Below are positions 1-64,000 of a DNA stretch of 64,000 nt, in pieces; the stretch's first letter is position 1, and each line of letters opens with the position of its first letter. The DNA is from Chloroflexota bacterium (GTDB lineage Bacteria; Chloroflexota; Anaerolineae; Aggregatilineales; Phototrophicaceae): NCBI GenBank assembly GCA_016223085.1, contig JACRPS010000029.1, forward strand, positions 62,001-126,000, read 5' to 3'. A model generated the notes under the pieces. The model ran no database searches, was not told the DNA's origin, and saw nothing but the letters and a program-made list of their open reading frames with translations. The translations under genes were made by a program, and so were the position numbers.

Positions 1-461
1 ATCCCACCTTCGTCAGCGACGCGACGGCGGATGACGTGCGCTGGCTCATCGCCTGGCTGCAAACCGGCCAGCATGGCGAACATGCCGCCGGGCTGGGCCA
101 GCGTATGTTTTCGGCGCTGCAACGGGGACGGCTGCGCCTTGCTCCAGACGGGTACTGGAACAGCGCCTATGTGCTGCGGGACATGCCACGCCGCCTGACC
201 GAAACGTTTCGCGGCGCGCGTCTGGTGCTCATCAAGGGCGACGCCAATTACCGCCGCCTGGCCGGTGACGCCATCTGGCCGCTGGAAACGCCGTTTGCCG
301 ACATGGTGTCGTATTTCCCCGCGCCGGTTGCGGCGCTGCGCACGCTTAAGAGCGACACGCTGACCGGGCTACCGCCGGGACTGGCCGCGCAACTCGACGC
401 GGCGGACCCGGACTGGCGCGCCAACGGGCGGCGCGGCGTGGTGCAGGCGTGGCTGGGGTAA
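1..461 (+). CDS. ARMT1-like damage-control phosphatase (DUF89), C-terminal part, cut by window edge
   Basis: The frame is open from the first bases, so only the C-terminal ~150 residues are present. Visible motifs are FVSDATADD near the edge, then KGDANYRRLAGD, PFADMVSYFPAPVAALRTLK and a closing region ending PDWRANGRRGVVQAW. These follow the end of the eukaryotic-type ARMT1 branch of DUF89 (KGDxNYRxLxGD, PxxxLRTLK, WxxxGxxGVxQ). Members of this family are metal-dependent phosphatases that clear damaged phosphometabolites. The KGD and RTLK segments belong to the substrate and metal pocket of the family. The exact substrate cannot be told from this fragment. A pentapeptide gene starts 4 bases after its stop, suggesting co-transcription. 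Confidence 0.85.
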   Translation, partial: PTFVSDATADDVRWLIAWLQTGQHGEHAAGLGQRMFSALQRGRLRLAPDGYWNSAYVLRDMPRRLTETFRGARLVLIKGDANYRRLAGDAIWPLETPFADMVSYFPAPVAALRTLKSDTLTGLPPGLAAQLDAADPDWRANGRRGVVQAWLG

Positions 462-465
462 AGGT

Positions 466-1065
466 ATGGACTTCAGCGCGCAGACCGAATACGACGACCG
501 GAAATGGACGGGGTTAAACGCTGCCGGGCAGGTCATCCGGTTCAACAATTTCTACAACTGCCACTTCGTCCAGTGTAACTTTCACGAAACGCAGATGGTG
601 GAATGCCGCTTTAAGAACTGTATCTTTATCCGGTGCGATTTAAGCCTCATGTCGGTCAAGGATTGTTCGTTTTCAGAGGCTCGGTTCGAGGACTCGCAGC
701 TTTCCGGCGTGAACTGGAGCGAGGCGGTCTGGGATAAACGCGGCGTCCTAAACTCCGTGCATTTCACCAACTGCGGCCTGAACTATTCCACCTTCTTCGG
801 CATCACGCTGCGAAAAATGACCCTCACGTGCTGCGTGGCAAAAGACGTGGATTTCGGCGAGTCCGACCTGACCGGCGCGAACTGCGCCGGCACGGATTTC
901 ACCGACAGCCGCTTTTTTCATACCAACCTGACCGAAGCCGATTTTACCGGAGCGACCAACTACCGCATTTCTGCCAGCGTCAATACCTTAAAAAAGACCC
1001 GCTTTTCCCTGCCGGAAGCGATGTCCCTGCTCTACAGTCTCGATATTGTGCTGGTAGAAGCGTAA
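466..1065 (+). CDS. pentapeptide-repeat protein
   Basis: This 199-residue protein is built almost wholly of degenerate A(D/N)LXX-type repeats, clearest in the second half (for example SDLTGANCAGTDF and TNLTEADFTGAT). Such repeats fold into a right-handed quadrilateral beta helix. The first half is unusually rich in cysteine and phenylalanine (repeating NCHFVQCNF-like units), a common variant. There is no signal peptide or membrane segment, so it is probably cytoplasmic. Quinolone-resistance proteins of the Qnr/YjbI kind share the fold, but nothing here supports that role. The ATG lies 4 bases after the stop of the ARMT1-like gene, which suggests one operon. The function is unknown. Confidence 0.85.
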   Translation: MDFSAQTEYDDRKWTGLNAAGQVIRFNNFYNCHFVQCNFHETQMVECRFKNCIFIRCDLSLMSVKDCSFSEARFEDSQLSGVNWSEAVWDKRGVLNSVHFTNCGLNYSTFFGITLRKMTLTCCVAKDVDFGESDLTGANCAGTDFTDSRFFHTNLTEADFTGATNYRISASVNTLKKTRFSLPEAMSLLYSLDIVLVEA

Positions 1066-1183
1066 GTCCGTGTTTCGACACGCTGGGCGACAAGGCAGAA
1101 ATGTCCGCCTCTACACCTCTTTTTGAACAAATTTTCGCTTTTAAGCGTATAAGAGGAGAGTGCTGGTTACGGGGCTTTTCCGC

Positions 1184-1375
1184 ATGAAACTGTATCGCGG
1201 CTGCATGATGGCCTTCTTCGGCCTGCTCCTCGTACTGCTTTCCCTCGCGCTCAGCCGGGCCTATGGCATTGTCGGACTGATGCTGCCGTCGCTGGTGTTT
1301 GGTTTCACCTACCTGTGGGTGGACAGTTTCCTGGCGGAACTGATTCGCTGGGATGAAGACCGCAACCGGGGTTAA
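1184..1375 (+). CDS. small two-helix membrane protein
   Basis: A 63-residue product starts MKLYRGCMMAFF and holds two hydrophobic stretches (about residues 7-28 and 31-48) followed by a charged tail ending RWDEDRNRG. A GTG 24 bases upstream would add eight residues, but the AGGAG before it sits too close to work well. I recognise no family. Its place just before a row of 2TM-domain genes and its similar size hint at a relation, yet it lacks the shared DGEL tail of those proteins. It could still be a chance ORF, although hydrophobicity and codon use look natural. Confidence 0.5.
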   Translation: MKLYRGCMMAFFGLLLVLLSLALSRAYGIVGLMLPSLVFGFTYLWVDSFLAELIRWDEDRNRG

Positions 1376-1435
1376 TCGTACAACTTTGCCGGTCTTTTTA
1401 CGTACAATGAAATAGGAGTATTGCGCCGGTCCGCT

Positions 1436-1463
1436 GTAGGGACGAGGCCTGCCTCGTCCCTAT
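1436..1463. repeat. solitary GTAGGG palindrome
   Basis: A near-perfect 28-bp palindrome has arms GTAGGGACGAGGC and its complement GCCTCGTCCCTA. It stands between two genes and belongs to the window-wide family of GTAGGG...CCCTAC palindromes. Confidence 0.85.
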
Positions 1464-1494
1464 AAAAGAAAAGATTGGTACACGGGGAACGCTG

Positions 1495-1875
1495 ATGGAC
1501 GACGAACGCTATCAGGCCGCGCGCCGCCGGGTGATCGGGCGGCTGTTCTGGCGGCTGACGTTTTTCCTCGATTTGATTTTCTTCCTCCTGCTGATGTACG
1601 TGCTGTGGCTGAGCGTCGGCAGAACGCCTGAATCCGAAGACAATCTGGGCGCGCTGTTTGCCACCTTCATCTTTGGCAGCGGCCTGCTGGTCCATGGCGC
1701 GCTGGCGTTTAACGTGTTTGGCCGGCTAATTGACCGCGCCACCCGCCGCGAACTGGAACGCGACCAGCCGGAGGAAAAACCCAAACGCAAGCGGCTGCAA
1801 CTGGCCGACGATGGCGAAGTTGTCGCACTGGTGGATGATGAGTCTGAGTCGCAGGAGAGCCGTTATGCGCGATGA
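1495..1875 (+). CDS. 2TM-domain protein, first of the tandem array
   Basis: The 126-residue product has a basic N-terminal helix (MDDERYQAARRRV), two transmembrane helices at about 17-41 and 52-78, a short amphipathic Arg/Glu-rich helix, and the tail KRKRLQLADDGEVVALVDDE. The two-helix layout matches the 2TM domain found C-terminal to some bacterial sensor kinases. The tail matches the K-R-x(3)-L-S/T-x-D/E-G-E-L pattern of its neighbours but has Ala where they have Ser or Thr. The stop overlaps the start of the next paralogue by 11 bases, so translation is probably coupled. The function is unknown. Confidence 0.85.
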   Translation: MDDERYQAARRRVIGRLFWRLTFFLDLIFFLLLMYVLWLSVGRTPESEDNLGALFATFIFGSGLLVHGALAFNVFGRLIDRATRRELERDQPEEKPKRKRLQLADDGEVVALVDDESESQESRYAR

Positions 1876-2347
1876 TAACCTGGACTACGCCGCCATCCGC
1901 CGTCAGGTGGAAGCCGAACTCCAGCAGAAGCGCTTCCAGCGGCAGCTTGTATTGTTCCTGTTGAGTGGTTTTATCTTCCTGCTGTTTTTAGTGATGGTTC
2001 TGCTGGCGCTGCCTGATTCCATGGACTCGGTTGTCATAAACCGCGACAGCCTGCTGTCGGTGGTGTATTTTCTGGCGGCAGGCTGGGTCGTTGCCCTGGT
2101 TTTCCATGCCCTGTCCACCTTCCTCGTTAATTCGCCGGGTTGGGCGCGGAAGATGCGGCGGCGGCTGACGGCGCAAGCCCTGGAAGACACGCTGTTTGAC
2201 CAGCGTGAGGGTTTAGCCGAACTGTCAGCGCACAAAATCAAACGCCAGCCCGGCAGTACCCTGCGCCTGTCCGATGAGGGCGAGCTGCTGGACATTGTCG
2301 AAGATCGCTGGCAGGACGACCCGAAACGTGAGGAACGACATGCGTGA
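1865..2347 (+). CDS. 2TM-domain protein, MRDDNLDY paralogue 1
   Basis: The start is the ATG of MRDDNLDYAAIRRQVEAEL, because the same N-terminus opens the next two genes; an upstream open frame is only the shadow of the previous gene. The product has 160 residues: a charged amphipathic N-terminal helix, TM helices at roughly 27-50 and 66-92, a basic connecting helix and the tail TLRLSDEGELLDIVEDRW. It overlaps the preceding gene by 11 bases and the next by 8, so the array is a tightly coupled operon. Repeated duplication of one ancestral gene is the simplest origin. The function is not known. Confidence 0.88.
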   Translation: MRDDNLDYAAIRRQVEAELQQKRFQRQLVLFLLSGFIFLLFLVMVLLALPDSMDSVVINRDSLLSVVYFLAAGWVVALVFHALSTFLVNSPGWARKMRRRLTAQALEDTLFDQREGLAELSAHKIKRQPGSTLRLSDEGELLDIVEDRWQDDPKREERHA

Positions 2348-2834
2348 CGATAACCTGGACTATACAGCGATTCGCCGGCGGGTTGAAATCGAACTGCAAC
2401 AGGAGCGCCGCCGGGGACAAACTATCCTGTTTGCGATCAATGTCTTTTTACTCTGCTTTTTTATGCTGCTGACGTGGGTCATCATCCCGAACACAAGTGT
2501 TACGATAACCAGTTCTGATTATTTCGGCACTATGACGGCGATCTATAATGCATGGGCTGCAAAGGTTTTGTTGTCGGTCGGCTGGACAATTGGGCTGCTG
2601 TTGCACGGGCTGGCGGCTTATGCTAACAGCTCGAACGGGTGGATAGACAGATACCGCCGCCGGCTGCTGGCACGGGAAATCGAATTCGCGCGGCTGGGTA
2701 TTGATGAGGATCGCCTGAACGAATCGGCGCCGGTTGGAAAAGCAAAGCGCGGGCCCCTGGAATTGAGCGAAGACGGTGAGATGATCGAAGTTCAGGAGAA
2801 TGAACCGGAGGCAAATAGAAGTCATCATGCGTGA
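2340..2834 (+). CDS. 2TM-domain protein, MRDDNLDY paralogue 2
   Basis: This 164-residue protein starts MRDDNLDYTAIRRRVEIELQ and is closely related to the genes on either side. Two TM helices (about 29-50 and 68-90) are followed by a basic helix (RRRLLAREIEFARLG) and the conserved tail LELSEDGEMIEVQENE. AGGAAC lies a few bases before the ATG. It overlaps the previous gene by 8 bases and the following gene by 8 bases. The loop between the helices is the most variable part of the family. The tail serine sits in an acidic context, as in the fused kinase downstream. Confidence 0.88.
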   Translation: MRDDNLDYTAIRRRVEIELQQERRRGQTILFAINVFLLCFFMLLTWVIIPNTSVTITSSDYFGTMTAIYNAWAAKVLLSVGWTIGLLLHGLAAYANSSNGWIDRYRRRLLAREIEFARLGIDEDRLNESAPVGKAKRGPLELSEDGEMIEVQENEPEANRSHHA

Positions 2835-3300
2835 CGATAATCTGGATTACACGGCCATCCGCCGCCGGGTTGAGGTTGAATTACAGCAGCAGCGCCGCAA
2901 GGGGCAGATTGCCCTGTTCGTGGTGAACTGTCTGATCTTTTTTATCTTCATGCTGGTGACGTGGGTACTGGTGCCCGATACGTCGGCCAACTTCACGCTG
3001 ACGGACGATATGCTCGCGGCGATGATTATGCTGTCGGTCGGCTGGGCGACCGGGTTGTTCCTGCATGGGATGGCGGCCTTTGGCATCGGCTCAAAAAGCT
3101 GGACCGACCAGCGGCGCAAGCAGTTGTTGCTGCGCGAGGTAGAATACGCCCGGTTGGGGCTGGACGATGCTATGCTGGACGAGCCGGCTGAAAAGACCAA
3201 ACGCAGCGGCAAACTGCGCCTGTCTGACGAGGGCGAACTGCTGGACATCGTGGAAGAGGATTATGCCGCTGAAGAACCCCGCCAGCAGCGCCGTCGCTAG
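2827..3300 (+). CDS. 2TM-domain protein, MRDDNLDY paralogue 3
   Basis: The 157-residue product begins MRDDNLDYTAIRRRVEVELQ, nearly identical to the previous paralogue over the first 25 residues. It has two TM helices (about 29-50 and 61-83), a basic helix (RRKQLLLREVEYARLGLDD) and the tail LRLSDEGELLDIVEED. The high N-terminal identity points to recent duplication. Overlap with the upstream gene is 8 bases; the next gene begins 18 bases after its stop with a clear AGGGAGG site. Confidence 0.88.
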   Translation: MRDDNLDYTAIRRRVEVELQQQRRKGQIALFVVNCLIFFIFMLVTWVLVPDTSANFTLTDDMLAAMIMLSVGWATGLFLHGMAAFGIGSKSWTDQRRKQLLLREVEYARLGLDDAMLDEPAEKTKRSGKLRLSDEGELLDIVEEDYAAEEPRQQRRR

Positions 3301-3318
3301 GCAGGTAGGGAGGCAGCC

Positions 3319-3831
3319 ATGCTCGTGATCGGCATCGCCGAAATTATCATCATTACGATTATCGCCATTGGCGCTTTGATGCTGGCACTGGGGCTGGCAC
3401 GGGCGCTGGGCGCGGGCAAAAACCGGTCCCAGTCCAATCGTGTCACCGCCGACGTGGCTGCCGGCGCGGACTTCGACGGTATTCGCACCCGCATCGAACG
3501 CCGCTACCGGCGGCGCTTTGAACTGGCGGCACATGTTGTCTTTTACGTGTTTATCGTCGGCGGATTATGGCTGCTGCGGATGCCCCCGCCGGCGCTGCCG
3601 CTGCTGGCCGGTGTCTGGGCGCTGGTGCTGGCGCTGCACGCGCTGCAATTTATCTTCGCGGAATTCACCGACCGGGCGATTGAGCGCGAAATCGAGCGCG
3701 AACGGGCGCGGGTGTACGGCAGTGATAAACCGAAGCGCGACCGGAAGGTACGCCTGTCCGACGAGGGTGAACTGATTGACGTGGCAGAAGACGAGTGGGA
3801 CGACGGCGACCAGCAGCAGCGCCGGCGTTAG
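3319..3831 (+). CDS. 2TM-domain protein with an extra N-terminal membrane anchor
   Basis: The 170-residue product adds a membrane helix (MLVIGIAEIIIITIIAIGAL) before the usual block of basic helix, two TM helices (about 70-88 and 91-112), EREIERERA helix and tail VRLSDEGELIDVAEDEW. The AGGGAGG site 8 bases before the ATG fixes the start. The KPKRDRKVRL segment before the tail is nearly the same as the KPKRDRRVRL of the fused kinase that follows, so this gene is the closest relative of the kinase C-terminus. The three-helix architecture is unlike its neighbours. Confidence 0.85.
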   Translation: MLVIGIAEIIIITIIAIGALMLALGLARALGAGKNRSQSNRVTADVAAGADFDGIRTRIERRYRRRFELAAHVVFYVFIVGGLWLLRMPPPALPLLAGVWALVLALHALQFIFAEFTDRAIEREIERERARVYGSDKPKRDRKVRLSDEGELIDVAEDEWDDGDQQQRRR

Positions 3832-3904
3832 TTTCCCTTTTGAATGCCCCGTTCGTGGTTTATAATGCGTTTGAACACATACACTGGATTTTTCTGGGGG
3901 CGCT

Positions 3905-5512
3905 ATGGCGCTGGTTGAAGGGCAGATGCTTGGCCCGTATAAAATCGTGGGGCAGCTTGGGCAGGGCGGCATGGCGACCGTGTATAAGGCGCATCATGCC
4001 AGACTCGACCGCTATGTTGCCGTTAAGGTGATGCACCAGGCCTTCCTGCAGGACCCCAATTTTCACAGCCGGTTTGAACGCGAAGCGCAGATTGTCGCCC
4101 GGCTGGAACATCCCCACATCGTGCCGGTGTACGACTACGCTGAAACCGAAGGCCAGCCCTATCTGGTCATGAAATACGTCGAAGGGCGCACGCTGAAAGG
4201 GCTGCTGGCCGAAGGCCGCCTGTCGCTCGACCGGATTGTGCAGATTATGACGCCGATTGCCGACGCGCTGACCTACGCCCACCAGCACGGGGTTTTGCAC
4301 CGCGACATCAAGCCATCGAATATCGTGATTGACGCCGCCGGCACGCCCTACCTGACCGACTTCGGCCTGGCGCGGATCGCGCAGTCGGGCGAAAGCACGA
4401 TGAGCCATGACATGATTCTGGGCACGCCGCAGTATATCTCGCCGGAGCAGGCGCGCGGCGAACGCGACCTGGACGCCCGCACCGACGTGTACTCGTTTGG
4501 CGTGATTCTGTACGAACTGGTGGTGGGGCGCGTGCCGTTTAACGCCGATACCCCCTACGCCATCGTCCATGACCATATTTACAGCCCGCTGCCCGCGCCC
4601 AGCAGCCTGAACCCGGACATTCCGCCAGCGGTCGAGCGCGTGCTGGTGAAGGCGCTGGCGAAAACCCCGGCGGAGCGATACGCCACCCCTAACGACCTGA
4701 TGCAGGACTTCCGGCAGGCGCTCAACGAATCCGGCCTGCGGGCGCTGCCCAGCGCGCACGTCTGGACGCAGGATGAAGCGCCGCGCCTGATGGACGACGC
4801 GCCCACGATCACCGACCAGCAGCCGCGCCCGGCGGAAACACCCGGTAAGCCGGGGCGCTACGTCTCCATTCCCGCGCCGGTGCCGCCCAGGCCGCCGCAG
4901 CCGCCGCAGGTGGAAGCCCGCTGGGACATGGGCAACGTGAAGTGGGATGAAGTTGGGCGCAAGATCGAAGACAGCGTGAAGCGTGGCAGCGGCGTCGTCG
5001 CCGAGATCGCCCGGTCCATTCAGGAAGCGGTGGACGAAAACCGGAAGCCGGTCAGCGACGAGGAACGCATCCGCCGCAGGATTCAGAAACGCTACGAGGA
5101 ACGTACCGGCCTTATCATTCACCTGACCATCTACATCGTGATGCAGTTGGTCTTCTGGGGTATGTGGGCCAATTCGCAGGATTTGTTTGCCACCCTGCTC
5201 GCCGGGAACCCGGTTCCCTTTGCAATGTTGGACTTCCCCTGGCCGGCGATTGTGACGTTCTTCTGGGGCATCGGCGTCTTTGCCAACATCATGGATTATT
5301 ACAACAAGTACGGCGCCGGCGCGGAAAAACGCGAACGGCTGATCCAGGAGGAACTGGAACGCGAACGCCAGCGCAAGCTGGAAGCCTACTACGACGAGAA
5401 GCCGAAACGCGACCGGCGCGTTCGGCTAACTGAAGACGGCGAACTGGAAGACGTGCCGGAAGACGACTACGCCGACACCTCCAAACCCAAACGCGGGCGG
5501 CGCGGGCGGTAG
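3905..5512 (+). CDS. Ser/Thr protein kinase with C-terminal 2TM domain
   Basis: A PknB-type kinase domain fills residues 1-280. The glycine loop GQGGMATV is at 19-26, the ATP lysine K41 lies in VAVKV, the catalytic loop HRDIKPSN is at 132-139, DFG at 152-154, and GTPQYISPEQ at 173-182. A proline-rich linker follows, then a 2TM domain (helices about 400-425 and 440-465), an Arg/Glu helix and the tail KRDRRVRLTEDGELEDVPEDD. The C-terminal half is therefore a copy of the small neighbouring proteins. This replaces the extracellular PASTA sensor of PknB. Inference: the small proteins dimerise with the kinase through the 2TM domain or present the Ser/Thr tail to it. All catalytic residues are intact. 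A TATAAT lies at 3861. Confidence 0.93.
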   Translation: MALVEGQMLGPYKIVGQLGQGGMATVYKAHHARLDRYVAVKVMHQAFLQDPNFHSRFEREAQIVARLEHPHIVPVYDYAETEGQPYLVMKYVEGRTLKGLLAEGRLSLDRIVQIMTPIADALTYAHQHGVLHRDIKPSNIVIDAAGTPYLTDFGLARIAQSGESTMSHDMILGTPQYISPEQARGERDLDARTDVYSFGVILYELVVGRVPFNADTPYAIVHDHIYSPLPAPSSLNPDIPPAVERVLVKALAKTPAERYATPNDLMQDFRQALNESGLRALPSAHVWTQDEAPRLMDDAPTITDQQPRPAETPGKPGRYVSIPAPVPPRPPQPPQVEARWDMGNVKWDEVGRKIEDSVKRGSGVVAEIARSIQEAVDENRKPVSDEERIRRRIQKRYEERTGLIIHLTIYIVMQLVFWGMWANSQDLFATLLAGNPVPFAMLDFPWPAIVTFFWGIGVFANIMDYYNKYGAGAEKRERLIQEELERERQRKLEAYYDEKPKRDRRVRLTEDGELEDVPEDDYADTSKPKRGRRGR

Positions 5513-5857
5513 CGAATTTGCCGTAGGGACGAGTCATCCTCATCCTATGCGCACCAAGTTAAGCGTTCTGCGCCGCCAGGGGCTGGAAGTCCCCCAGCTA
5601 ACTTGTCACGGTAAGCCCGCTGGAAGCGGGCTGAAGAACACCTCTAACTCGTCTTGCCAGCCACCTCGCAGGTGGCTTTTTTCGTCCAGCCGTCCCGCTT
5701 TCAGCGTCCGGCGTGGCACATCGAGTCCTTAACGAGTGCAACTGGGATGAGTCACCCTCGCCCCTGCAAACACCCGCGTTCGCATAACACGCTACAACTT
5801 TTCACCCCCCGGCGCGTATTAGACCATAGCGATGCCGTTTGAGAGGGAGAGTACGCC
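5513..5857. repeat. gene-free stretch with a cluster of hairpins
   Basis: No gene is visible in these 345 bases. The stretch holds a decayed GTAGGG palindrome near 5521 and three consecutive hairpins: around 5577-5600 (CAGGGGCTGGAAGTCCCCCAG), 5611-5632 (AGCCCGCTGGAAGCGGGCT) and 5659-5682. The repeated design (arm, GAAG-type loop, arm) resembles REP-like elements; a similar unit is seen near 22180. Confidence 0.6.
5659..5682 (+). terminator. probable rho-independent terminator
   Basis: A stem AGCCACCT with loop CGC and AGGTGGCT is followed by six T residues. It would end transcription coming from the kinase gene, about 150 bases after its stop. It may equally be one member of the local hairpin cluster. 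Confidence 0.55.
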
Positions 5858-6265
5858 ATGCCTGATGATCTGAACGACTACCGCGAAATCCGCCGGCGTG
5901 TCGAACGCCTGTACAATGCTCGCAAGGAAATCTTTATCCACACGGCGGTTTTTGCCATCATCAATGTGCTGCTGTGGCTGGTCTGGCGGTCTACCGATTT
6001 GTTCACCAGCATCAGTGCCATGTGGCTGCTGCTGATTACCGGCGGCTGGGGCGCGGGTTATATCGCCCACCTGATTGATTACCTGATGAAAGAGGCCAGC
6101 GAGCGCGCGGTGGAACGGGAAATCGAACGCGAACGCGCCTGGCGCGCCGGCACGCTGGACGAAAAGCCAAAGCGTGACCAGCATGCCCGCCTGACCGCCG
6201 ATGGCGAACTGGAGATCATCACGGCAGACGAGGAATATGAGGAACGCGCCCGCAAACGGCGCTAA
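5858..6265 (+). CDS. 2TM-domain protein, last of the array
   Basis: The 135-residue product starts MPDDLNDYREIRRRVERLYN, a looser version of the MRDDNLDY start. TM helices lie at about 26-46 and 52-74, then EREIERERAWRAG and the tail KRDQHARLTADGELEIITADEEY. GAGAGGGAGAG precedes the ATG by a few bases. It stands apart from the main cluster behind a terminator-like hairpin and so probably has its own promoter. The tail keeps a Thr before the DGEL motif, as the kinase does. Confidence 0.87.
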   Translation: MPDDLNDYREIRRRVERLYNARKEIFIHTAVFAIINVLLWLVWRSTDLFTSISAMWLLLITGGWGAGYIAHLIDYLMKEASERAVEREIERERAWRAGTLDEKPKRDQHARLTADGELEIITADEEYEERARKRR

Positions 6266-6364
6266 CGCGGCGTTTTCCTAACCGTATCCCAACGATGGGT
6301 TCGCCTAAAATTGAAAACCGACTACAATGGGGGAAAGTGGTTTACAGGTAGGGAGAATCCCCCG

Positions 6365-6979
6365 ATGGTTACGAACCCGGTTGCCATCATGCGGCGCGAA
6401 AACGCGCGGTTGCAGGCCGAAAACGAACGGCTGGAAGAAGAACTGCACAACCTGCGCGACTTCGTGCAAATCCTGAATGATCTGGCGCTGGCGACCAAAA
6501 ACGTCACCAGCGACGACGAACTGCTGCCCCTGCTGGAACGCATCTTCACCAAGGCGCTGAAGCTGCTTAACGCGCCGGACGGTTCGCTGATGCTGCTGGA
6601 CGACGAGAGCAACGAACTGGTGTTTGTGCTGGTCAAAGGCGCGCTGGCGGCCAACCTGAAAGGCTATCGCATTCCGGCCAACGAGGGCATCGCCGGCTGG
6701 GTCATCCAGAACGCCGAACCGGCGCTGGTGCGCGACGTGCGCCGCGACCCGCGTTTTTCGCACACGGTGGACGAGCAGTTCACGTTCCATACCCAGTCCA
6801 TTGTTGCCGCGCCGCTGATCGGCGACCGCAAGGTATATGGTGTGATCGAGGCGCTCAACAAACCCGGCGACGAACCCTTCAGCGACTCTGATCTGGCGCT
6901 GCTGGGACTGCTGTGCCGCTTCGCCGGGGAAGCGCTGGCCGATATTGAGCGCCTTAGCCCGCCGGAAAAGACGACCTGA
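6365..6979 (+). CDS. GAF-domain protein
   Basis: I chose the ATG with GGGAG 9 bases upstream; an earlier TTG would add 18 poorly convincing residues. The 204-residue product opens with a coiled coil (about residues 10-35, heptads in NARLQAENERLEEELHNL), then one GAF domain to residue 190. Family features include PANEGIAGWVIQNAEP, VRDVRRDPRFS and SIVAAPLIGDRKVYGVIEALNK, the pattern of GAF domains found in phytochrome-like and sensor kinases. No output domain is attached, so it may act as a partner subunit of a kinase. The ligand is unknown. Confidence 0.88.
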   Translation: MVTNPVAIMRRENARLQAENERLEEELHNLRDFVQILNDLALATKNVTSDDELLPLLERIFTKALKLLNAPDGSLMLLDDESNELVFVLVKGALAANLKGYRIPANEGIAGWVIQNAEPALVRDVRRDPRFSHTVDEQFTFHTQSIVAAPLIGDRKVYGVIEALNKPGDEPFSDSDLALLGLLCRFAGEALADIERLSPPEKTT

Positions 6980-7000
6980 TCTGTCCAATCTATCCCCCGA

Positions 7001-7801
7001 TCACTGGCATGTCGCGGGCAGCGGCGCGTTGGGGTCGGGCGGCGTAGTGACGATGCTGACGGTCGCTTCTGGATAAAGCGACTTCACGAAGTTTTGAATC
7101 ACGGTGTGCGCCTGCGCCTGCACATCGTTTAAGATGCCTTCTTCCAGCGCGCGGGCGCGGAACTGCTGCACCGCAAACCGCCGCCCCTCGACCACGAGTT
7201 CCGGCGCGCTGCGGGAGAACACCCCCGTTTCCATCGAAGCGATATACGATTCCTGCTCGTTGACAAAACAGTCCTGAAGCTGCGGCGGTGGCAGCCGCAC
7301 CGTGATCGTGTCGCCGTCCTGCGTCACATCGTCCGGGCCGATCTGGCTAAGGTCAATACCGGCATTCACGTGGCCGACCGCGACCATCACCTGCTTTTCG
7401 CCATACAACAGCTTAAGAATGTCCGGCATGTCACGTTCGCTGGTAACAAGGCTGGAGTAGTTGTAACGCACGGTCGTAAGCTGTGACATGCCCTGAATGC
7501 TGTCCAGCGCCAGTTGAATATTCACCAGCACCGGCGCGTTAAACATATTCTGGATGCCGCCGATGATGCCGTTGATCGAGATCGTTCCGGCCAGCAGCAG
7601 CGCCACGATGGGGACAATCAGCACCACCAGGCAGCCGAGCGCCCCCAGCACCCCCCAGCCACAACCTGAACAACCCCGGCGTTCCGGCGCAGCGTCCCCG
7701 GCGTAGGGTGACGGCAGCGAGGCCGGGGGCGGCGCGGGCGGCAGTTCCGGCACGACGGAGGGCGGGGTGTCGCTGGCGGGTGGTGTACGCGGTTCGGCCA
7801 T
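7001..7801 (-). CDS. membrane-anchored DUF4230-type protein
   Basis: A 266-residue product has a proline-rich cytoplasmic N-terminus (to ~45), one TM helix (about 48-72) and an extracytoplasmic domain. That domain contains NAGIDLSQIGPDDVTQDGDT and ITVRLPPPQL, which fit the DUF4230 core (xGxDLSxIxxxDVxxxGDxIxVxLP). AGGAGA lies 6 bases before the ATG. The next minus-strand gene upstream is a paralogue with the same layout, including an INGIIGGIQNMF segment after the helix. The function of the family is unknown; a role at the outer membrane face is inference. Confidence 0.75.
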   Translation of the reverse strand: MAEPRTPPASDTPPSVVPELPPAPPPASLPSPYAGDAAPERRGCSGCGWGVLGALGCLVVLIVPIVALLLAGTISINGIIGGIQNMFNAPVLVNIQLALDSIQGMSQLTTVRYNYSSLVTSERDMPDILKLLYGEKQVMVAVGHVNAGIDLSQIGPDDVTQDGDTITVRLPPPQLQDCFVNEQESYIASMETGVFSRSAPELVVEGRRFAVQQFRARALEEGILNDVQAQAHTVIQNFVKSLYPEATVSIVTTPPDPNAPLPATCQ

Positions 7802-7874
7802 TGCATCTCCTATCGTTTAGACACGATCACATTATAAAGTGATACGATAGGATAGGCGTAAACGTTGCACACGA

Positions 7875-8738
7875 TTAGGGCTTGGTCCAGGTGCCGGCGA
7901 CCTCATCCCGTATCCAGCCTTCCGGCGGCTCAGGCTGACAGGTGCTGTCCGGCGGGGTTTCCGTTTCTGCAAACACAATTTGAACGTCCTTACCGGTCAG
8001 CAGCTTGATGAAACTGCCGAGTGTGAGATTAGCTTCCCGTTCGGCTCGCGTCGTGATGCCCCCCTCAACCGCATCCGCGCGAAAGGCATTAAGCGCCGTA
8101 TACGATGCCAATTGGCGGATTTCGTCCCAATCCACACCGGGGCATAACGTGGTCGAACCCGCGTACTGGTCAATAAAATCTACGCTGCAACTGGTTAACT
8201 GCGCGTGTGGTAAGGTGAGCGTGTAGGTTTGAGAGGCTTCGTCGAAGGTCAGGTTTGCTTCTGTCAGCCCAGACAGGTCAATCCCGGCCCGTATCGTTCC
8301 CTGCGCGACATAGTCTGCGGAAAAACCGCACAGGTTGTTGCCCAGCACCCCGCGACGATCAACGCCGACCTGAATGTTGGCCTTCGCTAACTGCGCGCTG
8401 ACGCTGACCAGTTGCCCCATTGGCTGTAAATGGGTGACAATTGTGCGGGTACTAATGACGGCAGCCGTCACGGGTTTTGGCGAAAACAGGTTCTGGATGC
8501 CGCCAATCACATTATTGAGCGTAATCGTCCCCATCAGGATAGGCAGCACCACTGGCAGGCTGGCGACGATCCCAATGACTGCGATAAGCAGGGCGCAGCC
8601 GGTCAAACAGCCCGAACGCCCCTGTGGAACGTGAACGTTAGTCACAATGGGAACAGGCTGCGCTTCGCGCAGATTCAGCGCTTGTGAAGATTCATCTTGC
8701 GTATCCGTAAAGGGTAGGGGTTGTTCATCCTGGGGCAT
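7875..8738 (-). CDS. membrane-anchored DUF4230-type protein, paralogue
   Basis: The 287-residue product has a cytoplasmic N-terminus of ~45 residues, a TM helix (about 47-73) and the same NNVIGGIQNLF segment as its neighbour. The outer domain holds IRAGIDLSGLTEANLTFDE and YTLTLPHAQLTSC, again a DUF4230-like core. Several cysteines in the outer domain (in NNLCGF, LTSCSV and TLCPG) could form disulfides and are not shared with the paralogue. GGAGG lies 7 bases before the ATG. The gap to the next gene is 73 bases, so the two are probably co-transcribed. Confidence 0.75.
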   Translation of the reverse strand: MPQDEQPLPFTDTQDESSQALNLREAQPVPIVTNVHVPQGRSGCLTGCALLIAVIGIVASLPVVLPILMGTITLNNVIGGIQNLFSPKPVTAAVISTRTIVTHLQPMGQLVSVSAQLAKANIQVGVDRRGVLGNNLCGFSADYVAQGTIRAGIDLSGLTEANLTFDEASQTYTLTLPHAQLTSCSVDFIDQYAGSTTLCPGVDWDEIRQLASYTALNAFRADAVEGGITTRAEREANLTLGSFIKLLTGKDVQIVFAETETPPDSTCQPEPPEGWIRDEVAGTWTKP

Positions 8739-8925
8739 GATGGTGGCCTCCGTATCAAGATGAAAAACGGTTCAACTTTCTTTCAGTTTACCGGAAGCCG
8801 TGAGAGCTGAACATAGAGACTGGTCTGGCGCAAAAGGAATGATATGTATTCAGGTTGTGTGTTTGAATTTCGCTCCCACGTTATAATCACCCACAGCGTT
8901 GGGCGTAGAACACGGTATAAGCACA

Positions 8926-9561
8926 ATGTCGAGCCGCCTGGAACGAACCCGCATCAGCCAACTGACTTCGACCTACGGGCCGGATGAACCGCCGCGCCTG
9001 CCAATGGATTTCGGCGATTACCTGTCGCTGCTGTGGCGGCTGGACAAACACGCCGATGAACCGGCGAAGGTGGTCTACTACCGCCGCTGCGCGCTGGGGC
9101 TGGCGGATGGGCTAGGGTTAAAAGGGCGCAGCGTGTACCGGCTGGTGGAACTGACACCGCCGGGGCAGCTTTACCAGCAGCTTCCCAATGCGCCCTACCG
9201 GGGCACCAGCCGGCTGGTGGATGCCCAGGATCGCAAGGCGGCCATCGCCCAACTGGCGCAGCTTCGGGTGGATATTCTGCGCATCGGCACCTATCACGAC
9301 CAGTGGCCGGTAAGCTGGCCGGGCAGCGGGATTATTGATACCGACCTGCGCGAACGGGTGTTTGCCGTGTTATTCACCGCGCTGCAGGGCCAGTACGAAA
9401 ACTTCGGGCGGCTGCTGCTGGTGATTGACATTGTGCTGGGCGATCTGCTGCTGGGGATGCACCAGATGCGGGAGATCACCCTGCACGACCTGATTACCAA
9501 ACACAATTACCCGGACTTCTCCGACGCCCGCGTCCGCAGCGCCTACTACAGCGGGGCGTAA
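8926..9561 (+). CDS. uncharacterised soluble protein
   Basis: The start is taken as the ATG of MSSRLERTRISQL; an upstream in-frame GTG would add nine residues. The 211-residue product is largely helical with no signal peptide or TM segment long enough to be convincing; a hydrophobic stretch FGRLLLVIDIVLGDLLLGM around 165-185 is amphipathic. I recognise no domain. It stands alone between two genes of opposite direction. A TATAAT box lies about 45 bases upstream at 8880. Confidence 0.7.
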   Translation: MSSRLERTRISQLTSTYGPDEPPRLPMDFGDYLSLLWRLDKHADEPAKVVYYRRCALGLADGLGLKGRSVYRLVELTPPGQLYQQLPNAPYRGTSRLVDAQDRKAAIAQLAQLRVDILRIGTYHDQWPVSWPGSGIIDTDLRERVFAVLFTALQGQYENFGRLLLVIDIVLGDLLLGMHQMREITLHDLITKHNYPDFSDARVRSAYYSGA

Positions 9562-9602
9562 CCGTCCCCCGTTACCCTCATTGAACCCGACAGGTTGTAT
9601 CC

Positions 9603-10025
9603 CTACCGGAAATCGGTGATGATCCGGCGCACGCCCGGCACCTGCCGCACCTGCTCCAGCAGGTCATCGGCGTTCACGTCATCCGGCAGCCTGCCGGTCA
9701 GCACCACATTCCCGTACTGGAAGCGACCTACCCGCACGCCGGTCGGCAGCAGGCGGCCCACCTCCAGCCGGATGCTTTCATCGTCAAACAGGCGGGTGGC
9801 GTCAACCGAGGTGACACCTTCTACCGTCGGGATAAGATTCAGAAAATAGCGGCGGGTGTTGGGGGTTTGCACGTGGCCGGTCACGGTCACGGCGCCGTCC
9901 TGTACCTGCACCTGGATGCTGTGGCGATCTTTGGTGAGGGGGGGATACGTCAGCAGCAGCCGTTCGATGTCCGCCTGGATGTCCACATCGGGGCGGCGCG
10001 TAACCACCGTTGTATGAACCATCAT
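9603..10025 (-). CDS. double BON-domain protein
   Basis: The 140-residue product holds two BON-like units of about 65 residues each. In each, an IxxxL helix is followed by a beta pair with a V-x-V-x-G-x-V/L turn (VQDGAVTVTGHVQTP and FQYGNVVLTGRLPDD). BON domains of the OsmY/BON type bind membranes or peptidoglycan. There is no signal peptide here, which is unusual for OsmY relatives. GGAGG lies 4 bases before the first ATG and 7 bases before the second, so 10022 is an equally likely start. Confidence 0.8.
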   Translation of the reverse strand: MMVHTTVVTRRPDVDIQADIERLLLTYPPLTKDRHSIQVQVQDGAVTVTGHVQTPNTRRYFLNLIPTVEGVTSVDATRLFDDESIRLEVGRLLPTGVRVGRFQYGNVVLTGRLPDDVNADDLLEQVRQVPGVRRIITDFR

Positions 10026-10123
10026 ATTACCTCCAACAGATTTATTCCTGACCGAACCAATACAGATAAGACCGTAACGGGGACTGCGTTCTCGATGAAC
10101 CTGATTCTATTGTAGACCAGAAA

Positions 10124-10945
10124 TCAGATGGCAGGGGCAAACCATCCGGCCCGCTTCAGGAAGTCCAGGCACGCGGGCAGTTCCTCCACGATCTGCCGGG
10201 CATTAGCCTGGTTGTTACCCGGTTCGCCGATCTCCAGCGATACCCAGCCGGAAAACTCGCGCAGCGCCGCCCCAATGGCGACGAAGTCCAGCAGGCCGCG
10301 CCCCGGCAGGCGGCGGTTGCTGTCCGCCAGATGAAGGTAAGCCACATCAGCGGCATAATCGCGCAGCGCGCCGGGCACGTCAGTTTCTTCCAGTGCCATG
10401 TGAAACAGGTCGGCGACCAGTTTGATGTGAGGATTGTCTTTGATCTTGCGCCGGACGCGCGCGCCATCGGCCAACGTGTTGATAAAGTGGGTTTCGTACC
10501 GGTTGATCGGCTCGATGTACAGGTCGGTGCCCATCGCATACACATAGTCCGACAGCGTGCGCAGATGGTTGTGCAGCAGTTCATATTCAAGCTGAATGAC
10601 CGATTTATAGGGTGTCAGGTCGGGCAGCGACGGCTCGCCAAAATGCGGCACGACGATCACCCCTGCCGCGCCCAGATCAACTGCGTTGACAATGGACTCG
10701 CGCAGTTCGGCCAGCGCCCGTTCGCGCTCGGCGCGGTCGGGATGCAGCAGATCGCTCTGGCGGCCATGATTTACGGCAGCAATGGCGAGGCCGGTAGCGC
10801 GTCTGGCCTCTACCAGCGCCGGCACGCGTCCGGTCAGCCCGCACCCCCACACTTCCACGCCCTGAAACCCCAGGCGGCGGGCGCACTCAAACTGCTCCAG
10901 CGGCGTTTTGCCGGGCAGCATGTCTTCCTGGATCGCAAAGCGCAC
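10124..10945 (-). CDS. sugar phosphate isomerase/epimerase, tagatose 3-epimerase-like TIM barrel
   Basis: I place the start at a GTG (MRFAIQEDMLPG) because AAGGGGG precedes it; the open frame upstream is not protein-like. The 273-residue product is an AP-endonuclease-type TIM barrel. Metal-site motifs of the D-tagatose/psicose 3-epimerase group are visible: IEPINRYETHFINT with the first Glu, VADLFHM with the Asp, YLHLADSNRRLPGRG, and VSLEIGEP with the last Glu. The reaction is probably reversible epimerisation of a free ketose or a related sugar acid; the substrate cannot be fixed. It stands alone, so no pathway context helps. Confidence 0.85.
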   Translation of the reverse strand: MRFAIQEDMLPGKTPLEQFECARRLGFQGVEVWGCGLTGRVPALVEARRATGLAIAAVNHGRQSDLLHPDRAERERALAELRESIVNAVDLGAAGVIVVPHFGEPSLPDLTPYKSVIQLEYELLHNHLRTLSDYVYAMGTDLYIEPINRYETHFINTLADGARVRRKIKDNPHIKLVADLFHMALEETDVPGALRDYAADVAYLHLADSNRRLPGRGLLDFVAIGAALREFSGWVSLEIGEPGNNQANARQIVEELPACLDFLKRAGWFAPAI

Positions 10946-11086
10946 GATCACCCCCTTATCACTGGCAGCGGAAGGATGTGGGTAAGTATAGCGCAGGGGG
11001 GGTTCAAGTAACGAGGGATGAGTCAGGCGAAACAAACGGATAGGGGTGGCTCGATGTGACCACCCCCACCCATTGCGCCCGCCTGC

Positions 11087-12112
11087 CTATTCCCACTCCT
11101 CGACCGTCAGGCGCGATTCGTCGGCCTTCTGATCGCGGGAACTCTTGGCGACGTAGCGTTTCCACAGCCGATGTGTGATCGCTTCCGGGTCACGCTCCAC
11201 GCCCTGTTCCGCGAAATACTCGCAGATGCGGGTCACGTCGCGTTCGAGGATGAAACGCGCGTTGCCGTTGCCCCGGCTGTTGACCACCTGCGGGAAGTCA
11301 ATGATCGTGATTTTGCCCTCCCAGTACAGGATGTTGTAGGCCGACAGGTCACCGTGAATCAGGTCGTGCCGCAGCATCAGTTCGATGTTCCACAGCACCA
11401 CGTTGAACAGGTCGCGCGCTTCGTCGGTTTCCAGCGCCACATCCTGTAAGATCGGCGCGGCCATTTTGTCGTCGCCGTGATAGCTCATCAGGATGGCGTT
11501 TTCGCTGGCGGCGAACGGCTTCGGCACGGACGCGCCGGCGTTGTACAGCGTTTGCAGCGATTTGAGTTCGTGCATCAGCCAGGACGTATGAGATAGCTGT
11601 CTCCCGTAGGCGGTCTTTTTGCCGATAGCGCGCTGTATCCGGTCGGCGTGGACACTCTGATTCACGTCATGGCCGTCGCTGGACAGCACGCCGCGCCCTT
11701 CGCGGTAGGCGGCATCGTTACGCAGGTTGCGGAACATGCGCGGGCGATAGACTTTGGCCGCGACGTTGCCGCCGCCAACGGCTTTGGTACCCTGGCAGCG
11801 GTAGACGCTGGCTTCCTTGCCGCCTTTCACCCGCGCCAGCACGTCGCTGATGTAGTGCTGGTTGAAGAAGTCCTTCAGCGACTCCAGCAGCCAGCCTTCT
11901 TCAAACAGCCCTGGGTGATAGGTGGTTTTGAAGCCCGCTTCCAGACCAACGGCGTCGGCGAGTTCCGCGACGATCTGGTCCTGCGACTTCTTCGGCGTGT
12001 GTTTGTTTTTGCCCTTGCGCGTCTTCCGCGCCTTGCGGTCGGTGCGCAGCGGATTAAACAGGTCTTCGTAGTCGTCGTACGGGTCGGAGTACGAATCGGG
12101 ATATGAGGACAA
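11087..12112 (-). CDS. RIO-type atypical Ser protein kinase
   Basis: The 341-residue product has an acidic/tyrosine-rich N-terminus and a very basic segment (about 25-43), then a RIO kinase core. The flexible loop GGKEASVY is at 97-104, the ATP lysine is K120 in VAAKVYR, the catalytic loop HGDLSAYN is at 253-260 and the metal motif IDFPQ is at 271-275. The HGDLSxYNIL/IDFPQ pair is the RIO1 signature. RIO1 acts in small-subunit ribosome maturation in archaea and eukaryotes; the bacterial role is not settled. All catalytic residues are present. It stands alone and starts about 470 bases from its divergent neighbour. Confidence 0.93.
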   Translation of the reverse strand: MSSYPDSYSDPYDDYEDLFNPLRTDRKARKTRKGKNKHTPKKSQDQIVAELADAVGLEAGFKTTYHPGLFEEGWLLESLKDFFNQHYISDVLARVKGGKEASVYRCQGTKAVGGGNVAAKVYRPRMFRNLRNDAAYREGRGVLSSDGHDVNQSVHADRIQRAIGKKTAYGRQLSHTSWLMHELKSLQTLYNAGASVPKPFAASENAILMSYHGDDKMAAPILQDVALETDEARDLFNVVLWNIELMLRHDLIHGDLSAYNILYWEGKITIIDFPQVVNSRGNGNARFILERDVTRICEYFAEQGVERDPEAITHRLWKRYVAKSSRDQKADESRLTVEEWE

Positions 12113-12582
12113 GGTTTGGCTTCCTTCTTCGGTTGCGTTACGTTTGTATCAGGAACTGAAACCGACCTCTCCCGCATGGAGAGAGCCAGCGCCGTTCGGG
12201 GCAGGTCTATCGGTTGCCGAAGCAGGAACGCGCATCAGGCCGCACACAACAGGCAAACGCCGATTATCCGCCTCGAAACGAGGTACGATTCGGGGTACGC
12301 CTGGGTTGCCTGGCTGTTAAAAACGGGGATTCAGAATCGAATCGCAGTCAGGAAGCGAGGCAGCGAGGCGTACCGCTCACGACAAGTCTCATGACCAATT
12401 GTGACATGCAACGCCTCCTATTGGACTCTCACGAACACCAGGATGAGAATAACATAAGATGTGTCCGGCTGTCAATCACCCACCGCCGCCGACATGGTAA
12501 AATCCACCGAAAGTCGTAGGCGCACCCTACCCGGTTGGAGAGGGTTTCGGCCCGATAACAGGGTTGCGTTGAGGAAAGCCGG
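12113..12582. other. divergent intergenic region without genes
   Basis: These 470 bases separate the RIO kinase and SanA-like genes. I see no gene. A small hairpin (CTCTCCCGCATGGAGAG) lies near 12165. A weak sigma-70-like pair on the plus strand is TTGGAC at 12421 and GAGAAT at 12445 with an 18-base spacer, which could serve the SanA-like gene. Confidence 0.4.
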
Positions 12583-13299
12583 ATGAAACGAGTAAGCCGT
12601 TTGTTCAAGACAGCGTTCAGGATGCCTTTGCTGCGCTGGCTAACGCTGCGTCGGGTGCTGGTCATAAGCGCCGTGCTGCTGCCGCTGGCCGTCGCGCTGG
12701 TGGTTGCCCTGCGTGCTTACAGCGCGTGGCAGGCCAGCGGACAGATTTATGCCTTCGAGGACGTGCCGGAACGCCCGGTGGCGCTTGTCTTTGGCGCGCA
12801 GGTGTACCGCAGCGGGCGGCTGAGCGCGATGCTGGCTGACCGGGTGGCCGTCGGCGCGCGGCTGTACCACGCCGGTAAGGTGCAGGCGCTGCTGCTGACC
12901 GGCGATAATCACCTGGAAACCTATAACGAGCCGGAAGCGATGCGCCGCTACGCGCTGGAATTGGGCGTGCCGGCGGACGCGCTGGTGCTGGATTATGCCG
13001 GCTTCCGCACCTACGATAGCTGCTACCGCGCCCGCGATATTTTTAAGGTGAACAGCGCCATTCTGGTGACGCAGGGCTTCCACCTTGACCGCGCGCTGCT
13101 GACCTGCGGCGGGCTGGGGCTGGACGTGGTCGGTGTGGCTGCCGATTTTGTGCGCCCCTCCGGTTACAGCGCCGTCAGTCTGTTCCGCAGCCAGCTACGC
13201 GAACTGCCCGCGACGGCGATGGCCGTGTTGGACCTGCTGCGCGGCGATCAACCGGCTTTTCTGGGCGAACCGCTGCCCATTTTTGCGGATGCAGGTTAA
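12583..13299 (+). CDS. SanA/YdcF-type DUF218 membrane protein
   Basis: The 238-residue product has a basic N-terminus and one TM helix (about 24-45), then a DUF218 domain. Typical features are VFGAQVYRSGRLSAMLADRV (start of the fold, with G-A-x-V and S-x-x-L-x-x-R), LLLTGDN, and YDSCYRARDIF. DUF218 proteins such as SanA affect the permeability barrier to large antibiotics such as vancomycin, and the fold suggests a nucleotide- or lipid-pyrophosphate-binding enzyme. A secreted hydrolase starts 10 bases after its stop, so they form an operon. Confidence 0.88.
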   Translation: MKRVSRLFKTAFRMPLLRWLTLRRVLVISAVLLPLAVALVVALRAYSAWQASGQIYAFEDVPERPVALVFGAQVYRSGRLSAMLADRVAVGARLYHAGKVQALLLTGDNHLETYNEPEAMRRYALELGVPADALVLDYAGFRTYDSCYRARDIFKVNSAILVTQGFHLDRALLTCGGLGLDVVGVAADFVRPSGYSAVSLFRSQLRELPATAMAVLDLLRGDQPAFLGEPLPIFADAG

Positions 13300-13308
13300 G
13301 GAGTGACC

Positions 13309-14271
13309 ATGAAACGCTTCGCGCTGTTGCTGCTTCTGCTGACGTTCGGGCTGACCGGCGCGGTCGCCGCGCAGGAAGCCACGCCGGAAATTGTCACCCC
13401 GCAGGATTTGGCTGACCCCGACGGCCAGTTTGTGGACATAGAGGGTGTATCCGTCTACTACCGTCAAGCCGGCCCGGCGGACGGCCCGGCGGTGCTGCTG
13501 CTGCATGGCTTCCTCGGCTCGACCGTCAACTGGGACGACACGATTCCTGTGCTGGCGGAGGCCGGTTATCACGTCATTGCCTTTGATCGTCCGCCGTTTG
13601 GCCTGTCGGACAAACGTCCCGAACTCGATTATTCACTGGAAGCGCAGGCCGCGCTGACCGCCGGCTTGATGGACAAACTCGGCATTGACCGGGCGGCGCT
13701 GGTCGGGCACAGCGCCGGCGGGGCGGTGGCGGCGCAGTTCGCGCTGGCGTACCCGGAGCGTGTCAGCAAACTGGTGCTGGTGGCCGGCGCGATTGGCTTA
13801 AACGCGGCTGACGACGCTGCCGACAGTCAGGCGTCGCAGGCGTTCAGCTTCCTGCGCGATGCTGACCCGAACAATCCACTGGCGCAGTTGGCGCTGCGCG
13901 CCTTTTTTACGTCGGACTTCGCCCGGAACATGCTGCGCGAGTCGGTCAGCGACCCCGACCGGGTGACGCCGGAACTGGTCGAGCGTAATTCGGCCTATCT
14001 GAAGCTGCGCGGCTGGGAAGCCGGTTTGCTGGCCTTCACCCGCGACGCGCAGTTTGACAAACCCGACCTTGATAGCCTGGCGAAGATGGAGATTCCCGTG
14101 CTGCTGCTGTGGGGCGAGGACGACAACACTGTTCCGCTGGCGGTCGGCGAACGCCTGCGCGATACTTTTCCCAACGACACCTGGAAGCCGTACCCGAATG
14201 CCGGCCACATGCTGATGCTGGACGCGGGTGAGGCCATGCACGCCGATCTGCTGGCGTTTCTGGCGGAATAG
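13309..14271 (+). CDS. secreted alpha/beta hydrolase
   Basis: AAGGAG lies 5 bases before the ATG of MKRFALLLLLL, preferred over a GTG 6 bases earlier. A cleavable signal peptide (cleavage near VAAQE) is followed by a standard alpha/beta hydrolase fold. The oxyanion HGFLGS motif is near 66, the nucleophile elbow GHSAGG has the Ser at about 135, the acid is in WGEDDNTV and the His is in NAGHMLML. The whole triad is present. Likely activity is on a small ester, epoxide or similar substrate outside the cell. It is probably co-transcribed with the SanA-like gene. Confidence 0.9.
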   Translation: MKRFALLLLLLTFGLTGAVAAQEATPEIVTPQDLADPDGQFVDIEGVSVYYRQAGPADGPAVLLLHGFLGSTVNWDDTIPVLAEAGYHVIAFDRPPFGLSDKRPELDYSLEAQAALTAGLMDKLGIDRAALVGHSAGGAVAAQFALAYPERVSKLVLVAGAIGLNAADDAADSQASQAFSFLRDADPNNPLAQLALRAFFTSDFARNMLRESVSDPDRVTPELVERNSAYLKLRGWEAGLLAFTRDAQFDKPDLDSLAKMEIPVLLLWGEDDNTVPLAVGERLRDTFPNDTWKPYPNAGHMLMLDAGEAMHADLLAFLAE

Positions 14272-14353
14272 CCGGCTTAACCCGTTAACCGAAGCAGAAG
14301 TGGATTTTCAAGTAGGGACACGGCGCTGCCATGTCCCTGCACCTTAATGGTTA

Positions 14354-14435
14354 AGTGTCTATCCATAAACCCTTCGTAGGGGCACGGCATGCCGTGCCCC
14401 TACCGACAAATAAAAGAGGTTTACGGATAGGTTCT
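14354..14435 (+). mobile_element. MITE-like element, family A
   Basis: An 82-bp element has imperfect terminal inverted repeats (CTATCCATAAACC and GGTTTACGGATAG) around a perfect 28-bp palindrome with arm GTAGGGGCACGGCA. The outside bases are TTAA and TAAA, consistent with a TA target duplication as made by IS630/Tc1-type transposases. It has no coding capacity. Five more copies occur in the window. Confidence 0.85.
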
Positions 14436-14437
14436 AA

Positions 14438-14496
14438 ATGAAAGTAGGGGCGAACTGGCGGTGTGCCCCTACACTTGATGCATCTGTTTTTGATCA
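14438..14496. mobile_element. MITE-like element, family B, decayed copy
   Basis: The right half matches the family B end (cATCTGTTTTxGxTCA) and the core GTAGGGGCGAACTGGCGG is a mutated palindrome. It abuts the family A copy. Confidence 0.6.
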
Positions 14497-14705
14497 CCCA
14501 TAAGGTTGCCGCTGTCAGGCATTCTTTCCCACATTCACGTCCCTCTCAGGTGCTGCTTACACCCGCTTTAATGGTGTTGAGTAGGAGATTGCCGGATACC
14601 CATCAACAGGGCAGCAATCATGACCCGCTCTGGTTACGCCTCTATTTCGCCGCTTACCGGCCTGACTACCAACCACACCTGTGTTACTTCAGCGGTTCCA
14701 GATGC

Positions 14706-15341
14706 CTACTGGGTTAAGGATTCGCGTGTTAGTCGGGTATTGGCCGGAAGTGGATCAACGTAACCTTGTGGTAGGCTAAACAGGGCACCGGCAACGGTTG
14801 CGCTAATCCAGCCGTGATAACCGTTGTAGCTGTCAATAGAATCGTTGAGTTCCATCAACGCGATCCAGGCAACGCTCAGGGCTGTATCCATATCGGCAAC
14901 AACTGTCCGGAATTCATCCGTGTCCAACTCCGGTACGGCATTCTCCCCATCCAGGAGCGAATGGACATTACTACTAAACGTTACGACACCTGGAAATCGG
15001 CTTGCAAGACTGGAGTTGGCGCGGTTAAAGGTTGTTAACGCACCCGCAAGCCTGGTATAGGACCGATTGGCAGACAGGTCTACGTCAACGCTATCCAGGA
15101 ACGTCATGACACTTGAAAGCGATGGCTCAATCGCTGGAAAGGCTAATTCGTAAGCAATTTGCGCGGCCTCTACCCTTGCCTCACGAGCAATCAATTCGTT
15201 GCGGTCACCAGGTATCGAGACAACCAGCAACATCAGGAACACGAGCACGGCTACCCCGATAATTTTGTTCCGGCGACTCAGACGACTCAGGAATCCTTTT
15301 TTGACAACTTCCTGACCAGTTGGTTTTGCAGATGCAGTCAT
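14706..15341 (-). CDS. single-helix membrane protein, possibly LemA-like
   Basis: AAGGAG 6 bases before the ATG of MTASAKPTGQEV fixes the start; the 20 residues of open frame upstream are not used. The 211-residue product has a TM helix (about 27-45) preceded by a basic segment (RLSRRNK), then a helical outer domain. Segments such as YTRLAGALTTFNRANSSLASRFP and a final GALFSLPQGYVDPLP recall the LemA family, in which AYNxAxxxFP is typical. That similarity is weak, so the assignment is tentative. Base composition is less GC-rich than the surroundings. Confidence 0.7.
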   Translation of the reverse strand: MTASAKPTGQEVVKKGFLSRLSRRNKIIGVAVLVFLMLLVVSIPGDRNELIAREARVEAAQIAYELAFPAIEPSLSSVMTFLDSVDVDLSANRSYTRLAGALTTFNRANSSLASRFPGVVTFSSNVHSLLDGENAVPELDTDEFRTVVADMDTALSVAWIALMELNDSIDSYNGYHGWISATVAGALFSLPQGYVDPLPANTRLTRESLTQ

Positions 15342-15782
15342 GACTTGCTCCTTTGAGTTAATCTGCTTTTCTTGGGGATGTTCGGTATAGGCTCTCCTCA
15401 AAGTCTTTATCAGAGCATCCTAAAAATCGGGGGTAACCACAGAAATAGTAAGCTGAAACTTACGTTCTCTTGAAATAATTATACCACTATTTTGTTGATG
15501 TAGATGTTTATTGAGAAATATTCACAAGTCATATTGAGAATTAGTGTAGAACCTTTCACTAATTGCTTCCAAATCACGGATTGGGGTCAGTTGCGGCGAT
15601 TTCGAGCAGGCTTCAAGCCCCCCTCCATCAGAAAGGGTAGTCGGGTGGTCCACAGCTGCCGGCGGAACACGACAGGAAGGAGGGGTTATTCTGAGTGGGT
15701 TCTAAACCATCTGGCAGCTTCTTCTGACGCCGGACTAACACGGAACAGAGTATCGTAGGGCAGACGAGCATCGGAGCCGCGC
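15342..15782. other. gene-free divergent region
   Basis: These 441 bases lie between two divergent genes. The left half (15400-15560) is clearly AT-richer than the surroundings and is the likely promoter zone. I see no gene, no clear sigma-70 pair and no repeat. Confidence 0.4.
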
Positions 15783-16652
15783 ATGGTTGTCATCGAAAAC
15801 GCCGCCTACGGCCATCATGAACTGCTCTACAACCGGTTTATGGAACCCGCCCTGCAGTCGGCCATCCACCTGCTGCGCCTGCCGCCCGGCTCACGCGGGC
15901 TGGACGCGGGCTGCGGCCCCGGCGGCGTGCTGCATCTGCTAGATAATGCCACCGGCAGCGTCGGCCACATCACCGGCGTGGATATTTCGCCGGCGCTGCT
16001 GGACATGGCGCGGCAACAGGTCGAACAATGGAAGCTGGATGGCCGCGTCAGCCTGGCCTGCGCCGATTTGAGCCAACCGCTGCCGTTTGCCGACGACGTA
16101 TTTGACTGGGTATGGAGTGCCGATGTCTTGTGTTCCGATGGCGAAGCGCGCGGTTTTGCCGACCCGGTCGAGGTGATCCGGGAGTTTGCGCGGGTAGTGA
16201 AGCCCGGCGGCACGGTGGCAATCTTCCTGGGCAACCGGCTGGGCGCGATGTACCTGCCTGGCCATGCCCACCTCGAACAGTGCCTGTCCACCGCGATTCA
16301 GTTGAACTATCTCAAAACGGGCCGCTTCGCGCCGTCGTTTTATCACGAGCCGGTGCTGGCCTGGCTGCGGACAGCCGGCCTGACGCACCTCAAAATCTCC
16401 GCCCACATCGCGGAGTACCAGTACCCGCTGAAACCGGACGTGCGCGATTACATCCGGGAATTTATCTTCGCCAGGGAATACGCCCCCACGCCGGAACTCA
16501 AGCAGCGGGCGCATGGCGTCGGCCTGACGGAAGACGAGTGGGCGACCTGGGTGGACATCTCCGACCCGGCGTCGCCCAACTATCTGCTTGACAGCGAAGA
16601 CTACTACTGCGTCCGCTTTGGCACGCTGGCGACCGGCCACGTACTGGAATAA
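15783..16652 (+). CDS. class I SAM-dependent methyltransferase
   Basis: The 289-residue product has the Rossmann motif I GLDAGCGPGG at about 39-48, motif II ITGVDISPALLDMA, an acidic post-II segment CADLSQPLPFADD and a FDWVWSADVL motif IV region. These follow the UbiE/Methyltransf_11 group. A C-terminal helical part with YCVRFGTLATG probably caps the substrate. It is soluble. The methyl acceptor is unknown. The gene converges on the TPR gene with 21 bases between stops. Confidence 0.88.
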   Translation: MVVIENAAYGHHELLYNRFMEPALQSAIHLLRLPPGSRGLDAGCGPGGVLHLLDNATGSVGHITGVDISPALLDMARQQVEQWKLDGRVSLACADLSQPLPFADDVFDWVWSADVLCSDGEARGFADPVEVIREFARVVKPGGTVAIFLGNRLGAMYLPGHAHLEQCLSTAIQLNYLKTGRFAPSFYHEPVLAWLRTAGLTHLKISAHIAEYQYPLKPDVRDYIREFIFAREYAPTPELKQRAHGVGLTEDEWATWVDISDPASPNYLLDSEDYYCVRFGTLATGHVLE

Positions 16653-16673
16653 AGCGTTTGGTTTCGTGCTGGC

Positions 16674-17495
16674 TTACGGATTGAGGAGCCGCCGCAAATC
16701 GGCATACTCTGGCGCTGCCAGCGCCGCCCACAGTTCGACGCGCAGCGCCTCGTTGGCGTGCGCCAGCGCCGCGTGACACCGCGCCGCCCCGCCGGCGGAA
16801 TCGCCCCGGCGTGCCAGCACCAGCCCGCGCCCGAACGTAAACGCCGCGTCGCCCGGCAGCAGCGATTCCAGCAGCGCATAATCGGCTTCCGCTGCGTCAA
16901 GCAAACCCGCTGCGAGATTGGCCGCCGCGCGTTTGGCGAGCAGGCCAAGTTTGAGATTCGCGCCGATGCGGTTGCCGTCGGTGTCCATCTGGCCGCGCAG
17001 GTGGTCAAGCGCTGCCGTAAAAGCCTGCGCCGCCCCGGCAGGGTCGCCATCCTCCGCCGCCAGATCGCCGGCGCGCTCCAGCCAGCGCCAGGTGCGCGGC
17101 AGCGTGTCCAGCAGCGCTCGCGCTTCGTCATGCTGCCCGCTGCGCAGCAGCAGTTCCAGCAGCCGCGCCGCCACACGCTCATCACCCGGCTTCAGCACCC
17201 GCGCCTGCTGCATCGCCCGCAGCGCCCCCGGCCAGTCATTCCGACGCTGGCAGATGATCGAACGCTGTACGTAGTCATCCGCGTCCGGCTGCGCCAGCGC
17301 GTCCAGATCATCCAGCGCCGCCAGAAGATGATCGTCGCCGTCCAGCGGCAGCCGCAGCAGTACCGCCGCCCGCAGCCGCCGCGCGGTGTCATCGCCGGGG
17401 TCGGCATTTAACTGCTGGTTGAGCATATCAAGCGCGTCCGCCAGTTCGCCGGTGCGGATAAAGGCTTCTGCCACTTGCAGCAGGCTGTAAGTCAT
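16674..17495 (-). CDS. TPR-repeat protein
   Basis: The 273-residue product is a helical array of about six TPR units. The pattern is clearest in LLQVAEAFIRTGELADALDML, ARLLELLLRSGQHDEARALL and LERAGDLAAEDGDPAGAAQAF. It has no signal peptide or TM segment, so it is a cytoplasmic scaffold. AAGGA lies 7 bases before the ATG. A family A MITE ends only 12 bases upstream of the start codon, so any promoter must lie in or beyond that element, or the gene is read through from the next gene upstream. Confidence 0.85.
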   Translation of the reverse strand: MTYSLLQVAEAFIRTGELADALDMLNQQLNADPGDDTARRLRAAVLLRLPLDGDDHLLAALDDLDALAQPDADDYVQRSIICQRRNDWPGALRAMQQARVLKPGDERVAARLLELLLRSGQHDEARALLDTLPRTWRWLERAGDLAAEDGDPAGAAQAFTAALDHLRGQMDTDGNRIGANLKLGLLAKRAAANLAAGLLDAAEADYALLESLLPGDAAFTFGRGLVLARRGDSAGGAARCHAALAHANEALRVELWAALAAPEYADLRRLLNP

Positions 17496-17507
17496 CGTGT
17501 AGTCCTT

Positions 17508-17588
17508 AGTGTCTATCCATAAACCCTTCGTAGGGGCACGGCATGCCGTGCCCCTACGACAAATAAAAGAGGTTTACGGATAGGTTCT
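17508..17588 (+). mobile_element. MITE-like element, family A
   Basis: An 81-bp copy almost identical to that at 14354 has terminal repeats CTATCCATAAACC and GGTTTACGGATAG and the same 28-bp core palindrome. It is flanked by TTA on both sides (CCTTA before, CTTA after). It sits 12 bases upstream of the TPR gene start. Confidence 0.88.
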
Positions 17589-17636
17589 TAGTCTTCAGCC
17601 GTCAGTTTTTGTCTTATAACTGTAGACTGATGACTT

Positions 17637-18269
17637 TTACTCATCCCCTGGCAGGCCGAAGACATACGCCCGCTTGCGCGCGTCCATCGCCGTACCAAGC
17701 TGGGTATTGGCGCGGGTGCGCCAGGTGGTGTGAATGTCCTTGACGAAGCTCGCCAGCAGTTCGTAAGCCAGCATCGTGAAGTCCGTTTCCTCCAGGGTGG
17801 ACGCCTGACGCGGCCAGCCGTAGCCCCAGGCGAACCACGAGCCGTTCGGCAGAATCAGGAAGTCGTAAAACGAGGGGGTATCCGGTTCGCTGCCGATAAA
17901 CACGGCGATTCGCCCGCACAGTTCCTTAAACGCCGCGCCAGGAAGCTGCGCTTCGTCCCGCGCGTTCGGCCAGGCTGTGCCCGCCAGCGGCACAAAGATC
18001 ACACTCCAGTCCTCGATGGACAGTTGCAGCGCCCGCCGCCCGCCGCCCGCCGGGTGGTCAATCAGGCGCGGTTCGCCCAGTTCGGTCAGGCCGCGCCGCC
18101 GGCACTCCAGAACGGTAGTTTGCAGCGCGCCGAACAGCGCGTCGGTGAAGGCTTCCGTCTGCTGCTGCAAAAAACTGCGCTGCTGGCGGCGCTGGGTCAG
18201 AATTGTTTCCAGCGTCTTAAACGCCTGTTCGGTCGCTTTTTCGTGGTCACGGGTTTGAAAATCGGTCAT
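17637..18269 (-). CDS. uncharacterised soluble protein
   Basis: The 210-residue product opens with a charged helical region that could be a short coiled coil (residues 5-45, ILTQRRQQRSFLQQQ). A mixed domain follows with SIEDWSVIFVPLAGTAWPN, FYDFLILPNGSWFAWGYGWPR and a helical end. I recognise no family. It has no signal peptide. The TPR gene lies downstream on the same strand with a MITE between them. Its start is 60 bases from the sensor kinase stop upstream, so the three minus-strand genes may be one transcription unit. Confidence 0.7.
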   Translation of the reverse strand: MTDFQTRDHEKATEQAFKTLETILTQRRQQRSFLQQQTEAFTDALFGALQTTVLECRRRGLTELGEPRLIDHPAGGGRRALQLSIEDWSVIFVPLAGTAWPNARDEAQLPGAAFKELCGRIAVFIGSEPDTPSFYDFLILPNGSWFAWGYGWPRQASTLEETDFTMLAYELLASFVKDIHTTWRTRANTQLGTAMDARKRAYVFGLPGDE

Positions 18270-18329
18270 GGCTAAACCTGCCCAATCCTCTACTTTTATC
18301 CTGCATGTTACGCCGGAGCAGGAAATTTT

Positions 18330-20615
18330 TCAAATGGAGGGCGGCAGGCGCAGGCTGAAGCAGCTTCCGCGTCCCGGTTCGCTGGTCACGGTCAGGTCGC
18401 CGTCGTGTAACTGCGCGATCTCCCGCGCGATGCTCAGACCCAGCCCCATCCCGCCGCCTTCCGGCATCGCCCGGTAAAACGGTTCAAAGATATGGGGCAG
18501 ATGTTCCGGCAGGATGCCAACGCCGGTATCCTTCACCTGAATCTGCACCATGCCATCCTCCGCTTCAGCTTCGATGCGGATGCTGCCGCCGGAAGGCGTG
18601 TAATGAATGGCGTTGGTGATGAGGTTGGTCAGCACCTGATGGATGCGGTCGGGGTCAATCTCCAGCACGATTGGCAGGTTGGGCAGGTGACAGCTCAGGT
18701 GAATCTGCTTCAGTTCCGCTTCCGGCTGCTGCAACTCCACCAGCGCCGCCACAAATTCCTGCAGGTTAACCCGGCGGCGCTTAAGCTGGATGGTGCCGCG
18801 CTCGAAGCGCGACAGATCAAGCAGGTCTTCCACCAGATGTTTCAGCCGGTCGGAAACGTCATCGAGGATACGCAGATGTGAGTCGATCTCGTCGGGCCGC
18901 TTGCGCAGCAGATACAGCCGGGTTTTGAGGTTGGCAATCGGCGTGCGCAGTTCGTGGGAGGCGCGGGTGACAAAGTTGGCCTTTTGTTCCGCCAGCGCCT
19001 TTTCCTGGCTGATGTCCCGGATGATCGAAACGACGCCTTCCGCATGACCATCCCGGCTCGTAATGCGGGTGACGGTCAGCCGGGCGTCAAACTCGCTGCC
19101 ATCCTTGCGCCGCGCGCGGGTTTCAGTCGTCCACGTGCCGCTGGCGTGCACACTGCGAATCATCTCATTCCACGAGGCGGCAAAAGTATCGGGCGATAAG
19201 TTGCCGATGAAGATGGTTTTGGGGTCCCATTCGTCGGGCGCATAGCCGGTCAGCCGCTGCAGGGCGCTGTTGGTGTAGCGATAGGCAATGGAGTCTGGCT
19301 CGCTGCCGAAGATCATGCCGATCACCCCTTCGTTCATCGCGTCCAGAATGGCGCGCAGTTGGGCGCGTTCCCGTTCCAGTTCGGCGGTGCGGCTGGAAAC
19401 GCGCTGTTCCAGTTCTGCTGCCTGCCGCCGCAGCGCGTCGTACAGGCGCGCGTTGCGCAGCGCGATACCGGCCTGATCGGCGAAAGCGCGCAGCGTCTGC
19501 GCGTGCTGTTCCCGGAACACCCCGGCCATCTCGCTGTCCAGATTGATGAAGCCGATGGTTTCCCCATCTACCCGAATCGGCGCGCCCAGGTAAGCGGCAA
19601 TCCAGCGTGTTTCAGGAATGTCAATCCAGTCCCGGTCCTGTTTTACGTCGTTGACGATGACCGGCTGGCCGGTTTCGACCATACGATTGAATTTCGGGCT
19701 GTCATCCAGCCGGAAGGCCAGGCTGTCAAGCAGGGGTTCGAGTCCACGCTCGGCGTAACCCCGGCTGCCAACCACGCGCATGACACCGGCGTCGGTCATC
19801 GTGATTGTGGCAGCATCGTGTGGCACCAGCCGGGCAATGTGTTCCAGGATGCGGCGCAGCACTTCCTGCCGGTCGAGGGCGCTGTTGAGCGCCGCCGCCG
19901 TGTCACGCAGCGCCTCTGCCAGCACGCGCTGCTCATGTTCGGCCTTCTCGGCGCGTTGGCGCTCCGCGACATCCTCCGCCAACCGGCGTTCATTCTCGAT
20001 CAGCCGCAGGTGAAGCTGCTGGAAGTAGGCCAGCAGGATACCAACCGCGATCACCACTTCCAGCATCGCGGCGAAGGCATAGCCCCAGGGCGCAAACCAC
20101 TCGACCGGACGCAGAAACGGGTAATCCATCTGGTGCAGGCCGAACAGGATAAACACCCAGCCAACCACCCGGCTGCTGGTGGTCCGGGGCGGCGGCGCGC
20201 GGAGCATGGCAACGCCGGTTACGATGCGGGTAGTGCCCAGCAGCAAAAATACCGGCAGGTTGGCCGGCAGAAAGGGCATCTGCACCAGCGTGCCAACCAC
20301 CGCCCACACCGCTCCCAGCGCGAACAGCGCCAGCCACACGCGCGCGGGGTTTTTCCCGATGTAGGCATACGTGCCCCACAGCAGCAGCAGCCCCATCAAT
20401 AGATTCAGCAGGTGTTCGGTAATGGTGAGCAGCGCCGACGGCGCGAAAACGACGGCCAGCAGCACCATCGCATAACGCAACGGCAGCGCCGCCCAGGCAG
20501 CCGTCCACAGCCGCATCGCGCGGGTGGGTTCAACCCGGTACAGCGAGGCATAAACCCACATTAAAACCAGGGACGCGCACAGCACCGCGACCGTAGCGGG
20601 TGCCAGGGGTGACAC
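18330..20615 (-). CDS. membrane sensor histidine kinase (7TM-GAF-PAS-HisKA-HATPase)
   Basis: This 761-residue protein starts at a GTG with AGGA upstream. About seven TM helices span residues 5-198, then a linker coiled coil (205-245), a GAF domain (about 248-390), a second coiled coil, a PAS domain with PAC (about 420-540, LQRLTGYAPDEW and RRKDGSEFDARLTV), HisKA with the phosphate-accepting His554 in SHELRTPI, and HATPase (NAIHYTPSGGSI as N box, DTGVGI as G1, GMGLGLSI as G2). All kinase motifs are intact. No response regulator gene is adjacent, so it is an orphan kinase. The signal is unknown. Confidence 0.93.
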   Translation of the reverse strand: MSPLAPATVAVLCASLVLMWVYASLYRVEPTRAMRLWTAAWAALPLRYAMVLLAVVFAPSALLTITEHLLNLLMGLLLLWGTYAYIGKNPARVWLALFALGAVWAVVGTLVQMPFLPANLPVFLLLGTTRIVTGVAMLRAPPPRTTSSRVVGWVFILFGLHQMDYPFLRPVEWFAPWGYAFAAMLEVVIAVGILLAYFQQLHLRLIENERRLAEDVAERQRAEKAEHEQRVLAEALRDTAAALNSALDRQEVLRRILEHIARLVPHDAATITMTDAGVMRVVGSRGYAERGLEPLLDSLAFRLDDSPKFNRMVETGQPVIVNDVKQDRDWIDIPETRWIAAYLGAPIRVDGETIGFINLDSEMAGVFREQHAQTLRAFADQAGIALRNARLYDALRRQAAELEQRVSSRTAELERERAQLRAILDAMNEGVIGMIFGSEPDSIAYRYTNSALQRLTGYAPDEWDPKTIFIGNLSPDTFAASWNEMIRSVHASGTWTTETRARRKDGSEFDARLTVTRITSRDGHAEGVVSIIRDISQEKALAEQKANFVTRASHELRTPIANLKTRLYLLRKRPDEIDSHLRILDDVSDRLKHLVEDLLDLSRFERGTIQLKRRRVNLQEFVAALVELQQPEAELKQIHLSCHLPNLPIVLEIDPDRIHQVLTNLITNAIHYTPSGGSIRIEAEAEDGMVQIQVKDTGVGILPEHLPHIFEPFYRAMPEGGGMGLGLSIAREIAQLHDGDLTVTSEPGRGSCFSLRLPPSI

Positions 20616-20795
20616 AATAAAAATTCCTCGTTAAGCGGTACAGCCCGGTCTGAGTACGGACACAGAGAGCATAGCAGGTATTTCCAGCGTTGGCGATACG
20701 TGAGGCCGCCTGAAACCTGCGTTTCCCCGTGATGATCCTGACCAGTGTAAGCTGCCCCGCCTAACGGGAAACTCAATTGTTACATCTGTTAGGTT

Positions 20796-21956
20796 TTAAC
20801 CGTGCCGCCGCATAAACCGCTGCATCCGTTCCAGCGCGCGCTCAATGTTCTGCTGGCTGGTCGCGTAACTGGCGCGGATGTGCCCGGCGCCACTGCGGCC
20901 AAAGGCGCTGCCGGGGATCACCGCTACGCGCTCCTCGTACAGCAGCCGTTCGCAGAAATCCTCGTCGCTCATGCCGGTCGCGGCGATGCTGGGGAACGCA
21001 TAAAACGCGCCGCGCGGCTCAAAACACGTCAGCCCCAGTTCATTAAAGCCGGCCACGATCAGCCGCCGCCGTGTATCGTATTCCGACCGCATGGCTGCCA
21101 CATCGTCCTCGCCATGCTGCAGGGCTTCCAGCGCGGCCACCTGGCCCATCGTTGGCGCGGACATAATCAGATACTGGTGCAGCTTGCGCACGGCTTCCAT
21201 AATCGCCGGCGGCGCACAGACATAGCCGATACGCCAGCCGGTCATGGCAAACGACTTGCTCAGACCGCTGAGCAAAATCGTGCGCTCGTACATGCCGGGC
21301 AGTGACGCGAAGTTGGTGTGCTGGACGCCGTAAACCAGCCGTTCGTAAATCTCGTCGGACAGCACCATCAAATCGTATTTTTCAGCAATCGCGGCGATTT
21401 CCTTGAGCCGGTCACAGGACAGCACCGCGCCGGTCGGGTTGTTGGGGTAGTTAATGAGGATGGCTTTGGTGCGCGGGGTGACAGCCGCCTCCAGTTGCGC
21501 GCCCGTGACCTGAAAATCGTTCTCGGCGCAGGTATCCACCGGTACGGACACGCCGCCGGCCATTTCCACTGCCGCCGGGTTGGCGACAAAACACGGCTGC
21601 GGCACCAGCACCTCGTCGCTGGGGTCGAGGATAGCTTTTAGCGCCAGCCACATACCCTCGCTGACGCCGACGGTCACCAGAATCTGGTCGTCCGGGTTGT
21701 AGTGCAGCCCATACAGCCGGTAGATGTAGTCGGAGATGGCGCGGCGCAGTTCAATCGTGCCGGAGTTGGAGGTGTAGCGTGTGTTCCCCTGGCGCAGCGA
21801 TTCAACGCCTTTATCCACAATGTGCCCCGGCGTCACAAAATCCGGTTCACCGATACTGAGCGACACCACGTCGTCCATCGTGGCAGCAATATCAAAATAG
21901 CGGCGGATGCCGGAGGGACGCAACTGCTGAACGGTCTGGGCAACGAAATTTCGCAT
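20796..21956 (-). CDS. PLP-dependent class I/II aminotransferase
   Basis: I start at the ATG of MRNFVAQTVQQLRPSG; the longer open frame runs through the opposite-strand gene and is not protein-like. The 386-residue product has the class I fold: SIGEPDF near 34-40, NYPNNPTGAV at 169-178 with the PLP-contacting Asn, SDEIYERLVY, and the Schiff-base lysine K234 in SGLSKSFAMTGWRIGY. IRASYATS near the C-terminus holds the carboxylate-binding Arg. This is the aspartate/aromatic aminotransferase group that includes PatA and AspC-like enzymes. The exact amino donor cannot be told. A TATAAT on the minus strand lies at 21993-21998. Confidence 0.93.
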   Translation of the reverse strand: MRNFVAQTVQQLRPSGIRRYFDIAATMDDVVSLSIGEPDFVTPGHIVDKGVESLRQGNTRYTSNSGTIELRRAISDYIYRLYGLHYNPDDQILVTVGVSEGMWLALKAILDPSDEVLVPQPCFVANPAAVEMAGGVSVPVDTCAENDFQVTGAQLEAAVTPRTKAILINYPNNPTGAVLSCDRLKEIAAIAEKYDLMVLSDEIYERLVYGVQHTNFASLPGMYERTILLSGLSKSFAMTGWRIGYVCAPPAIMEAVRKLHQYLIMSAPTMGQVAALEALQHGEDDVAAMRSEYDTRRRLIVAGFNELGLTCFEPRGAFYAFPSIAATGMSDEDFCERLLYEERVAVIPGSAFGRSGAGHIRASYATSQQNIERALERMQRFMRRHG

Positions 21957-22313
21957 GATGGTGTGTTCTCGCTTCGAGCATGAGCCTTTGTGATTATAAT
22001 GCCACCAAACAGTTAGAGATACGCCAGACCTGACCAACTTGCCGAAAAAATTCGGACAGAGTGTACAATTGCCGCCCTGTGCTACAATTTTAATGTGGCC
22101 TTTACACCAGCGCGGTATAAAGGCATAACGATAATGCCGTTTAAAAATCAAACGCGGAGAAGCGCCGCCAGAGGCTGAAAGCCACTTGGAAGGTGGCTGG
22201 AAAAACAGGGTTTGTCGCTGCCGCTTCCTTATACTCGGACAAACAATCGTTTTTGTACAGCAGCCGACTATCAGAGACTGATTTTTTCTGGCAACTGGTG
22301 ACTGGAAACTGAA
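21957..22313. promoter_or_regulatory. divergent promoter region
   Basis: The 357 bases separate the aminotransferase from the plus-strand gene at 22314. A TATAAT box for the aminotransferase lies at 21993-21998 (minus), without a good -35. On the plus strand TTGCCG at 22039 and TACAAT at 22064 are 19 bases apart. A hairpin GCCACTTGGAAGGTGGC near 22180 resembles those at 5577-5682. No gene was seen. Confidence 0.4.
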
Positions 22314-22799
22314 GTGAACGACACAACGCTGGTAACGATTTGCGGGCTGGCCTCGCTGGGCATCGTCGTGGTGATGCTGGTGGCGCTGGTCATGCTGCGG
22401 GTTATGCGCTTCGGCGTGTTTGGCTTCGCCAACCTCATCATGCGGATGCTGACCGAGCCGAAAGACGAGGCCGACGTGGCCGACATTCAGGCGCAGGCGG
22501 TGCCACATATCAGCCCCACCGAGGTGCGCGCCCTGACCGAAACACTCGATTTTGACGCCGCGGTTGAACGCGCCCGCCAGGAAAAACTGGCGCAGCAGTC
22601 CGACGCGCTGATCGAGCCGCAGCCGTTTATCCCTGACCCGCCGGACTTGACGCCGCCAGTTCCCAACGTCAATTCGCCGGTCACGGGGCGCGTTTTCCGC
22701 GATGGCCGCTTCCGGCGCATGGCCGCCGGGATACACGGTCGGCTGCGCAATCTGAATTTTCGCCGGGTCGGGCGCGGCGGACCAATCAACGGCGCGTGA
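22314..22799 (+). CDS. single-helix membrane protein with LDFDAAVER motif
   Basis: The 161-residue product begins at a GTG with a poor ribosome site. It has an N-terminal TM helix (about 6-30) and a long polar tail predicted to be cytoplasmic or disordered. The tail carries the motif ETLDFDAAVERARQ, a proline-rich stretch and a basic end (FRRMAAGIHGRLRNLNFRR). The next gene has the same layout and the motif EALDFDSAVARQ, so the two are diverged paralogues. I recognise no family. Confidence 0.65.
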   Translation: MNDTTLVTICGLASLGIVVVMLVALVMLRVMRFGVFGFANLIMRMLTEPKDEADVADIQAQAVPHISPTEVRALTETLDFDAAVERARQEKLAQQSDALIEPQPFIPDPPDLTPPVPNVNSPVTGRVFRDGRFRRMAAGIHGRLRNLNFRRVGRGGPINGA

Positions 22800-22919
22800 A
22801 TCCATCCGGTGGCAGGCGCAAGTTCTGCAAATGACGTGCGTTTGCCGCATCGAAAACGCCAACATCGTCACCGGATGCTGCTCCGTTCTGTCTGGCAACT
22901 GGTGACTGGTGACTGATGG

Positions 22920-22998
22920 ATGACCGAAAACAGATTCATAGAATGTAGGGGCGAACCGGCGGTTCGCCCCTACGAAAAATCTATGTATCGGTTTTCAT
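22920..22998 (+). mobile_element. MITE-like element, family B
   Basis: A 79-bp element has inverted ends ATGACCGAAAACAGATTCATAG and CTATGTATCGGTTTTCAT around a palindrome with arm GTAGGGGCGAACCG. It lies between two paralogous genes and has no coding capacity of its own. Confidence 0.85.
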
Positions 22999-23018
22999 TT
23001 AACCAAGAGGTTGATGGT

Positions 23019-23555
23019 ATGCAGCAAGACATAGGGCCGGTACTGGTATCCATCTGCGGGCTGCTGTGCATCGGCGCGGGCCTGCTGGCCGTCGTGATTT
23101 TTCTCGTCCTGAAGGCCACCGGGCGCACCCTGCTCGATGCTTTTGATGAAATTGGCGGTGTGGCGGCGGCGCTGGGTATTGGCGAAGCCGCCGACGCCGG
23201 CGAGGATGCTTCTGTGCCGGTCAGGCCGCGTGGCCGCCGCAACCTGCGCGCCCGTGCTGAGGCGCTTGACTTTGACTCTGCTGTTGCCCGGCAGGTAGCC
23301 CCGCCGCCTGCGCCAGCCGCGCCGCCCCCACCGTTTGAAACCCCCGGCCAGCCGGTGAACCCGTCGCCCGCCGCCAGACCTGCGGCGTATCCAGCCACAC
23401 GCCCACCAGCGAGTCCACCTCCGCCCGCCACGCCGTCCCCCTTTGGCGACGACTCGCTGCCCACGCTGCGCCCGCGCCGCTTCCGCCGCGACCGCAGCGA
23501 CGATGCCGATGACGACCCGGACATGCTGGCCGGCATCATGGGCGAGGACGAATAG
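23019..23555 (+). CDS. single-helix membrane protein, proline-rich, paralogue
   Basis: AAGAGG lies 8 bases before the ATG of MQQDIGPVLVSICG; the open frame further upstream is only the translated MITE. The 178-residue product has an N-terminal TM helix (about 8-31), a DAFDEIGGVAAALGIGE helix, the motif EALDFDSAVARQ, a long Pro/Ala-rich stretch and an acidic end (DDADDDPDMLAGIMGEDE). Layout and motif match the gene at 22314. The function is unknown; the disordered tail suggests a protein-binding role, which is inference. Confidence 0.7.
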   Translation: MQQDIGPVLVSICGLLCIGAGLLAVVIFLVLKATGRTLLDAFDEIGGVAAALGIGEAADAGEDASVPVRPRGRRNLRARAEALDFDSAVARQVAPPPAPAAPPPPFETPGQPVNPSPAARPAAYPATRPPASPPPPATPSPFGDDSLPTLRPRRFRRDRSDDADDDPDMLAGIMGEDE

Positions 23556-23566
23556 CCCCAGGAATA

Positions 23567-23590
23567 ACCCCCTGTTAGGGGGGTGTTAGG
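23567..23590 (+). terminator. GC hairpin after the proline-rich gene
   Basis: AACCCCCTGTTAGGGGGG forms a short stem just after the stop codon. There is no long T run, so it is a weak terminator candidate. Confidence 0.35.
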
Positions 23591-23787
23591 GGCATTTCGC
23601 TACATTACAGTTGTAGTCCGAACTATGTTCCCGAAGAAAATAGTAGATCGCGGTTTCCAGATTCGTAGCCTGCGGTAGTGATTATACCGGTGCGTTGCTC
23701 TTTCTGACCATTTTTGGCAGCCGATATAACGCGCATTTTTCATTGGTCGCCACCTGATTTTAGAGGGGAAAAGAGGGGATAGAAGCA

Positions 23788-24699
23788 ATGAACAAAAGAG
23801 GTCTGTTACTTGTTCTGGTATTGCTGGTTCTGCTGGCTTTGATGCCGGCAGTAACCTCGGCAGCCATCGTGAACAATCCCGATGGAACAAAATCGGATAC
23901 ATTTATCGCGGATTATAATCCAAACGTTCGGATTACCGTCACCGTTCCGCAAACGTACAGCTACTGCACCAATGCTCCCAAAACCGATACCATTCGCGTG
24001 ACCGGACTGACCGGAACCGGACATACCATCATCGGCTGGGTGCAGGTTACTTATAAACTGTCAGATGGTTCCAGCGAAATCGTGGCTGAGATTCCTGTCA
24101 ACTATACGACTGATTTTACCGTTGATCTGTCGTATCTCTCCCCCTGGGAGTGGCCGGTAGCCGCTGATTACGGCAATGGACTTGTCACCAAGGAAGTCCA
24201 CGTCAGTTTGTCGTTTGAAGTCATTTCGCCTGCACCTTACTACGTGTTCGTTTATACGTTTGGCCCGGGTGGAGAAGGCAGTGAAGGGTTAGGCTGGGAT
24301 GTCTTCTGCACCGGTACTTTCCCGCCGCCACCGCCACCGCCGCCGGGAGTTGAAGGCTGCACGCCGGGCTACTGGAAGAATCACCGCTTCTGGACTAATG
24401 TATCGCTGGCGTCCGTCTACAGTGGCACGGTCAGCTACAATCTGGGCAACAATACCCTGCTCGATGCGCTGCGGTATAAGGGTGGTTCGGGTGTAACCGG
24501 CGCGGCGCGCATCCTGCTGCGTGCGGCAGCGGCAGCCTACCTCAACAGTCTCTACGTGGATTACCCCTTCAGCACGGGTTATATCCAGAGTCAGGTCAAC
24601 GCAGCGCTCGCCAGCTACAACCGGGAAACCATCCTGTCACTGGCAACGCGGCTTGATCTGGAGAACAATCTGGGCTGCCCGTTGGGAAATAGGAAATAA
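23788..24699 (+). CDS. secreted protein with CTPGYWKNH domain
   Basis: The 303-residue product has a signal peptide (basic MNKRG, long hydrophobic core, cleavage near TSAA). A beta-rich domain of about 150 residues follows (NVRITVTVPQTYSYC, VDLSYLSPWEW), then a short polyproline hinge. The C-terminal 110 residues start GCTPGYWKNHRFW, a motif known from many secreted bacterial and archaeal proteins of unknown role. Cysteines in the first domain and at both ends of the last suggest disulfides. It is exported and released or surface-bound; no anchor is visible. A strong terminator follows. Confidence 0.85.
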   Translation: MNKRGLLLVLVLLVLLALMPAVTSAAIVNNPDGTKSDTFIADYNPNVRITVTVPQTYSYCTNAPKTDTIRVTGLTGTGHTIIGWVQVTYKLSDGSSEIVAEIPVNYTTDFTVDLSYLSPWEWPVAADYGNGLVTKEVHVSLSFEVISPAPYYVFVYTFGPGGEGSEGLGWDVFCTGTFPPPPPPPPGVEGCTPGYWKNHRFWTNVSLASVYSGTVSYNLGNNTLLDALRYKGGSGVTGAARILLRAAAAAYLNSLYVDYPFSTGYIQSQVNAALASYNRETILSLATRLDLENNLGCPLGNRK

Positions 24700-24718
24700 A
24701 CGAATGGATTGAACTGCA

Positions 24719-24752
24719 ACGGCTGGCGCTCAACACGCCAGCCGTTTTTGTT
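24719..24752 (+). terminator. rho-independent terminator
   Basis: Ten-base stem ACGGCTGGCG and CGCCAGCCGT with a seven-base loop, followed by TTTTTGTTT. It ends the CTPGYWKNH gene. Confidence 0.88.
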
Positions 24753-24753
24753 T

Positions 24754-24835
24754 AGAACCTATCCGTAAACCTCTTTTATTTGTCGGTAGGGGCACGGCAT
24801 GCCGTGCCCCTACGAAGGGTTTATGGATAGACACT
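24754..24835 (-). mobile_element. MITE-like element, family A
   Basis: An 82-bp inverted-orientation copy has ends CTATCCGTAAACC and GGTTTATGGATAG and the common 28-bp core. TTA bounds it on both sides. Its far end supplies the stop codon context of the minus-strand gene at 24835 (GAC TAA GTG). Confidence 0.88.
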
Positions 24836-25362
24836 TAGTCTTCCCCCTGTGCCCACGCTTCCAGCACGGCTTCCAGTTCCCGACGGATAGCAAGCCGCCG
24901 CGCCGGGTCGTAAGTGGTGTGGTAGCGCCAGTCGCTTTCCAACGGCGGGCTGGCGTCGCCCTGGTAATAGGTGTCAAAGCCGCGCTTGAGCGAATGGTAG
25001 ACCGCCTCCGGGCTGTAATACGGCGCCTGATAGTCCAGCGTTTTCTCGCCAACGGCCACCGTTACCACCGCGCCGCTGATCGCCCAGATGCCCAGCAGCC
25101 CCAGCGTTTTGTGTTCGTAATAGTTGCTGCTCTTGTACCACAGCGCCGCGCCCACCCAGATTGGCGGCCCTAGCCCGCGAAATGATCTTGGCCCAAAACA
25201 GACGATGCCGGGGCGGTGCCGCCAGTGATACTCCTCCAGATAACCGAAGGCGTTTAACTCGTCCAGGACGGCGATCAGCACATCCTGGTGGGGAGCGCCG
25301 GCGGCCTCCTGCTGGCGCTTTTGCAGCCGCCGCATGATTTCGTCGTAGCGATCATCATTCAT
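24835..25362 (-). CDS. uncharacterised small protein with weak central helix
   Basis: The start is the ATG of MNDDRYDEIMRRLQKRQ, which overlaps the Nudix stop by 8 bases. The 175-residue product has a helical charged N-terminus, a hydrophobic centre (LGLLGIWAISGAVVTVAVG) that could be one TM helix, and a helical end rich in Arg and Glu. I recognise no family. The stop codon is made at the junction with the family A MITE, so the present C-terminus may have been shortened or extended by that insertion. Confidence 0.65.
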   Translation of the reverse strand: MNDDRYDEIMRRLQKRQQEAAGAPHQDVLIAVLDELNAFGYLEEYHWRHRPGIVCFGPRSFRGLGPPIWVGAALWYKSSNYYEHKTLGLLGIWAISGAVVTVAVGEKTLDYQAPYYSPEAVYHSLKRGFDTYYQGDASPPLESDWRYHTTYDPARRLAIRRELEAVLEAWAQGED

Positions 25363-25801
25363 GACGGCCACGCAGCATCTCGCCAGCGCGGGCGGTGACG
25401 GTGCGTTCGCCGGGGAAGGCCAGCAGCCGCTGCGCCTCGCCGATTTCCACCCAGCGCGCTTCCAGCACCTCGTGGTCATGTCGGCTCACCTCACCGGACA
25501 CGTACCGCAGCAGGAAAAAATGCACAAACTTGTGGTAGCGCACGGCCTTACCACGCCCGTAAAACCAGTATTCGATGGTGTCAATCGGCGCGACCACCTC
25601 GGTTTCGATACCGGCTTCCTCGCGCACTTCGCGGCGGGCCGTTGTCTCCGGCGCTTCGCCCGCCTCGACGATGCCCTTTGGCAGTTGCCAGCGCGGCTCA
25701 TACGCGCTCACCCGTATCAGCGCGATTTCAAGCGCCGCGCCGTTGCGACGATAGGCCACGCCCCCGGCGGAAATCTGCTGCTCGGTCGGAATCGAACTCA
25801 T
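25355..25801 (-). CDS. Nudix hydrolase
   Basis: The 148-residue product has a complete Nudix box from G43 to I65 (G x5 E then RREVREEAGI). The fold starts ISAGGVAYRR and continues with a PKG motif, resembling diadenosine polyphosphate or dNTP hydrolases of the MutT group. The glutamates of REVREE bind the catalytic metal. It starts 17 bases after the frameshifted DUF1801 gene and overlaps the next gene by 8 bases, so the three are one operon. The substrate is not predictable. Confidence 0.9.
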   Translation of the reverse strand: MSSIPTEQQISAGGVAYRRNGAALEIALIRVSAYEPRWQLPKGIVEAGEAPETTARREVREEAGIETEVVAPIDTIEYWFYGRGKAVRYHKFVHFFLLRYVSGEVSRHDHEVLEARWVEIGEAQRLLAFPGERTVTARAGEMLRGRHE

Positions 25802-25817
25802 GGTGTCACGTCCAGAG

Positions 25818-26164
25818 TCATCGGCTGCCCGCTTCCAGTAGTTCGCGCACCGCCAGGTTATCAACGTCTTCGGCTGTCCTCAATTTTACGTGACGCGCCT
25901 TCTTGCCCGTGCCTTCAAGCAGCCCCGCCGGGTCAGGTAACGAAACGCCGCGTGCGAAACCGAGATTAACGTGATTCTGGTACGGCATGATCGTACAAAT
26001 TAACCTGAATACGTTTGACTCGTGCCATAGCCGATGAGTCTGGCCGGTTCATCCACCATTGCGAGCGCGTCCGGCATCACATCCAGCACCAGCGCCCGCG
26101 CCTTCAGCGCCAGTTCGCGGATAGCAGGGGAATAGCTGGAGAGGAATGCTTCGACCGTTGCCAT
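25818..26164 (-). pseudogene. DUF1801-type protein gene with frameshift
   Basis: AAGGAAG precedes an ATG that opens MATVEAFLSSYSPAIREL and runs through LIGYGTSQTYSG to an early stop. One frame away, the reading resumes as IMPYQNHVNLGFARGVSLPD and ends KLRTAEDVDNLAVRELLEAGSR just before the Nudix gene. Together they make a full-length DUF1801 (YdhG-like) protein, with the FVxIMPYxxHVNLGF motif split at the shift. A net one-base loss near 26035 explains it. It could be real decay or a sequencing error. Confidence 0.75.
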
Positions 26165-26180
26165 AAATCTTCCTTGATGG

Positions 26181-26795
26181 TTACACCGTCGTATCCGGCG
26201 ACCCCTCGAACAGCCGGCTCACCTCGAACGTTATCCCCGGCGCGCAGGCGAATGTTACCACGTCGTTATCGTTGAAGCGGCTCGGCTCGCCGTACCGCCC
26301 CGGCGGTTGCAGCGTGTACAGCCGAAGCTGCCGCGCTGATGGGTCAATCACGGCGTATTCTGGCACGCCCGCCTGGGCATAGGCCCGCAGCTTCACGTCC
26401 TCATCGTAATCGGCGTTGCCCGGCGACAGCACCTCAACGATCAAATCCGGCACGCCGTAAATGCGCCGGTCGTGAAGAATGCCAGCACGCTCCACTTTTA
26501 CGCTAACAAAGTCGGGTTGTACAGGCTCACACCCAGGCATAAACACACCGATAGGGGCGAAATAACTGTAAAGTAAACCTTGCTGCTTGGCTGGAATGCC
26601 AAACAACTCAACGAACTGCCAGATAGACCATTGGTGGAATAAACTCGGCACGGGAGACACGTACAACACCCCCTCGATGATTTCGTAGCGGTTGCCGTCA
26701 TCCGGCAGCCGTTCCCAATCGGCAGCCGTCCACCGCCCCTGCGGGGGGCCTTTCACGCCGCCCGCGTCCGTCCGCACCGGAATTGCTAACGCCAT
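26181..26795 (-). CDS. Uma2-family (DUF820) endonuclease-like protein
   Basis: The 204-residue product has the Uma2 layout: WTAADWERLPDDGNRYEIIEGVLYVSP at the N-terminus, then the PD-(D/E)XK-like core VQPDFVSV and VPDLIVEVLSPGN with Asp and Glu metal ligands, then DVKLRAYAQAGVPEYAVID. The family is abundant in Chloroflexi and cyanobacteria; its biological role is unclear. AGGAGG lies 8 bases before the ATG. It is followed by the operon with DUF1801 and Nudix but has its own short spacer. Confidence 0.9.
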   Translation of the reverse strand: MALAIPVRTDAGGVKGPPQGRWTAADWERLPDDGNRYEIIEGVLYVSPVPSLFHQWSIWQFVELFGIPAKQQGLLYSYFAPIGVFMPGCEPVQPDFVSVKVERAGILHDRRIYGVPDLIVEVLSPGNADYDEDVKLRAYAQAGVPEYAVIDPSARQLRLYTLQPPGRYGEPSRFNDNDVVTFACAPGITFEVSRLFEGSPDTTV

Positions 26796-26870
26796 AACAC
26801 CATCCTCCTGCTGGTTCTATTATAGCCGATGCTTCAGTCCTCTCCGACTGGCGGGAATAGGGATTTCCGG

Positions 26871-26898
26871 GTAGGGACACGGCATGCCGTGTCCCTAC
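26871..26898. repeat. solitary GTAGGG palindrome
   Basis: A perfect 28-bp palindrome with arm GTAGGGACACGGCA stands between two minus-strand genes. It is the same unit that lies in frame inside the glycosyltransferase gene at 28351. Confidence 0.9.
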
Positions 26899-26936
26899 AA
26901 CCCTGCAACCTAAGGTTGTTGTACTAGGGGCAGCCG

Positions 26937-27362
26937 CTACAGCCGGTCGCGCGTCTGGATGAACAGGGCACGTTTTTCGCCGGGCAAAGTGTAATCAAAA
27001 CCGCAGGCGATAAAAAAGTCGTCGGCGGACGTGATCGCCATGACTTCCAGCACGCGCAGGTCGTGGGCGCGTTCCAGGCAGGACTGCACTAATCGTTTGC
27101 CGATGCCCAATCCCTGCGCTGCCGGGGATACTGCCAGGCTGCGGATTTCCGCCAGTTTGGGGGAATACACTTCCAGCGCGGCGCAGCCAACAATCTGCCC
27201 GTCCATCTCTGCCACGAAGAAACTCGGCAGCAGTTCGTTCAGTTCATCTATCGTGCGCGGCAGCAGTTTGCCATCCTCGACAAACGGTTTGATAAACTCC
27301 GCCAGCGCCAGAGCATCAATGTCCAGCGCAGGACGTATCATCACGTCGGTTTTCGTCGCCAT
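26937..27362 (-). CDS. GNAT acetyltransferase, short N-acetylglutamate synthase-like
   Basis: The 141-residue product is a single GNAT domain. LLPRTIDELNELLPSFFVAE, IVGCAALEVYSPKLAEIRSL, the acetyl-CoA loop QGLGIGKRLV and ADDFFIACGF follow the pattern of the acetyltransferase domain of ArgA-type N-acetylglutamate synthases. Stand-alone short forms are known. That would place it in the first step of arginine synthesis, but no arg genes are nearby, so the role is inference. It overlaps the upstream glycosyltransferase gene by 22 bases. Confidence 0.83.
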   Translation of the reverse strand: MATKTDVMIRPALDIDALALAEFIKPFVEDGKLLPRTIDELNELLPSFFVAEMDGQIVGCAALEVYSPKLAEIRSLAVSPAAQGLGIGKRLVQSCLERAHDLRVLEVMAITSADDFFIACGFDYTLPGEKRALFIQTRDRL

Positions 27363-28978
27363 ACGAAGAAGTTGCCTATCTGTGTGTCGCGTTCGTAATT
27401 GAACATCAGCCAGTTATTGAGTTCGGTGAATTCCTGGAGCAGCGTGTTGGAGTCCTCGTGCCGCCCGGTCACCCAGGGCATGTAGTCCACCTGAAGCACC
27501 AGCACGTAAGGCGGCAGCGCCGCCCACAGCGTATCCACCGTTTCCTGCCGCCACGCCGCCGGATACCAGTCCGCCACCAGCGGAAACTGGAAGATGAAGC
27601 GCGTGGCCGGGTTCAGGCCGCTTAAGTAGTATACCTCAGGCCGGAAGCCCCAGATGAACAGCGAATCGCCCGGCGTGGTTCGCTGGCGCAGGTAGTCCGC
27701 CACCCGCAGCGATTCGTCCGCGACAAACTCCCCGGCCTGAAAGCGGCGGTAGTAGGCCAGCCGATCTTCCTGCCCGGTCAGGTACGGCCAGAACTTCGGC
27801 CAGATGCCGGCCACCAGCACCGCCAGCAGACCGAGCGTGGCGGCAGCGCTGGCGATGGATGGTACGGTTTGGGGTGATAGGCGCGTCAGGCGCGTCAGAC
27901 CGTGCGCGAGTGTGTGCAGCAGCCGGTCTATACTGCTGCCAGCCAGCAGCGCCAGCGGCGGCAGCATCGGCAGCCAGTGGTAATCGTAGCCCTTCGCCTG
28001 CACCAGCATGATCGCCAGCCCGGCCAGCAGCCACAACCAGACGATCAGCCAGCCCTTTTTATCCTCACTGCCCAACCTGCTCCTTGCCTGAAGCGCCGAA
28101 GGCAAAAACACCCCGACGGCGACCAGTACGAATAACAGCCCCCACTGCTGCCAGCGGAAGCCAAGCGCCGTTTGCAGCAGCGGCAGCAGTTCGGCGGGGT
28201 CGAACGTCAGCGCGGTATAACCTGCCGTGACGCGGGCGCTTTCCAGCAGGCCATCCCACGCGCCCATCGCCGCCAGATAAACCGCGCCGCCGCCGATGAC
28301 CAGCGCGCCGCCGAGGAGGAAGGCCAACAACACACGCCATTCTATCGCATGTAGGGACGCGGCATGCCGTGTCCCTACGAATTCAGATACCTGCTGCCGC
28401 CGCAGAATCATATACCCCGCAGCCACAACCAGACCAAACAGGGCGAACGGGTATTTAAACAAGACGACCACGCCACACAGAACACCAGCGAGAAAGGCCC
28501 ACCGTAGGGATACGATAGATCGTGTCCCTACCGCCTTCACCATACACACCAGCGCCAGCGTCATTGGCAGCAGCACGATGCCATCATTCTGCGTTAGCGT
28601 CCAGAATGTTTCGGTGAAATAAAATACTGCAAACACCAGCGCCACCCACAGCCCGACGCGCCGGTTGGCGAAGCGCCGCCCCAGCCAGAACAGCGCCGCG
28701 CCGATGACCGGCACGATCAGCAGGTCAAGCGCCCGCAGCGCCTCGCTCGAACGGCCAAAGAGTGCCATCGCCGCCGCGTAAACGTAAAACACGGCGGGCG
28801 GCTTCGGATTCCACAAATCACGGTAAGGCACGTGCCCTTCCAGCAGGCCGCGCCCGATGGTGGCAAATTCGCCCTGGTCGCGCCCCAGCGGATACGTCAG
28901 CACCGGCAGCGCCAGCAGCGTGACAACGGCGAGCAGCGCACACAACCACAAATAATCCTGCCGATTCAATCGCTTCAA
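27341..28978 (-). CDS. GT39/ArnT-like membrane glycosyltransferase with two in-frame palindromes
   Basis: The start is a TTG with AAAGG upstream. The 545-residue product has about 11-12 TM helices. The N-terminal outer loop YPLGRDQGEFATIGRGLLEG carries the acidic motif typical of PMT/ArnT enzymes, which transfer sugars from polyprenyl-phosphate carriers at the outer face of the membrane. The C-terminal domain ends TQIGNFFVWRRKPT. Two 28-bp palindromes lie inside the gene, at 28351-28378 and 28504-28531. Both are read in the same frame, as VGTRHAASL and VGTRSIVSL, and leave the frame open. Both fall near cytoplasmic ends of helices. It overlaps the GNAT gene. Confidence 0.88.
   Translation of the reverse strand: MKRLNRQDYLWLCALLAVVTLLALPVLTYPLGRDQGEFATIGRGLLEGHVPYRDLWNPKPPAVFYVYAAAMALFGRSSEALRALDLLIVPVIGAALFWLGRRFANRRVGLWVALVFAVFYFTETFWTLTQNDGIVLLPMTLALVCMVKAVGTRSIVSLRWAFLAGVLCGVVVLFKYPFALFGLVVAAGYMILRRQQVSEFVGTRHAASLHAIEWRVLLAFLLGGALVIGGGAVYLAAMGAWDGLLESARVTAGYTALTFDPAELLPLLQTALGFRWQQWGLLFVLVAVGVFLPSALQARSRLGSEDKKGWLIVWLWLLAGLAIMLVQAKGYDYHWLPMLPPLALLAGSSIDRLLHTLAHGLTRLTRLSPQTVPSIASAAATLGLLAVLVAGIWPKFWPYLTGQEDRLAYYRRFQAGEFVADESLRVADYLRQRTTPGDSLFIWGFRPEVYYLSGLNPATRFIFQFPLVADWYPAAWRQETVDTLWAALPPYVLVLQVDYMPWVTGRHEDSNTLLQEFTELNNWLMFNYERDTQIGNFFVWRRKPT
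28351..28378. repeat. GTAGGG palindrome inside a coding gene
   Basis: This 28-bp palindrome (arm GTAGGGACRCGGCA) is translated in the glycosyltransferase as VGTRHAASL. It differs by one base from the intergenic copy at 26871. Confidence 0.9.
28504..28531. repeat. second GTAGGG palindrome inside the same gene
   Basis: This 28-bp palindrome (arms GTAGGGATACGA and TCGTGTCCCTAC) is read as VGTRSIVSL in the same frame as the first. It belongs to the GATATATC-core variant seen at 39703 and 63701. Confidence 0.88.
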
Positions 28979-29081
28979 TCAATAACCTTTGAACCGCCAT
29001 GACGCCAGGAACGCCAAGAGAAAGTGGTCAGTGGTCAGTTTTCTGTCAACGGGCGACTGGCAACTGGGAACTTCTCTTGTG

Positions 29082-29396
29082 CTAACCGCCGCTTACAATC
29101 CGCACGATCATAAACGCGATCACCAGCGACAGCGCGATCAGGATCATCATGACGAGACGCAGGTTATCGCCCGGTGTGTTCTGCGTGGACTTCTCAACCG
29201 TGACGTTGCCGAGCAAATCCACGTAAAAATCCAGCACCACCCGTCCGCGCGCCAGCCGCGCCATATAATCGTGGCCGGTAATACGCACCCAGCCGGTTTG
29301 CTCGTCGTCCCAGTCGTCGCCTAACCGTTCGCGGATGGCGGCTTCCAGGATTTCCCGAGCCCGTTCCGGCGGAATCGGTTCAATGTCGCCGGTCAT
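29082..29396 (-). CDS. small C-tail-anchored membrane protein
   Basis: I use the ATG of MTGDIEPIPPERAREILEA, just after GGAGGG; a GTG eight codons upstream is possible. The 104-residue product has a soluble helical-beta domain (WVRITGHDYMARLARG, VVLDFYVDLLGNVTVEK) and ends in one TM helix (about 80-102) with only a few residues outside. It is thus tail-anchored with the domain in the cytoplasm. I recognise no family. It lies upstream of the glycosyltransferase on the same strand, 103 bases away. Confidence 0.65.
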   Translation of the reverse strand: MTGDIEPIPPERAREILEAAIRERLGDDWDDEQTGWVRITGHDYMARLARGRVVLDFYVDLLGNVTVEKSTQNTPGDNLRLVMMILIALSLVIAFMIVRIVSGG

Positions 29397-29661
29397 GTAC
29401 CCTCCGTCTACCACTTCCACCCTATTCTAACTTGACTTCACGACAGGCAGCAGCCTGAAATATTCCTCGATCAGACGTTTACTTTCCGCTGGATGGTAGA
29501 TTGACCTGAGCTTTCGTACAGGGGTGTCCCCTTCCAATGAATGGATGAACGCCTCGTGCCAAAGCCTTAGCCAGAATCCGCCGCTCAGTGGACGACGCCG
29601 CGCGCCGTTCAGGTGTATTGTTCAGACATCCATACGGAATTGCGGCCTAAGGAGGCATCTC

Positions 29662-29844
29662 ATGAAGCGCTTGTTCGGTATCCTGGCCATTTTGCTGGCG
29701 GCGGTCCTGCTCCAGGCTGGCGTGGAGAAGAAAGGCTCGTTTGATATCACCTTCACTGCGCCCGACCTGGAGAAGAAGGGGTCGTTTGACATCACGGAAT
29801 CCAGCGGCAAAACCTTCGAGCAACTGCTGGTGACGTTGAGTTAA
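29662..29844 (+). CDS. 60-residue secreted peptide with a duplicated EKKGSFDIT unit
   Basis: AAGGAGG lies 7 bases before the ATG. The product has a signal-like N-terminus (MKRLFGILAILLAAVLLQAG) and a 40-residue remainder. That remainder contains EKKGSFDIT twice, at 22-30 and 37-45, separated by six residues, and ends TFEQLLVTLS. The duplicated codons differ at several third positions, so the protein repeat is kept by selection or is moderately old. I recognise no family. A GC hairpin follows. It could be a structural or signalling peptide; this is open. Confidence 0.7.
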   Translation: MKRLFGILAILLAAVLLQAGVEKKGSFDITFTAPDLEKKGSFDITESSGKTFEQLLVTLS

Positions 29845-29874
29845 GCGTCCTGGCCAGCCGATCATGTAGGGTAC

Positions 29875-29899
29875 AAGCCCCGGTCGTGCGCCGGGGCTT
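29875..29899. terminator. GC hairpin after the small peptide gene
   Basis: Stem AAGCCCCGG and CCGGGGCTT with a seven-base loop lies between the peptide gene and the convergent oxidase gene. It lacks a T run, so termination is uncertain. Confidence 0.45.
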
Positions 29900-29963
29900 A
29901 ACGTTAGGTTGAGGGTACGCTTGCACAACAGCAGAGTGTAGATTGTACCGAACGAACGGTTAT

Positions 29964-31487
29964 TCAGTTGACCCGCAAAAACTGCGCTTCGGACGGTATG
30001 CCGCGACTCAGAATAAACAACATGTAATAACCCGGCGGCACGAGATTGGGGTTCGGCGGTGCTTTGACGGTAAGCTGGCCGTTGGCACGCGACATGATCT
30101 CCAGGTCAACACAGCGTTGATCGGTGCTGAAACAGTGGGTGGTTGACATGGGGCGCATCAGGCTGACCGTATCAATCTCCTCTGAGTGCGCGGTTTCCAC
30201 CTGAAATTCCTCCCCCCGCGACACGACTGGCGGGACGCGGACGATTTCCGGACGCGGGCCGTTGAAGAAATACGACGGCTCGTAAAGCTCCAGCCGCAGT
30301 TCGTTCTGCCCGCGAACCGGGTTGCTGCCGGCCATCAGCACCCGGCCATCCGGCAGCAGCAGGGCGCTGGAATGATACAGACGATCTACCTGCAACGATG
30401 GGCCGAATGTCCATTCATCGGTCGTTTCGTCGTAAATCTCGGTCTGGCGGATCGCCTGCGGGTCCTGCGGAATGTCCTCTCCCGGCGCTTCGACGCCCAG
30501 CCCGGCTACATGATGCCGGGGGTCGCCGCCCTTGCCACCCATCACAAACACCCGCTTGTCCGGCAGGATGACCGGATACGAATAATAACGGGCGTGGTGC
30601 ATGGAACAAACGGGCTTCCAGACGCGACCGTCCGGGTCGGACAGGTCAATCATTTCGACATCGGCGACGGCGACTTTGCCCATCGGCGTACCACCGCCGA
30701 TCAGCAGCACCCGTGCCCGGTAATCCGGCGGGCGCAGCGGCAGCAGCACGGTTGAGCCTTCCTCGCGTTTCGAGGTGTTGGGCAGGCCGATCACCGACCA
30801 TGTGCCGGTGCTGACATTGAGCGTTGCCGTCGGGAAACCCTGAATCACAAATGGAAAAGTGTAATGGGTATTAAACGAACCGGCGTAAAAGATGTCGCCA
30901 TCCGGCAGCAGATGCAGGCGCGGGTACAGCGGCATCCAGCGGTCGGCGCCGTGCAGCTTGCGCCAGCCCTGCCCCGGCGAATAGATTTCGACGGTGCGTA
31001 AAAATGCCCAGGGGAAACCTTTGGTCAGTCCGGCCACCGCGATGACGCGGCCATCCCCCAGCAGGATGAGCGAGGGATACCAGCGACCGCACGACATATC
31101 CTCGACTCGTGTCCAGCGTTCAGTGACGGGGTCGAACAGATACGACTGTTCCAGCCCGGAAAAAGGGGGAAACGGGATGATGCCAAAAATTTTATTGTCG
31201 TAGCCATTGGTGCCGCCGGCTACCAGCAGCCGCCCGTCCACCAGGAAAGTATGCCCGGCGCAGAAGATGTCGCCGCCCAATTCCTGTTCAACAAGCTGCA
31301 TCTCGCCGGTTTTGGGATTCCACAGTTCCGCCGGAGCCGGTTTTGACAGATTCTTGGGATCGTTGCATGAACCCCCGAATAACAGGACTTTTCCAGTATG
31401 CAGGAGTGCCACGTGAACCGGGAGATGGTGACAGCGAAAGCGGATTTCATCAACCCGCCCTATCTTTGCCGGGTCCTGATCGTGCAT
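29964..31487 (-). CDS. copper radical oxidase (galactose/glyoxal oxidase family, DUF1929)
   Basis: GGAGG lies 7 bases before the ATG of MHDQDPAKIG; nine residues of open frame upstream are not used. The 507-residue product is a seven-blade kelch propeller with a C-terminal DUF1929 domain. All residues of the copper-radical site can be matched: Cys76 in DIFCAGHT (thioether partner), Tyr137 in GRWYPS, Tyr371-His372 in DRLYHSSA, and His451 in STTHCFSTDQR. The enzymes oxidise primary alcohols or aldehydes and make hydrogen peroxide. Relatives are secreted, yet no signal peptide is seen here. The substrate is unknown. Confidence 0.9.
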   Translation of the reverse strand: MHDQDPAKIGRVDEIRFRCHHLPVHVALLHTGKVLLFGGSCNDPKNLSKPAPAELWNPKTGEMQLVEQELGGDIFCAGHTFLVDGRLLVAGGTNGYDNKIFGIIPFPPFSGLEQSYLFDPVTERWTRVEDMSCGRWYPSLILLGDGRVIAVAGLTKGFPWAFLRTVEIYSPGQGWRKLHGADRWMPLYPRLHLLPDGDIFYAGSFNTHYTFPFVIQGFPTATLNVSTGTWSVIGLPNTSKREEGSTVLLPLRPPDYRARVLLIGGGTPMGKVAVADVEMIDLSDPDGRVWKPVCSMHHARYYSYPVILPDKRVFVMGGKGGDPRHHVAGLGVEAPGEDIPQDPQAIRQTEIYDETTDEWTFGPSLQVDRLYHSSALLLPDGRVLMAGSNPVRGQNELRLELYEPSYFFNGPRPEIVRVPPVVSRGEEFQVETAHSEEIDTVSLMRPMSTTHCFSTDQRCVDLEIMSRANGQLTVKAPPNPNLVPPGYYMLFILSRGIPSEAQFLRVN

Positions 31488-31651
31488 GACAAACCTCCCC
31501 TTATTCCGCTTCAACTTGTTTCTTTACGATTGCATACCTGAACCCACCGGGATGCGGCGCTGGGAATAAAAGCGTGGCGTGTCCTCACTGTACACCCAAA
31601 GAAAGACAATACACAAACGTGGTCGGAGATGGATATCGGGGCAAAGCGGGG

Positions 31652-32860
31652 CTACGGGACCAGCCCGCGCCCGCGCAGCCATAGCGCGATGCGCCGGGCA
31701 GTGACGAGGTGGCCGCGCGCGTTAAAGTGGCCGTCGCCGGGATAATACAGGCGTTCGCCGATACTGTCGGCCTCGGCGCGCAGCATCCAGGTCAGGTTTA
31801 ACGTGGGGATAGTTTCGGTGGATAAAATGGCTTCCAGCCGCGCCGCCGGCGCCAGCGGGTCAGCCTGGCGCAGCGCGGGCAGCAGATTGCCGTACTGGTC
31901 GAGCAGCGCCGCCCAGTCGTCGCCGTGAACCACGCGCCGGTCGGGGATAATCACCGCCGCGAACAACCCGCCTTCGGTCTGCTCCACCACGTTACGGAAC
32001 TGCCGCAGCAGCGCCTCGGTGAGCGCCCAGGCATCCGACCAGTAGGCATCTTCCGGCAGGTACAGGCCGATTTCGACCGGATATTCCAGCGTGTACGGGC
32101 TGGCGCGCACAACAGCAGGGCGCGGCGGTGGGTTCTCCGGCGTGGGTGGAAGCTGCGCCGCCTGAAGTTCGGTCAGCCAGCGCCACACCGGCGCGTTGGG
32201 ATAGGCCGCCGGGTCATAGGTCGGGCTGTGATGCAGGCGGAGTTGCCCGTCCATCAGCATGAAGTAGGGTCGGTTGAGGCGGTAGCCGTAGCGGCGGTGT
32301 TCCAGATCAATCTGGTTGTCCTGAATGTCGTTGCCGGTGTAGATCGAAAGCAGCACCAGATCCGGCTGGAACTGCCAGCCGAGCGTCGCGTACAGCAGCA
32401 GTTCGCGGTCGGTGCCATAGGCGTCCACGCTCAGGTTAATCACTTCGATGGGCTGCGAGGATTCTGAATTGAGCAGTTCTTCCAGCAGCCAGGGGAAGCC
32501 CTGCTCCCGTTCAACCTGCAACCCCTGCGGGAACGAATCGCCTACAATGACAATGCGGAACGTGCCGGACGGCTTTTCGAGCGTAAGGTCACGGTCATTC
32601 AGGCCGAAGTTGTTGTAACGGACAACCGCCGGAAACCCTGCTTCCGGCGGTGGGGGTGGGAATTCGCCACACGGCTGACGGTAATCGCCGGTGACGCCGA
32701 TCACCTGCGCCTGCCACTCGCCCGGCGCCGGCGTGCAGCCTGCCGCCGGCGCTGCCGTTGTGTCTGGCCGCAGCAACCGCAGCGCGCCAACGCCAATCAG
32801 CAACGCCAGCGCGATGCCAGACAGCACGAGCAGGAGTTTTTGAAACCTACGGAATAACAT
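31652..32860 (-). CDS. membrane-anchored SGNH/GDSL hydrolase-like protein
   Basis: The 402-residue product has one N-terminal TM helix (about 9-30) and an outer domain with the SGNH blocks: block I IVGDSFPQG (nucleophile Ser), Gly-Asn in IYTGNDIQDN, and block V GDGHFNARGH with the Asp-x-His pair. It resembles the acyl-esterases that modify surface polysaccharides (AlgX/AlgJ-like). The start overlaps the end of the M28 peptidase gene by 14 bases, so translation is coupled. Likely action is on acyl groups of envelope glycans, which is inference. Confidence 0.85.
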   Translation of the reverse strand: MLFRRFQKLLLVLSGIALALLIGVGALRLLRPDTTAAPAAGCTPAPGEWQAQVIGVTGDYRQPCGEFPPPPPEAGFPAVVRYNNFGLNDRDLTLEKPSGTFRIVIVGDSFPQGLQVEREQGFPWLLEELLNSESSQPIEVINLSVDAYGTDRELLLYATLGWQFQPDLVLLSIYTGNDIQDNQIDLEHRRYGYRLNRPYFMLMDGQLRLHHSPTYDPAAYPNAPVWRWLTELQAAQLPPTPENPPPRPAVVRASPYTLEYPVEIGLYLPEDAYWSDAWALTEALLRQFRNVVEQTEGGLFAAVIIPDRRVVHGDDWAALLDQYGNLLPALRQADPLAPAARLEAILSTETIPTLNLTWMLRAEADSIGERLYYPGDGHFNARGHLVTARRIALWLRGRGLVP

Positions 32861-34211
32861 ATTCCGGCGACGGCGGTCCCATCAGCCCGTTGGCGTCCAC
32901 CGCGACAACGATCAGCCCGGCGAACTGGCTGGAGACAAACCCTTCCCACTCCACCGATGTGCCGGTCCAGGGGAACTGCTGGTCATACGTGAGCGCCGTC
33001 GGACGGCGCAGCGCGATAATGTAGCTGGCGGCGCCAGGGCTTGGTTCCCAGATCAGGGTGCGTTTGCCGGTGCCGGTGTCTCGCAGGCTAAGGTTGCGCG
33101 GCGGCGCGGGGCCATCGGCCAGCACCGTAATCGCTGCCAGCGTCGTCTGGGTGGAGCGCATCAGATAGGTCGCTTCGATGTCTTCAATCGTATCCATCGG
33201 CGTGTGGTGGCGCTGCGGTTCCTCCTGCGCTTCGATCAACCGCACCGCCGGGATGCCCATTTCACTGAACGACATATGGTCGCCATAACGCCCGGCGCGG
33301 TCTACCTCGTCGGCGACGAGTACCTGCATGGACGGCATATACTGAAAGTTAATCAGTTCCAGCATCCGCGCCAGTTGCCGCGAGGGCGATTCGTTTGGCC
33401 CGCTGGAATATGCGCGAATCTGGCGGTCGGCCAGTTCACCGTTTGGCCCATCCTGGCTGCCAATGATGTCCAGGTTAATCATGTAATTGACCGGAATCTG
33501 GCGCTCCTGCAGATACTTTACCAGTTCGATGCTGCCCTTCCGCCCCACTTCTTCTGCGCCAAACGCCACCAGCATGATCGTCGCGCGATGCGGGCGCGTT
33601 GCCAGGATACGCGCCAGTTCGATCAGCGCCGCCACGCCGGAAGCATTGTCGTTTGCGCCCGGCGCGTTGTAATTGGGGTCGTTGGGGTCCATCGAAATGC
33701 TGTCATAGTGCGCGCCGACCAGCACGATCCCCCCGCCAACTTCCTTGCCCTGGATGATACCAACGATGTTGTACTGCACCGTCGTCACGCCGGCCCAGTT
33801 AAGCGTAAACGGGTGGTCGAAGATGCTAAATGCGCCGCCGGATGATTTCTGTATCTCCTCGAACTGGGCGCGGATGTAGCGGTAGGCGGCGGCTACCCCC
33901 CGGTCCGGCGCGTCCGCCGAGTTCACATGCCGCGTATACATACGCTGGAGCGCGTCCACATGCAGGAACAGCCGGTCAGACTCGACCCGGTTCAGGATGT
34001 TGGCGAGGTTGGCGTCCGCCGGGGGCGCGGTCACAATCGGCTGGGGCAGTTCTTCCGGGCTAAGCGTGTTATAGCCGATGGTCGGCTGGAGCGTTTCAGT
34101 CGGGCGCGGGACGAGCGTCGGCGGCGCGTCCGGCGTACCCAGGTTGCAGGCCAGCGCTACCAGCGCCAGCCAGGCGAGAGTCAAAATTGAACGGCAGGTT
34201 GTGCGTTTCAT
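32847..34211 (-). CDS. M28-family zinc aminopeptidase lipoprotein
   Basis: The 454-residue product has a lipobox (LVALAC, Cys22), so it is a lipoprotein on the outer face of the membrane. A Thr/Pro linker leads to a cap and an M28 domain. Zinc ligands are visible in GAHYDS (His, Asp), GANDNASG (Asp), FGAEEVG (Glu pair including the general base), INLDIIG (Asp) and RHHTPMDT (His). A fibronectin-like C-terminal domain (about 365-454) starts after LADGPAPPRNLSL. The enzyme releases N-terminal amino acids from peptides. It is co-transcribed with the SGNH gene. Confidence 0.92.
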   Translation of the reverse strand: MKRTTCRSILTLAWLALVALACNLGTPDAPPTLVPRPTETLQPTIGYNTLSPEELPQPIVTAPPADANLANILNRVESDRLFLHVDALQRMYTRHVNSADAPDRGVAAAYRYIRAQFEEIQKSSGGAFSIFDHPFTLNWAGVTTVQYNIVGIIQGKEVGGGIVLVGAHYDSISMDPNDPNYNAPGANDNASGVAALIELARILATRPHRATIMLVAFGAEEVGRKGSIELVKYLQERQIPVNYMINLDIIGSQDGPNGELADRQIRAYSSGPNESPSRQLARMLELINFQYMPSMQVLVADEVDRAGRYGDHMSFSEMGIPAVRLIEAQEEPQRHHTPMDTIEDIEATYLMRSTQTTLAAITVLADGPAPPRNLSLRDTGTGKRTLIWEPSPGAASYIIALRRPTALTYDQQFPWTGTSVEWEGFVSSQFAGLIVVAVDANGLMGPPSPEYVIP

Positions 34212-34440
34212 GCAGCCGATTCTACCATAGTCACTTCCCGTTCTGGCGTAAACGTCATCGCAGCGGCGGGTAAACGGCGGGATTGTAACCCGGCAAACCT
34301 TTACAGTTCAACGGTTAATGTGGCATCTATAATAAAGTCAACCAAATCCGGGTTGTAGACCACCACAAACCGCGCTACAATGCGCCCGTTTTGTTCTGGC
34401 GTCGCCGGTTCCAACCGTTTTCCAATCGAGAGGCTTATCC

Positions 34441-35370
34441 TTGTCGGAGAAATTGTCCACCCATCTCAAGTCCCCGCGCGTCCGGCTGGACGCCGCCCGC
34501 CGCCACATCCCCTGCAACCTGTGCGGCGGCAACCAGACCGAACCCTACTGCCCGGAAAACGGCCTGGGGCTGGTGCAGTGCCAGAACTGCGGGCTGGTGT
34601 ACGTCAGCCCACGCCCCGACCCGAACGAACTGTACGCCCTGTATGGCGAAACCTACTTCCACAACGACGAGTCCGGCGTCGTCGGTTACAGCAATTACAT
34701 CGCCGACGAGGGGAATATTCGTAAAACGGCCAACCGGCGGATTCGGCGGCTGGAGCGCTACACCCAACCGGGGCGGCTGCTCGATGTTGGCTGCGCGGTC
34801 GGTTTTTATATGGACGAAGCCCGCAAGCGCGGCTGGCAGGTGGAAGGGTTGGACGTATCCAACTTCGCGGTTGAATACGCGCGGGAACACTTCGGCCTGA
34901 ACGCCCGGCAGGGCAGTTTCACCGGCCTGGAATTTGCGCCGGACAGCTTCGATCTGGTAACGATGTGGGACGTGATCGAGCACGTGCCGGACCCCAAGTC
35001 GTATATTCGCAAGGCGGCGGCGGTGCTGCGGCAGGGGGGTGTCTTCGCGCTGGCGACGCCGGACATTGACAGCCTGCCGGCCCGGCTGACCGGCAAACGC
35101 TGGGTGGGTTACAAACTCTCCGAAGAGCACGTTTATTATTTCTCGCGCCGGACGCTGACGAAGATGCTGGAAGAAGCCGGCTTCGAGGTGCTGGAGGCGC
35201 AGCACGTCGGCAAGTACGTCACGCTGCGGCTGTTTGTTGACCGGCTGGGCATGTACGTGCCCGCGCTGGCAAAACTGCTGGCGCTGGCGGAGCGCGCCTT
35301 CCGGCTGTCGGAACGGTCGGCCTACATCAACCCGTATGACATCGTGGCGATCACGGCGCGGAAAAAATAG
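34441..35370 (+). CDS. SAM-dependent methyltransferase with N-terminal zinc ribbon
   Basis: It starts at a TTG with GAGG upstream. The 309-residue product opens with a four-Cys ribbon (CNLCGG x ~10 C x ~8 CQNCGLVYVSPRP), a pattern typical of methyltransferases in sugar and secondary metabolism. Motif I is LLDVGCAVGFYMDEA, motif II VEGLDVSNFAVEYA and post-motifs FDLVTMWDVIEHVPDP. This is the Methyltransf_23 group. It precedes a second glycosyltransferase, so a role in surface glycan methylation is plausible but unproven. Confidence 0.9.
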   Translation: MSEKLSTHLKSPRVRLDAARRHIPCNLCGGNQTEPYCPENGLGLVQCQNCGLVYVSPRPDPNELYALYGETYFHNDESGVVGYSNYIADEGNIRKTANRRIRRLERYTQPGRLLDVGCAVGFYMDEARKRGWQVEGLDVSNFAVEYAREHFGLNARQGSFTGLEFAPDSFDLVTMWDVIEHVPDPKSYIRKAAAVLRQGGVFALATPDIDSLPARLTGKRWVGYKLSEEHVYYFSRRTLTKMLEEAGFEVLEAQHVGKYVTLRLFVDRLGMYVPALAKLLALAERAFRLSERSAYINPYDIVAITARKK

Positions 35371-35488
35371 CTGACGATTGGCAGTTGGCTTTTGGTGGTT
35401 AGGCGCTGCCTCACTCGCCCTGGACTCAAGCCTGCGGCTATGCTTCAAAAGCCCGCTTCAGCGGGCTGGCTGCCTATTGTTATAATCA

Positions 35489-35512
35489 GTCTCCTTCAGG
35501 AGGCTTTTTTTT
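35489..35512 (+). terminator. rho-independent terminator
   Basis: Stem GTCTCC, loop TTCA, GGAGGC, then eight T residues. It ends the methyltransferase transcript. A GCCCGCTTCAGCGGGC hairpin lies just before it. Confidence 0.7.
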
Positions 35513-35549
35513 GCTGGGCGGCTTTAGCCCCCGGCGCTGCTACCAGCTC

Positions 35550-36944
35550 ATGTTGACACGCATTCTCGCCCACAAACTCCCTCTCATCCTGCTTATCGCC
35601 GCCGCTGTTCGCCTGGGTGTGCTGCTGGCGTTTCCCGACGTGTTTGCCTTCGAGGCGACCGGCGCGGTGCATGGCTCGGACGCTTACGACGCCTACGCCC
35701 AAAACCTGCTGGCAACCGGTGTCTACGGGCGCGAAGCCGGCGTGCCGGACGCCGCTATCCCGCCGCTGTACAGCTACGCGCTGGCGCTGGTGTACGGCGT
35801 GTTCGGGCGCGGGCACATTCAGGTGGGACTGTTCCACATCCTGCTGGATATGTTCAGTATCGCCGCGCTGTACCTCATCGGGAAATGTCTCTTTCCTTAC
35901 TCCTCATCCCCGTCTCGCTCACAGTATAAGGATTGGACTCCCGCCCTGGCCGCGCTGTTCGCTGCGCTGTACCCGTACCTCATCTTTCAAAACCTGACGC
36001 TGATTGACACGCCGTTGTTTATGGCGCTGCTGTTCGCGTTTCTGCTGGCGATGGTGCTGCTGCGCGACCGTCCGGCGCTGGACAGCCGAACCTGGGCGCT
36101 GGCCGCCGCCGGCGGGCTGGCGCTGGGCGCGGGGATGCTGACGCGCCCGATTGTTCCGCCGCTGGCCGTGCTGGTAGCCGTGTGGTTCCTGTTCCGGCTC
36201 AACCTGCGGCAGACCGTGCTGCGGCTGCTGCCGGTTGCGGTCGTTGGGACGCTGGTGGTTGTGCCCTGGATCGCGCGCAACTACGCCGTGTTTAACGCCT
36301 TTGTGCCCATGACCACCACCAGCGGCGCGAACTTCTGGCAGGGCAACAGCCGCTATACCGTGCCGTTTTTCCGCGCCGGTTACGACGTGCAGTGGACGGC
36401 GCCAGAGCTAACGACCGCCGATTTGCAGAGCCGCGAAGCCGATGCCGAACGCTTCGCGCTGGCGTTCCAGTATTTGCGCGGGAACCCGGAAAAAATCCCT
36501 GAACTGCTGTGGGTCAAGTTTCTGGTACATTGGAGCCTGGACATCGCGCCGCGTTACAACCCGCAGCCGGGCGAACGGCTGGGGCTGGACAATAACGGCC
36601 AGTTTATCATTCAGCGCGTGGACGACAGCGGCCAACTGCTGACCTACGGCCCGAATGACCCGGTTGCTGCCTACGATGACCCGCTGTTTGACGTGATCGG
36701 ACGCACCATCCACCGCTTTTACTGGGGCGGGCTGTTCCTGCTGGGGCTGGCAGGCGGGGTGCTGGCGCTGCGCTGCTGGCGGGACACGTCGCTGCTGTGG
36801 TTCGTCCAGATCAGCATGACGGCGGTTTACGTTTTTTTCCACCCGTCCACCCGCTACCGCGTCCCGACCGACCCGCTGTGGTTTCTGTTTTCGGCCTACG
36901 CGCTGGTCTGGCTGTGGACATGGTGGCAGCAGCGAAAAGCGTAA
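35550..36944 (+). CDS. GT39/ArnT-like membrane glycosyltransferase
   Basis: I take the ATG of MLTRILAHKLPLIL; a TTG 39 bases earlier lies in the terminator and is unlikely. The 464-residue product has about 11 TM helices. The first outer loop GAVHGSDAYDAYAQNLLATG carries the acidic motif of the PMT/ArnT clan, and the C-terminal half has a soluble outer loop (NFWQGNSRYTVPFFRAG). It probably transfers a sugar from a polyprenyl-phosphate donor on the outer face. A serine-rich insert (SSSPSRSQ) follows helix 4. The acceptor is unknown. Confidence 0.85.
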   Translation: MLTRILAHKLPLILLIAAAVRLGVLLAFPDVFAFEATGAVHGSDAYDAYAQNLLATGVYGREAGVPDAAIPPLYSYALALVYGVFGRGHIQVGLFHILLDMFSIAALYLIGKCLFPYSSSPSRSQYKDWTPALAALFAALYPYLIFQNLTLIDTPLFMALLFAFLLAMVLLRDRPALDSRTWALAAAGGLALGAGMLTRPIVPPLAVLVAVWFLFRLNLRQTVLRLLPVAVVGTLVVVPWIARNYAVFNAFVPMTTTSGANFWQGNSRYTVPFFRAGYDVQWTAPELTTADLQSREADAERFALAFQYLRGNPEKIPELLWVKFLVHWSLDIAPRYNPQPGERLGLDNNGQFIIQRVDDSGQLLTYGPNDPVAAYDDPLFDVIGRTIHRFYWGGLFLLGLAGGVLALRCWRDTSLLWFVQISMTAVYVFFHPSTRYRVPTDPLWFLFSAYALVWLWTWWQQRKA

Positions 36945-37047
36945 CACCGAGGCGCAGAGGCACAGAGACTGGTTCGTTTTCTCATCGGGTTTTCATAACG
37001 GTTCGCCGCATTTCGCCGTATGAATCGGTAGAGCAAAGGAGCGTGAT

Positions 37048-38319
37048 ATGATGCGGCGAATCGGGTTCATGATCGTGTTCCTGGCAATAATGATCGGCAC
37101 CGGGCCGGCGCTGGCACATGCCGACCTGCTGCGCGCGGACCCGCCGCCTGATGCGATGCTTGAGAGCGCCCCGGCGGAAATCCGGCTGGTGTTCAGTGAG
37201 CCGCTGAACGCGGACTTAAGCCGCGTGACCCTGCGCGCCGCCGGCGGCGTGCCGGTCGAGACACCTCCGGCTGAAGCAGACCCGAATGACAAAACGGTGA
37301 TAATTGTGCGCCCCGGCGATCTGCCTGACGGCCTGTATACCGTGTCGTGGGAGGCGGTGTCGTCATCAAACGGCCATTTGACCAAAGGCAGCTACACGTT
37401 TACGATTGGCGCATCAGCAGCGACCAATCATAATGCGAAGGATAACAGTGGCAACCGACGGCTGACCAATCTGCTGCCCGCACCGACCTTCAGCGGCGAC
37501 GCGCCGGTGAAGCTGTTCGCCGCCCATGATGGCGCACCCTATCTGCTGACCGCCGACGGCCACCTGCTGCTGCCCGGCCCGGACGATAGCTGGCAGCCAG
37601 CACCGTTCGACGCCCGCGTGAACGAAGTTTACAGCGACGTGAACGGCGGTCTGTGGGTGGCAGCCGACAGCGGCCTGTATTATGACGATGGCAGCCGCTG
37701 GCAGCCGGTGGACGATCAGCCGGCTGCCGGGCTGGAAGTCACGCATGGGTACGTGTTTGCCTTCAATCACGGCAGCCTGGGTCTGATGGAGCAGGGTGGC
37801 ACGGCGCATAAAGTCCGGCATCTCAACACACCACTGCCGGAAGCAACGCCGTCCGAACTGGTGATGCTGGGCGACCACAGCCACGCGCTGCTGCTGGATG
37901 GCGAAGTATTCCGTAGCCTCGATCTGGGTCTAAGCTGGACGCCCCTGGCCACGCCCGTGCCGGTCAGCACGATTGCGGTAGATGCGGACGGCAAGCTGCT
38001 GGCGGCTGCGGAGACTGGCCTGTATACCTGGAATCGCGTGGACGGCACGTGGAGCGCGCCCCAGCCGCTGCCTGCCGGCGGCGTGCCGGTGCTGCGCGTG
38101 TTGAGCGACCGGCTGTACGCGCTGGCTGGCGGCAGGCTGTATGTTCGTGCCGGCGGCGCGTGGCAGCCGGTGGATGTGCCGGGCGACGGCTATCTGACGG
38201 CGCTCGAAGTCCAGTATCCGGCTACCCTGTGGGCGCTGGACGCGTCGGGCCGACGGGTACTCTCCTCGACCGACGGCACAGCCTGGACGGCAATACCCGT
38301 CAAAATCCCCCAGGGCTAA
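37048..38319 (+). CDS. CopC-domain protein fused to a beta-propeller
   Basis: GGAG lies 7 bases before the ATG. A signal peptide (cleavage near ALA, before His24) is followed by a CopC domain to about residue 125: HADLLRADPPPDA, IRLVFSEPLNADLSRV and WEAVSSSNGHLTKGSYTFTI. The expected mature N-terminal His and His110 are kept, but the usual Asp of the DGH motif is Asn here. Residues 140-423 form a repeat-built beta-propeller with GGLWVAADSGLYYDDGSRW-like and GETGLYTWN-like blades, as in BNR or sensor propellers. CopC binds copper in the periplasm. A fusion to a propeller instead of CopD is unusual. Confidence 0.83.
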   Translation: MMRRIGFMIVFLAIMIGTGPALAHADLLRADPPPDAMLESAPAEIRLVFSEPLNADLSRVTLRAAGGVPVETPPAEADPNDKTVIIVRPGDLPDGLYTVSWEAVSSSNGHLTKGSYTFTIGASAATNHNAKDNSGNRRLTNLLPAPTFSGDAPVKLFAAHDGAPYLLTADGHLLLPGPDDSWQPAPFDARVNEVYSDVNGGLWVAADSGLYYDDGSRWQPVDDQPAAGLEVTHGYVFAFNHGSLGLMEQGGTAHKVRHLNTPLPEATPSELVMLGDHSHALLLDGEVFRSLDLGLSWTPLATPVPVSTIAVDADGKLLAAAETGLYTWNRVDGTWSAPQPLPAGGVPVLRVLSDRLYALAGGRLYVRAGGAWQPVDVPGDGYLTALEVQYPATLWALDASGRRVLSSTDGTAWTAIPVKIPQG

Positions 38320-38351
38320 TGCGCTTTTGATAGGATTAGGCAATAATACAA

Positions 38352-38425
38352 ACATGAACCGCCAAGACGCCAAGGACACCAAGCTGGAAGAATTCCTGGC
38401 GATCTTGGCGTCCTGGCGGTTAGTA
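38352..38425. repeat. long imperfect inverted repeat
   Basis: ACCGCCAAGACGCCAAGGA near 38357 is answered by a complementary TTGGCGTCCTGGCGGTT near 38404, with about 28 bases between. It lies between the CopC fusion and the protease gene. A similar half-unit (GAACCGCCATGACGCCAGGA) lies at 28991. Confidence 0.7.
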
Positions 38426-38450
38426 TCCGTATCTTTTCAGGAGACAACCA

Positions 38451-39698
38451 TTGAAACGCCTGATGTTGATCTGTGTGTTGGTGCTGGGCGTAAGTGCTGC
38501 TGCCGCGCAGGAAACCATCAGCCCGGCGCTGGAAACACACCTTGAAGCGATTGAGCAGGTCACGGCCCAGCTTCGCGATCTGGACGCGCTGACGCCGGTT
38601 GAGCACCGCTTCCCCACCCGTGAGGACGTAACCGACTATCTCGAACGCGAACTGAACATTCAGCTTGACGCCGAAACGCTGCGCCGCGAGACCCAGTTTT
38701 ACATCGCCTTTGATCTACTGCCATCGGATGTCAACCTGCGGGAAGTGTACCTCAACTTCCTGACCAGCCCGGCGGGTGTGGCCGGTTTTTATGATACCGA
38801 CTCGAAGGCCATGAACGTGCTGCTGGTGGGCGGCGGCGAACTGGGCGACAGGCTGCCGCTGCTCGACCAGATCACCTATTCACACGAATTCACTCACGCG
38901 CTGCAGGACCAGCATTTTGATCTCGATTCGCTCCTGAGCGCCGAGGAGGCTGCCGCCAACCCGGACGCGGCGCTGGCGCGGCTGGCGCTGGTGGAAGGCG
39001 ACGCCACCGCCGTGATGACCAGCTATCTTCAGGCCGCCGCGCAGCAGAACCCAATGGCCGCGCTCGGCCTGCTGGCGCAGGGCTTCACTGCCGGGGCGTT
39101 CAGCATTCCCAGGGGCACGCCACCGTTTATCGTCACCGAACTGACCTTCCCCTATCAGGATGGCATGGCCTTTGTCAACGCGCTCTACCGCGACGGTGGC
39201 TGGGACGCCGTGAACGCCGCCTACGATAACCTGCCGCAGTCCAGCGAGCAGATTCTGCACCCGGACAGGTATCTCGCGGGCGACACGCCACAGGCTGTCA
39301 CGCTGGAAACCGTTTCCCCCGGCGAGGAATGGGCGCTGCTGGCTGACCGCACGCTGGGCGAGTTTTACCTGCGCGCGTATCTCGATACGCAGCTTTCCCC
39401 GCGTGACGCTGCCCGCGCGGCGGCTGGCTGGGGCGGCGACCGCTATCACCTGTATTACAATAATGCTGCCGACCAGCGCGCCTTTGTCCTGCAAATCGCC
39501 TGGGACACGCCGGAAGACGCCGACGAATTCCGCTTTGTGTTTGACCTGTTTGGCGAGGAACGCTATGGCGGCTCGGCGGACGACGGCTGCTGGTCAGATG
39601 GCGACTCGGCGCTGTGCCTGGCCGCCACCGCCGACAACCACACCGTCATCACTTCCGCGCCTACGCTGGGCATCGCACGCGGGTTGCTTTCTCAATAA
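38451..39698 (+). CDS. secreted HEFTH putative metalloprotease
   Basis: It starts at a TTG 8 bases after GGAG. The 415-residue product has a signal peptide (MKRLMLICVLVLGVSAAAAQ). The zinc-peptidase motif HEFTH is at 145-149, in ITYSHEFTHALQDQHFDLD. A downstream LVEGDATAVM helix may give the third ligand. The rest is helical with no other known domain. This HEFTH-ALQDQHFDL pattern recurs in uncharacterised secreted proteins of Chloroflexi. It is probably a gluzincin-like hydrolase outside the cell; the substrate is unknown. Confidence 0.82.
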   Translation: MKRLMLICVLVLGVSAAAAQETISPALETHLEAIEQVTAQLRDLDALTPVEHRFPTREDVTDYLERELNIQLDAETLRRETQFYIAFDLLPSDVNLREVYLNFLTSPAGVAGFYDTDSKAMNVLLVGGGELGDRLPLLDQITYSHEFTHALQDQHFDLDSLLSAEEAAANPDAALARLALVEGDATAVMTSYLQAAAQQNPMAALGLLAQGFTAGAFSIPRGTPPFIVTELTFPYQDGMAFVNALYRDGGWDAVNAAYDNLPQSSEQILHPDRYLAGDTPQAVTLETVSPGEEWALLADRTLGEFYLRAYLDTQLSPRDAARAAAGWGGDRYHLYYNNAADQRAFVLQIAWDTPEDADEFRFVFDLFGEERYGGSADDGCWSDGDSALCLAATADNHTVITSAPTLGIARGLLSQ

Positions 39699-39702
39699 CG
39701 CC

Positions 39703-39730
39703 GTAGGGACACGATATATCGTGTCCCTAC
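39703..39730. repeat. solitary GTAGGG palindrome, ATATAT core
   Basis: A perfect 28-bp palindrome with arm GTAGGGACACGATA starts four bases after the protease stop. The same sequence recurs at 63701. Confidence 0.9.
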
Positions 39731-39815
39731 CCCCTTGTACCTCTGCGTCTCCGTGTCTCTGGGTTATGTTTTTAGTCATCCTTCATCACTTTTCTCGTTA
39801 AAATTTCATCAATCT

Positions 39816-39842
39816 TTAGCACTCCCCTATATACAGTGCTAA
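39816..39842 (+). promoter_or_regulatory. CIRCE operator (HrcA binding site)
   Basis: TTAGCACTC, nine bases, then CAGTGCTAA: 17 of 18 positions match the CIRCE consensus. It overlaps a likely -35 (TATACA at 39830) with TATAAT at 39852 and a 16-base spacer. It stands 73 bases before the FmdB-like gene. CIRCE normally controls groE and dnaK operons through HrcA. Confidence 0.85.
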
Positions 39843-39857
39843 AAATTGGTGTATAAT
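39830..39857 (+). promoter_or_regulatory. sigma-70-like promoter under the CIRCE element
   Basis: TATACA (39830-39835), 16 bases, TATAAT (39852-39857). The -35 lies inside the CIRCE right arm, so HrcA would block it. Confidence 0.6.
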
Positions 39858-39914
39858 GTTTTTCGGCTGCAAACAACAAAACTCGCATGAGTTTGATGAG
39901 GGGTGTATTTCGCC

Positions 39915-40190
39915 ATGCCTGTGTACACGTATCGCCGCGAAGACGGCACAACCTTTGACATCCGGCAGAGCTTTCTGGAGGAGCCGCTGACCGTTGACCC
40001 GGTGACGGGGCAGAAGGTTCAGCGCGTGGTACACCCTGCGGGAATTATTTTCAAAGGCTCCGGCTTCTATGTCAATGACAGCAAAAACGCATCCCGCAGC
40101 AGCGTGAACAATACCGCCAACGGCCACAAGGATAAAACCGAAACCAAAACGGATTCAAAACCGGCAGTTACCCAGGCGGCGGCGGACTAA
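39915..40190 (+). CDS. FmdB-like protein lacking the zinc-ribbon cysteines
   Basis: The 91-residue product aligns over its first 55 residues with FmdB-type zinc ribbons (MPxYxYxC..C...F.......L..CP.CG....V..PxGxIFKGSGFYVxDS). Here MPVYTYRREDGTTFD and VDPVTGQKVQRV replace the parts with the four cysteines, so no zinc can be bound that way. The PAGIIFKGSGFYVNDSK block is intact. The tail is polar and Lys/Thr-rich. FmdB members are small putative regulators. It is preceded by a CIRCE operator, so it should be heat-inducible, and followed by a terminator, so it is monocistronic. Confidence 0.83.
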   Translation: MPVYTYRREDGTTFDIRQSFLEEPLTVDPVTGQKVQRVVHPAGIIFKGSGFYVNDSKNASRSSVNNTANGHKDKTETKTDSKPAVTQAAAD

Positions 40191-40221
40191 CCACCAGCGT
40201 TGGAAAATGGTCAGGCAGAAT

Positions 40222-40245
40222 GCCTCCTGCGGGAGGCGTTTTTTG
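40222..40245 (+). terminator. rho-independent terminator
   Basis: Stem GCCTCC, loop TGCG, GGAGGC, then GTTTTTTG. It ends the FmdB-like gene. Confidence 0.85.
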
Positions 40246-40342
40246 ATTCCCAACCGGTTGTCCTATTGAACACGTGGTCGAAATCGTTTATAACTGCCCG
40301 CGTTACCGTCTGTTATGGTGGGGATGAAACGAAGGATAGACC

Positions 40343-41473
40343 ATGCTGCGAAAAACAATCACCCTGTTGCTTCTGCTGGCGCTGCTGGTGGCGGCACTGC
40401 CCGCCGCCGCACAGGCGGACAATCTGCTGAAAGACCCCAGTTTTGAAGGCGAAAATTACAGCCAGATCGGCGTTGACCCCGCCGACCCGTTTACCACCTA
40501 TAACGCGCCCTGGTTCTGGTGGGGCGGCTTTGCCGTTGGCGGCGACGCGCCCTGGAAGAACGTTTATCCGTCCGGCTTCCCGCACACCGGCCCGGTGAAA
40601 CGCTCCGGCAACCGCTCCTACAACATGGCGCGCGGCGGCGGCACGTTCACCGCCTGGCTGCTCCAGCAGGTGAGCGTGCAGCCAAACAGCGACGTGCAGG
40701 GCGGCGCGTGGGCCTATATCCAGAATAACGTCGCCGGCGCGGTCACACGGGTGGGCATTGACCCGACCGGCGGCACCGATCCCAACAGCCCGGCGGTGGT
40801 CTGGTCGCCGTTTGCCGGCGGTCTGTACCAGTGGAATTTGATGCAGGTGACCGCTCGTGCCGGCGCGTCCGGCGTGGTGACGCTGTTCCTGTACGCCACC
40901 CAGAGCCAGCCGTCTGACCCGAACGGCGTCTTCTGGGATGACGCCTATCTGGTCGGTATTCCGGGGGCCGGCTTAACCACCACGCAGCCGGGGAGCGCGC
41001 CGGTCGCGCCGCCGACGCGGGTGGCAAGTTCCACCGTCCGGGTAAACGTGCGCGCTGGCGCGGGCACCAGTTTCCCGCGTATCGGCACGCTTAACCCTGG
41101 CGATGCCTACGCGGTTACGGGTGAGGCCAACGGCTGGTACAGCCTGGACTTCAACGGCCAGACCGGGTGGGTATCGGGCGCGTTTGTGACGGTTGGCGAA
41201 GGCCAGCCGACCGCAACCGGCGGCGTTCCCGCCGCCGCGCCCACCGTGTCGTCGCTGAACTTCACCGTAGATTACACGCTGCGGCTGCGCGCCGCGCCCA
41301 ACACCGCGTCGGAAACGTTGGCGCGGATTCCGTTTAACACGGTGGTGCAGGCGATTGGCCGCACGGCGGACAGCCAGTGGCTTCAGGTGACGGCAAACGG
41401 TCAAACCGGCTGGATCGCGGCGCGCTATGGCCGCGCCGACGGCGCCATCAGCGGCCTGCCGGTGACCGGGTAA
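40343..41473 (+). CDS. secreted protein with two SH3b domains
   Basis: The 376-residue product has a signal peptide (cleavage near AAAQA). An N-terminal jelly-roll-like domain of about 170 residues (NLLKDPSFEGENYSQ, FWDDAYLVG) resembles a carbohydrate-binding module. Two bacterial SH3 (SH3_3) domains follow at about 228-285 (VRVNVRAGAGTSFPRIGTL, GWYSLDFNGQTGWVSG) and 305-370 (LRLRAAPNTASETLARIP, WLQVTANGQTGWIAARYG). SH3b domains usually bind cell-wall peptides. No anchor is seen, so it is released or bound to the surface non-covalently. Confidence 0.85.
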   Translation: MLRKTITLLLLLALLVAALPAAAQADNLLKDPSFEGENYSQIGVDPADPFTTYNAPWFWWGGFAVGGDAPWKNVYPSGFPHTGPVKRSGNRSYNMARGGGTFTAWLLQQVSVQPNSDVQGGAWAYIQNNVAGAVTRVGIDPTGGTDPNSPAVVWSPFAGGLYQWNLMQVTARAGASGVVTLFLYATQSQPSDPNGVFWDDAYLVGIPGAGLTTTQPGSAPVAPPTRVASSTVRVNVRAGAGTSFPRIGTLNPGDAYAVTGEANGWYSLDFNGQTGWVSGAFVTVGEGQPTATGGVPAAAPTVSSLNFTVDYTLRLRAAPNTASETLARIPFNTVVQAIGRTADSQWLQVTANGQTGWIAARYGRADGAISGLPVTG

Positions 41474-41504
41474 AAAACAAAAGCGTAACGCAAAGGTAGT
41501 TCAG

Positions 41505-41533
41505 AAAGGGCGATCTGGCACGATCGTCCTTTC
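41505..41533 (+). terminator. possible terminator after the SH3b gene
   Basis: AAAGGGCGATC and CGATCGTCCTTT form an imperfect stem with a short loop and a T-rich tail (CCTTTCGTTTG). Confidence 0.5.
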
Positions 41534-41593
41534 GTTTGCTCAACGGCTGTACAAAGCAGGTATCGCGTTTCGACTGTTCACCTTACAGGGGGA

Positions 41594-42068
41594 TTGCCTG
41601 TTGAGGAACATCGGAAAATCAGCTTCAATAGTGAAGATGCAATTGCCCTGATTAACCTTGCGCGTGAGTTGACCGTCTGCGAAATCTCCTACGTTAGACT
41701 GTTTAGGTATCATGGCGCGGTTGAAGCACCGTTTATTATCCGCAAGGGCGATTATTATGACCTGTTTGCGGCGTTTGATTTCTGCTACCGGGGCGGACAG
41801 CGCCTGTTTACGGGGCGGCTGGCCGTTAAGAAGCGATCACCGGGGCCGTATGTTGACCACGACGGTGTGGACATGCTGAAGGGTGGCGACACGCGGGTCA
41901 CGTTCCCGACCGAACGCTGGCGCGGGCCGGGGCATAATGCTATTCTCCAGACGGATGACGCCGATTACATCGTTTACCATGCCTGCGCTGCCGACAGTCT
42001 TGGCGCGCCAACCCTGCGTTGACCGGCTGACGGGGTATGCCGACGGCTGGCCTTCGATCAGCGCATGA
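41594..42068 (+). pseudogene. remnant of a GH43 arabinanase/arabinosidase gene
   Basis: The 5' part of the gene is missing. What remains reads VEAPFIIRKGDYYDLFAAFDF, GPYVDHDGVDMLKGGDT, RGPGHNAILQTDDADYIVYH and PTLR, all in the order of the C-terminal half of GH43 endo-arabinanases. After PTLR a stop appears, but the next frame continues DRLTGYADGWPSI, the usual end of the family (ADGWPSV). So the gene is truncated and frameshifted. It lies 73 bases before araA, which suggests loss of an arabinan-degrading step from an arabinose locus. Confidence 0.78.
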
Positions 42069-42141
42069 GCTTTTCGGGCACAGGAGTCGCCGGGTACGTA
42101 CCGAAGTGCCTATCTGATGAACCTCAAGGAAAGGGTTATGG

Positions 42142-43650
42142 ATGATGTTTGATCTTCATTCGCTTGAAGTCTGGTTCCTGACCGGCAGCCAGCAGTTGTA
42201 TGGTGCGGAAGTGCTGCGGCAGGTGGCGGAACATTCGCAGGAGATCGTGCGCACGCTCAATGCCACCGGAACGATTCCCGTGCCGGTGGTTTTTAAACCC
42301 GTACTGACCACCGCCGAGGAAATCCACAACCTCTGTCTGGCAGCCAATGCCGCGTCCAACTGCGTTGGCGTCATCACCTGGATGCACACCTTTTCGCCGG
42401 CGCGCAACTGGATTGCCGGGCTGGCCGCGCTGAAGAAACCGCTGCTGCACCTGCATACTCAGTTCAATCAGGATATTCCCTGGTCAGATATTGACATGAA
42501 CTTCATGAATCTGAACCAGGCGGCGCACGGCGACCGCGAGTTCGGCTTCATCACCAGCCGGATGCGCCTGAACCGGAAGGTTGTTGTTGGCCACTGGAAC
42601 GATGCCGAGGTACAGGAACGGCTGGCAGCCTGGACGCGCGCCGCCTGTGCCTGGCACGACGCGCAGGGAGCAAAGCTGGCGCGCTTCGGCGATAACATGC
42701 GCTCAGTGGCCGTGACCGAAGGTGACAAGGTGGAAGCACAGCTCCGGCTGGGGTACTTCGTACACGGCTACGGCGTGGGTGATCTGGCCGACGTGGTGCA
42801 TCAGGTTAGCGACGCCGACATTGACGCGCTGGTACGCGAGTACGAGGCACAGTACGCGGTTGCGCCCGATCTGCGCCAGGGCGGCGCGCGCCATGAGTCC
42901 GTGCGGGAGGCGGCGCGGATTGAAATCGGGATGCGCCGTTTTCTGGAAGCCGGGAACTTCAAGGCGTTTACCACCACCTTTGAGGATTTACATGGTCTGG
43001 TGCAGCTACCAGGGCTGGCGGTGCAGCGGCTGATGGCCGACGGTTACGGCTTCGGCGGCGAGGGCGACTGGAAAACCGCCGCGCTGGTGCGGGCGATGAA
43101 GGTGATGAGCGCCGGCCTGGAGGGCGGCACGTCGTTCATGGAGGACTATACCTATCACCTGAATCCAAACGGGATGAAGGTGCTGGGAGCGCACATGCTG
43201 GAAATCTGCCCAACGCTTACCGACGGCCAGCCGAGCCTGCAGGTGCATCCCCTGAGCATCGGCGGCAAGGCTGACCCGGCGCGGCTGGTATTTAATTCGA
43301 AGACCGGCCCGGCGGTCAACGCCGCGTTGATGGACATGGGCAACCGTTTCCGCATGGTTGTGAATGCTGTGGATGTTGTGCCGCCGGACGCGGCGCTGCC
43401 CAAACTGCCGGTCGCCCGCGCCCTGTGGCTGCCGCGCCCGAACCTGAAAATCGCGGCGGCGGCCTGGATTTACGCCGGCGGCGCGCACCATACCGGCTTC
43501 AGCCTGTCACTGACGGCGGAACACCTGTACGACTTCGCGGAAATGGCCGGGATTGAATTCCTGAAGATTGACGAAACCACGAACCTGTACGACTTCAGAA
43601 ACGAACTGCGCTGGAACGAAGCCTATTATCTGCTGGCGCAGCGTATCTAA
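42142..43650 (+). CDS. araA: L-arabinose isomerase
   Basis: The 502-residue product matches AraA over its full length. It begins [13 protein letters not shown] and contains [13 protein letters not shown] and LHLHTQFN. The metal and catalytic motifs are all there: FEDLHGL (Glu), FMEDYTYHL (Glu), GAHMLEICP (His) and GAHHTGFS (His). It converts L-arabinose to L-ribulose in the cytoplasm with Mn2+. No araB or araD is adjacent; the GH43 remnant upstream suggests that the locus once handled arabinan. A GGAAAGGG site lies upstream; the first ATG of MMFD is used. A family A MITE starts 8 bases after the stop. Confidence 0.97.
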
Positions 43651-43657
43651 TGAATAA

Positions 43658-43739
43658 GAACCTATCCCCGTAAACCTCTTTTATTTGCCTGTAGGGGCAC
43701 GGCAGGCCGTGGCCCTACAAGGGTTTATGGATGGACACT
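43658..43739 (-). mobile_element. MITE-like element, family A, diverged copy
   Basis: Ends are CCTATCCCCGTAAACC and GGTTTATGGATGG, and the core palindrome has mutated arms (GCACGGCAGGCCGTGGCCC). It starts just after araA and is abutted by a family B copy. Confidence 0.82.
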
Positions 43740-43796
43740 AACCGAAAACGGATTCATAGTAGGGGCGAACCGGCGGTTTGCCCCTACTGGATTATT
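43740..43796. mobile_element. MITE-like element, family B, truncated copy
   Basis: The left end (CCGAAAACGGATTCATAG) and the core GTAGGGGCGAACCGGCGG are present; the right end is degraded. It directly follows the family A copy. Confidence 0.7.
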
Positions 43797-43852
43797 GGAC
43801 AAACCTTCAAAAGCGGTGGCGGTGATTTGCGACAGGGCGCTGCCTGGCCCTG

Positions 43853-44434
43853 CTATTTCTCATCGCCGCGAATTCGGGCAAACACCAGCGTATCGCGCAG
43901 CGTACCATCCGGCGACCAATCGTCGTGGCGCAGACAGCCCTCCAGCGTGTACCCGGCGCGGCGGGCCACTGCTGCGCTGCGCGTATTGCGCGAATCACAC
44001 CGTATCTCTACCCGCTGCGCGCCCAGTACTTCGAAAGCGAACCGGGTGATGCCGTTCACCGCTTCAGTGACGTAACCCTGCCCTTCCAGACTGGCGCGCA
44101 CCCAGTAGCCGATTTCAAACCGGGGCACTGACCAGTCAATCCGGTGCAGGCCGCTGCCACCGACAAACAGGCCGTCGCTTTTGCGGAACAGATACAGCGC
44201 CAGGTCTTCCCGCGTGATAAATTTGGCTGCCATCCGCCGCGAATGGGTTTCCGTATCGGTAACAGACGGCACCGGATGCACCCAGGGCATCCACGGACGC
44301 AGATGTTCCACCGATTCCTGTATCGCTTCGTTGACGACCCGGCCATCGCCGGGGCGCGGCGCACGGAGCAGCAGCCGCGCCGTTTCAAAATGGTCAGGAA
44401 AATTCAGCAGGAGTGGATTGACGTGTCCGGGCAT
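43853..44434 (-). CDS. RimJ/RimL-type GNAT acetyltransferase
   Basis: GGAAGG lies 6 bases before the ATG of MPGHVNPLLLNFP; 69 codons of open frame upstream are not protein-like. The 193-residue product has the RimJ/RimL pattern: ETARLLLRAPRPGDG, RFEIGYWVRASLEGQGYVTEA with the acetyl-CoA loop, RVEIRCDSRNTRSAAVARRAG and DTLVFARI at the end. Family members acetylate N-terminal amines of proteins or small molecules. The substrate is not predictable. It stands alone. Confidence 0.9.
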   Translation of the reverse strand: MPGHVNPLLLNFPDHFETARLLLRAPRPGDGRVVNEAIQESVEHLRPWMPWVHPVPSVTDTETHSRRMAAKFITREDLALYLFRKSDGLFVGGSGLHRIDWSVPRFEIGYWVRASLEGQGYVTEAVNGITRFAFEVLGAQRVEIRCDSRNTRSAAVARRAGYTLEGCLRHDDWSPDGTLRDTLVFARIRGDEK

Positions 44435-44695
44435 AAACACCTTCCCACGCTGGAATATCGTACCATTATTGGCGGGAAAGCCCCGGTCGGCAAGACTGTT
44501 TCTGTTAGCACAACGCCTGCCAACATTGGACATTTGCCACAGCCCGGCGCGTTGTCCAAATGCCACAACCTGTGGTAAACTCTGCGCCGCCGCAAAGGTG
44601 GTCAACGATTGGCCGTGAGCCGTCCCCGAAAATGCGGTCAACGCGCTAGTCGCTGACAGTGAAAGCTACAGGTCATTGTGAAGGAGAATACCTTA

Positions 44696-45760
44696 ATGAA
44701 AACTCGTGGTCTATTACTTCTGCTCGCGCTGGCGCTGCTGGCGGTGATGGCTGTTCCGGCGGTGGCGCAGGACAGCCTGATCGAAAGTGTGTGTCTGGTG
44801 ACGGACGTCGGCAAGGTCAACGACGGCACGTTTAACCAGTTCGCCTACGAAGGGATGTTGCAGGCCGCCGAAGATTTCGGCCTGGACACCACCTACATCG
44901 AAACGCAGGCGCAGACCGATTACGCCAACAACCTGAACCGCTGCATTGAAGACGGTTACGACGCGATTGTGACCGTCGGCTTCCTGCTGGCGGACGCCAC
45001 CCGCGCGGCAGCGACGGAAAACCCGGATGTGTACTTCATCGGCGTGGACCAGTTTGTCGGCCCGGATGCTGACGGTAATGAAGCGCCGAGCAATTACACC
45101 GGCCTTCAGTTCCGGGAAGACCAGGCCGGCTTCCTGGCCGGCGCGCTGGCGGCCCAACTGACCAAGAGTGGTATTATCGGCGGCGTGTACGGCATTGACA
45201 TCCCGCCGGTGGTGAAGTATCGCAACGGTTTTGAGAACGGCGCGAAGTTCATCAACCCCGACATCCAGACGCTGGGCGTGTACATTGACAGCTTCACCGC
45301 CCCGGATCGCGGTGCGGCGGCTGCCGGGCAGTTCCTGGGTGAAGGCGCAGACGTGATCTTCGGTGCGGGTGGCCCGACTGGCTCTGGCGGCATCACCCGC
45401 GCGGCGCAGGATGGCGCGCTGGTCATTGGCGTGGACCAGGACGAATTCCTGACCACCTTCGGCAACGGCGAAACCCCCGGCGCGGAAAACCTGGTGTCGA
45501 GCGCCCTCAAGCGCGTGGACGTGGCCGTGTACACCGCGATTGAAGCGCTGGTCAACGGCGGCGAGAACTTCCCCGGCGGCACCAACCTGGTGATGTCGGC
45601 GGAAAATGACGGCGTGGGCTTTGCCGAACCGCATCTGGCGGCAGACAAGGTGCCGGCGGAAGTCACCGAATATCTGGACGACATTCTGGTTGGCCTGAAG
45701 CGCGGCTGGATTTCCACGGGCGTGGATCCCGTCACCGGCGAACTGCTGCCTGAAAGCTAA
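44696..45760 (+). CDS. BMP/Med-family ABC transporter substrate-binding protein
   Basis: AAGGAG lies 9 bases before the ATG of MKTRGLLLLLAL. The 354-residue product has a signal peptide cleaved near AVAQD and no lipobox Cys, so it may be a free exported protein. VCLVTDVGKVNDGTFNQFAYEGM, YDAIVTVGFLLADA, YFIGVDQF and VIFGAGGPTGSGGITRAAQD match the BMP (PnrA/TmpC) family, which binds purine nucleosides or similar ligands. No permease or ATPase follows; a MITE and an opposite-strand kinase do. A weak promoter pair is TTGTCC at 44552 and TAAACT at 44576. Confidence 0.9.
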   Translation: MKTRGLLLLLALALLAVMAVPAVAQDSLIESVCLVTDVGKVNDGTFNQFAYEGMLQAAEDFGLDTTYIETQAQTDYANNLNRCIEDGYDAIVTVGFLLADATRAAATENPDVYFIGVDQFVGPDADGNEAPSNYTGLQFREDQAGFLAGALAAQLTKSGIIGGVYGIDIPPVVKYRNGFENGAKFINPDIQTLGVYIDSFTAPDRGAAAAGQFLGEGADVIFGAGGPTGSGGITRAAQDGALVIGVDQDEFLTTFGNGETPGAENLVSSALKRVDVAVYTAIEALVNGGENFPGGTNLVMSAENDGVGFAEPHLAADKVPAEVTEYLDDILVGLKRGWISTGVDPVTGELLPES

Positions 45761-45775
45761 ACCGTCTTTCGCTTG

Positions 45776-45859
45776 GTGTCTATCCATAAACCCTACGTAG
45801 TAAGGGCACGGCATGCCGTGCCCTTACTGGTAAATAAAAGAGGTTTACGGATAGGTTCT
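45776..45859 (+). mobile_element. MITE-like element, family A
   Basis: An 84-bp copy has ends CTATCCATAAACC and GGTTTACGGATAG and a core arm GTAAGGGCACGGCA. It lies between the convergent BMP and kinase genes and ends right at the kinase stop codon. Confidence 0.85.
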
Positions 45860-47033
45860 AACCCCCCGCCGGCAGCCGCACGGTGAAGGTTGACCCCTGC
45901 CCTTCGATGCTTTCCACCACAACATCACCGCCGTGCAGCGCCACGTAATCGCGGACAATCTTCAGACCCAGCCCCTTGCCCACTGACGTGCCGACGTTAT
46001 CGGCACGGTAAAACGTGTCAAAGATGTGGTTCAGATCGTCCTCCGGGATGCCAATACCCTGATCGCTGATCTGGAAAAACACGTCCGCGCCAGAGCGCCA
46101 GACCAGAAACAGGACTTCCCCTTCCGGCAGGGAATACTTGATTGCGTTCGACAGCAGATTCGCCAGGATGTGGTAGACCAGATTGGGGTCCAGCAACAGG
46201 CAGGACAGGTCGCCCTCCGCCGTGAGCTGAATCCGCACCCCATGATTGCGGGAGGGGGACAGATATTCTTCCACCAGGTTCTGACACAGGTGCTGCAAAT
46301 CCACCGACTGCGGTTCGCACTGCTGGTAGCGGGTGAACAGCGCCATCGTGTCCAGCAGGTCGCGCATGTCCTGGATTTGCGCGCGGATCAGGTCAAGGCA
46401 CTGCTTGCGCCGCACCGGTGATAGCTGGTCGAAGTAGCGGTCCAGCATCTCGCTGGACGACATAATCACGGTCAGCGGCGTGCGCAGTTCATGGGAGACG
46501 GTGGTCATGAAGTCGTTTTTCAGCCGGGTCAGCTCCCGTTCCTGCTGCAGGGCCGACGCCAGTTTTTTATTCTCCGGCACCAGTTCAACCGCGCGCCGCA
46601 GCCGCGTAATGTCCCGCGCCACACCCAGAATCTGCCGGGGCGAACCGTCGGCGTAACGTTCAACCACCGTTTCGCGGCTGTAAAACCAGCGCCAGTCGCC
46701 GCCGGAGTGCCGCATCCGGTACTGGGTTTCCACAATCTCATCACTGTCAAAGCCGGCCAGCCGCACGGTCAGTTTCGCCTGATCATCCGGGTGGACGACG
46801 GTCAGAACGCCGTTTTCGCCCATGTTGTGAATATCCAGCGGGGAATAACCGAGATAGGCCGCCAGTTCATAGCTGCCGTAAAAGGTACCCTGTTCGGAGA
46901 TTTCGCAGATGTAGAGAATATCCTGATGAACACGGGCGATGCTGCGCAGGAGGCGCACGCTGTCCGGTGGATGCTGCCTGAGGGTGGGCAGGTCTCCGAA
47001 TCGCTTCGCAGTTTTAGCGCTGGCGAAAGGCAT
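45858..47033 (-). CDS. PAS-sensor histidine kinase, soluble
   Basis: The 391-residue product has no TM helix. A PAS/PAC domain spans about 30-145 (LAAYLGYSPLDIHNMGENG and GGDWRWFYSRETVVERYADG), then a short linker, HisKA with His181 in TVSHELRTPL, and HATPase (NLLSNAIKYSLPEGE, SDQGIGIPEDD, GKGLGLKIVRDYV). All motifs are intact. No response regulator is adjacent. The signal is sensed inside the cell; the ligand is unknown. The end of the gene coincides with the edge of a family A MITE. Confidence 0.92.
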   Translation of the reverse strand: MPFASAKTAKRFGDLPTLRQHPPDSVRLLRSIARVHQDILYICEISEQGTFYGSYELAAYLGYSPLDIHNMGENGVLTVVHPDDQAKLTVRLAGFDSDEIVETQYRMRHSGGDWRWFYSRETVVERYADGSPRQILGVARDITRLRRAVELVPENKKLASALQQERELTRLKNDFMTTVSHELRTPLTVIMSSSEMLDRYFDQLSPVRRKQCLDLIRAQIQDMRDLLDTMALFTRYQQCEPQSVDLQHLCQNLVEEYLSPSRNHGVRIQLTAEGDLSCLLLDPNLVYHILANLLSNAIKYSLPEGEVLFLVWRSGADVFFQISDQGIGIPEDDLNHIFDTFYRADNVGTSVGKGLGLKIVRDYVALHGGDVVVESIEGQGSTFTVRLPAGG

Positions 47034-47186
47034 GGTCTTTTTTCCAATGGTGAATTTATACCGAACATTAATCCTATTTTATAGGGTTTTGTTGACGGTG
47101 AATATCCCTCCGGTCTGAAAAATTGGTGAAATAAAACTGTGAATGGTAAACACCAGTAGGGTTAAGGCAGGTAAAGAGGAGATCGT

Positions 47187-47231
47187 ATGGACGACAGCGC
47201 GCTTTCAGTATACCTCACCCCACGACGGTAA
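47187..47231 (+). CDS. possible 14-residue ORF with strong ribosome site
   Basis: AAAGAGGAGAT precedes an ATG that encodes MDDSALSVYLTPRR and a stop. The stop codon lies in the loop of the hairpin at 47213-47243. No gene follows on this strand, so a leader-peptide role is unsupported. It may be a gene remnant. Confidence 0.25.
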   Translation: MDDSALSVYLTPRR

Positions 47232-47243
47232 CGCGGGGTGAGG
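47213..47243. terminator. bidirectional hairpin
   Basis: Nine-base stem CCTCACCCC and GGGGTGAGG with a 13-base loop, 10 bases from the stop of the minus-strand hydrolase. It has no T run but is well placed to end that transcript. Confidence 0.5.
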
Positions 47244-47253
47244 TTCGGTACGA

Positions 47254-47943
47254 CTATTCGACGCTGTAGGTCTGGCCGGGGTCGAGCACAATCGGCTGGG
47301 CGTCGGTTTCGCTGCTGACGCGGTTGGCCCAGTCGCTGGCGTCCTGGTCAATCACCGGCCACGTCATGTAGTGCATCGGCACCACCAGTTTGGGCCGCAG
47401 AAACCGAATCGCGTGGAGCGAATCTTCCGGCCCCATCGTAAAGTTATCGCCAATCGGCAGGAACGCCACGTCAATCCCCATGTCGCCGATCAGCTTCATG
47501 TCGCTGAACAGCGCCGTATCGCCGGCGAAATACAGCCGCCTGCCGCTGCCGGTGGTCAGCACAAAGCCGTTGGGTTCGCCGCCATACGTGCCGTCCGGGA
47601 AAGAAGAACTGTGGAACGCCACCGTCCACTTGGCGGTGACAAAGCCGTGATGGTAGCTGCCGCCGGGGTTCTGGCCGTGTGTGTCCTGTACGCCGTGTTT
47701 GCCCATCCAGGTCGCAATCTCAAAGTTGGCGACGACCCGCGCGCCGGTGCGTTTGGCAATTGCAACCGTATCCCCCAGATGGTCGCCATGCGCGTGGGAG
47801 AGGAAGATAATTTCAGCGTCAACCTCGGTCGGTGAGGCTGCCGCCAGCGGATTGTTGCTTAAAAAGGGGTCAAACAGAACCGGATGGCCGTCAATGTTGG
47901 CTGCAAAAGCGGAATGTCCTAACCAGGTGAAGCTGAGGCTCAT
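47254..47943 (-). CDS. UPF0173 metal-dependent hydrolase
   Basis: I use the ATG of MSLSFTWLGHSAF, with AGGAG upstream; 13 further codons are possible but not conserved in the family. The 229-residue product is a compact metallo-beta-lactamase fold: FTWLGHSAF at the start, the HAHGDH zinc motif, FAGDTALFSDM with the bridging Asp, and PMHYMTWPVI with the last His. The family (YtkL-like, UPF0173) hydrolyses phosphodiester or lactone-like substrates in vitro; its biological role is unclear. It is cytoplasmic. Confidence 0.93.
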   Translation of the reverse strand: MSLSFTWLGHSAFAANIDGHPVLFDPFLSNNPLAAASPTEVDAEIIFLSHAHGDHLGDTVAIAKRTGARVVANFEIATWMGKHGVQDTHGQNPGGSYHHGFVTAKWTVAFHSSSFPDGTYGGEPNGFVLTTGSGRRLYFAGDTALFSDMKLIGDMGIDVAFLPIGDNFTMGPEDSLHAIRFLRPKLVVPMHYMTWPVIDQDASDWANRVSSETDAQPIVLDPGQTYSVE

Positions 47944-48043
47944 GGCTGTGAAACTCCTGTGTGCAATTTTCGGCAGGGACAAACACCTTGCGCCCCCAAC
48001 GTTTGCCCCTGCGCCACGTCCCGATGCGACAAGTGTATTGAAT

Positions 48044-49294
48044 CTAGTGCGAATTTGCCAACGGCAGCGCTACCGTAAACGTTGCTCCCTGGCCAATGCC
48101 GGGACTGGTCGCCCAGACACGTCCGCCGTGCGCTTCGACCAATGCCCGCGCGATGGACAGGCCGATGCCCAGCCCGCCGTGTTTGCGCGTCATGTGGTCT
48201 TCCACCTGGTAGAACTTCTCGAAGATGCGCTCAAGCTGGTCGTCCGCCAGGCCGATGCCGTTGTCCGCAATCGTCACCCACGCTTCGCCGGCGCGCGCTT
48301 CGCCGCGCAGGGTGATCTGACCGCCATCCGGGGTAAAACGGATGGCGTTGTTCAGGATGTTGGTCAGTGCCATCACCGCGCGAATTGAGTCCACGTTCAC
48401 CACCACATCCCCGTCCGGGAACTGCACCGTCAGCTTGTGGCCCTTCGCTTCGACCGTCTTCAGCACGTCCTGCACGGCTTCTTCCATCACTTCCACCAGC
48501 GCGATTGGCTTGCATTGCAGTTCCGCCGCGCTCTGGTGCAGGTAACGCAGGTTGGTCAGGTCTTCGATGATCGCCCGCAGTTGCAGGCCGCTGGCAACCA
48601 CCTTGGCGACGTGTTCGCTCATCTTTCCCTCGGCTTCGTCCTGCAGGAAGCTGGCATAGCCGAGCATCACCGCCAGCGGCGTGCGCAGTTCGTGCGAGGC
48701 GATGGCGATAAAGTCGTTCTTGAGCTTGTCGAGTTCGCTCAGTTCCCGGTTGGCGGCCTGCAGCGCGGCCATCAACTGCGCGGTTTCGATGGCGACCGCC
48801 GCCTGCGCGGCCAGCACCGCCGTGTACTCGCGGTCGTCGCTGGTCCAGGGGAGCTGGTGTTTGTTAACCACTTCCAGCACGCCGATCACATGGTCTTTCA
48901 CGCGCATCGGCACGGCCAGCAGCGACCGGGTGATAAAGCGGTTCTGCTCGTCCACACCCTCATAATGGCGCGGGTCGTGGGCGGCGTCGTCCACCTGCAC
49001 GATCTCATTGTTTTGCAGCGCCATGCCGGCGATGCTGCCTTCCAGCGGCACCGACTGCCCGGTAAGGCTGGGAGTCGTCTGGCCGGTGGTGGTCGCGGCA
49101 AACCGCAGTTCGCGCGTCTGCGGTTCCCACAGCAGCACCGACGCCGCCTCGGAATCGGTGATCTCGGCGGCGGCATCCATCAGGTAGCCTAACAGCGCGT
49201 CCAGTTCCCAGGTTGAATTCAGCACCAGGCTGATTTCCGCCAGCCGGTTCAGGATACGTACCTGCCGTTGTAAGAGTTGAAGCTGGTTATCCAT
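48044..49294 (-). CDS. GAF-sensor histidine kinase, soluble
   Basis: The 416-residue product has a GAF domain (about 25-172, PLEGSIAGMALQNNEIVQVDD and SLLAVPMRVKDHVIGVLEVVNK), then HisKA with His201 in IASHELRTPL and HATPase (NILNNAIRFTPDGGQI, DNGIGLADDQ, GLGIGLSIARAL). The GAF domain is close in style to the free GAF protein at 6365. There is no TM helix and no adjacent response regulator. The gene points away from the putative replication origin that lies upstream of it. Confidence 0.92.
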   Translation of the reverse strand: MDNQLQLLQRQVRILNRLAEISLVLNSTWELDALLGYLMDAAAEITDSEAASVLLWEPQTRELRFAATTTGQTTPSLTGQSVPLEGSIAGMALQNNEIVQVDDAAHDPRHYEGVDEQNRFITRSLLAVPMRVKDHVIGVLEVVNKHQLPWTSDDREYTAVLAAQAAVAIETAQLMAALQAANRELSELDKLKNDFIAIASHELRTPLAVMLGYASFLQDEAEGKMSEHVAKVVASGLQLRAIIEDLTNLRYLHQSAAELQCKPIALVEVMEEAVQDVLKTVEAKGHKLTVQFPDGDVVVNVDSIRAVMALTNILNNAIRFTPDGGQITLRGEARAGEAWVTIADNGIGLADDQLERIFEKFYQVEDHMTRKHGGLGIGLSIARALVEAHGGRVWATSPGIGQGATFTVALPLANSH

Positions 49295-49469
49295 GCCACG
49301 TTTCCCCTTTTTCTGTACTTCCGGTGGCTGTGCTGGACGGCTTCCTGGTTGGCGCAGCCATCAACCCTAGCTTACAGGAATTTGGGATAACGCGAAATGC
49401 GGCTTTGCTGCCTGTTTTTTACCGTATCACGTTCCCGGATGGAAAGGAATAAAAGGTAGTAGCTTTAGT

Positions 49470-49800
49470 AGGGGCTGTCGAAACTGTAGATAACTTTGTA
49501 ATGCACTTCGCAATTGTTGGATTCTTATCCCAAGATACCCCCTTCAGTGCCGCCTATAACACAACTTTATCCCAGACGAACGGTTAAATGCCGGATATGC
49601 GGGATAAAAGTTATCTACAGGTGGGCTGTAGATAACTCCCCCGGTTTTCGACAGTTTCGACAGTTTCAGCCGGTTAGAAGCCACAAACTATAAACCAACG
49701 GTCTTACTGCTCAGAGGGTTATCTACAGACACGACTCTACTTATCTACAGGTTATGCACAATTTGGGTAATGTTTTCGACAGGTTTTCTACAGGCAACTT
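49470..49800. other. oriC: putative chromosomal replication origin (oriC)
   Basis: A non-coding stretch holds five exact TTATCTACA boxes (minus 49485-49493, plus 49611-49619, minus 49627-49635, plus 49719-49727, plus 49741-49749) and one TTATGCACA (49752-49760). Each is one base off the DnaA consensus TTATCCACA. A second related set reads TTTTCGACA or GTTTCGACA (minus 49476-49484, plus 49645, 49654, 49773) with TTTTCTACA at 49784. AT-rich DNA flanks them. dnaN lies next to it. Box density and dnaN are the usual signs of oriC; dnaA itself is not in the window. Confidence 0.78.
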
Positions 49801-49899
49801 CTTATACTGAGGCTATTACTTGGATTAATGGGGGATATATGGCCCGTTGGCGGGGTTGGGATAAGATTGGCGGGCTGGTATATCCCAAGCGGATTTGGG

Positions 49900-49931
49900 A
49901 AAACAAAAGCGCCGGACAGGGCTTCCGGCGC
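49900..49931 (-). terminator. terminator of dnaN
   Basis: Read on the minus strand, GCGCCGGA, a short loop and TCCGGCGC are followed by TTTTGTTTT. It lies about 57 bases after the dnaN stop and shields the origin from dnaN transcription. Confidence 0.85.
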
Positions 49932-49950
49932 GGGAAAGTTGATGGTTTGT

Positions 49951-49978
49951 GTAGGGACAGGACATGCCGTATCCCTAC
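49951..49978. repeat. solitary GTAGGG palindrome
   Basis: An imperfect 28-bp unit (arms GTAGGGACAGGACA and TGCCGTATCCCTAC) lies between dnaN and its terminator, so it is transcribed as part of the dnaN 3' untranslated region. Confidence 0.85.
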
Positions 49979-49987
49979 GAACACATA

Positions 49988-51121
49988 TTACCGATTCAGG
50001 CTCATCGGCATGATGACGCTGACAAAATCATCCTTGCCATCCGGTCGAATCACGCCGGGGTTGGCCGGGCCGTTGCTCTCAAACACCACGCGGTCAGAGC
50101 CAATGACGTTCAGCACCTCAATCAGGTACTTGATGTTAAACGAGATGTTCAGCGGCTCGCCTTCGACCGTCGCATCCAGCATTCCCTGATTGTCGCCGCG
50201 TTCGGCGCTGATGCCGGCGACTGTCACGATACCGGGTTCCCCGGGCGCGCCCGCCGGTTTGACGTACAGCTTGGCACTGTAGGCCGAGTCGCGGGCGAAG
50301 ATTTCGGCGCGCTTGCAGGCGGACAGCAGATCGCTGGTGTACATCACGGTTGAGGTCTGGTAGCTGCGCGGGATAATGGCGCTGAAGTCCGGGAAGCGGC
50401 CTTCCAGCAGTTGCGAGGCCACGTCAGTATTTTTCATGTGGAACAGCACCATGTCGCGGTCACCGGGCAGCGTGATTGTCACTACGTCATCGTCTTCGCC
50501 GATGATGCGCGCCACTTCGTTCAGCGTACGCGCCGGGATGACCATGTCCACCGGCTTGCCGAAGTGCTGCTCAATCTCGGTCGTGCGGACGGCCAGCCGG
50601 TAGCCATCGGCGGCGGCCATCGTCATCACGTTGCCGTCGAACTGGGTGTAGACACCGGTGAGAATCGGACGGTTGTCTTCCTTCGCCGCCGCGAACACCG
50701 ACTGCGTAATCATCTCTTTCAGCACCTTGCCCGGCACCACCACGTCGGCGTCGCCGCCTTCCGGCACAGCGGGGAATTCGCTGGCGTCAATGCCCTTGAT
50801 GTTGGAGGTGGTCGCGCCGCACTGGACCTTGACCGTCTGCGTGGCCGGGTCGAGTGTCATATCCACGCGCTCCGGCGACAGGTTGTTGACCAGGTCGGCC
50901 AGCGTCTTGGCTGGCAGCGTGATCGCGCCTTCCTGTTCCACCTTCGCGCCAATCCAGGTGGTGATGCTCATTTCCAGATTGGTGGCGGACAGCTTCAGCC
51001 GTGCGTCTTCGGTCGCCAGCAGCACGTTGCCCAGCACCGGCAGCGTAGGGCGGTTGTCCACCGCACGGCTGACGATGCTTAATCCTCTTGCCAGTTTGTC
51101 TTGAAGAACCGAAAGCCTCAT
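49988..51121 (-). CDS. dnaN: DNA polymerase III sliding clamp (beta subunit)
   Basis: The 377-residue product matches DnaN throughout, with three clamp domains: MRLSVLQDKLARGLSIVSRAV, NRPTLPVLGNVLL and LKLSATNLEMSI in the first, FAAAKEDNRPILTGVY and AAADGYRLAVR in the second, and the closing IRPDGKDDFVSVIMPMSLNR with the family's VMPMRL-like end that forms part of the partner-binding pocket. The clamp tethers DNA polymerase to DNA. The gene reads toward the putative origin, so oriC is downstream of dnaN rather than in the more common dnaA-oriC-dnaN order. Confidence 0.97.
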   Translation of the reverse strand: MRLSVLQDKLARGLSIVSRAVDNRPTLPVLGNVLLATEDARLKLSATNLEMSITTWIGAKVEQEGAITLPAKTLADLVNNLSPERVDMTLDPATQTVKVQCGATTSNIKGIDASEFPAVPEGGDADVVVPGKVLKEMITQSVFAAAKEDNRPILTGVYTQFDGNVMTMAAADGYRLAVRTTEIEQHFGKPVDMVIPARTLNEVARIIGEDDDVVTITLPGDRDMVLFHMKNTDVASQLLEGRFPDFSAIIPRSYQTSTVMYTSDLLSACKRAEIFARDSAYSAKLYVKPAGAPGEPGIVTVAGISAERGDNQGMLDATVEGEPLNISFNIKYLIEVLNVIGSDRVVFESNGPANPGVIRPDGKDDFVSVIMPMSLNR

Positions 51122-51174
51122 TCCCTGTTCCCCCGGTATAAGTTTTTGTCTATGCGTAAATCAGTTTCGGGCCG

Positions 51175-51203
51175 TAGGGGCGGGTCTATAAACCCGCCCT
51201 TAC
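51175..51203. repeat. solitary GTAGGG palindrome
   Basis: A 29-bp unit with arms GTAGGGGCGGGTCT and AAACCCGCCCTTAC lies upstream of dnaN and downstream of the J-domain gene. Confidence 0.8.
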
Positions 51204-51304
51204 CTCGAATTTGCCGATAGCTGTTTAACCCAAAGATTTCCCAAAAAGTATACACCAGAGCGGGCAATTTGAGTAGCAAACTGGAACAGGTGTTTTAGGG
51301 GGAA

Positions 51305-52096
51305 TTACCGCTGCCGCAGCCGCTGTAGCAGCATCATGGCTGTCGCGTATTCGCGCTCCAGTTCATCGGCCAGGTCGCGCAGCAGGTCGCGGCCTTTGCG
51401 CCGGGCTAGGGCCGCTTCAGTTTTCAGCCGCATCCAATCGCTGTGGATCAGGCGCGACTGTTCGGCGCGGAGATCGTCAATACGCTGTTGCAGCGCCGCG
51501 CTGGTCTGCTGGAGCCTGCGCAGCCGCAGCGCCGCCACCGGCAGGTCCGGGCTGGCCGTGCCCGGCTGCTCCGCCAGCAGTTGCAGTGCCTCCAGGTCGC
51601 GGCCTTCGTAAGCCTCGTTAATCAGCACCATCAGCCGGGTGCGATAGTCGCGGTCAGCGGGGTTTTTCGCCAGATCGGGGTGATAGCGCCGCGCCAGCGC
51701 CCGGTACAGCCGTTTGAGGCGCGTTGCCGGGTCGTCCGCGAACGGCGATTCGCGCGGTTTGTCCGCCGATGGTGGCGGCGGTTCGACCGGCGGCGGGTCA
51801 AGCCAGACGCGGCGGTACTGCTCCGCCACCGGGATAAACCCTAACGGCCTGTCCGGTTCCGGCGGCGGCAGGTCGGCGTACTGTTCCAGATAGCGGCGGC
51901 GTTCCAGTTCGTCAATCGCGGCGCGGGCGGCGTCCAGCTTGGCGCGCGCCGTGCCCACCACGCGCTCGTACAGCGCGGCGAAGTCGTCCAGTTCGCGTTC
52001 CAGCAACAGGACTTCGGCCTCCAGTTGGGCGGCCTCGGCTTCCTGCTGGGCGATGACCGCCTGAAGCCGGGTAATCTGCGCGTGAATATCGTCCAT
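51305..52096 (-). CDS. J-domain protein with coiled coils
   Basis: I start at the ATG of MDDIHAQITRLQAV; the long open frame upstream is not protein-like. The 263-residue product has a coiled coil at about 5-68, a proline-rich linker, a short J-like domain around 122-165 with the HPD tripeptide at 139-141 (RLYRALARRYHPDLAK), and a second helical region (185-263). The HPD loop stimulates Hsp70 ATPase. DnaJ zinc and substrate domains are absent, so it is a specialised co-chaperone. It lies upstream of dnaN on the same strand. Confidence 0.85.
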   Translation of the reverse strand: MDDIHAQITRLQAVIAQQEAEAAQLEAEVLLLERELDDFAALYERVVGTARAKLDAARAAIDELERRRYLEQYADLPPPEPDRPLGFIPVAEQYRRVWLDPPPVEPPPPSADKPRESPFADDPATRLKRLYRALARRYHPDLAKNPADRDYRTRLMVLINEAYEGRDLEALQLLAEQPGTASPDLPVAALRLRRLQQTSAALQQRIDDLRAEQSRLIHSDWMRLKTEAALARRKGRDLLRDLADELEREYATAMMLLQRLRQR

Positions 52097-52229
52097 GTAG
52101 ATAGAATAACGTCTTTTTGAATTCAGAGGGAACGAGTCGCTTACAAACCGTAAGTGACTGACGTTAACGATTTTGGTCAGATAAAACCGAGGCGCTGAGT
52201 TCGTGTTCCGTTGGGCCGTTTTCACTGTC

Positions 52230-53471
52230 CTACAGCAGCCGCCGCACGCGGGGGAAGCGCAGCACCACCCACACGCTGAGCACGCCGCCGACCAGCCCGT
52301 ACAGCGCAATCGCCGCCGGGTTGCCCAGTGCATTCGCCAGCCCGCCCAGCAGCAGCGCGCCAAAGGGTGCCAGCCCGAAGAACGTCAGCGTGTACAGGCT
52401 CATCACCCGCCCGCGAAATTCATCCGGCACTTCGCTCTGAATCAGCGTGTTCATTGTCACAAATTGCAGGATGATGCCGAAGCCCAGCAGCGCGATAAAA
52501 AATGCCGCCACCGGCACGCTTGTCGTCTGCGAAATCATCAGGCTGACGACCGGCACAAACACCACCATCGCGCTGATGACCGCGCCACGTCCAAACAGCT
52601 TACCGAGCATGGTCATGGAAACTGCCGCGCTGACCGCGCCAACGCCCATCGCCATGCTGATGGTCGCGTAGCCGTCTGCGGGGGAGTGGAGCACGATGTC
52701 GGCAAAGGCCGGGAACAGCGTGGAGATGTTGCTGGTGGTTGTGCTGGCAACCACTGCCAGCAGCAAAATCGGCGCAATTGTGGGATGACGGCGGGAGAAG
52801 CGCAACCCATCTTTCAACCGTCGCAGCGGCGACAGGCTGCCGGCAGATGGCGCGGCAACGCCGACGCGCATGATGAGCAGCATGGCGATCACCGCCAGAA
52901 AGCTGACACCGTTGAAGAAGAAACACCAGGCCGGGCCAACCTGTATTAGCAGCAGACCCGCCGCTGCCGGCCCGAAGATGCGCGACGAGTTAAACATGAT
53001 CGCGTTGAGGGCGATGCCGCTGGTCAGGTCGTCGTGCCCGACCAGGTCCACGATGATCGTCTGCCGCGCCGGGGCGTCGAGCGCGTTGGTCACACCCAGC
53101 AGAAACGCCAGCAGCACGATGTGGTACACCTGCACCACGCCGGCGAACGTCAGCGCCGCCAGGATAAACGCCAGCGACATCTGCGCCGTCTGCGAGATCA
53201 GCAGCAGGCGGCGGCGCGGCACGCGGTCCACGATCACGCCGGCGAAGGGCGACAGCAGCAGCGACGGCAGCCCGGCGGCGCAGGCCACGATGCCCAGCCA
53301 TAGCTCCTCGCGGGTGAGCTGGAACACCAGCCAGCCCTGAGCAATGATCTGCATCCACGAGCCGGACAGCGAGACCAGTTGGCCGATGAAGTACAGGCGG
53401 AAGTTGGGGTAACGCAGCGCCGCCAGCGTATTGGCGCGCAGGGTGGTATTCTGTCGAACGGCAGTTGTCAT
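52230..53471 (-). CDS. MFS transporter (MFS_3/EntS-like)
   Basis: I use the ATG of MTTAVRQNTTLRANTL. The 413-residue product has 12 TM helices. The start LAALRYPNFRLYFIGQLVSLSGSWMQ (read in parts), the loop GVIVDRVPRRRLLL and the conserved RGRVMSLYTLTFFGLAP segment before helix 11 are typical of the MFS_3 group that includes the enterobactin exporter EntS and multidrug pumps. The cargo is unknown. No biosynthetic genes are near. It converges on nothing and is followed by a 130-base spacer before the J-domain gene. Confidence 0.9.
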   Translation of the reverse strand: MTTAVRQNTTLRANTLAALRYPNFRLYFIGQLVSLSGSWMQIIAQGWLVFQLTREELWLGIVACAAGLPSLLLSPFAGVIVDRVPRRRLLLISQTAQMSLAFILAALTFAGVVQVYHIVLLAFLLGVTNALDAPARQTIIVDLVGHDDLTSGIALNAIMFNSSRIFGPAAAGLLLIQVGPAWCFFFNGVSFLAVIAMLLIMRVGVAAPSAGSLSPLRRLKDGLRFSRRHPTIAPILLLAVVASTTTSNISTLFPAFADIVLHSPADGYATISMAMGVGAVSAAVSMTMLGKLFGRGAVISAMVVFVPVVSLMISQTTSVPVAAFFIALLGFGIILQFVTMNTLIQSEVPDEFRGRVMSLYTLTFFGLAPFGALLLGGLANALGNPAAIALYGLVGGVLSVWVVLRFPRVRRLL

Positions 53472-53900
53472 TGGGCTTTCGTTTCGATACACAGCATCCG
53501 TGCAGGGACGACAGTGGCTGCGCACGGGTCTCGCAGCCGATGAGCGTCCCTACCCTGATTAAGCGACTCAACGGTTAATCTGCATAGTTAAAGTCATTAT
53601 AGGAGTGCGTGAGAAAGCTCACAATAAGACCGCGCCAAAAATTGGACTCAAAAATCGGGGAAAACGCAGCGTGAAGGATTACGCCGGGCGTTCAAACCGT
53701 TCTGCCGCAGGTCACACCAGTAAACTGTTTAAGTCGGGGCGCGCAAGCAGACGTGTCCTGGGCGACCCGGAGGGGTCGCCCCTGCGATTGCCAACAAACG
53801 CGACTGCCTGTTGTTTTGAACCGAAGGCTCGCCACGCCCTGCAACACTCGCCGCCGGATTAACAATTCGGAACTCACAACCCGGCACTTGGAACTGATTC
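53472..53900. other. gene-free stretch with hairpins
   Basis: No gene is visible in these 429 bases. A degenerate palindrome around 53502-53556 (CAGGGACGAC ... GTCCCTACCCTG) and a hairpin at 53761-53782 (GGCGACCCGGAGGGGTCGCC) are present. The rest shows nothing I recognise. Confidence 0.5.
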
Positions 53901-54662
53901 CTACAGACCCAGCGCCTGATCGGCCATGCCGCACAGGACGCTGCCGCCGGCGTTCAGCCATTGATCGAGCGTGGCGCTGCGTGACTGGTTGCTTTTCGCG
54001 TCGGCATAGATGCCGGTGCCCCAGCGATAATACCGCTGCGTTTCGGCGCTCCAGTTGGCGAACGGCTTCTTCACCACCGACGGGCCGCCGTTGTAACAGG
54101 CCAGCGACAGGCCGGTATCGCCGTTGGCGTAGTCCACGCACCATTTCAGATAGGTCGCGCCGCGTTTGGCGTTGGTTTCCGGGTCGGTCTGCACTTCGCC
54201 GCTGGAGAAGTGGAACGGCATCACCTGGAACAAACCCTGCGCGCCCGCCGAACTGCCGATGGTTGGATGGCCGCAGGATTCAATTTGCATCACCGTTGCC
54301 AGCAGATTGGGGTCAAGGTTGTATTCCCTTGCCCAGCGGGTGATGTTGCCCGCCCAGTGATCTACCTCGTCCGTAAACAGGGGCGCGATACTGCCGCTGC
54401 CACTGCTAAACAGGTTGCCAACACCGGCAAATGCGCTGCCGATGCCGGCAAAGACACTGCTGACCAGCGTTGGCACGCCGCGCACCACCTGCCCGGCCAC
54501 GCCGAACGTGACCGTCAGGATGTTGGGGAGCAAAATGAGCATCACTGCCGCCAGAATCAGCCAGGCGGGTAAATGCCGGGCAATGACCGGCGGCAGGCTT
54601 TGTCCCTGCGTTTTGGCTTTCGCCGCCCCGGCACGGCGCTTGCTATTCGTTTTTACAGCCAT
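53901..54662 (-). CDS. membrane-anchored lytic transglycosylase (SLT domain)
   Basis: The 253-residue product has a basic N-terminus, a TM helix (about 32-54), a Gly/Ser-rich spacer and an SLT domain from about 100. The catalytic Glu128 lies in ATVMQIESCGHP, followed by GAQGLFQVMP at 140-149 and SLACYNGGPSVV. These are the three motifs of family 1 transglycosylases. The enzyme cuts peptidoglycan glycan strands with formation of 1,6-anhydro ends. Two Cys near the end (WCVDY, VLCGM) may pair. It implies that the cell has peptidoglycan. Confidence 0.92.
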   Translation of the reverse strand: MAVKTNSKRRAGAAKAKTQGQSLPPVIARHLPAWLILAAVMLILLPNILTVTFGVAGQVVRGVPTLVSSVFAGIGSAFAGVGNLFSSGSGSIAPLFTDEVDHWAGNITRWAREYNLDPNLLATVMQIESCGHPTIGSSAGAQGLFQVMPFHFSSGEVQTDPETNAKRGATYLKWCVDYANGDTGLSLACYNGGPSVVKKPFANWSAETQRYYRWGTGIYADAKSNQSRSATLDQWLNAGGSVLCGMADQALGL

Positions 54663-54864
54663 CTCCCACCCATAAACATAATATTGCGCCTCAATTGTAC
54701 CTCAATTGAGAGACGTTGAGAATGAAGGTTGTAAGAAACTCACCATCTTCTATAGATTCTGTTCAGGAAGTAGAGCCGGGATTATAGAACACAAGTTCTA
54801 TTTCGTCAAGGCCTGTCACAAAACCGGCGTCTTGCTCGTCTTATATATCAGGGAGGCGTGAAGG

Positions 54865-55722
54865 ATGGAGACGTTTGAAAGCTATCGCCCGCTGCTGTTT
54901 TCCATCGCTTACCGGATGCTCGGCAGCGCGATGGAAGCGGAGGACATCGTGCAGGAAGCCTACCTGCGCTTCCAGTCGGCAGGGCAGGTCCAATCGCCCA
55001 AAGCGTACCTCAGCACGGTCGTCACGCGCCTGTGTCTTGACCATCTGAAATCAGCGCGGGTGCAGCGCGAAACCTACATTGGCCCCTGGCTGCCCGAACC
55101 GCTGCCTACCGGCGATTCCGCCTTTCCCGAACAGGTCGCGGGGTTAAGCGAATCGCTGTCAATGGCGTTTCTCGTACTGCTGGAAAGCCTGTCGCCGGTG
55201 GAGCGCGCCGTGTTCCTGCTGCGCGAGGTGTTCGATTACGACTACGCCGAGATCGCTCGCATCGTCGAGCGCGACGAAGCCACCTGCCGGCAGTTGTTCA
55301 GCCGGGCAAAAAAACATATCAGCGACAGCCGCCCCCGCTACACATCGTCGCCGGAGGAACACAACCGGCTGCTGGCGAGCTTTTTACAGGCGGCGGAACA
55401 GGGCGAAATGAACAGCCTGATGGCGCTGCTGGCGCAGGACGTGACGCTGTGGTCGGACGGCGGCTGCAAAGTGCGGGCGGCCACCCGGCCCATTCACGGG
55501 CGCGAAGCCGTGGCGCGGTTTTTGCTGGGCATCCGGCGCTTTGCCGAGGGCAGGGAACGGGTGGAACTGATGAACATCAACGGCGCTGCCGGTTTTGTCC
55601 TGCGGGCCGCCGATGGCAGGCCGCTGTACGTGTTCACGCTTGAAACAGGTAGCGGATTGATTCGGGCGTTGCGGGTGGTCGGCAACCCGGACAAGATCGC
55701 GCGATTTAAGCCGCCAGAGTGA
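54865..55722 (+). CDS. ECF41-family RNA polymerase sigma factor with SnoaL-like C-terminal domain
   Basis: The 285-residue product has sigma region 2 (YRPLLFSIAYRMLGSAMEAEDIVQEAYLRF, read in parts) and region 4 (LSPVERAVFLLREVFDYDYAEIARI). The linker has the ECF41 hallmark WLPEP at 75-79. The C-terminal 120 residues form a SnoaL-like fold with LWSDGGCKVRAA (family DGGGK) and NPDKIARF (family NPDK) near the end. ECF41 sigma factors use this C-terminal domain for self-control in place of an anti-sigma factor. The two following genes complete the usual ECF41 neighbourhood. AGGGAGG precedes the ATG. Confidence 0.93.
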   Translation: METFESYRPLLFSIAYRMLGSAMEAEDIVQEAYLRFQSAGQVQSPKAYLSTVVTRLCLDHLKSARVQRETYIGPWLPEPLPTGDSAFPEQVAGLSESLSMAFLVLLESLSPVERAVFLLREVFDYDYAEIARIVERDEATCRQLFSRAKKHISDSRPRYTSSPEEHNRLLASFLQAAEQGEMNSLMALLAQDVTLWSDGGCKVRAATRPIHGREAVARFLLGIRRFAEGRERVELMNINGAAGFVLRAADGRPLYVFTLETGSGLIRALRVVGNPDKIARFKPPE

Positions 55723-55766
55723 GGGTTTGGTATCGTTGGCAGGTTAAGGTCGAAGGAGTGGGTATC

Positions 55767-56573
55767 GTGACAACCGTGTTAGTGACCGGCGGAACCGGCG
55801 GGTTAGGGCGGGAACTGGTGCCGCGTTTGCAGCGGGACGGCCATCAGGTACGGGTGATGAGCCGGTCGGCTTCCCCCAAATATCGTCATGTGGAGTGGGC
55901 GCAGGCCGACCTTAAGACCGGCAGCGGCGTGGCGCAGGCCGTACAGGGTGTGGACGTGATTATCCATGCAGCGTCCAGCGCCTTCCGGGACGAACACGCT
56001 GTTGACGTACTGGGCACGCAGCGGCTGCTTGAACATGCCCCCGGCGTCCAGAATTTTGTGTATATCTCCATCGTGGGCATAGACCGCTTCCCTACGTTTT
56101 CCTACTACCGCCACAAGCTGATGGCAGAACGACTCATCGAGAACTCGTCCATACCCTGGACGATTCTGCGGGCAACACAGTTCCACACGCTGATTGATCT
56201 GCTGCTGCACGTGTCCGCCCGGCTGCCGGTGATGCTGCTGCCCACCGATTTCCAGACCCAGGTGGTTGACGCCGGCGAAGTGGCGGACGTGCTGGTACGG
56301 CACACACCTGCCGCTGCGGGCCGGCTGCCGGACATGGGCGGGCCGGAGGTGCTGCGTTTGGGTGAGATGGCGGCTGTCTGGCGCAAAGCGCGCGGTATCC
56401 GAAAGCCGGTAGTCCACCTGCCCGTACCGGGCCAGACCGCGCGGAACTTCCGGCAGGGGTATAACCTCACTCCCAACCGGCAGGGAAGAATCACCTGGGC
56501 GGAATGGGTACGCCGGCAGTATCACGGGGAAGCGCCGGAAGCCGCCAGACCGAGGCACGAAATGGTGCCATAA
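55767..56573 (+). CDS. NAD(P)-binding atypical SDR / epimerase
   Basis: It starts at a GTG 8 bases after AAGGAG; an earlier in-frame start is less likely. The 268-residue product has the dinucleotide motif GGTGGLG at 8-14, a YYRHK (YxxxK) segment, and the NmrA/atypical SDR layout with VLVTGGTGGLGRELVPRL. GC-rich codon use matches neighbours. ECF41 sigma factors are regularly linked to such oxidoreductase/epimerase genes, so this is the likely regulon target. The substrate is unknown. Confidence 0.9.
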   Translation: MTTVLVTGGTGGLGRELVPRLQRDGHQVRVMSRSASPKYRHVEWAQADLKTGSGVAQAVQGVDVIIHAASSAFRDEHAVDVLGTQRLLEHAPGVQNFVYISIVGIDRFPTFSYYRHKLMAERLIENSSIPWTILRATQFHTLIDLLLHVSARLPVMLLPTDFQTQVVDAGEVADVLVRHTPAAAGRLPDMGGPEVLRLGEMAAVWRKARGIRKPVVHLPVPGQTARNFRQGYNLTPNRQGRITWAEWVRRQYHGEAPEAARPRHEMVP

Positions 56574-56588
56574 CCGGGAGGGATGAGG

Positions 56589-57047
56589 ATGTCAACGGCC
56601 TTTCGTATCGCAGTGGTTCGCGCCGCGCTGGTCGCGGGGGGTGTGCTGTTCCTGCTGACGGGTGTCGCCATGCTGGCCGCGCCGGAGTGGTTCTACAGCA
56701 ACATCGGCACCTTCCCGCCCTATAACCGCCACTACGTCGGCGATATGGGCAGCTTCCAACTGCCGTTAGGGCTGGCGCTGCTGTGGGCGGCGCGGCATCC
56801 GGCCCGGCATCGCCTGCTGGTCGCCTATGCCGCCGTCGGCAGCCTGCTGCACGCCCTGAACCATACCGCCGACGATCTGGCAGCGCGGGTTGCCCTGGCC
56901 GACTGGGTGACCGGCACGCTGCCGCTGTTCCTGTTTGCCGGTGTGCTGGCGCTGGCGTATGCGTTCATCCCGCGCTCGCAGCCGGAACCGACCACCGGGA
57001 CGACTGTCACGGGGCGCGCCGCCGGGGTTCAACTGCCGTCACGGTGA
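56589..57047 (+). CDS. small four-helix membrane protein
   Basis: GGAGGG lies 6 bases before this ATG; the ATG two codons earlier touches the ribosome site. The 152-residue product has four TM helices (about 8-30, 48-66, 75-92 and 103-125) with LTGVAMLAAPEWFYSNIGTF and LLHALNHTADDL. It resembles DoxX/DUF4267-like small membrane proteins. It follows the epimerase by 15 bases and belongs to the ECF41 operon. DoxX-type proteins are among the known ECF41 neighbours. The stop faces the PBP gene stop 12 bases away. Confidence 0.82.
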   Translation: MSTAFRIAVVRAALVAGGVLFLLTGVAMLAAPEWFYSNIGTFPPYNRHYVGDMGSFQLPLGLALLWAARHPARHRLLVAYAAVGSLLHALNHTADDLAARVALADWVTGTLPLFLFAGVLALAYAFIPRSQPEPTTGTTVTGRAAGVQLPSR

Positions 57048-57059
57048 GGACGCGTAGGT

Positions 57060-60002
57060 TTACGACCCAGCGCCCCGCGTGATTTCAACGGTGAGGTCGG
57101 CGCTGGCGCTGTTGCCCACCGCGTCAATCGCAACCGCGCTGAAGGTTTCCGTGCCGGTGCGGGTGATGTCCCAGGTGAAGCCATACGGCCAGGACTCATC
57201 CGCACCAAGCTGCTGGCCGTTGTGGTAGAACTCGACACGGCTGACGGAATAATCGTCCTGCACCTCGGCAGCCAGCGTCACCTGCGTGTCCTGCGGCCAG
57301 CGGTACACCTTGCCCGGTTCGCCCGCGCTCAGGCTGATGGTCGGCGGGGTGTTGTCCACCGTCACCTGCACCGGCGCGGTTTCGCGGGTGTTGTCCGCCC
57401 GCACGACGGTCAGCAGGATGTTGTACAGGCCGCTGGGCAGCCCCGACGTATCCCACGTGCCTAGGCTCGCGCCGCGCTGGAACGTCGTTTGCTGCTCGCC
57501 GATCTGAATCCACTGCGACGGGTTTGGCCCTTCGCCATAGGCCAGTTGATAATACTGCATGTTGGTCGGGTCAAGCGTGCCGCGAATGTCCACCACGCCG
57601 CGCACGTAGGCAAACGGCTGCGGCTGCAAAATCTGGACGGAGCTAAACAGTTCCGGGCGGCTGACAGTATCGTATTCCTCCGGCGGCAGCGGCATGTTGT
57701 TGGCCTGCCACCAGTCGGCGGCCTCCGGCGGCGGGATGAAATACAGCGTATCGGTGCGCAGTTCGGCGGGCGTGCTGGCGGTGGCGCGCTGGCCGGTCTG
57801 GCTGTTGAGCTGTACCGTCTGCCAGTAGGTATCGGTCTGCGCCGGGACAAACTGCGCCAGGAAAATTTCGTTGCGCGTGGGGCAGGCGTTGTTCGGCAGC
57901 AGGCCGGAACGCACGCACACGGCCTGTTCCACTACGTCCGCCGGGCGCGTCCAGTCGGCAGGGGGCAGGCCATCCCGTTCCAGCACGTACTGCATCACCG
58001 CGCGCCAGACCGGCGCGGCGCCGTCCGCGTCCAGTTTGTCGAGTGACATGGCCGCGCCATCGCCCCGGCTGACCACCACCCCGGCTACCAACTGCGGCGT
58101 GTAGCCGACCGTCCAGCCTGCCGCGCCGTCGCCCGCCAGGCCATTGACGATGGCGGCGGGGCGGTTCAGATCAACCGTGTTGCCTTCGCCCAGCGTGCGC
58201 TGCCGGGTGGCGCTGTCCGCCAGAATGTCGTTGATGAGATACGCCAGCCCTGCCGGGAACACACCCACCTTGTTCAGTTGCACCTGTTCCGGCGTGTATT
58301 CCCACAGCACGTTACCGTCCCCGTCTTCGATCTTTAACACGGCAGCGGGGTTGCGCTGCCGGTAGCCGCGCCCAATCGCTTCCACCGGCACGCCGTACAT
58401 GTCACCCAGCGCCGAAAAGACGGAATAGGCGTAGGCCATATCCAGCACCGACACCTGCCCGCCGCGTTCCAGCAGCGACAGATCGAAGCGTCCGGCGTCG
58501 CCCAGGCTGTTAAGGCCGATGCGATGTGCCCGGCTGAGGATAGTGTCCAGCCCGCGCGAGCGCGCCACCTGGACCGCCGGCGGCAGCAGCCCGGCGCTCA
58601 TGGCGTCACGCAGGTTCACCGGGCCGCGAAACCGTCCATCCGGGTTCTGCGGCGTGTAGATCAGCCCTTCCGCCGCGCCGGGGAAGGTGCGGGGGATGTC
58701 CAGCAGCATGGTCGCCGGGGTGTACAGGCCGCTGAGAAAACCTTCAAAATACACAAACGGGAACAGCGTCGGGCCGGGCGGGTAAGCGTTGGCCGTGCCT
58801 GCGCCGACCATTGCTTTCAGTTCGCCGGTGGTCGGGTCAATCACAACGATCACGCCGCTGTCGGGCGGGGCTTCGCCGGCGGGCGGAACGCGGCTCAAAT
58901 AGGCCGCGCCGTTGCAGGGCTGACCGTCGAGCGCCGTTACGGTGGCGGTGTTGCCGTTCAGCCGCGCCAGATGCGCCCGCAGGCTACATTCTGCCTGGTA
59001 ATACAGGTCGAGGTCCAGCGCGGTGGTGATTTTAAGGCCGCCCTGCGCCACCAGCCGCGCGCCGTCCCGCCCCAGTCCATCCAGAATCGTTTCCGCCTGG
59101 CGGCGGGCATAGACAGCGTATTCCGGCGCGATGCGCGAGGCATCCGTGCCGGGCTGTACCGGTGTCAGCGTGGCGGCGGCCTGCTCAAACTGGTCGCCCG
59201 TAATCAGCGCGGCGGAACGCAGCGCCCGCAGCAGATCAAGCTGGCGACCGCGCGCCGCCGGCTCGTTGTCAAACGGGTTGTACTGCGGCGCCAGCGGAAT
59301 GGCCGCCAGCAGCGCGGCTTCGTCCAGCGTTAAATCGGCGGCGCGTTTGCCCAGGTAGGCGCGCGCGGCGGCCTCGATGCCGTAAGCGTCGCTGCCGTAA
59401 TAGTTGGTGTTCAGGTGCCATTCCAGGATTTGCGGCGGTGTGTAGCGGCGCTGGATTTCCGCCACCAGGGCGATTTCGCGTCCGATGTCGTCGGCGGTAG
59501 GGTGCTCTGGCAGCGGGGCGATCACATTACGCACCAGCCGCCCGGTGAGCGAGGTGTCCATCGGCAGCGGGCCAAGAATCAGGTTCTGCCACAGCCGGCC
59601 AAACGTCTGTACCAGGCTGAAGCCCGGCGCGGTCAGGAAATCCGGGTCTTCGGCGGTTAAGGTGGCCTGCGCGACATACGGCGGCAGGCTCTCCAGCGTC
59701 ACCCAGGTGGTTTGCTGCGGGCTGCGCGCCGCCAGCAGCAGAGTGCTGCCGCTGCGGTCGTATAGCTCGGTTGCGCCGCTGACCGGGCCGCGCGCCAGGC
59801 TGTCCTGCGGGGCGGGCAGATCGCGCACCGCCTGCCCGTATACCAGCGCCGCGCCGCCCAGCGAGACGGCCAGCGGCACGACCACCAGCACCAATACCAG
59901 CGCGCCGGCCACCAGCGCCCCGGCGCGACTGCGCGTCTGGCTGGTATGGCGGTGACTGCGCCGGTTACGGCGTTTACGGATAATGTGTGCGGTTGAGGTC
60001 AT
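57060..60002 (-). CDS. class A PBP-like protein with degenerate transpeptidase motifs
   Basis: The 980-residue product has a TM helix (about 28-57) and a GT51 glycosyltransferase domain (about 85-265) that keeps Glu118 (TAEDPDF) and the second catalytic Glu near 176 (GREIAL), but the STITQQL segment reads TSLTGRL. The transpeptidase domain follows the class A pattern (SGVIVVIDPTTGELKAMVG at 382-400) but the SxxK motif GSxxKPF is GPTLFPF at 410-416, the SxN region reads SAGLLPP, and KTG is VNG before LAGDGAAGW. So all three catalytic motifs are lost. Two Ig-like domains end the protein (770-980). It may polymerise glycan without cross-linking. Confidence 0.88.
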   Translation of the reverse strand: MTSTAHIIRKRRNRRSHRHTSQTRSRAGALVAGALVLVLVVVPLAVSLGGAALVYGQAVRDLPAPQDSLARGPVSGATELYDRSGSTLLLAARSPQQTTWVTLESLPPYVAQATLTAEDPDFLTAPGFSLVQTFGRLWQNLILGPLPMDTSLTGRLVRNVIAPLPEHPTADDIGREIALVAEIQRRYTPPQILEWHLNTNYYGSDAYGIEAAARAYLGKRAADLTLDEAALLAAIPLAPQYNPFDNEPAARGRQLDLLRALRSAALITGDQFEQAAATLTPVQPGTDASRIAPEYAVYARRQAETILDGLGRDGARLVAQGGLKITTALDLDLYYQAECSLRAHLARLNGNTATVTALDGQPCNGAAYLSRVPPAGEAPPDSGVIVVIDPTTGELKAMVGAGTANAYPPGPTLFPFVYFEGFLSGLYTPATMLLDIPRTFPGAAEGLIYTPQNPDGRFRGPVNLRDAMSAGLLPPAVQVARSRGLDTILSRAHRIGLNSLGDAGRFDLSLLERGGQVSVLDMAYAYSVFSALGDMYGVPVEAIGRGYRQRNPAAVLKIEDGDGNVLWEYTPEQVQLNKVGVFPAGLAYLINDILADSATRQRTLGEGNTVDLNRPAAIVNGLAGDGAAGWTVGYTPQLVAGVVVSRGDGAAMSLDKLDADGAAPVWRAVMQYVLERDGLPPADWTRPADVVEQAVCVRSGLLPNNACPTRNEIFLAQFVPAQTDTYWQTVQLNSQTGQRATASTPAELRTDTLYFIPPPEAADWWQANNMPLPPEEYDTVSRPELFSSVQILQPQPFAYVRGVVDIRGTLDPTNMQYYQLAYGEGPNPSQWIQIGEQQTTFQRGASLGTWDTSGLPSGLYNILLTVVRADNTRETAPVQVTVDNTPPTISLSAGEPGKVYRWPQDTQVTLAAEVQDDYSVSRVEFYHNGQQLGADESWPYGFTWDITRTGTETFSAVAIDAVGNSASADLTVEITRGAGS

Positions 60003-60321
60003 GGCAACCGATCAAGAACTGGTTGTGCCTGTACGTTCGCTCGTTCGCGTGGAACGATGCCTCGACTCTTATACCATCATCCGGCCATCCGTGCCACCGG
60101 CGAGATGGCGGGCTGTCTGGCTTCAGGGCTGACCACCGCCGCATTCCTACGGCTGGTATACGTTTTAGTAGCAAAAAGACATAAAGCATTCACTTTCATT
60201 ATTGTTATCGTTATAATAGATAAACAGTAGAAACATATGTACGCCTTGCAGACCTGTAGGTACAAACCGACATAAACACAGGGAACTGGCGTTTGTTGTG
60301 CATTCAGGAGAGCCGATCAAT
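60003..60321. promoter_or_regulatory. divergent promoter region of PBP and regulator
   Basis: The region turns AT-rich around 60160-60245. A plus-strand promoter is TTCACT (60189-60194), 17 bases, TATAAT (60212-60217), about 100 bases before the winged-helix gene. The TTATTGTTATCGTTATAATA segment is partly symmetric and may bind a regulator. No gene was seen. Confidence 0.55.
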
Positions 60322-60651
60322 ATGCCTGTTGGCGACGAATTACGTCATGTTATGGAGTTGGACCGGGTGTTACACGAACCCGCCCGCCTGCTGATTATCG
60401 TAATCCTCGCGCTGGAAGAACGGGCCAGTTTTGCCGATCTGCTGCGGCTGACCGGCATGAGCAACGGCAATTTGCACAACCATCTGCGGCGGCTGGACCA
60501 GGCCGGTTACGTTGAAGCCGAGTCCGCCTACCGGGGGAAGCGGGAATATACGATCTGGCAGCTTTCGGAAGTCGGGCGGTCGGCCTTTGAAATCTACCAG
60601 CAGCGAATGAAAGCGGTGTGCCAGTTGGTGGACGGCCTCACCACTTCCTGA
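60322..60651 (+). CDS. winged-helix transcriptional regulator (HTH_27 type)
   Basis: I use the ATG of MPVGDELRHVMELD, with AGGAG 11 bases upstream. The 109-residue product is a lone winged helix: HEPARLLIIVILALEERASFADLLRLTG, recognition helix MSNGNLHNHLRRLDQAGYV, wing EAESAYRGKREYTIWQLSEVG, and a dimerisation helix. This is the PF13601 (DUF2087-free, MarR/ArsR-like) group of small regulators. There is no ligand domain. It may control itself or the divergent PBP gene, which is inference from position. Confidence 0.9.
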   Translation: MPVGDELRHVMELDRVLHEPARLLIIVILALEERASFADLLRLTGMSNGNLHNHLRRLDQAGYVEAESAYRGKREYTIWQLSEVGRSAFEIYQQRMKAVCQLVDGLTTS

Positions 60652-60835
60652 GTTCGTCCTGCGTCACCTTCCCGATCACAAACCCGACGACGGCGCCGAT
60701 CATCAGCCCCAGCAGGCCGAAGATTTGCCAGTCGCCGGTCAGGAAGATCAGCCCGGCAGCCAGCGGCAGCAACCCCACCGCCGCACCGATGAGCGCGCCT
60801 TTCCAGCGGCGGGGCAGAATCTCAAACAACTCCAC
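60638..60835 (-). CDS. small two-helix membrane protein
   Basis: The 65-residue frame starts at a GTG without a good ribosome site and overlaps the regulator stop by 14 bases. It encodes a basic start (PRRWKGAL), two TM helices (about 13-33 and 37-57, rich in Gly) and the end GKVTQDELRKW. The hydrophobic pattern with glycine zippers looks real. The frame stays open upstream toward the CoA-binding gene but offers no ATG. I recognise no family. Confidence 0.5.
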   Translation of the reverse strand: MELFEILPRRWKGALIGAAVGLLPLAAGLIFLTGDWQIFGLLGLMIGAVVGFVIGKVTQDELRKW

Positions 60836-60914
60836 TGGCAGCGGTTTCTGGCGGTGGCCATAGACCTGCTGGCTGCGCCGGGCATGTGATATTCTATTGT
60901 ACGCGATTTTTGTC

Positions 60915-61328
60915 TCAACCGATCAGGCGTTGGTGTTCGATCTTGATGCAGCGATCCTGCACCACGTTCAGCCCGGCGGCAGCGGCCTTGCGGGCGGCCT
61001 CGTCGTGCACCACGTCAAGCTGCGTCCAGACCGCCTTCGCGCCGACCTGCACCGCCGCGTCTACGATTTCCGGCAGGTATTCCGAGCGCCGGAACACGTC
61101 CACAATGTCAATCGGTTCCGGCACGTCCGCCAGTGACGCATAGCTGGGCTGGCCGTTGATGGTGGCGACGGTTGGATTGACCGGATACACGGTGTAACCG
61201 GCCTGCCGCAAATACTGCGCCACACGGTAGCTGGCGCGGTTGGGGTTATCCGAATGGCCGACGACCGCAATTACCCGCGCCGCTTGCAGCAGGTCACGGA
61301 TGGCATCGTCATTGTAGGTAATCATCAT
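60915..61328 (-). CDS. CoA-binding domain protein (YccU-like)
   Basis: The 137-residue product is a single CoA_binding_2 Rossmann domain: VIAVVGHSDNPNRASYRVAQYL, GYTVYPVNPT, IDIVDVFRRSEYLPEIVDAA and VWTQLDVVHDEAARKAAAAG. It ends CIKIEHQRLIG, close to the usual CxxxEHxRL motif of the family. Such proteins bind CoA or NAD; their role is not settled. It may be co-transcribed with the small membrane protein downstream. The OsmC gene lies upstream on the same strand. Confidence 0.93.
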   Translation of the reverse strand: MMITYNDDAIRDLLQAARVIAVVGHSDNPNRASYRVAQYLRQAGYTVYPVNPTVATINGQPSYASLADVPEPIDIVDVFRRSEYLPEIVDAAVQVGAKAVWTQLDVVHDEAARKAAAAGLNVVQDRCIKIEHQRLIG

Positions 61329-61393
61329 GCGGAATTCATGTCTCCAATCAACAGCAGTGGCAGCAGCGTAACCGATGAAAGCGATAAAAAGCG

Positions 61394-61843
61394 TTAGAGC
61401 GTGGCCGACACCCTGGGCGCTTCGACCGTCGTTTCGGTGTCGGCCAGCACGTCAAAGTCGTAGGTGATTTCGACCGACTGGCGCAGCGTGGCGGATACCG
61501 AGCAGTATTTTTCCTCCGACAGCCTGATCGCCTTTTCCACATCATCCCGCTTCAGATTCGACCCGCTGACGGCATAGTGCAGGTGGATTTTGCGGAACGG
61601 CCAGGGTGGTTCGGTTTCCTGTTCGCCGGTGACGGTGACGCGCACATCGGTGATCTGGGCGCGGCGCTTTTCGAGAATATTGACGACATCGTAGGCGGTG
61701 CAGCTACCGAGCGCCAGCAGCAGCAGTTCGGATGGTTTAATGCCCACGCCATCATCCACACTGGAGATGACGACCGAGTGTTTGGTGCTGTCGGTGCCGA
61801 CGAAGGTTTTGCCCTGCACCCAGGTCACGTGTGCCTGTGCCAT
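61394..61843 (-). CDS. OsmC-family peroxiredoxin-like protein
   Basis: I use the ATG of MAQAHVTWVQGKTFVG; AGGAG lies 12 bases upstream. The 149-residue product has the OsmC fold with the two redox cysteines, Cys48 in LALGSCTAYDV and Cys114 in SEEKYCSVSATL. The KPSELLLLALGSC segment and spacing are typical of the YhfA-like branch. It reduces organic hydroperoxides or similar electrophiles in the cytoplasm. It stands upstream of the CoA-binding gene with 65 bases between. Confidence 0.93.
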   Translation of the reverse strand: MAQAHVTWVQGKTFVGTDSTKHSVVISSVDDGVGIKPSELLLLALGSCTAYDVVNILEKRRAQITDVRVTVTGEQETEPPWPFRKIHLHYAVSGSNLKRDDVEKAIRLSEEKYCSVSATLRQSVEITYDFDVLADTETTVEAPRVSATL

Positions 61844-61987
61844 AGTCTTGGTTTGCTCCTGTAACGGCACGGCGAAGCGTGCCCGCATCATTAAAAGAAC
61901 TTCTCTATTCTGGACGCTGCCATCAGGGGAATTGTTACGAGGGCTTGCCCGGCTTTTTACGAAATTTCGGGAAAAACTTATGGTTAA

Positions 61988-62066
61988 ATGAAAACCGGTA
62001 CATAGATTTTTCGTAGGGGCGAACCGCCGGTTCGCCCCTACATTCTATGAATCTGTTTTCGGTCAT
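61988..62066 (-). mobile_element. MITE-like element, family B
   Basis: A full copy in the opposite orientation to that at 22920 has ends ATGAAAACCGGTACATAG and CTATGAATCTGTTTTCGGTCAT and core arm GTAGGGGCGAACCG. It is followed within 6 bases by a family A copy. Confidence 0.85.
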
Positions 62067-62071
62067 CCATT

Positions 62072-62152
62072 AGAACCTATCGTAAACCTCTTTTATCTGT
62101 CGGTAGGGCACGGCATGCTGTGCCCCTACGAAGGGTTTATGGATAGATACCT
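62072..62152 (-). mobile_element. MITE-like element, family A, slightly decayed
   Basis: Ends are CCTATCGTAAACC and GGTTTATGGATAG; the core has lost a base and gained a mismatch (GTAGGGCACGGCATGCTGTG). TTA precedes it. Confidence 0.82.
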
Positions 62153-62232
62153 AACGCAAGGCTACAAAGGAGCAAAGACGCAGAGAACATTTCCCTTTGC
62201 GCCTGTGCCCCTTCGCGCCTTTGCGTTACGCC
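62153..62232. repeat. GCAAAGACGCAGAG inverted repeat
   Basis: AACGCAAGGCTACAAAGGAGCAAAGACGCAGAG is mirrored by CTTTGCGCCTGTGCCCCTTCGCGCCTTTGCGTT (both described here in part). Related shorter units (GAGGCGCAGAGGCACAGAGA at 36949, CTCTGCGTCTCCGTGTCTCTG at 39740) occur in two other spacers. This type of repeat is common in several bacterial phyla. Confidence 0.65.
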
Positions 62233-62245
62233 TTTATTTCCCTTT

Positions 62246-63676
62246 TTATCCCACGCCGCGCAGCGAGCCGATGCTGATACACGCCGGGCACGTACCATCC
62301 GGTCGGATGATGGCAAACCCCGCCTGCGGGTCGCGGTCGTAAACATCGAAGTCCACGTTAAACACGATCAGCAGGGCGATTTCGACGTTGGGGAATTCCG
62401 CTGCCATGCTGATCGCGTCGCGCAGCCACTCGGCCTGTTCCTGCACGCTGGTGCTGCCGCCCCACTCAAAGCCCGCGGGCAGCGGGCCGTAGCCTTCCGG
62501 CGACAGGTAGCCGATTTCGGTAAAACACAGCGGCAGCCCCGTGCCGCGGAAGGGCGCGGCGGCGCGCTGCGTCATCAGCGGGAAGTAGCGCGTCGGGTAA
62601 TTGTCGCGCGGGTCGCCGCCCTGCTGCTGCGGGGGCAGAATGCCCTCGTTGTAGTGGACGCCGATGCAGTCGGCATAGTTGGCCGCGCCGTTGTTCGCCA
62701 TGTTCCAGTAATAATCGCCGTCGTCGCAGCCGGCGTTCGAGCAGCCGCCGAAGAAGCCGGTTGGGGCGGGCGCGCCGCTGATGACCATCACCTGCGGGTC
62801 GGCGGCTTTGATCGCCTCATACGCCTGGCGCAGCATTTCCACGTATGACCGTGCCGAGATGCGCCCGGCAGGCCACTCGCGGTCAATGTTCATCTCGTTC
62901 CACACTTCGATGGCATCCACCCCCATCGCCGCGATTTCGCCCAGAAACTGGGCGTACAGCGGGAAGTATTCGGCGTCGCCCATTTCGGCCAGCGCCTCTT
63001 TTTCGCCGGTGATGCTGAGCAGCACGTAGAAACCGGCTTCGTGCGACCAGTTGATGCGGTCGCGGGCGACGTTAAACAGGTTGGTATCGCCGACGACAAA
63101 CGGGATTTGCCACTTCACCCAGGTCATGCCGGCTTCCTTCATGGCAGCAATCGTTTCGTCGGTAAAATACAGAACTTGCCCGCCCACCGGCACAGGCAGT
63201 TCGTTGACCACGTTCGGGCGCGGCACGAGTGTGGGTTCGGCGGGCGCTTCCGGCGTGGTAGCCGGTGCTGGCGGCACGAGCACGGTTTCGCCTTCCGGTC
63301 GCTGGAGCGTGTTTGCCACCCGAATCGGCCCGACCTCGTAATTCACCGTTTGACCGGAACGCAGCCGCACCTGTAAGCGAAGCTGGTAGATGCCATCCGG
63401 CACGGTGGTGGTCGGCCAGGTGGCGATCACGCCGTTGACAACCGGCTGGTTTTTAAGCGTGCTGGCGGGAATCCACTGCGGCACTTCCTGATCGTAGGGC
63501 GCGACCTGGACAAAATAACTCTGCAGGTCGGGCGGGTTGACCGTGCCGATGATGCTAATCGTACCGGCCACGTCGTACACGGGCGGTGGCCAGGTAATCA
63601 CCACCGTGTCGTCCTGCGCGGCGGCGGGGATGATGAGCAGAAAAAGCAGCACAATGAATAATGATATTTTCCGCAT
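62246..63676 (-). CDS. secreted clan-A glycoside hydrolase-like protein
   Basis: AAGGAAC lies 7 bases before the ATG of MRKISLFIVLL. The 476-residue product has a signal peptide (cleavage near AAAQ), a beta-sandwich domain (about 23-125, VVITWPPPVYDVAGTISI), a Pro/Thr linker and a TIM-barrel domain (about 160-476). The acid/base Glu261 lies in EVWNEMN and the nucleophile Glu387 in CFTEIGY, the two-glutamate pattern of clan GH-A, as in GH39 and GH5-like enzymes. Two Cys pairs (GGCSNAGC, GTCPAC) suggest export. The glycan substrate is unknown. Confidence 0.87.
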   Translation of the reverse strand: MRKISLFIVLLFLLIIPAAAQDDTVVITWPPPVYDVAGTISIIGTVNPPDLQSYFVQVAPYDQEVPQWIPASTLKNQPVVNGVIATWPTTTVPDGIYQLRLQVRLRSGQTVNYEVGPIRVANTLQRPEGETVLVPPAPATTPEAPAEPTLVPRPNVVNELPVPVGGQVLYFTDETIAAMKEAGMTWVKWQIPFVVGDTNLFNVARDRINWSHEAGFYVLLSITGEKEALAEMGDAEYFPLYAQFLGEIAAMGVDAIEVWNEMNIDREWPAGRISARSYVEMLRQAYEAIKAADPQVMVISGAPAPTGFFGGCSNAGCDDGDYYWNMANNGAANYADCIGVHYNEGILPPQQQGGDPRDNYPTRYFPLMTQRAAAPFRGTGLPLCFTEIGYLSPEGYGPLPAGFEWGGSTSVQEQAEWLRDAISMAAEFPNVEIALLIVFNVDFDVYDRDPQAGFAIIRPDGTCPACISIGSLRGVG

Positions 63677-63700
63677 GGGCTGTTCCTTTCTGGGTGGCAT

Positions 63701-63728
63701 GTAGGGACACGATATATCGTGTCCCTAC
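63701..63728. repeat. solitary GTAGGG palindrome, ATATAT core
   Basis: A perfect 28-bp palindrome with arm GTAGGGACACGATA, identical to that at 39703. It lies 24 bases upstream of the glycoside hydrolase start, in its promoter zone. Confidence 0.9.
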
Positions 63729-63790
63729 ATATTTACCTTTCAATCAGTCTGATGAATTCTGACAATCACAGACTGTAATGGTCAATTTCT

Positions 63791-63856
63791 CAGGGGCGCA
63801 CGGCTGTGCGCCCCTACACTCTACGATTTGGGAAGGACACGGCACGCCGTGACCCT
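63791..63856. repeat. two further palindromes
   Basis: CAGGGGCGCACGGC with its complement (63791-63817) and a decayed GGACACGGCACGCCGTGACCC unit (about 63835-63856) lie between the two last genes. Confidence 0.7.
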
Positions 63857-63869
63857 ACTCATCTCTTGC

Positions 63870-64000
63870 TTACGGGCAGCTTCCCTTCGCCAGCGTATAC
63901 AGCGCGTTGATGCTGTTGTCGGACTTGTTGGTTTCGATGATCTGGTTGCCGGGGTCAATCGAAATCACCAGCCGGTGCTGTTCGTTGTAGAAGGTGCTGA
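63870..64000 (-). CDS. C-terminal end of a protein with CARDB-like domain, cut by window edge
   Basis: Only the last 43 residues are in the window. They read STFYNEQHRLVISIDPGNQI, then IETNKSDNSINALYTLAKGSCP and a stop. The VxIDPxNxIxETNKSDN pattern is typical of CARDB-type adhesion-like domains (xxVDxxNxIxExNExNN), which occur in secreted proteins. The start and most of the gene lie outside the window, so the call is tentative. Confidence 0.5.
   Translation of the reverse strand, partial: STFYNEQHRLVISIDPGNQIIETNKSDNSINALYTLAKGSCP

Follow-up and report, generated by a model that had tools for sequence, protein, structure and literature searches.

A Ser/Thr kinase and tandem small membrane proteins sharing a two-helix anchor and a C-terminal tail in a Phototrophicaceae genome

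A tandem 2TM gene block around a PknB-class kinase

The window analyzed here is the whole 64,000-nucleotide stretch G000:C18:62001-126000 of a Chloroflexota genome, and positions are counted within it. Between 1495 and 6265, seven genes followed one another on the + strand, first five small ones, then that of the kinase, then one more small one, and all seven reading frames were open. The features of the region were the following:

1495..1875, + strand: s1, 126 aa; two hydrophobic helices; tail KPKRKRLQLADDGEV at 1774-1842
1865..2347, + strand: s2, 160 aa; PF13239 two-helix (2TM) domain and tail (2231-2311); 11-base overlap with s1
2340..2834, + strand: s3, 164 aa; 2TM-like, with tail (2736-2807); 8-base overlap with s2
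2827..3300, + strand: s4, 157 aa; 2TM-like, with tail (3190-3264); 8-base overlap with s3
3319..3831, + strand: s5, 170 aa; 2TM-like, with tail (3724-3798)
3905..5512, + strand: PknB-class Ser/Thr kinase, 535 aa; kinase domain aa 12-262 (3938-4690)
5078-5356, + strand: C-terminal part of the kinase, after a linker; PF13239 2TM domain aa 392-484, then the tail (5396-5470)
5659..5677, + strand: terminator-like stem-loop with T run, intrinsic type, between the kinase gene and s6
5858..6265, + strand: s6, 135 aa; PF13239 2TM domain and tail (6161-6235)
6365..6979, + strand: GAF-domain protein (GAF, 1.5e-17), downstream of the 2TM block

The initial annotation had taken gene overlaps of 8-11 bases as a sign of coupled translation. 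Such overlaps were found at s1/s2 (11 bases), s2/s3 (8), and s3/s4 (8); the remaining junctions were gaps of 18 bases (s4-s5), 73 bases (s5-kinase), and 345 bases (kinase-s6). An AGGAG sequence preceded the s2 start, and the GAF gene had an alternative TTG start at 6311. A search of 1000-7100 for sigma-70-like promoters gave none, and terminator-like sites in the region numbered 12 on both strands versus 7.1 expected. Further downstream, the - strand encoded a tandem pair of proteins (7001-7801 and 7875-8738) that looked alike by eye and that we take to be, perhaps, of the DUF4230 type.

The closest described family for the membrane part was Pfam PF13239 (2TM), a family of unknown function. 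The kinase (32.8 bits, 7.1e-8), s2 (30.5 bits), and s6 (29.6 bits) passed its cut-off of 24.8 bits, and these were the three matches over the cut-off in the whole genome, all within the island; s1 (16.7 bits), s3 (10.1), s4 (22.0), and s5 (18.5) scored below it. A seven-way alignment bore out the claim that the six small proteins and the kinase C-terminus share a PF13239-like two-helix anchor and a tail: the small proteins matched the C-terminal part of the kinase, and six of the eight invariant columns fell in the tail (K499, K501, R502, L508, G512, and E513 in kinase numbering). Pairwise identity among the six ranged from 27 to 52%, the closest pair being s3/s4, and s5 had one additional N-terminal hydrophobic stretch, judged by eye. 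An AlphaFold model of s6 as a single chain (mean pLDDT 77, pTM 0.47) placed helices at residues 3-45 and 51-96 with a five-residue loop between them; a fold search with this model gave no match at E <= 0.001.

The kinase domain was matched by Pkinase PF00069 (3.4e-53, aa 12-262), and the closest solved chains were PknB structures (E 6e-64, aligned over aa 12-274). K41, HRD 132-134, and DFG 152-154 were invariant in 17 aligned kinases, that of the window included, and the active site is, to judge from these residues, intact. The protein shares with the receptor-like Ser/Thr kinases PknB, StkP, and PrkC the N-terminal kinase domain followed by a membrane segment, as well as the catalytic lysine, HRD, and DFG; it differs from them in that no PASTA repeat was matched by Pfam and in that its membrane part consists of two helices, with the tail KPKRDRRVRLTEDGELEDV behind this 2TM domain. 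The PASTA kinase model NF033483 reached 366 bits, under its cut-off of 450, with its best stretch at aa 11-373. The kinase was also modeled as a single chain (AlphaFold, pTM 0.54); with the tail at pLDDT < 50, this model gave the tail no confident position, on the kinase domain or elsewhere.

Models of the anti-phage kinase PD-T4-6 matched the kinase domain at up to 6.7e-100, a value that might suggest a defense kinase of this type with the small proteins as its membrane partners. From the sequence comparisons we consider this very improbable indeed, as many different kinase models of the same library, which gives no cut-offs, matched the same domain; s1, s4, s6, and the GAF protein, those tested, matched nothing in the defense library; and the 2TM-kinase is kept across the family rather than scattered (a kinase-sized frame in 52 of 98 genomes, among the matches listed).

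Conservation of the kinase and small-protein neighborhood

PF13239 was present in 84 of the 98 genomes of the GTDB family to which the window belongs. We compared 92 regions, 91 fetched around PF13239 hits in family genomes plus the window, with ORFs called mechanically. A 2TM-kinase, with one or two C-terminal 2TM domains, was recognized in 52 of them; the 40 regions with small proteins and no recognized 2TM-kinase are an upper bound, since they include cuts at contig ends (e.g., L068) and a kinase in G016 that seems split over two frames (L060:5140-6730). Stand-alone 2TM proteins accompanied the kinase in 36 of the 52 regions (n = 81); 80 of these proteins shared its strand, and 64 were encoded no more than 1 kb away. 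The other 16 regions had none. Within the genus of the window, 14 of 15 kinase regions had stand-alone copies, from one to nine each. The cluster of a kinase with small 2TM proteins, as initially described, is thus real and conserved, on one strand, and its kinase bears the same anchor and tail.

When 396 genomes of the class were sampled, family members included, the kinase-type C-terminus was found in 26 at E <= 1e-6, all of the same order, and the tail in 15 at E <= 0.003, three of which lay outside the order and were weak. Database matches included a relative in an 'Aggregatilineales bacterium' record at 83% identity, and the s1 counterpart in locus L046 was 83% identical in the 2TM core. 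Thirty loci were examined outside Chloroflexota (Methanomassiliicoccales, another archaeal MAG, Ignavibacteria, Bacteroidota, and actinobacterial MAGs). There, 31 2TM proteins were recognized in 29 loci; their lengths ran from 90 to 299 aa, and 24 did not exceed 107 aa. The PF13239-related proteins of these loci differ from those of the island in both respects: the tail core was found in the last 75 residues of none of the 31, and no frame of the fetched loci gave a kinase-domain match at E <= 1e-5. The tail and the link to the kinase therefore look like additions of the lineage.

In four of the Ignavibacteria/Bacteroidota loci (L181, L183, L185, and L189), the tail-less 2TM genes adjoined a gene for a short protein resembling a winged-helix regulator and genes for membrane-looking proteins of about 200 aa, both judged by eye.

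Of the 20 regions from the genus, 14 encoded a homologue of the GAF protein, compared with 2 of the other 72. G008 carried two small proteins together with the GAF gene (L054) and the kinase alone on another contig (L055). G016 likewise had its GAF gene and a small protein on one contig (L061) and the broken kinase on a different one. Together with the terminator-like site, these arrangements suggest that s6 and the GAF gene form a unit of their own in the window. On a contig other than that of its kinase, G008 also encoded five more 2TM-like proteins in tandem, which matched the tail model (L213:6030-8491, G008:C34).

How far the small proteins depend on a kinase was judged from the matches listed. 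Among these, 52 of the 84 genomes had a frame of 480 aa or more that matched the kinase-type C-terminus, whereas in 31 of the 84, by hand count, all matches listed lay in frames shorter than 480 aa; this count excludes G016, with its broken kinase, and includes G033, whose frame is cut by a contig end. Profile searching thus did not uphold the expectation that the tail always occurs with 2TM-kinases. In other Anaerolineae MAGs, tandem arrays of five (L171:6986-9138) and three small 2TM genes (L167:6896-8336) were found with no kinase in the fetched stretch, and these proteins carried tails where read. From the kinase-free genomes, among the matches listed, and the L171 array, it follows that the kinase is not obligatory for small 2TM proteins.

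These observations are what would be expected if the small proteins had arisen by duplication in tandem arrays and had no functional connection with the kinase, which would have captured one copy as its membrane anchor, and if the tail were a general tag of short membrane proteins for placement, stability, or quality control. The 52% identity of s3 and s4, the separate contigs in G008, and the presence of the tail on other families (see below) agree with this explanation, which we hold to be possible but doubtful: the tail core was kept in all 60 of the 2TM-kinases, and small copies were kept beside the kinase in several genera, nearly all on the same strand, an order that chance capture by itself would not preserve. 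Derivation of the small proteins from the second 2TM domain of a kinase was also considered and was set aside, for the 2TM domains grouped mostly like with like and gave no clear donor.

The C-terminal tail and its use on other membrane proteins

By eye, the tail had the form K-x-K-R-x(4-7)-L-[ST/A]-x-[DE]-G-E-[LMV]. The form proposed at first, KR-x-LS/T-x-DGEL-x-D, is real but was drawn too tightly, as s1 has DGEV, s3 has DGEM, and s2, s4, and s5 have EGEL. The residue before the acidic turn was as claimed: Ala in s1, Ser in s2 to s5, and Thr in s6 and the kinase.

In the genome of the window, the seven best tail matches were the seven island genes (E 4.6e-12 to 1.9e-9), a partly circular result because the model contained these tails. 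An independent model was therefore built from the tails of 58 2TM-kinases of other genomes, with the window and its nearest relative excluded. With it, s3 to s6 scored 13.3-32.5 bits, above all 6000 shuffled decoys, the two highest of which reached 11.4 and 7.9, and above the 296 other ORFs of the window, with a best score of 3.7 bits; s2, at 11.4 bits, only equaled the best decoy, and s1 reached 1.8. Across the regions, the tail core was present within the last 75 residues of all 60 2TM-kinases and of 116 of 149 small proteins, the 33 lacking it including short or overlapping frames. For the six gene pairs between the window and L046, dN/dS was 0.27 in the tail and 0.19 in the rest, so both are, on these values, under purifying selection; the idea that the tail is more constrained than the rest was contradicted by this comparison, made on one close genome pair only.

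The initial annotation had pointed to a Ser or Thr kept before the acidic DGE and had inferred that the small proteins assemble with, or are phosphorylated by, the kinase. On the second alternative, they would be substrates modified at this tail residue, and phosphorylation would be the point of its conservation. Ser or Thr preceded the acidic turn in 119 of 176 tails, basic residues stand before this position and acidic ones after it, and the kinase has its catalytic residues. The best point in favor came from the genus of the window, where Ser/Thr was present in 14 of 15 kinase tails and 42 of 50 small-protein tails. Even there, however, one kinase has Arg, and the remaining tails of the full set have Asn (31), Gly (12), Ala (5), Asp (3), Glu (2), Arg (2), Gln (1), or His (1), so that Asn/Gly makes up 43 of 176 and Asp/Glu 5. 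Among the kinases themselves, 20 of 60 tails have Asn at this position; outside the genus, Asn (20/45) and Thr (19/45) were about equally used.

The residue falls, moreover, in a predicted turn. In the s6 model, the tail formed strands at 109-112 and 118-121 (pLDDT about 56-72), and in the kinase model, a separate AlphaFold job, at 506-508 and 514-516 (pLDDT < 50); in both, the variable position lay in the turn between strands. Ser, Thr, Asn, Gly, and Asp are usual in turns, and these five accounted for 165 of the 176 tails. Taken with the models, residue use speaks more for a beta-hairpin than for an obligatory phosphosite, although phosphorylation could occur on two thirds of the tails. We accordingly regard the small proteins as quite unlikely to be substrates phosphorylated on the tail, a reading set back as the main explanation by residue use at this position.

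Specificity of the tail to the kinase system was not supported by wider searches, in which two proteins outside the island carried it in the same genome. One, at C28:108313 (L212), has two helices and matched no Pfam family (tail at E 9.7e-4, by a model not containing it), and the other is the Pmp3 protein G000:C12:269292-269588 (L248; E 2.5e-5). Long Pmp3/YqaE proteolipids (PF01679) of the genus share this KPKR/DGE type of tail and have a membrane domain unrelated to 2TM. Fourteen such paralogues were found, one each from 14 of 17 genus genomes searched; long paralogues with such a tail lay in L217, L221, L224, L227, L240, and L242-L247 as well as in L248, and the short paralogues read (53-64 aa) lacked the tail. 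In these 14 tails, by hand count, the residue before DG was Ser in 4 and another in 10 (Ala 7, Asp 1, Glu 1, Met 1), which again argues against a substrate role.

In another genus, a group of tail-bearing proteins without a Pfam match ended in YV (FV in L091) shortly after the tail. Members adjoined the kinase gene in L101, L102, and L091, and in L068 one lay upstream of a 537-aa PF13239 frame running to the contig end. In L222:4664-5833, which encodes a PD40 beta-propeller protein, the motif stood at the N-terminus, ahead of the membrane helix, and in G045 (L282), a genome with no 2TM match at the thresholds used, it followed a single N-terminal helix. The tail is therefore, to a large extent, found widely on proteins with no link to a kinase, among them Pmp3, further short proteins of the membrane, and a beta-propeller protein.

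A general tag of the membrane proteins of this lineage, and not primarily a phosphorylation site, is the most likely reading of the tail. The SHOCT domain offers a comparison, although it is helical, unlike the predicted hairpin of the island tail, and Pfam scans of the island and of the tail-bearing proteins gave no SHOCT match. In its use, the tail appears similar: SHOCT is a short element that is mostly C-terminal and combines with many different domains (PMC3581485), and the tail too is short, mostly C-terminal, and joined to varied domains.

Possible co-assembly of the kinase with kinase-free anchors

The usual understanding of bacterial Ser/Thr kinases starts from an extracellular sensor, and related kinases are activated by dimerization. 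We propose, with a probability of roughly 0.45, that the island is a lineage-specific signaling cluster in which the kinase-free 2TM modules co-assemble with the kinase. In place of an extracellular PASTA sensor, the kinase would have a C-terminal membrane hairpin followed by a cytoplasmic tail, and the same module would also be made as stand-alone proteins. From the charges at the helix ends, read by eye, both ends of the 2TM unit, and hence the kinase domain and the tail, would be cytoplasmic, and hardly any of the protein would be exposed on the outer side. The 2TM modules would most likely pair in the membrane, a step suggested by their repeated co-location and by the presence of two 2TM modules in one chain (in 25 kinases and 43 small proteins), and kinase-free copies would then join the kinase in mixed oligomers and govern how it clusters, where it sits, or how active it is. 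A general docking or address tag of the membrane proteins of the lineage, through which the kinase and its clients could meet, is the most likely role of the basic KPKR patch and the hairpin-like tail.

Assembly of the kinase with the small proteins is plausible on this evidence. Also counted in favor of the proposal were the short loop and the helices, each longer than 40 residues, of the s6 model. The persistence of small 2TM proteins in genomes with no listed kinase-sized frame, the five in tandem in L171, and the 16 of 52 kinase regions lacking a small 2TM protein were counted against it. Kinases with two 2TM domains and stand-alone copies showed no clear trade-off (copies at 15 of 25 versus 21 of 27 loci, p 0.23; p 1.0 outside the genus), and an inverse relation between them, not being significant, was dropped as evidence for assembly.

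A different kind of gathering can be imagined, in which a dedicated cytoplasmic beta-hairpin tag, KPKR-x(n)-hxLxxDGExxxV, present on unrelated membrane proteins and, with the same anchor, on the kinase, would bring them into one membrane assembly through a shared receptor or through tag-tag pairing. We think this somewhat unlikely; if it were true, the tag would amount to a new kind of membrane scaffold code.

Searches of the literature on the 2TM domain, PF13239, Chloroflexi Ser/Thr kinases, and PknB with small membrane proteins, in a coverage that leaves out most subscription journals, found no description of the layout of this island; passages of PMC11237479 use '2TM' in a general sense. 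As the tail is common to Pmp3 and other small membrane proteins, it provides a sequence handle for finding more members. In the kinase itself no sensor domain was found, and next to its gene as many as nine kinase-free copies of the anchor are encoded within the genus. If the co-assembly proposed here is true, subunit composition in the membrane would set the output of the kinase.
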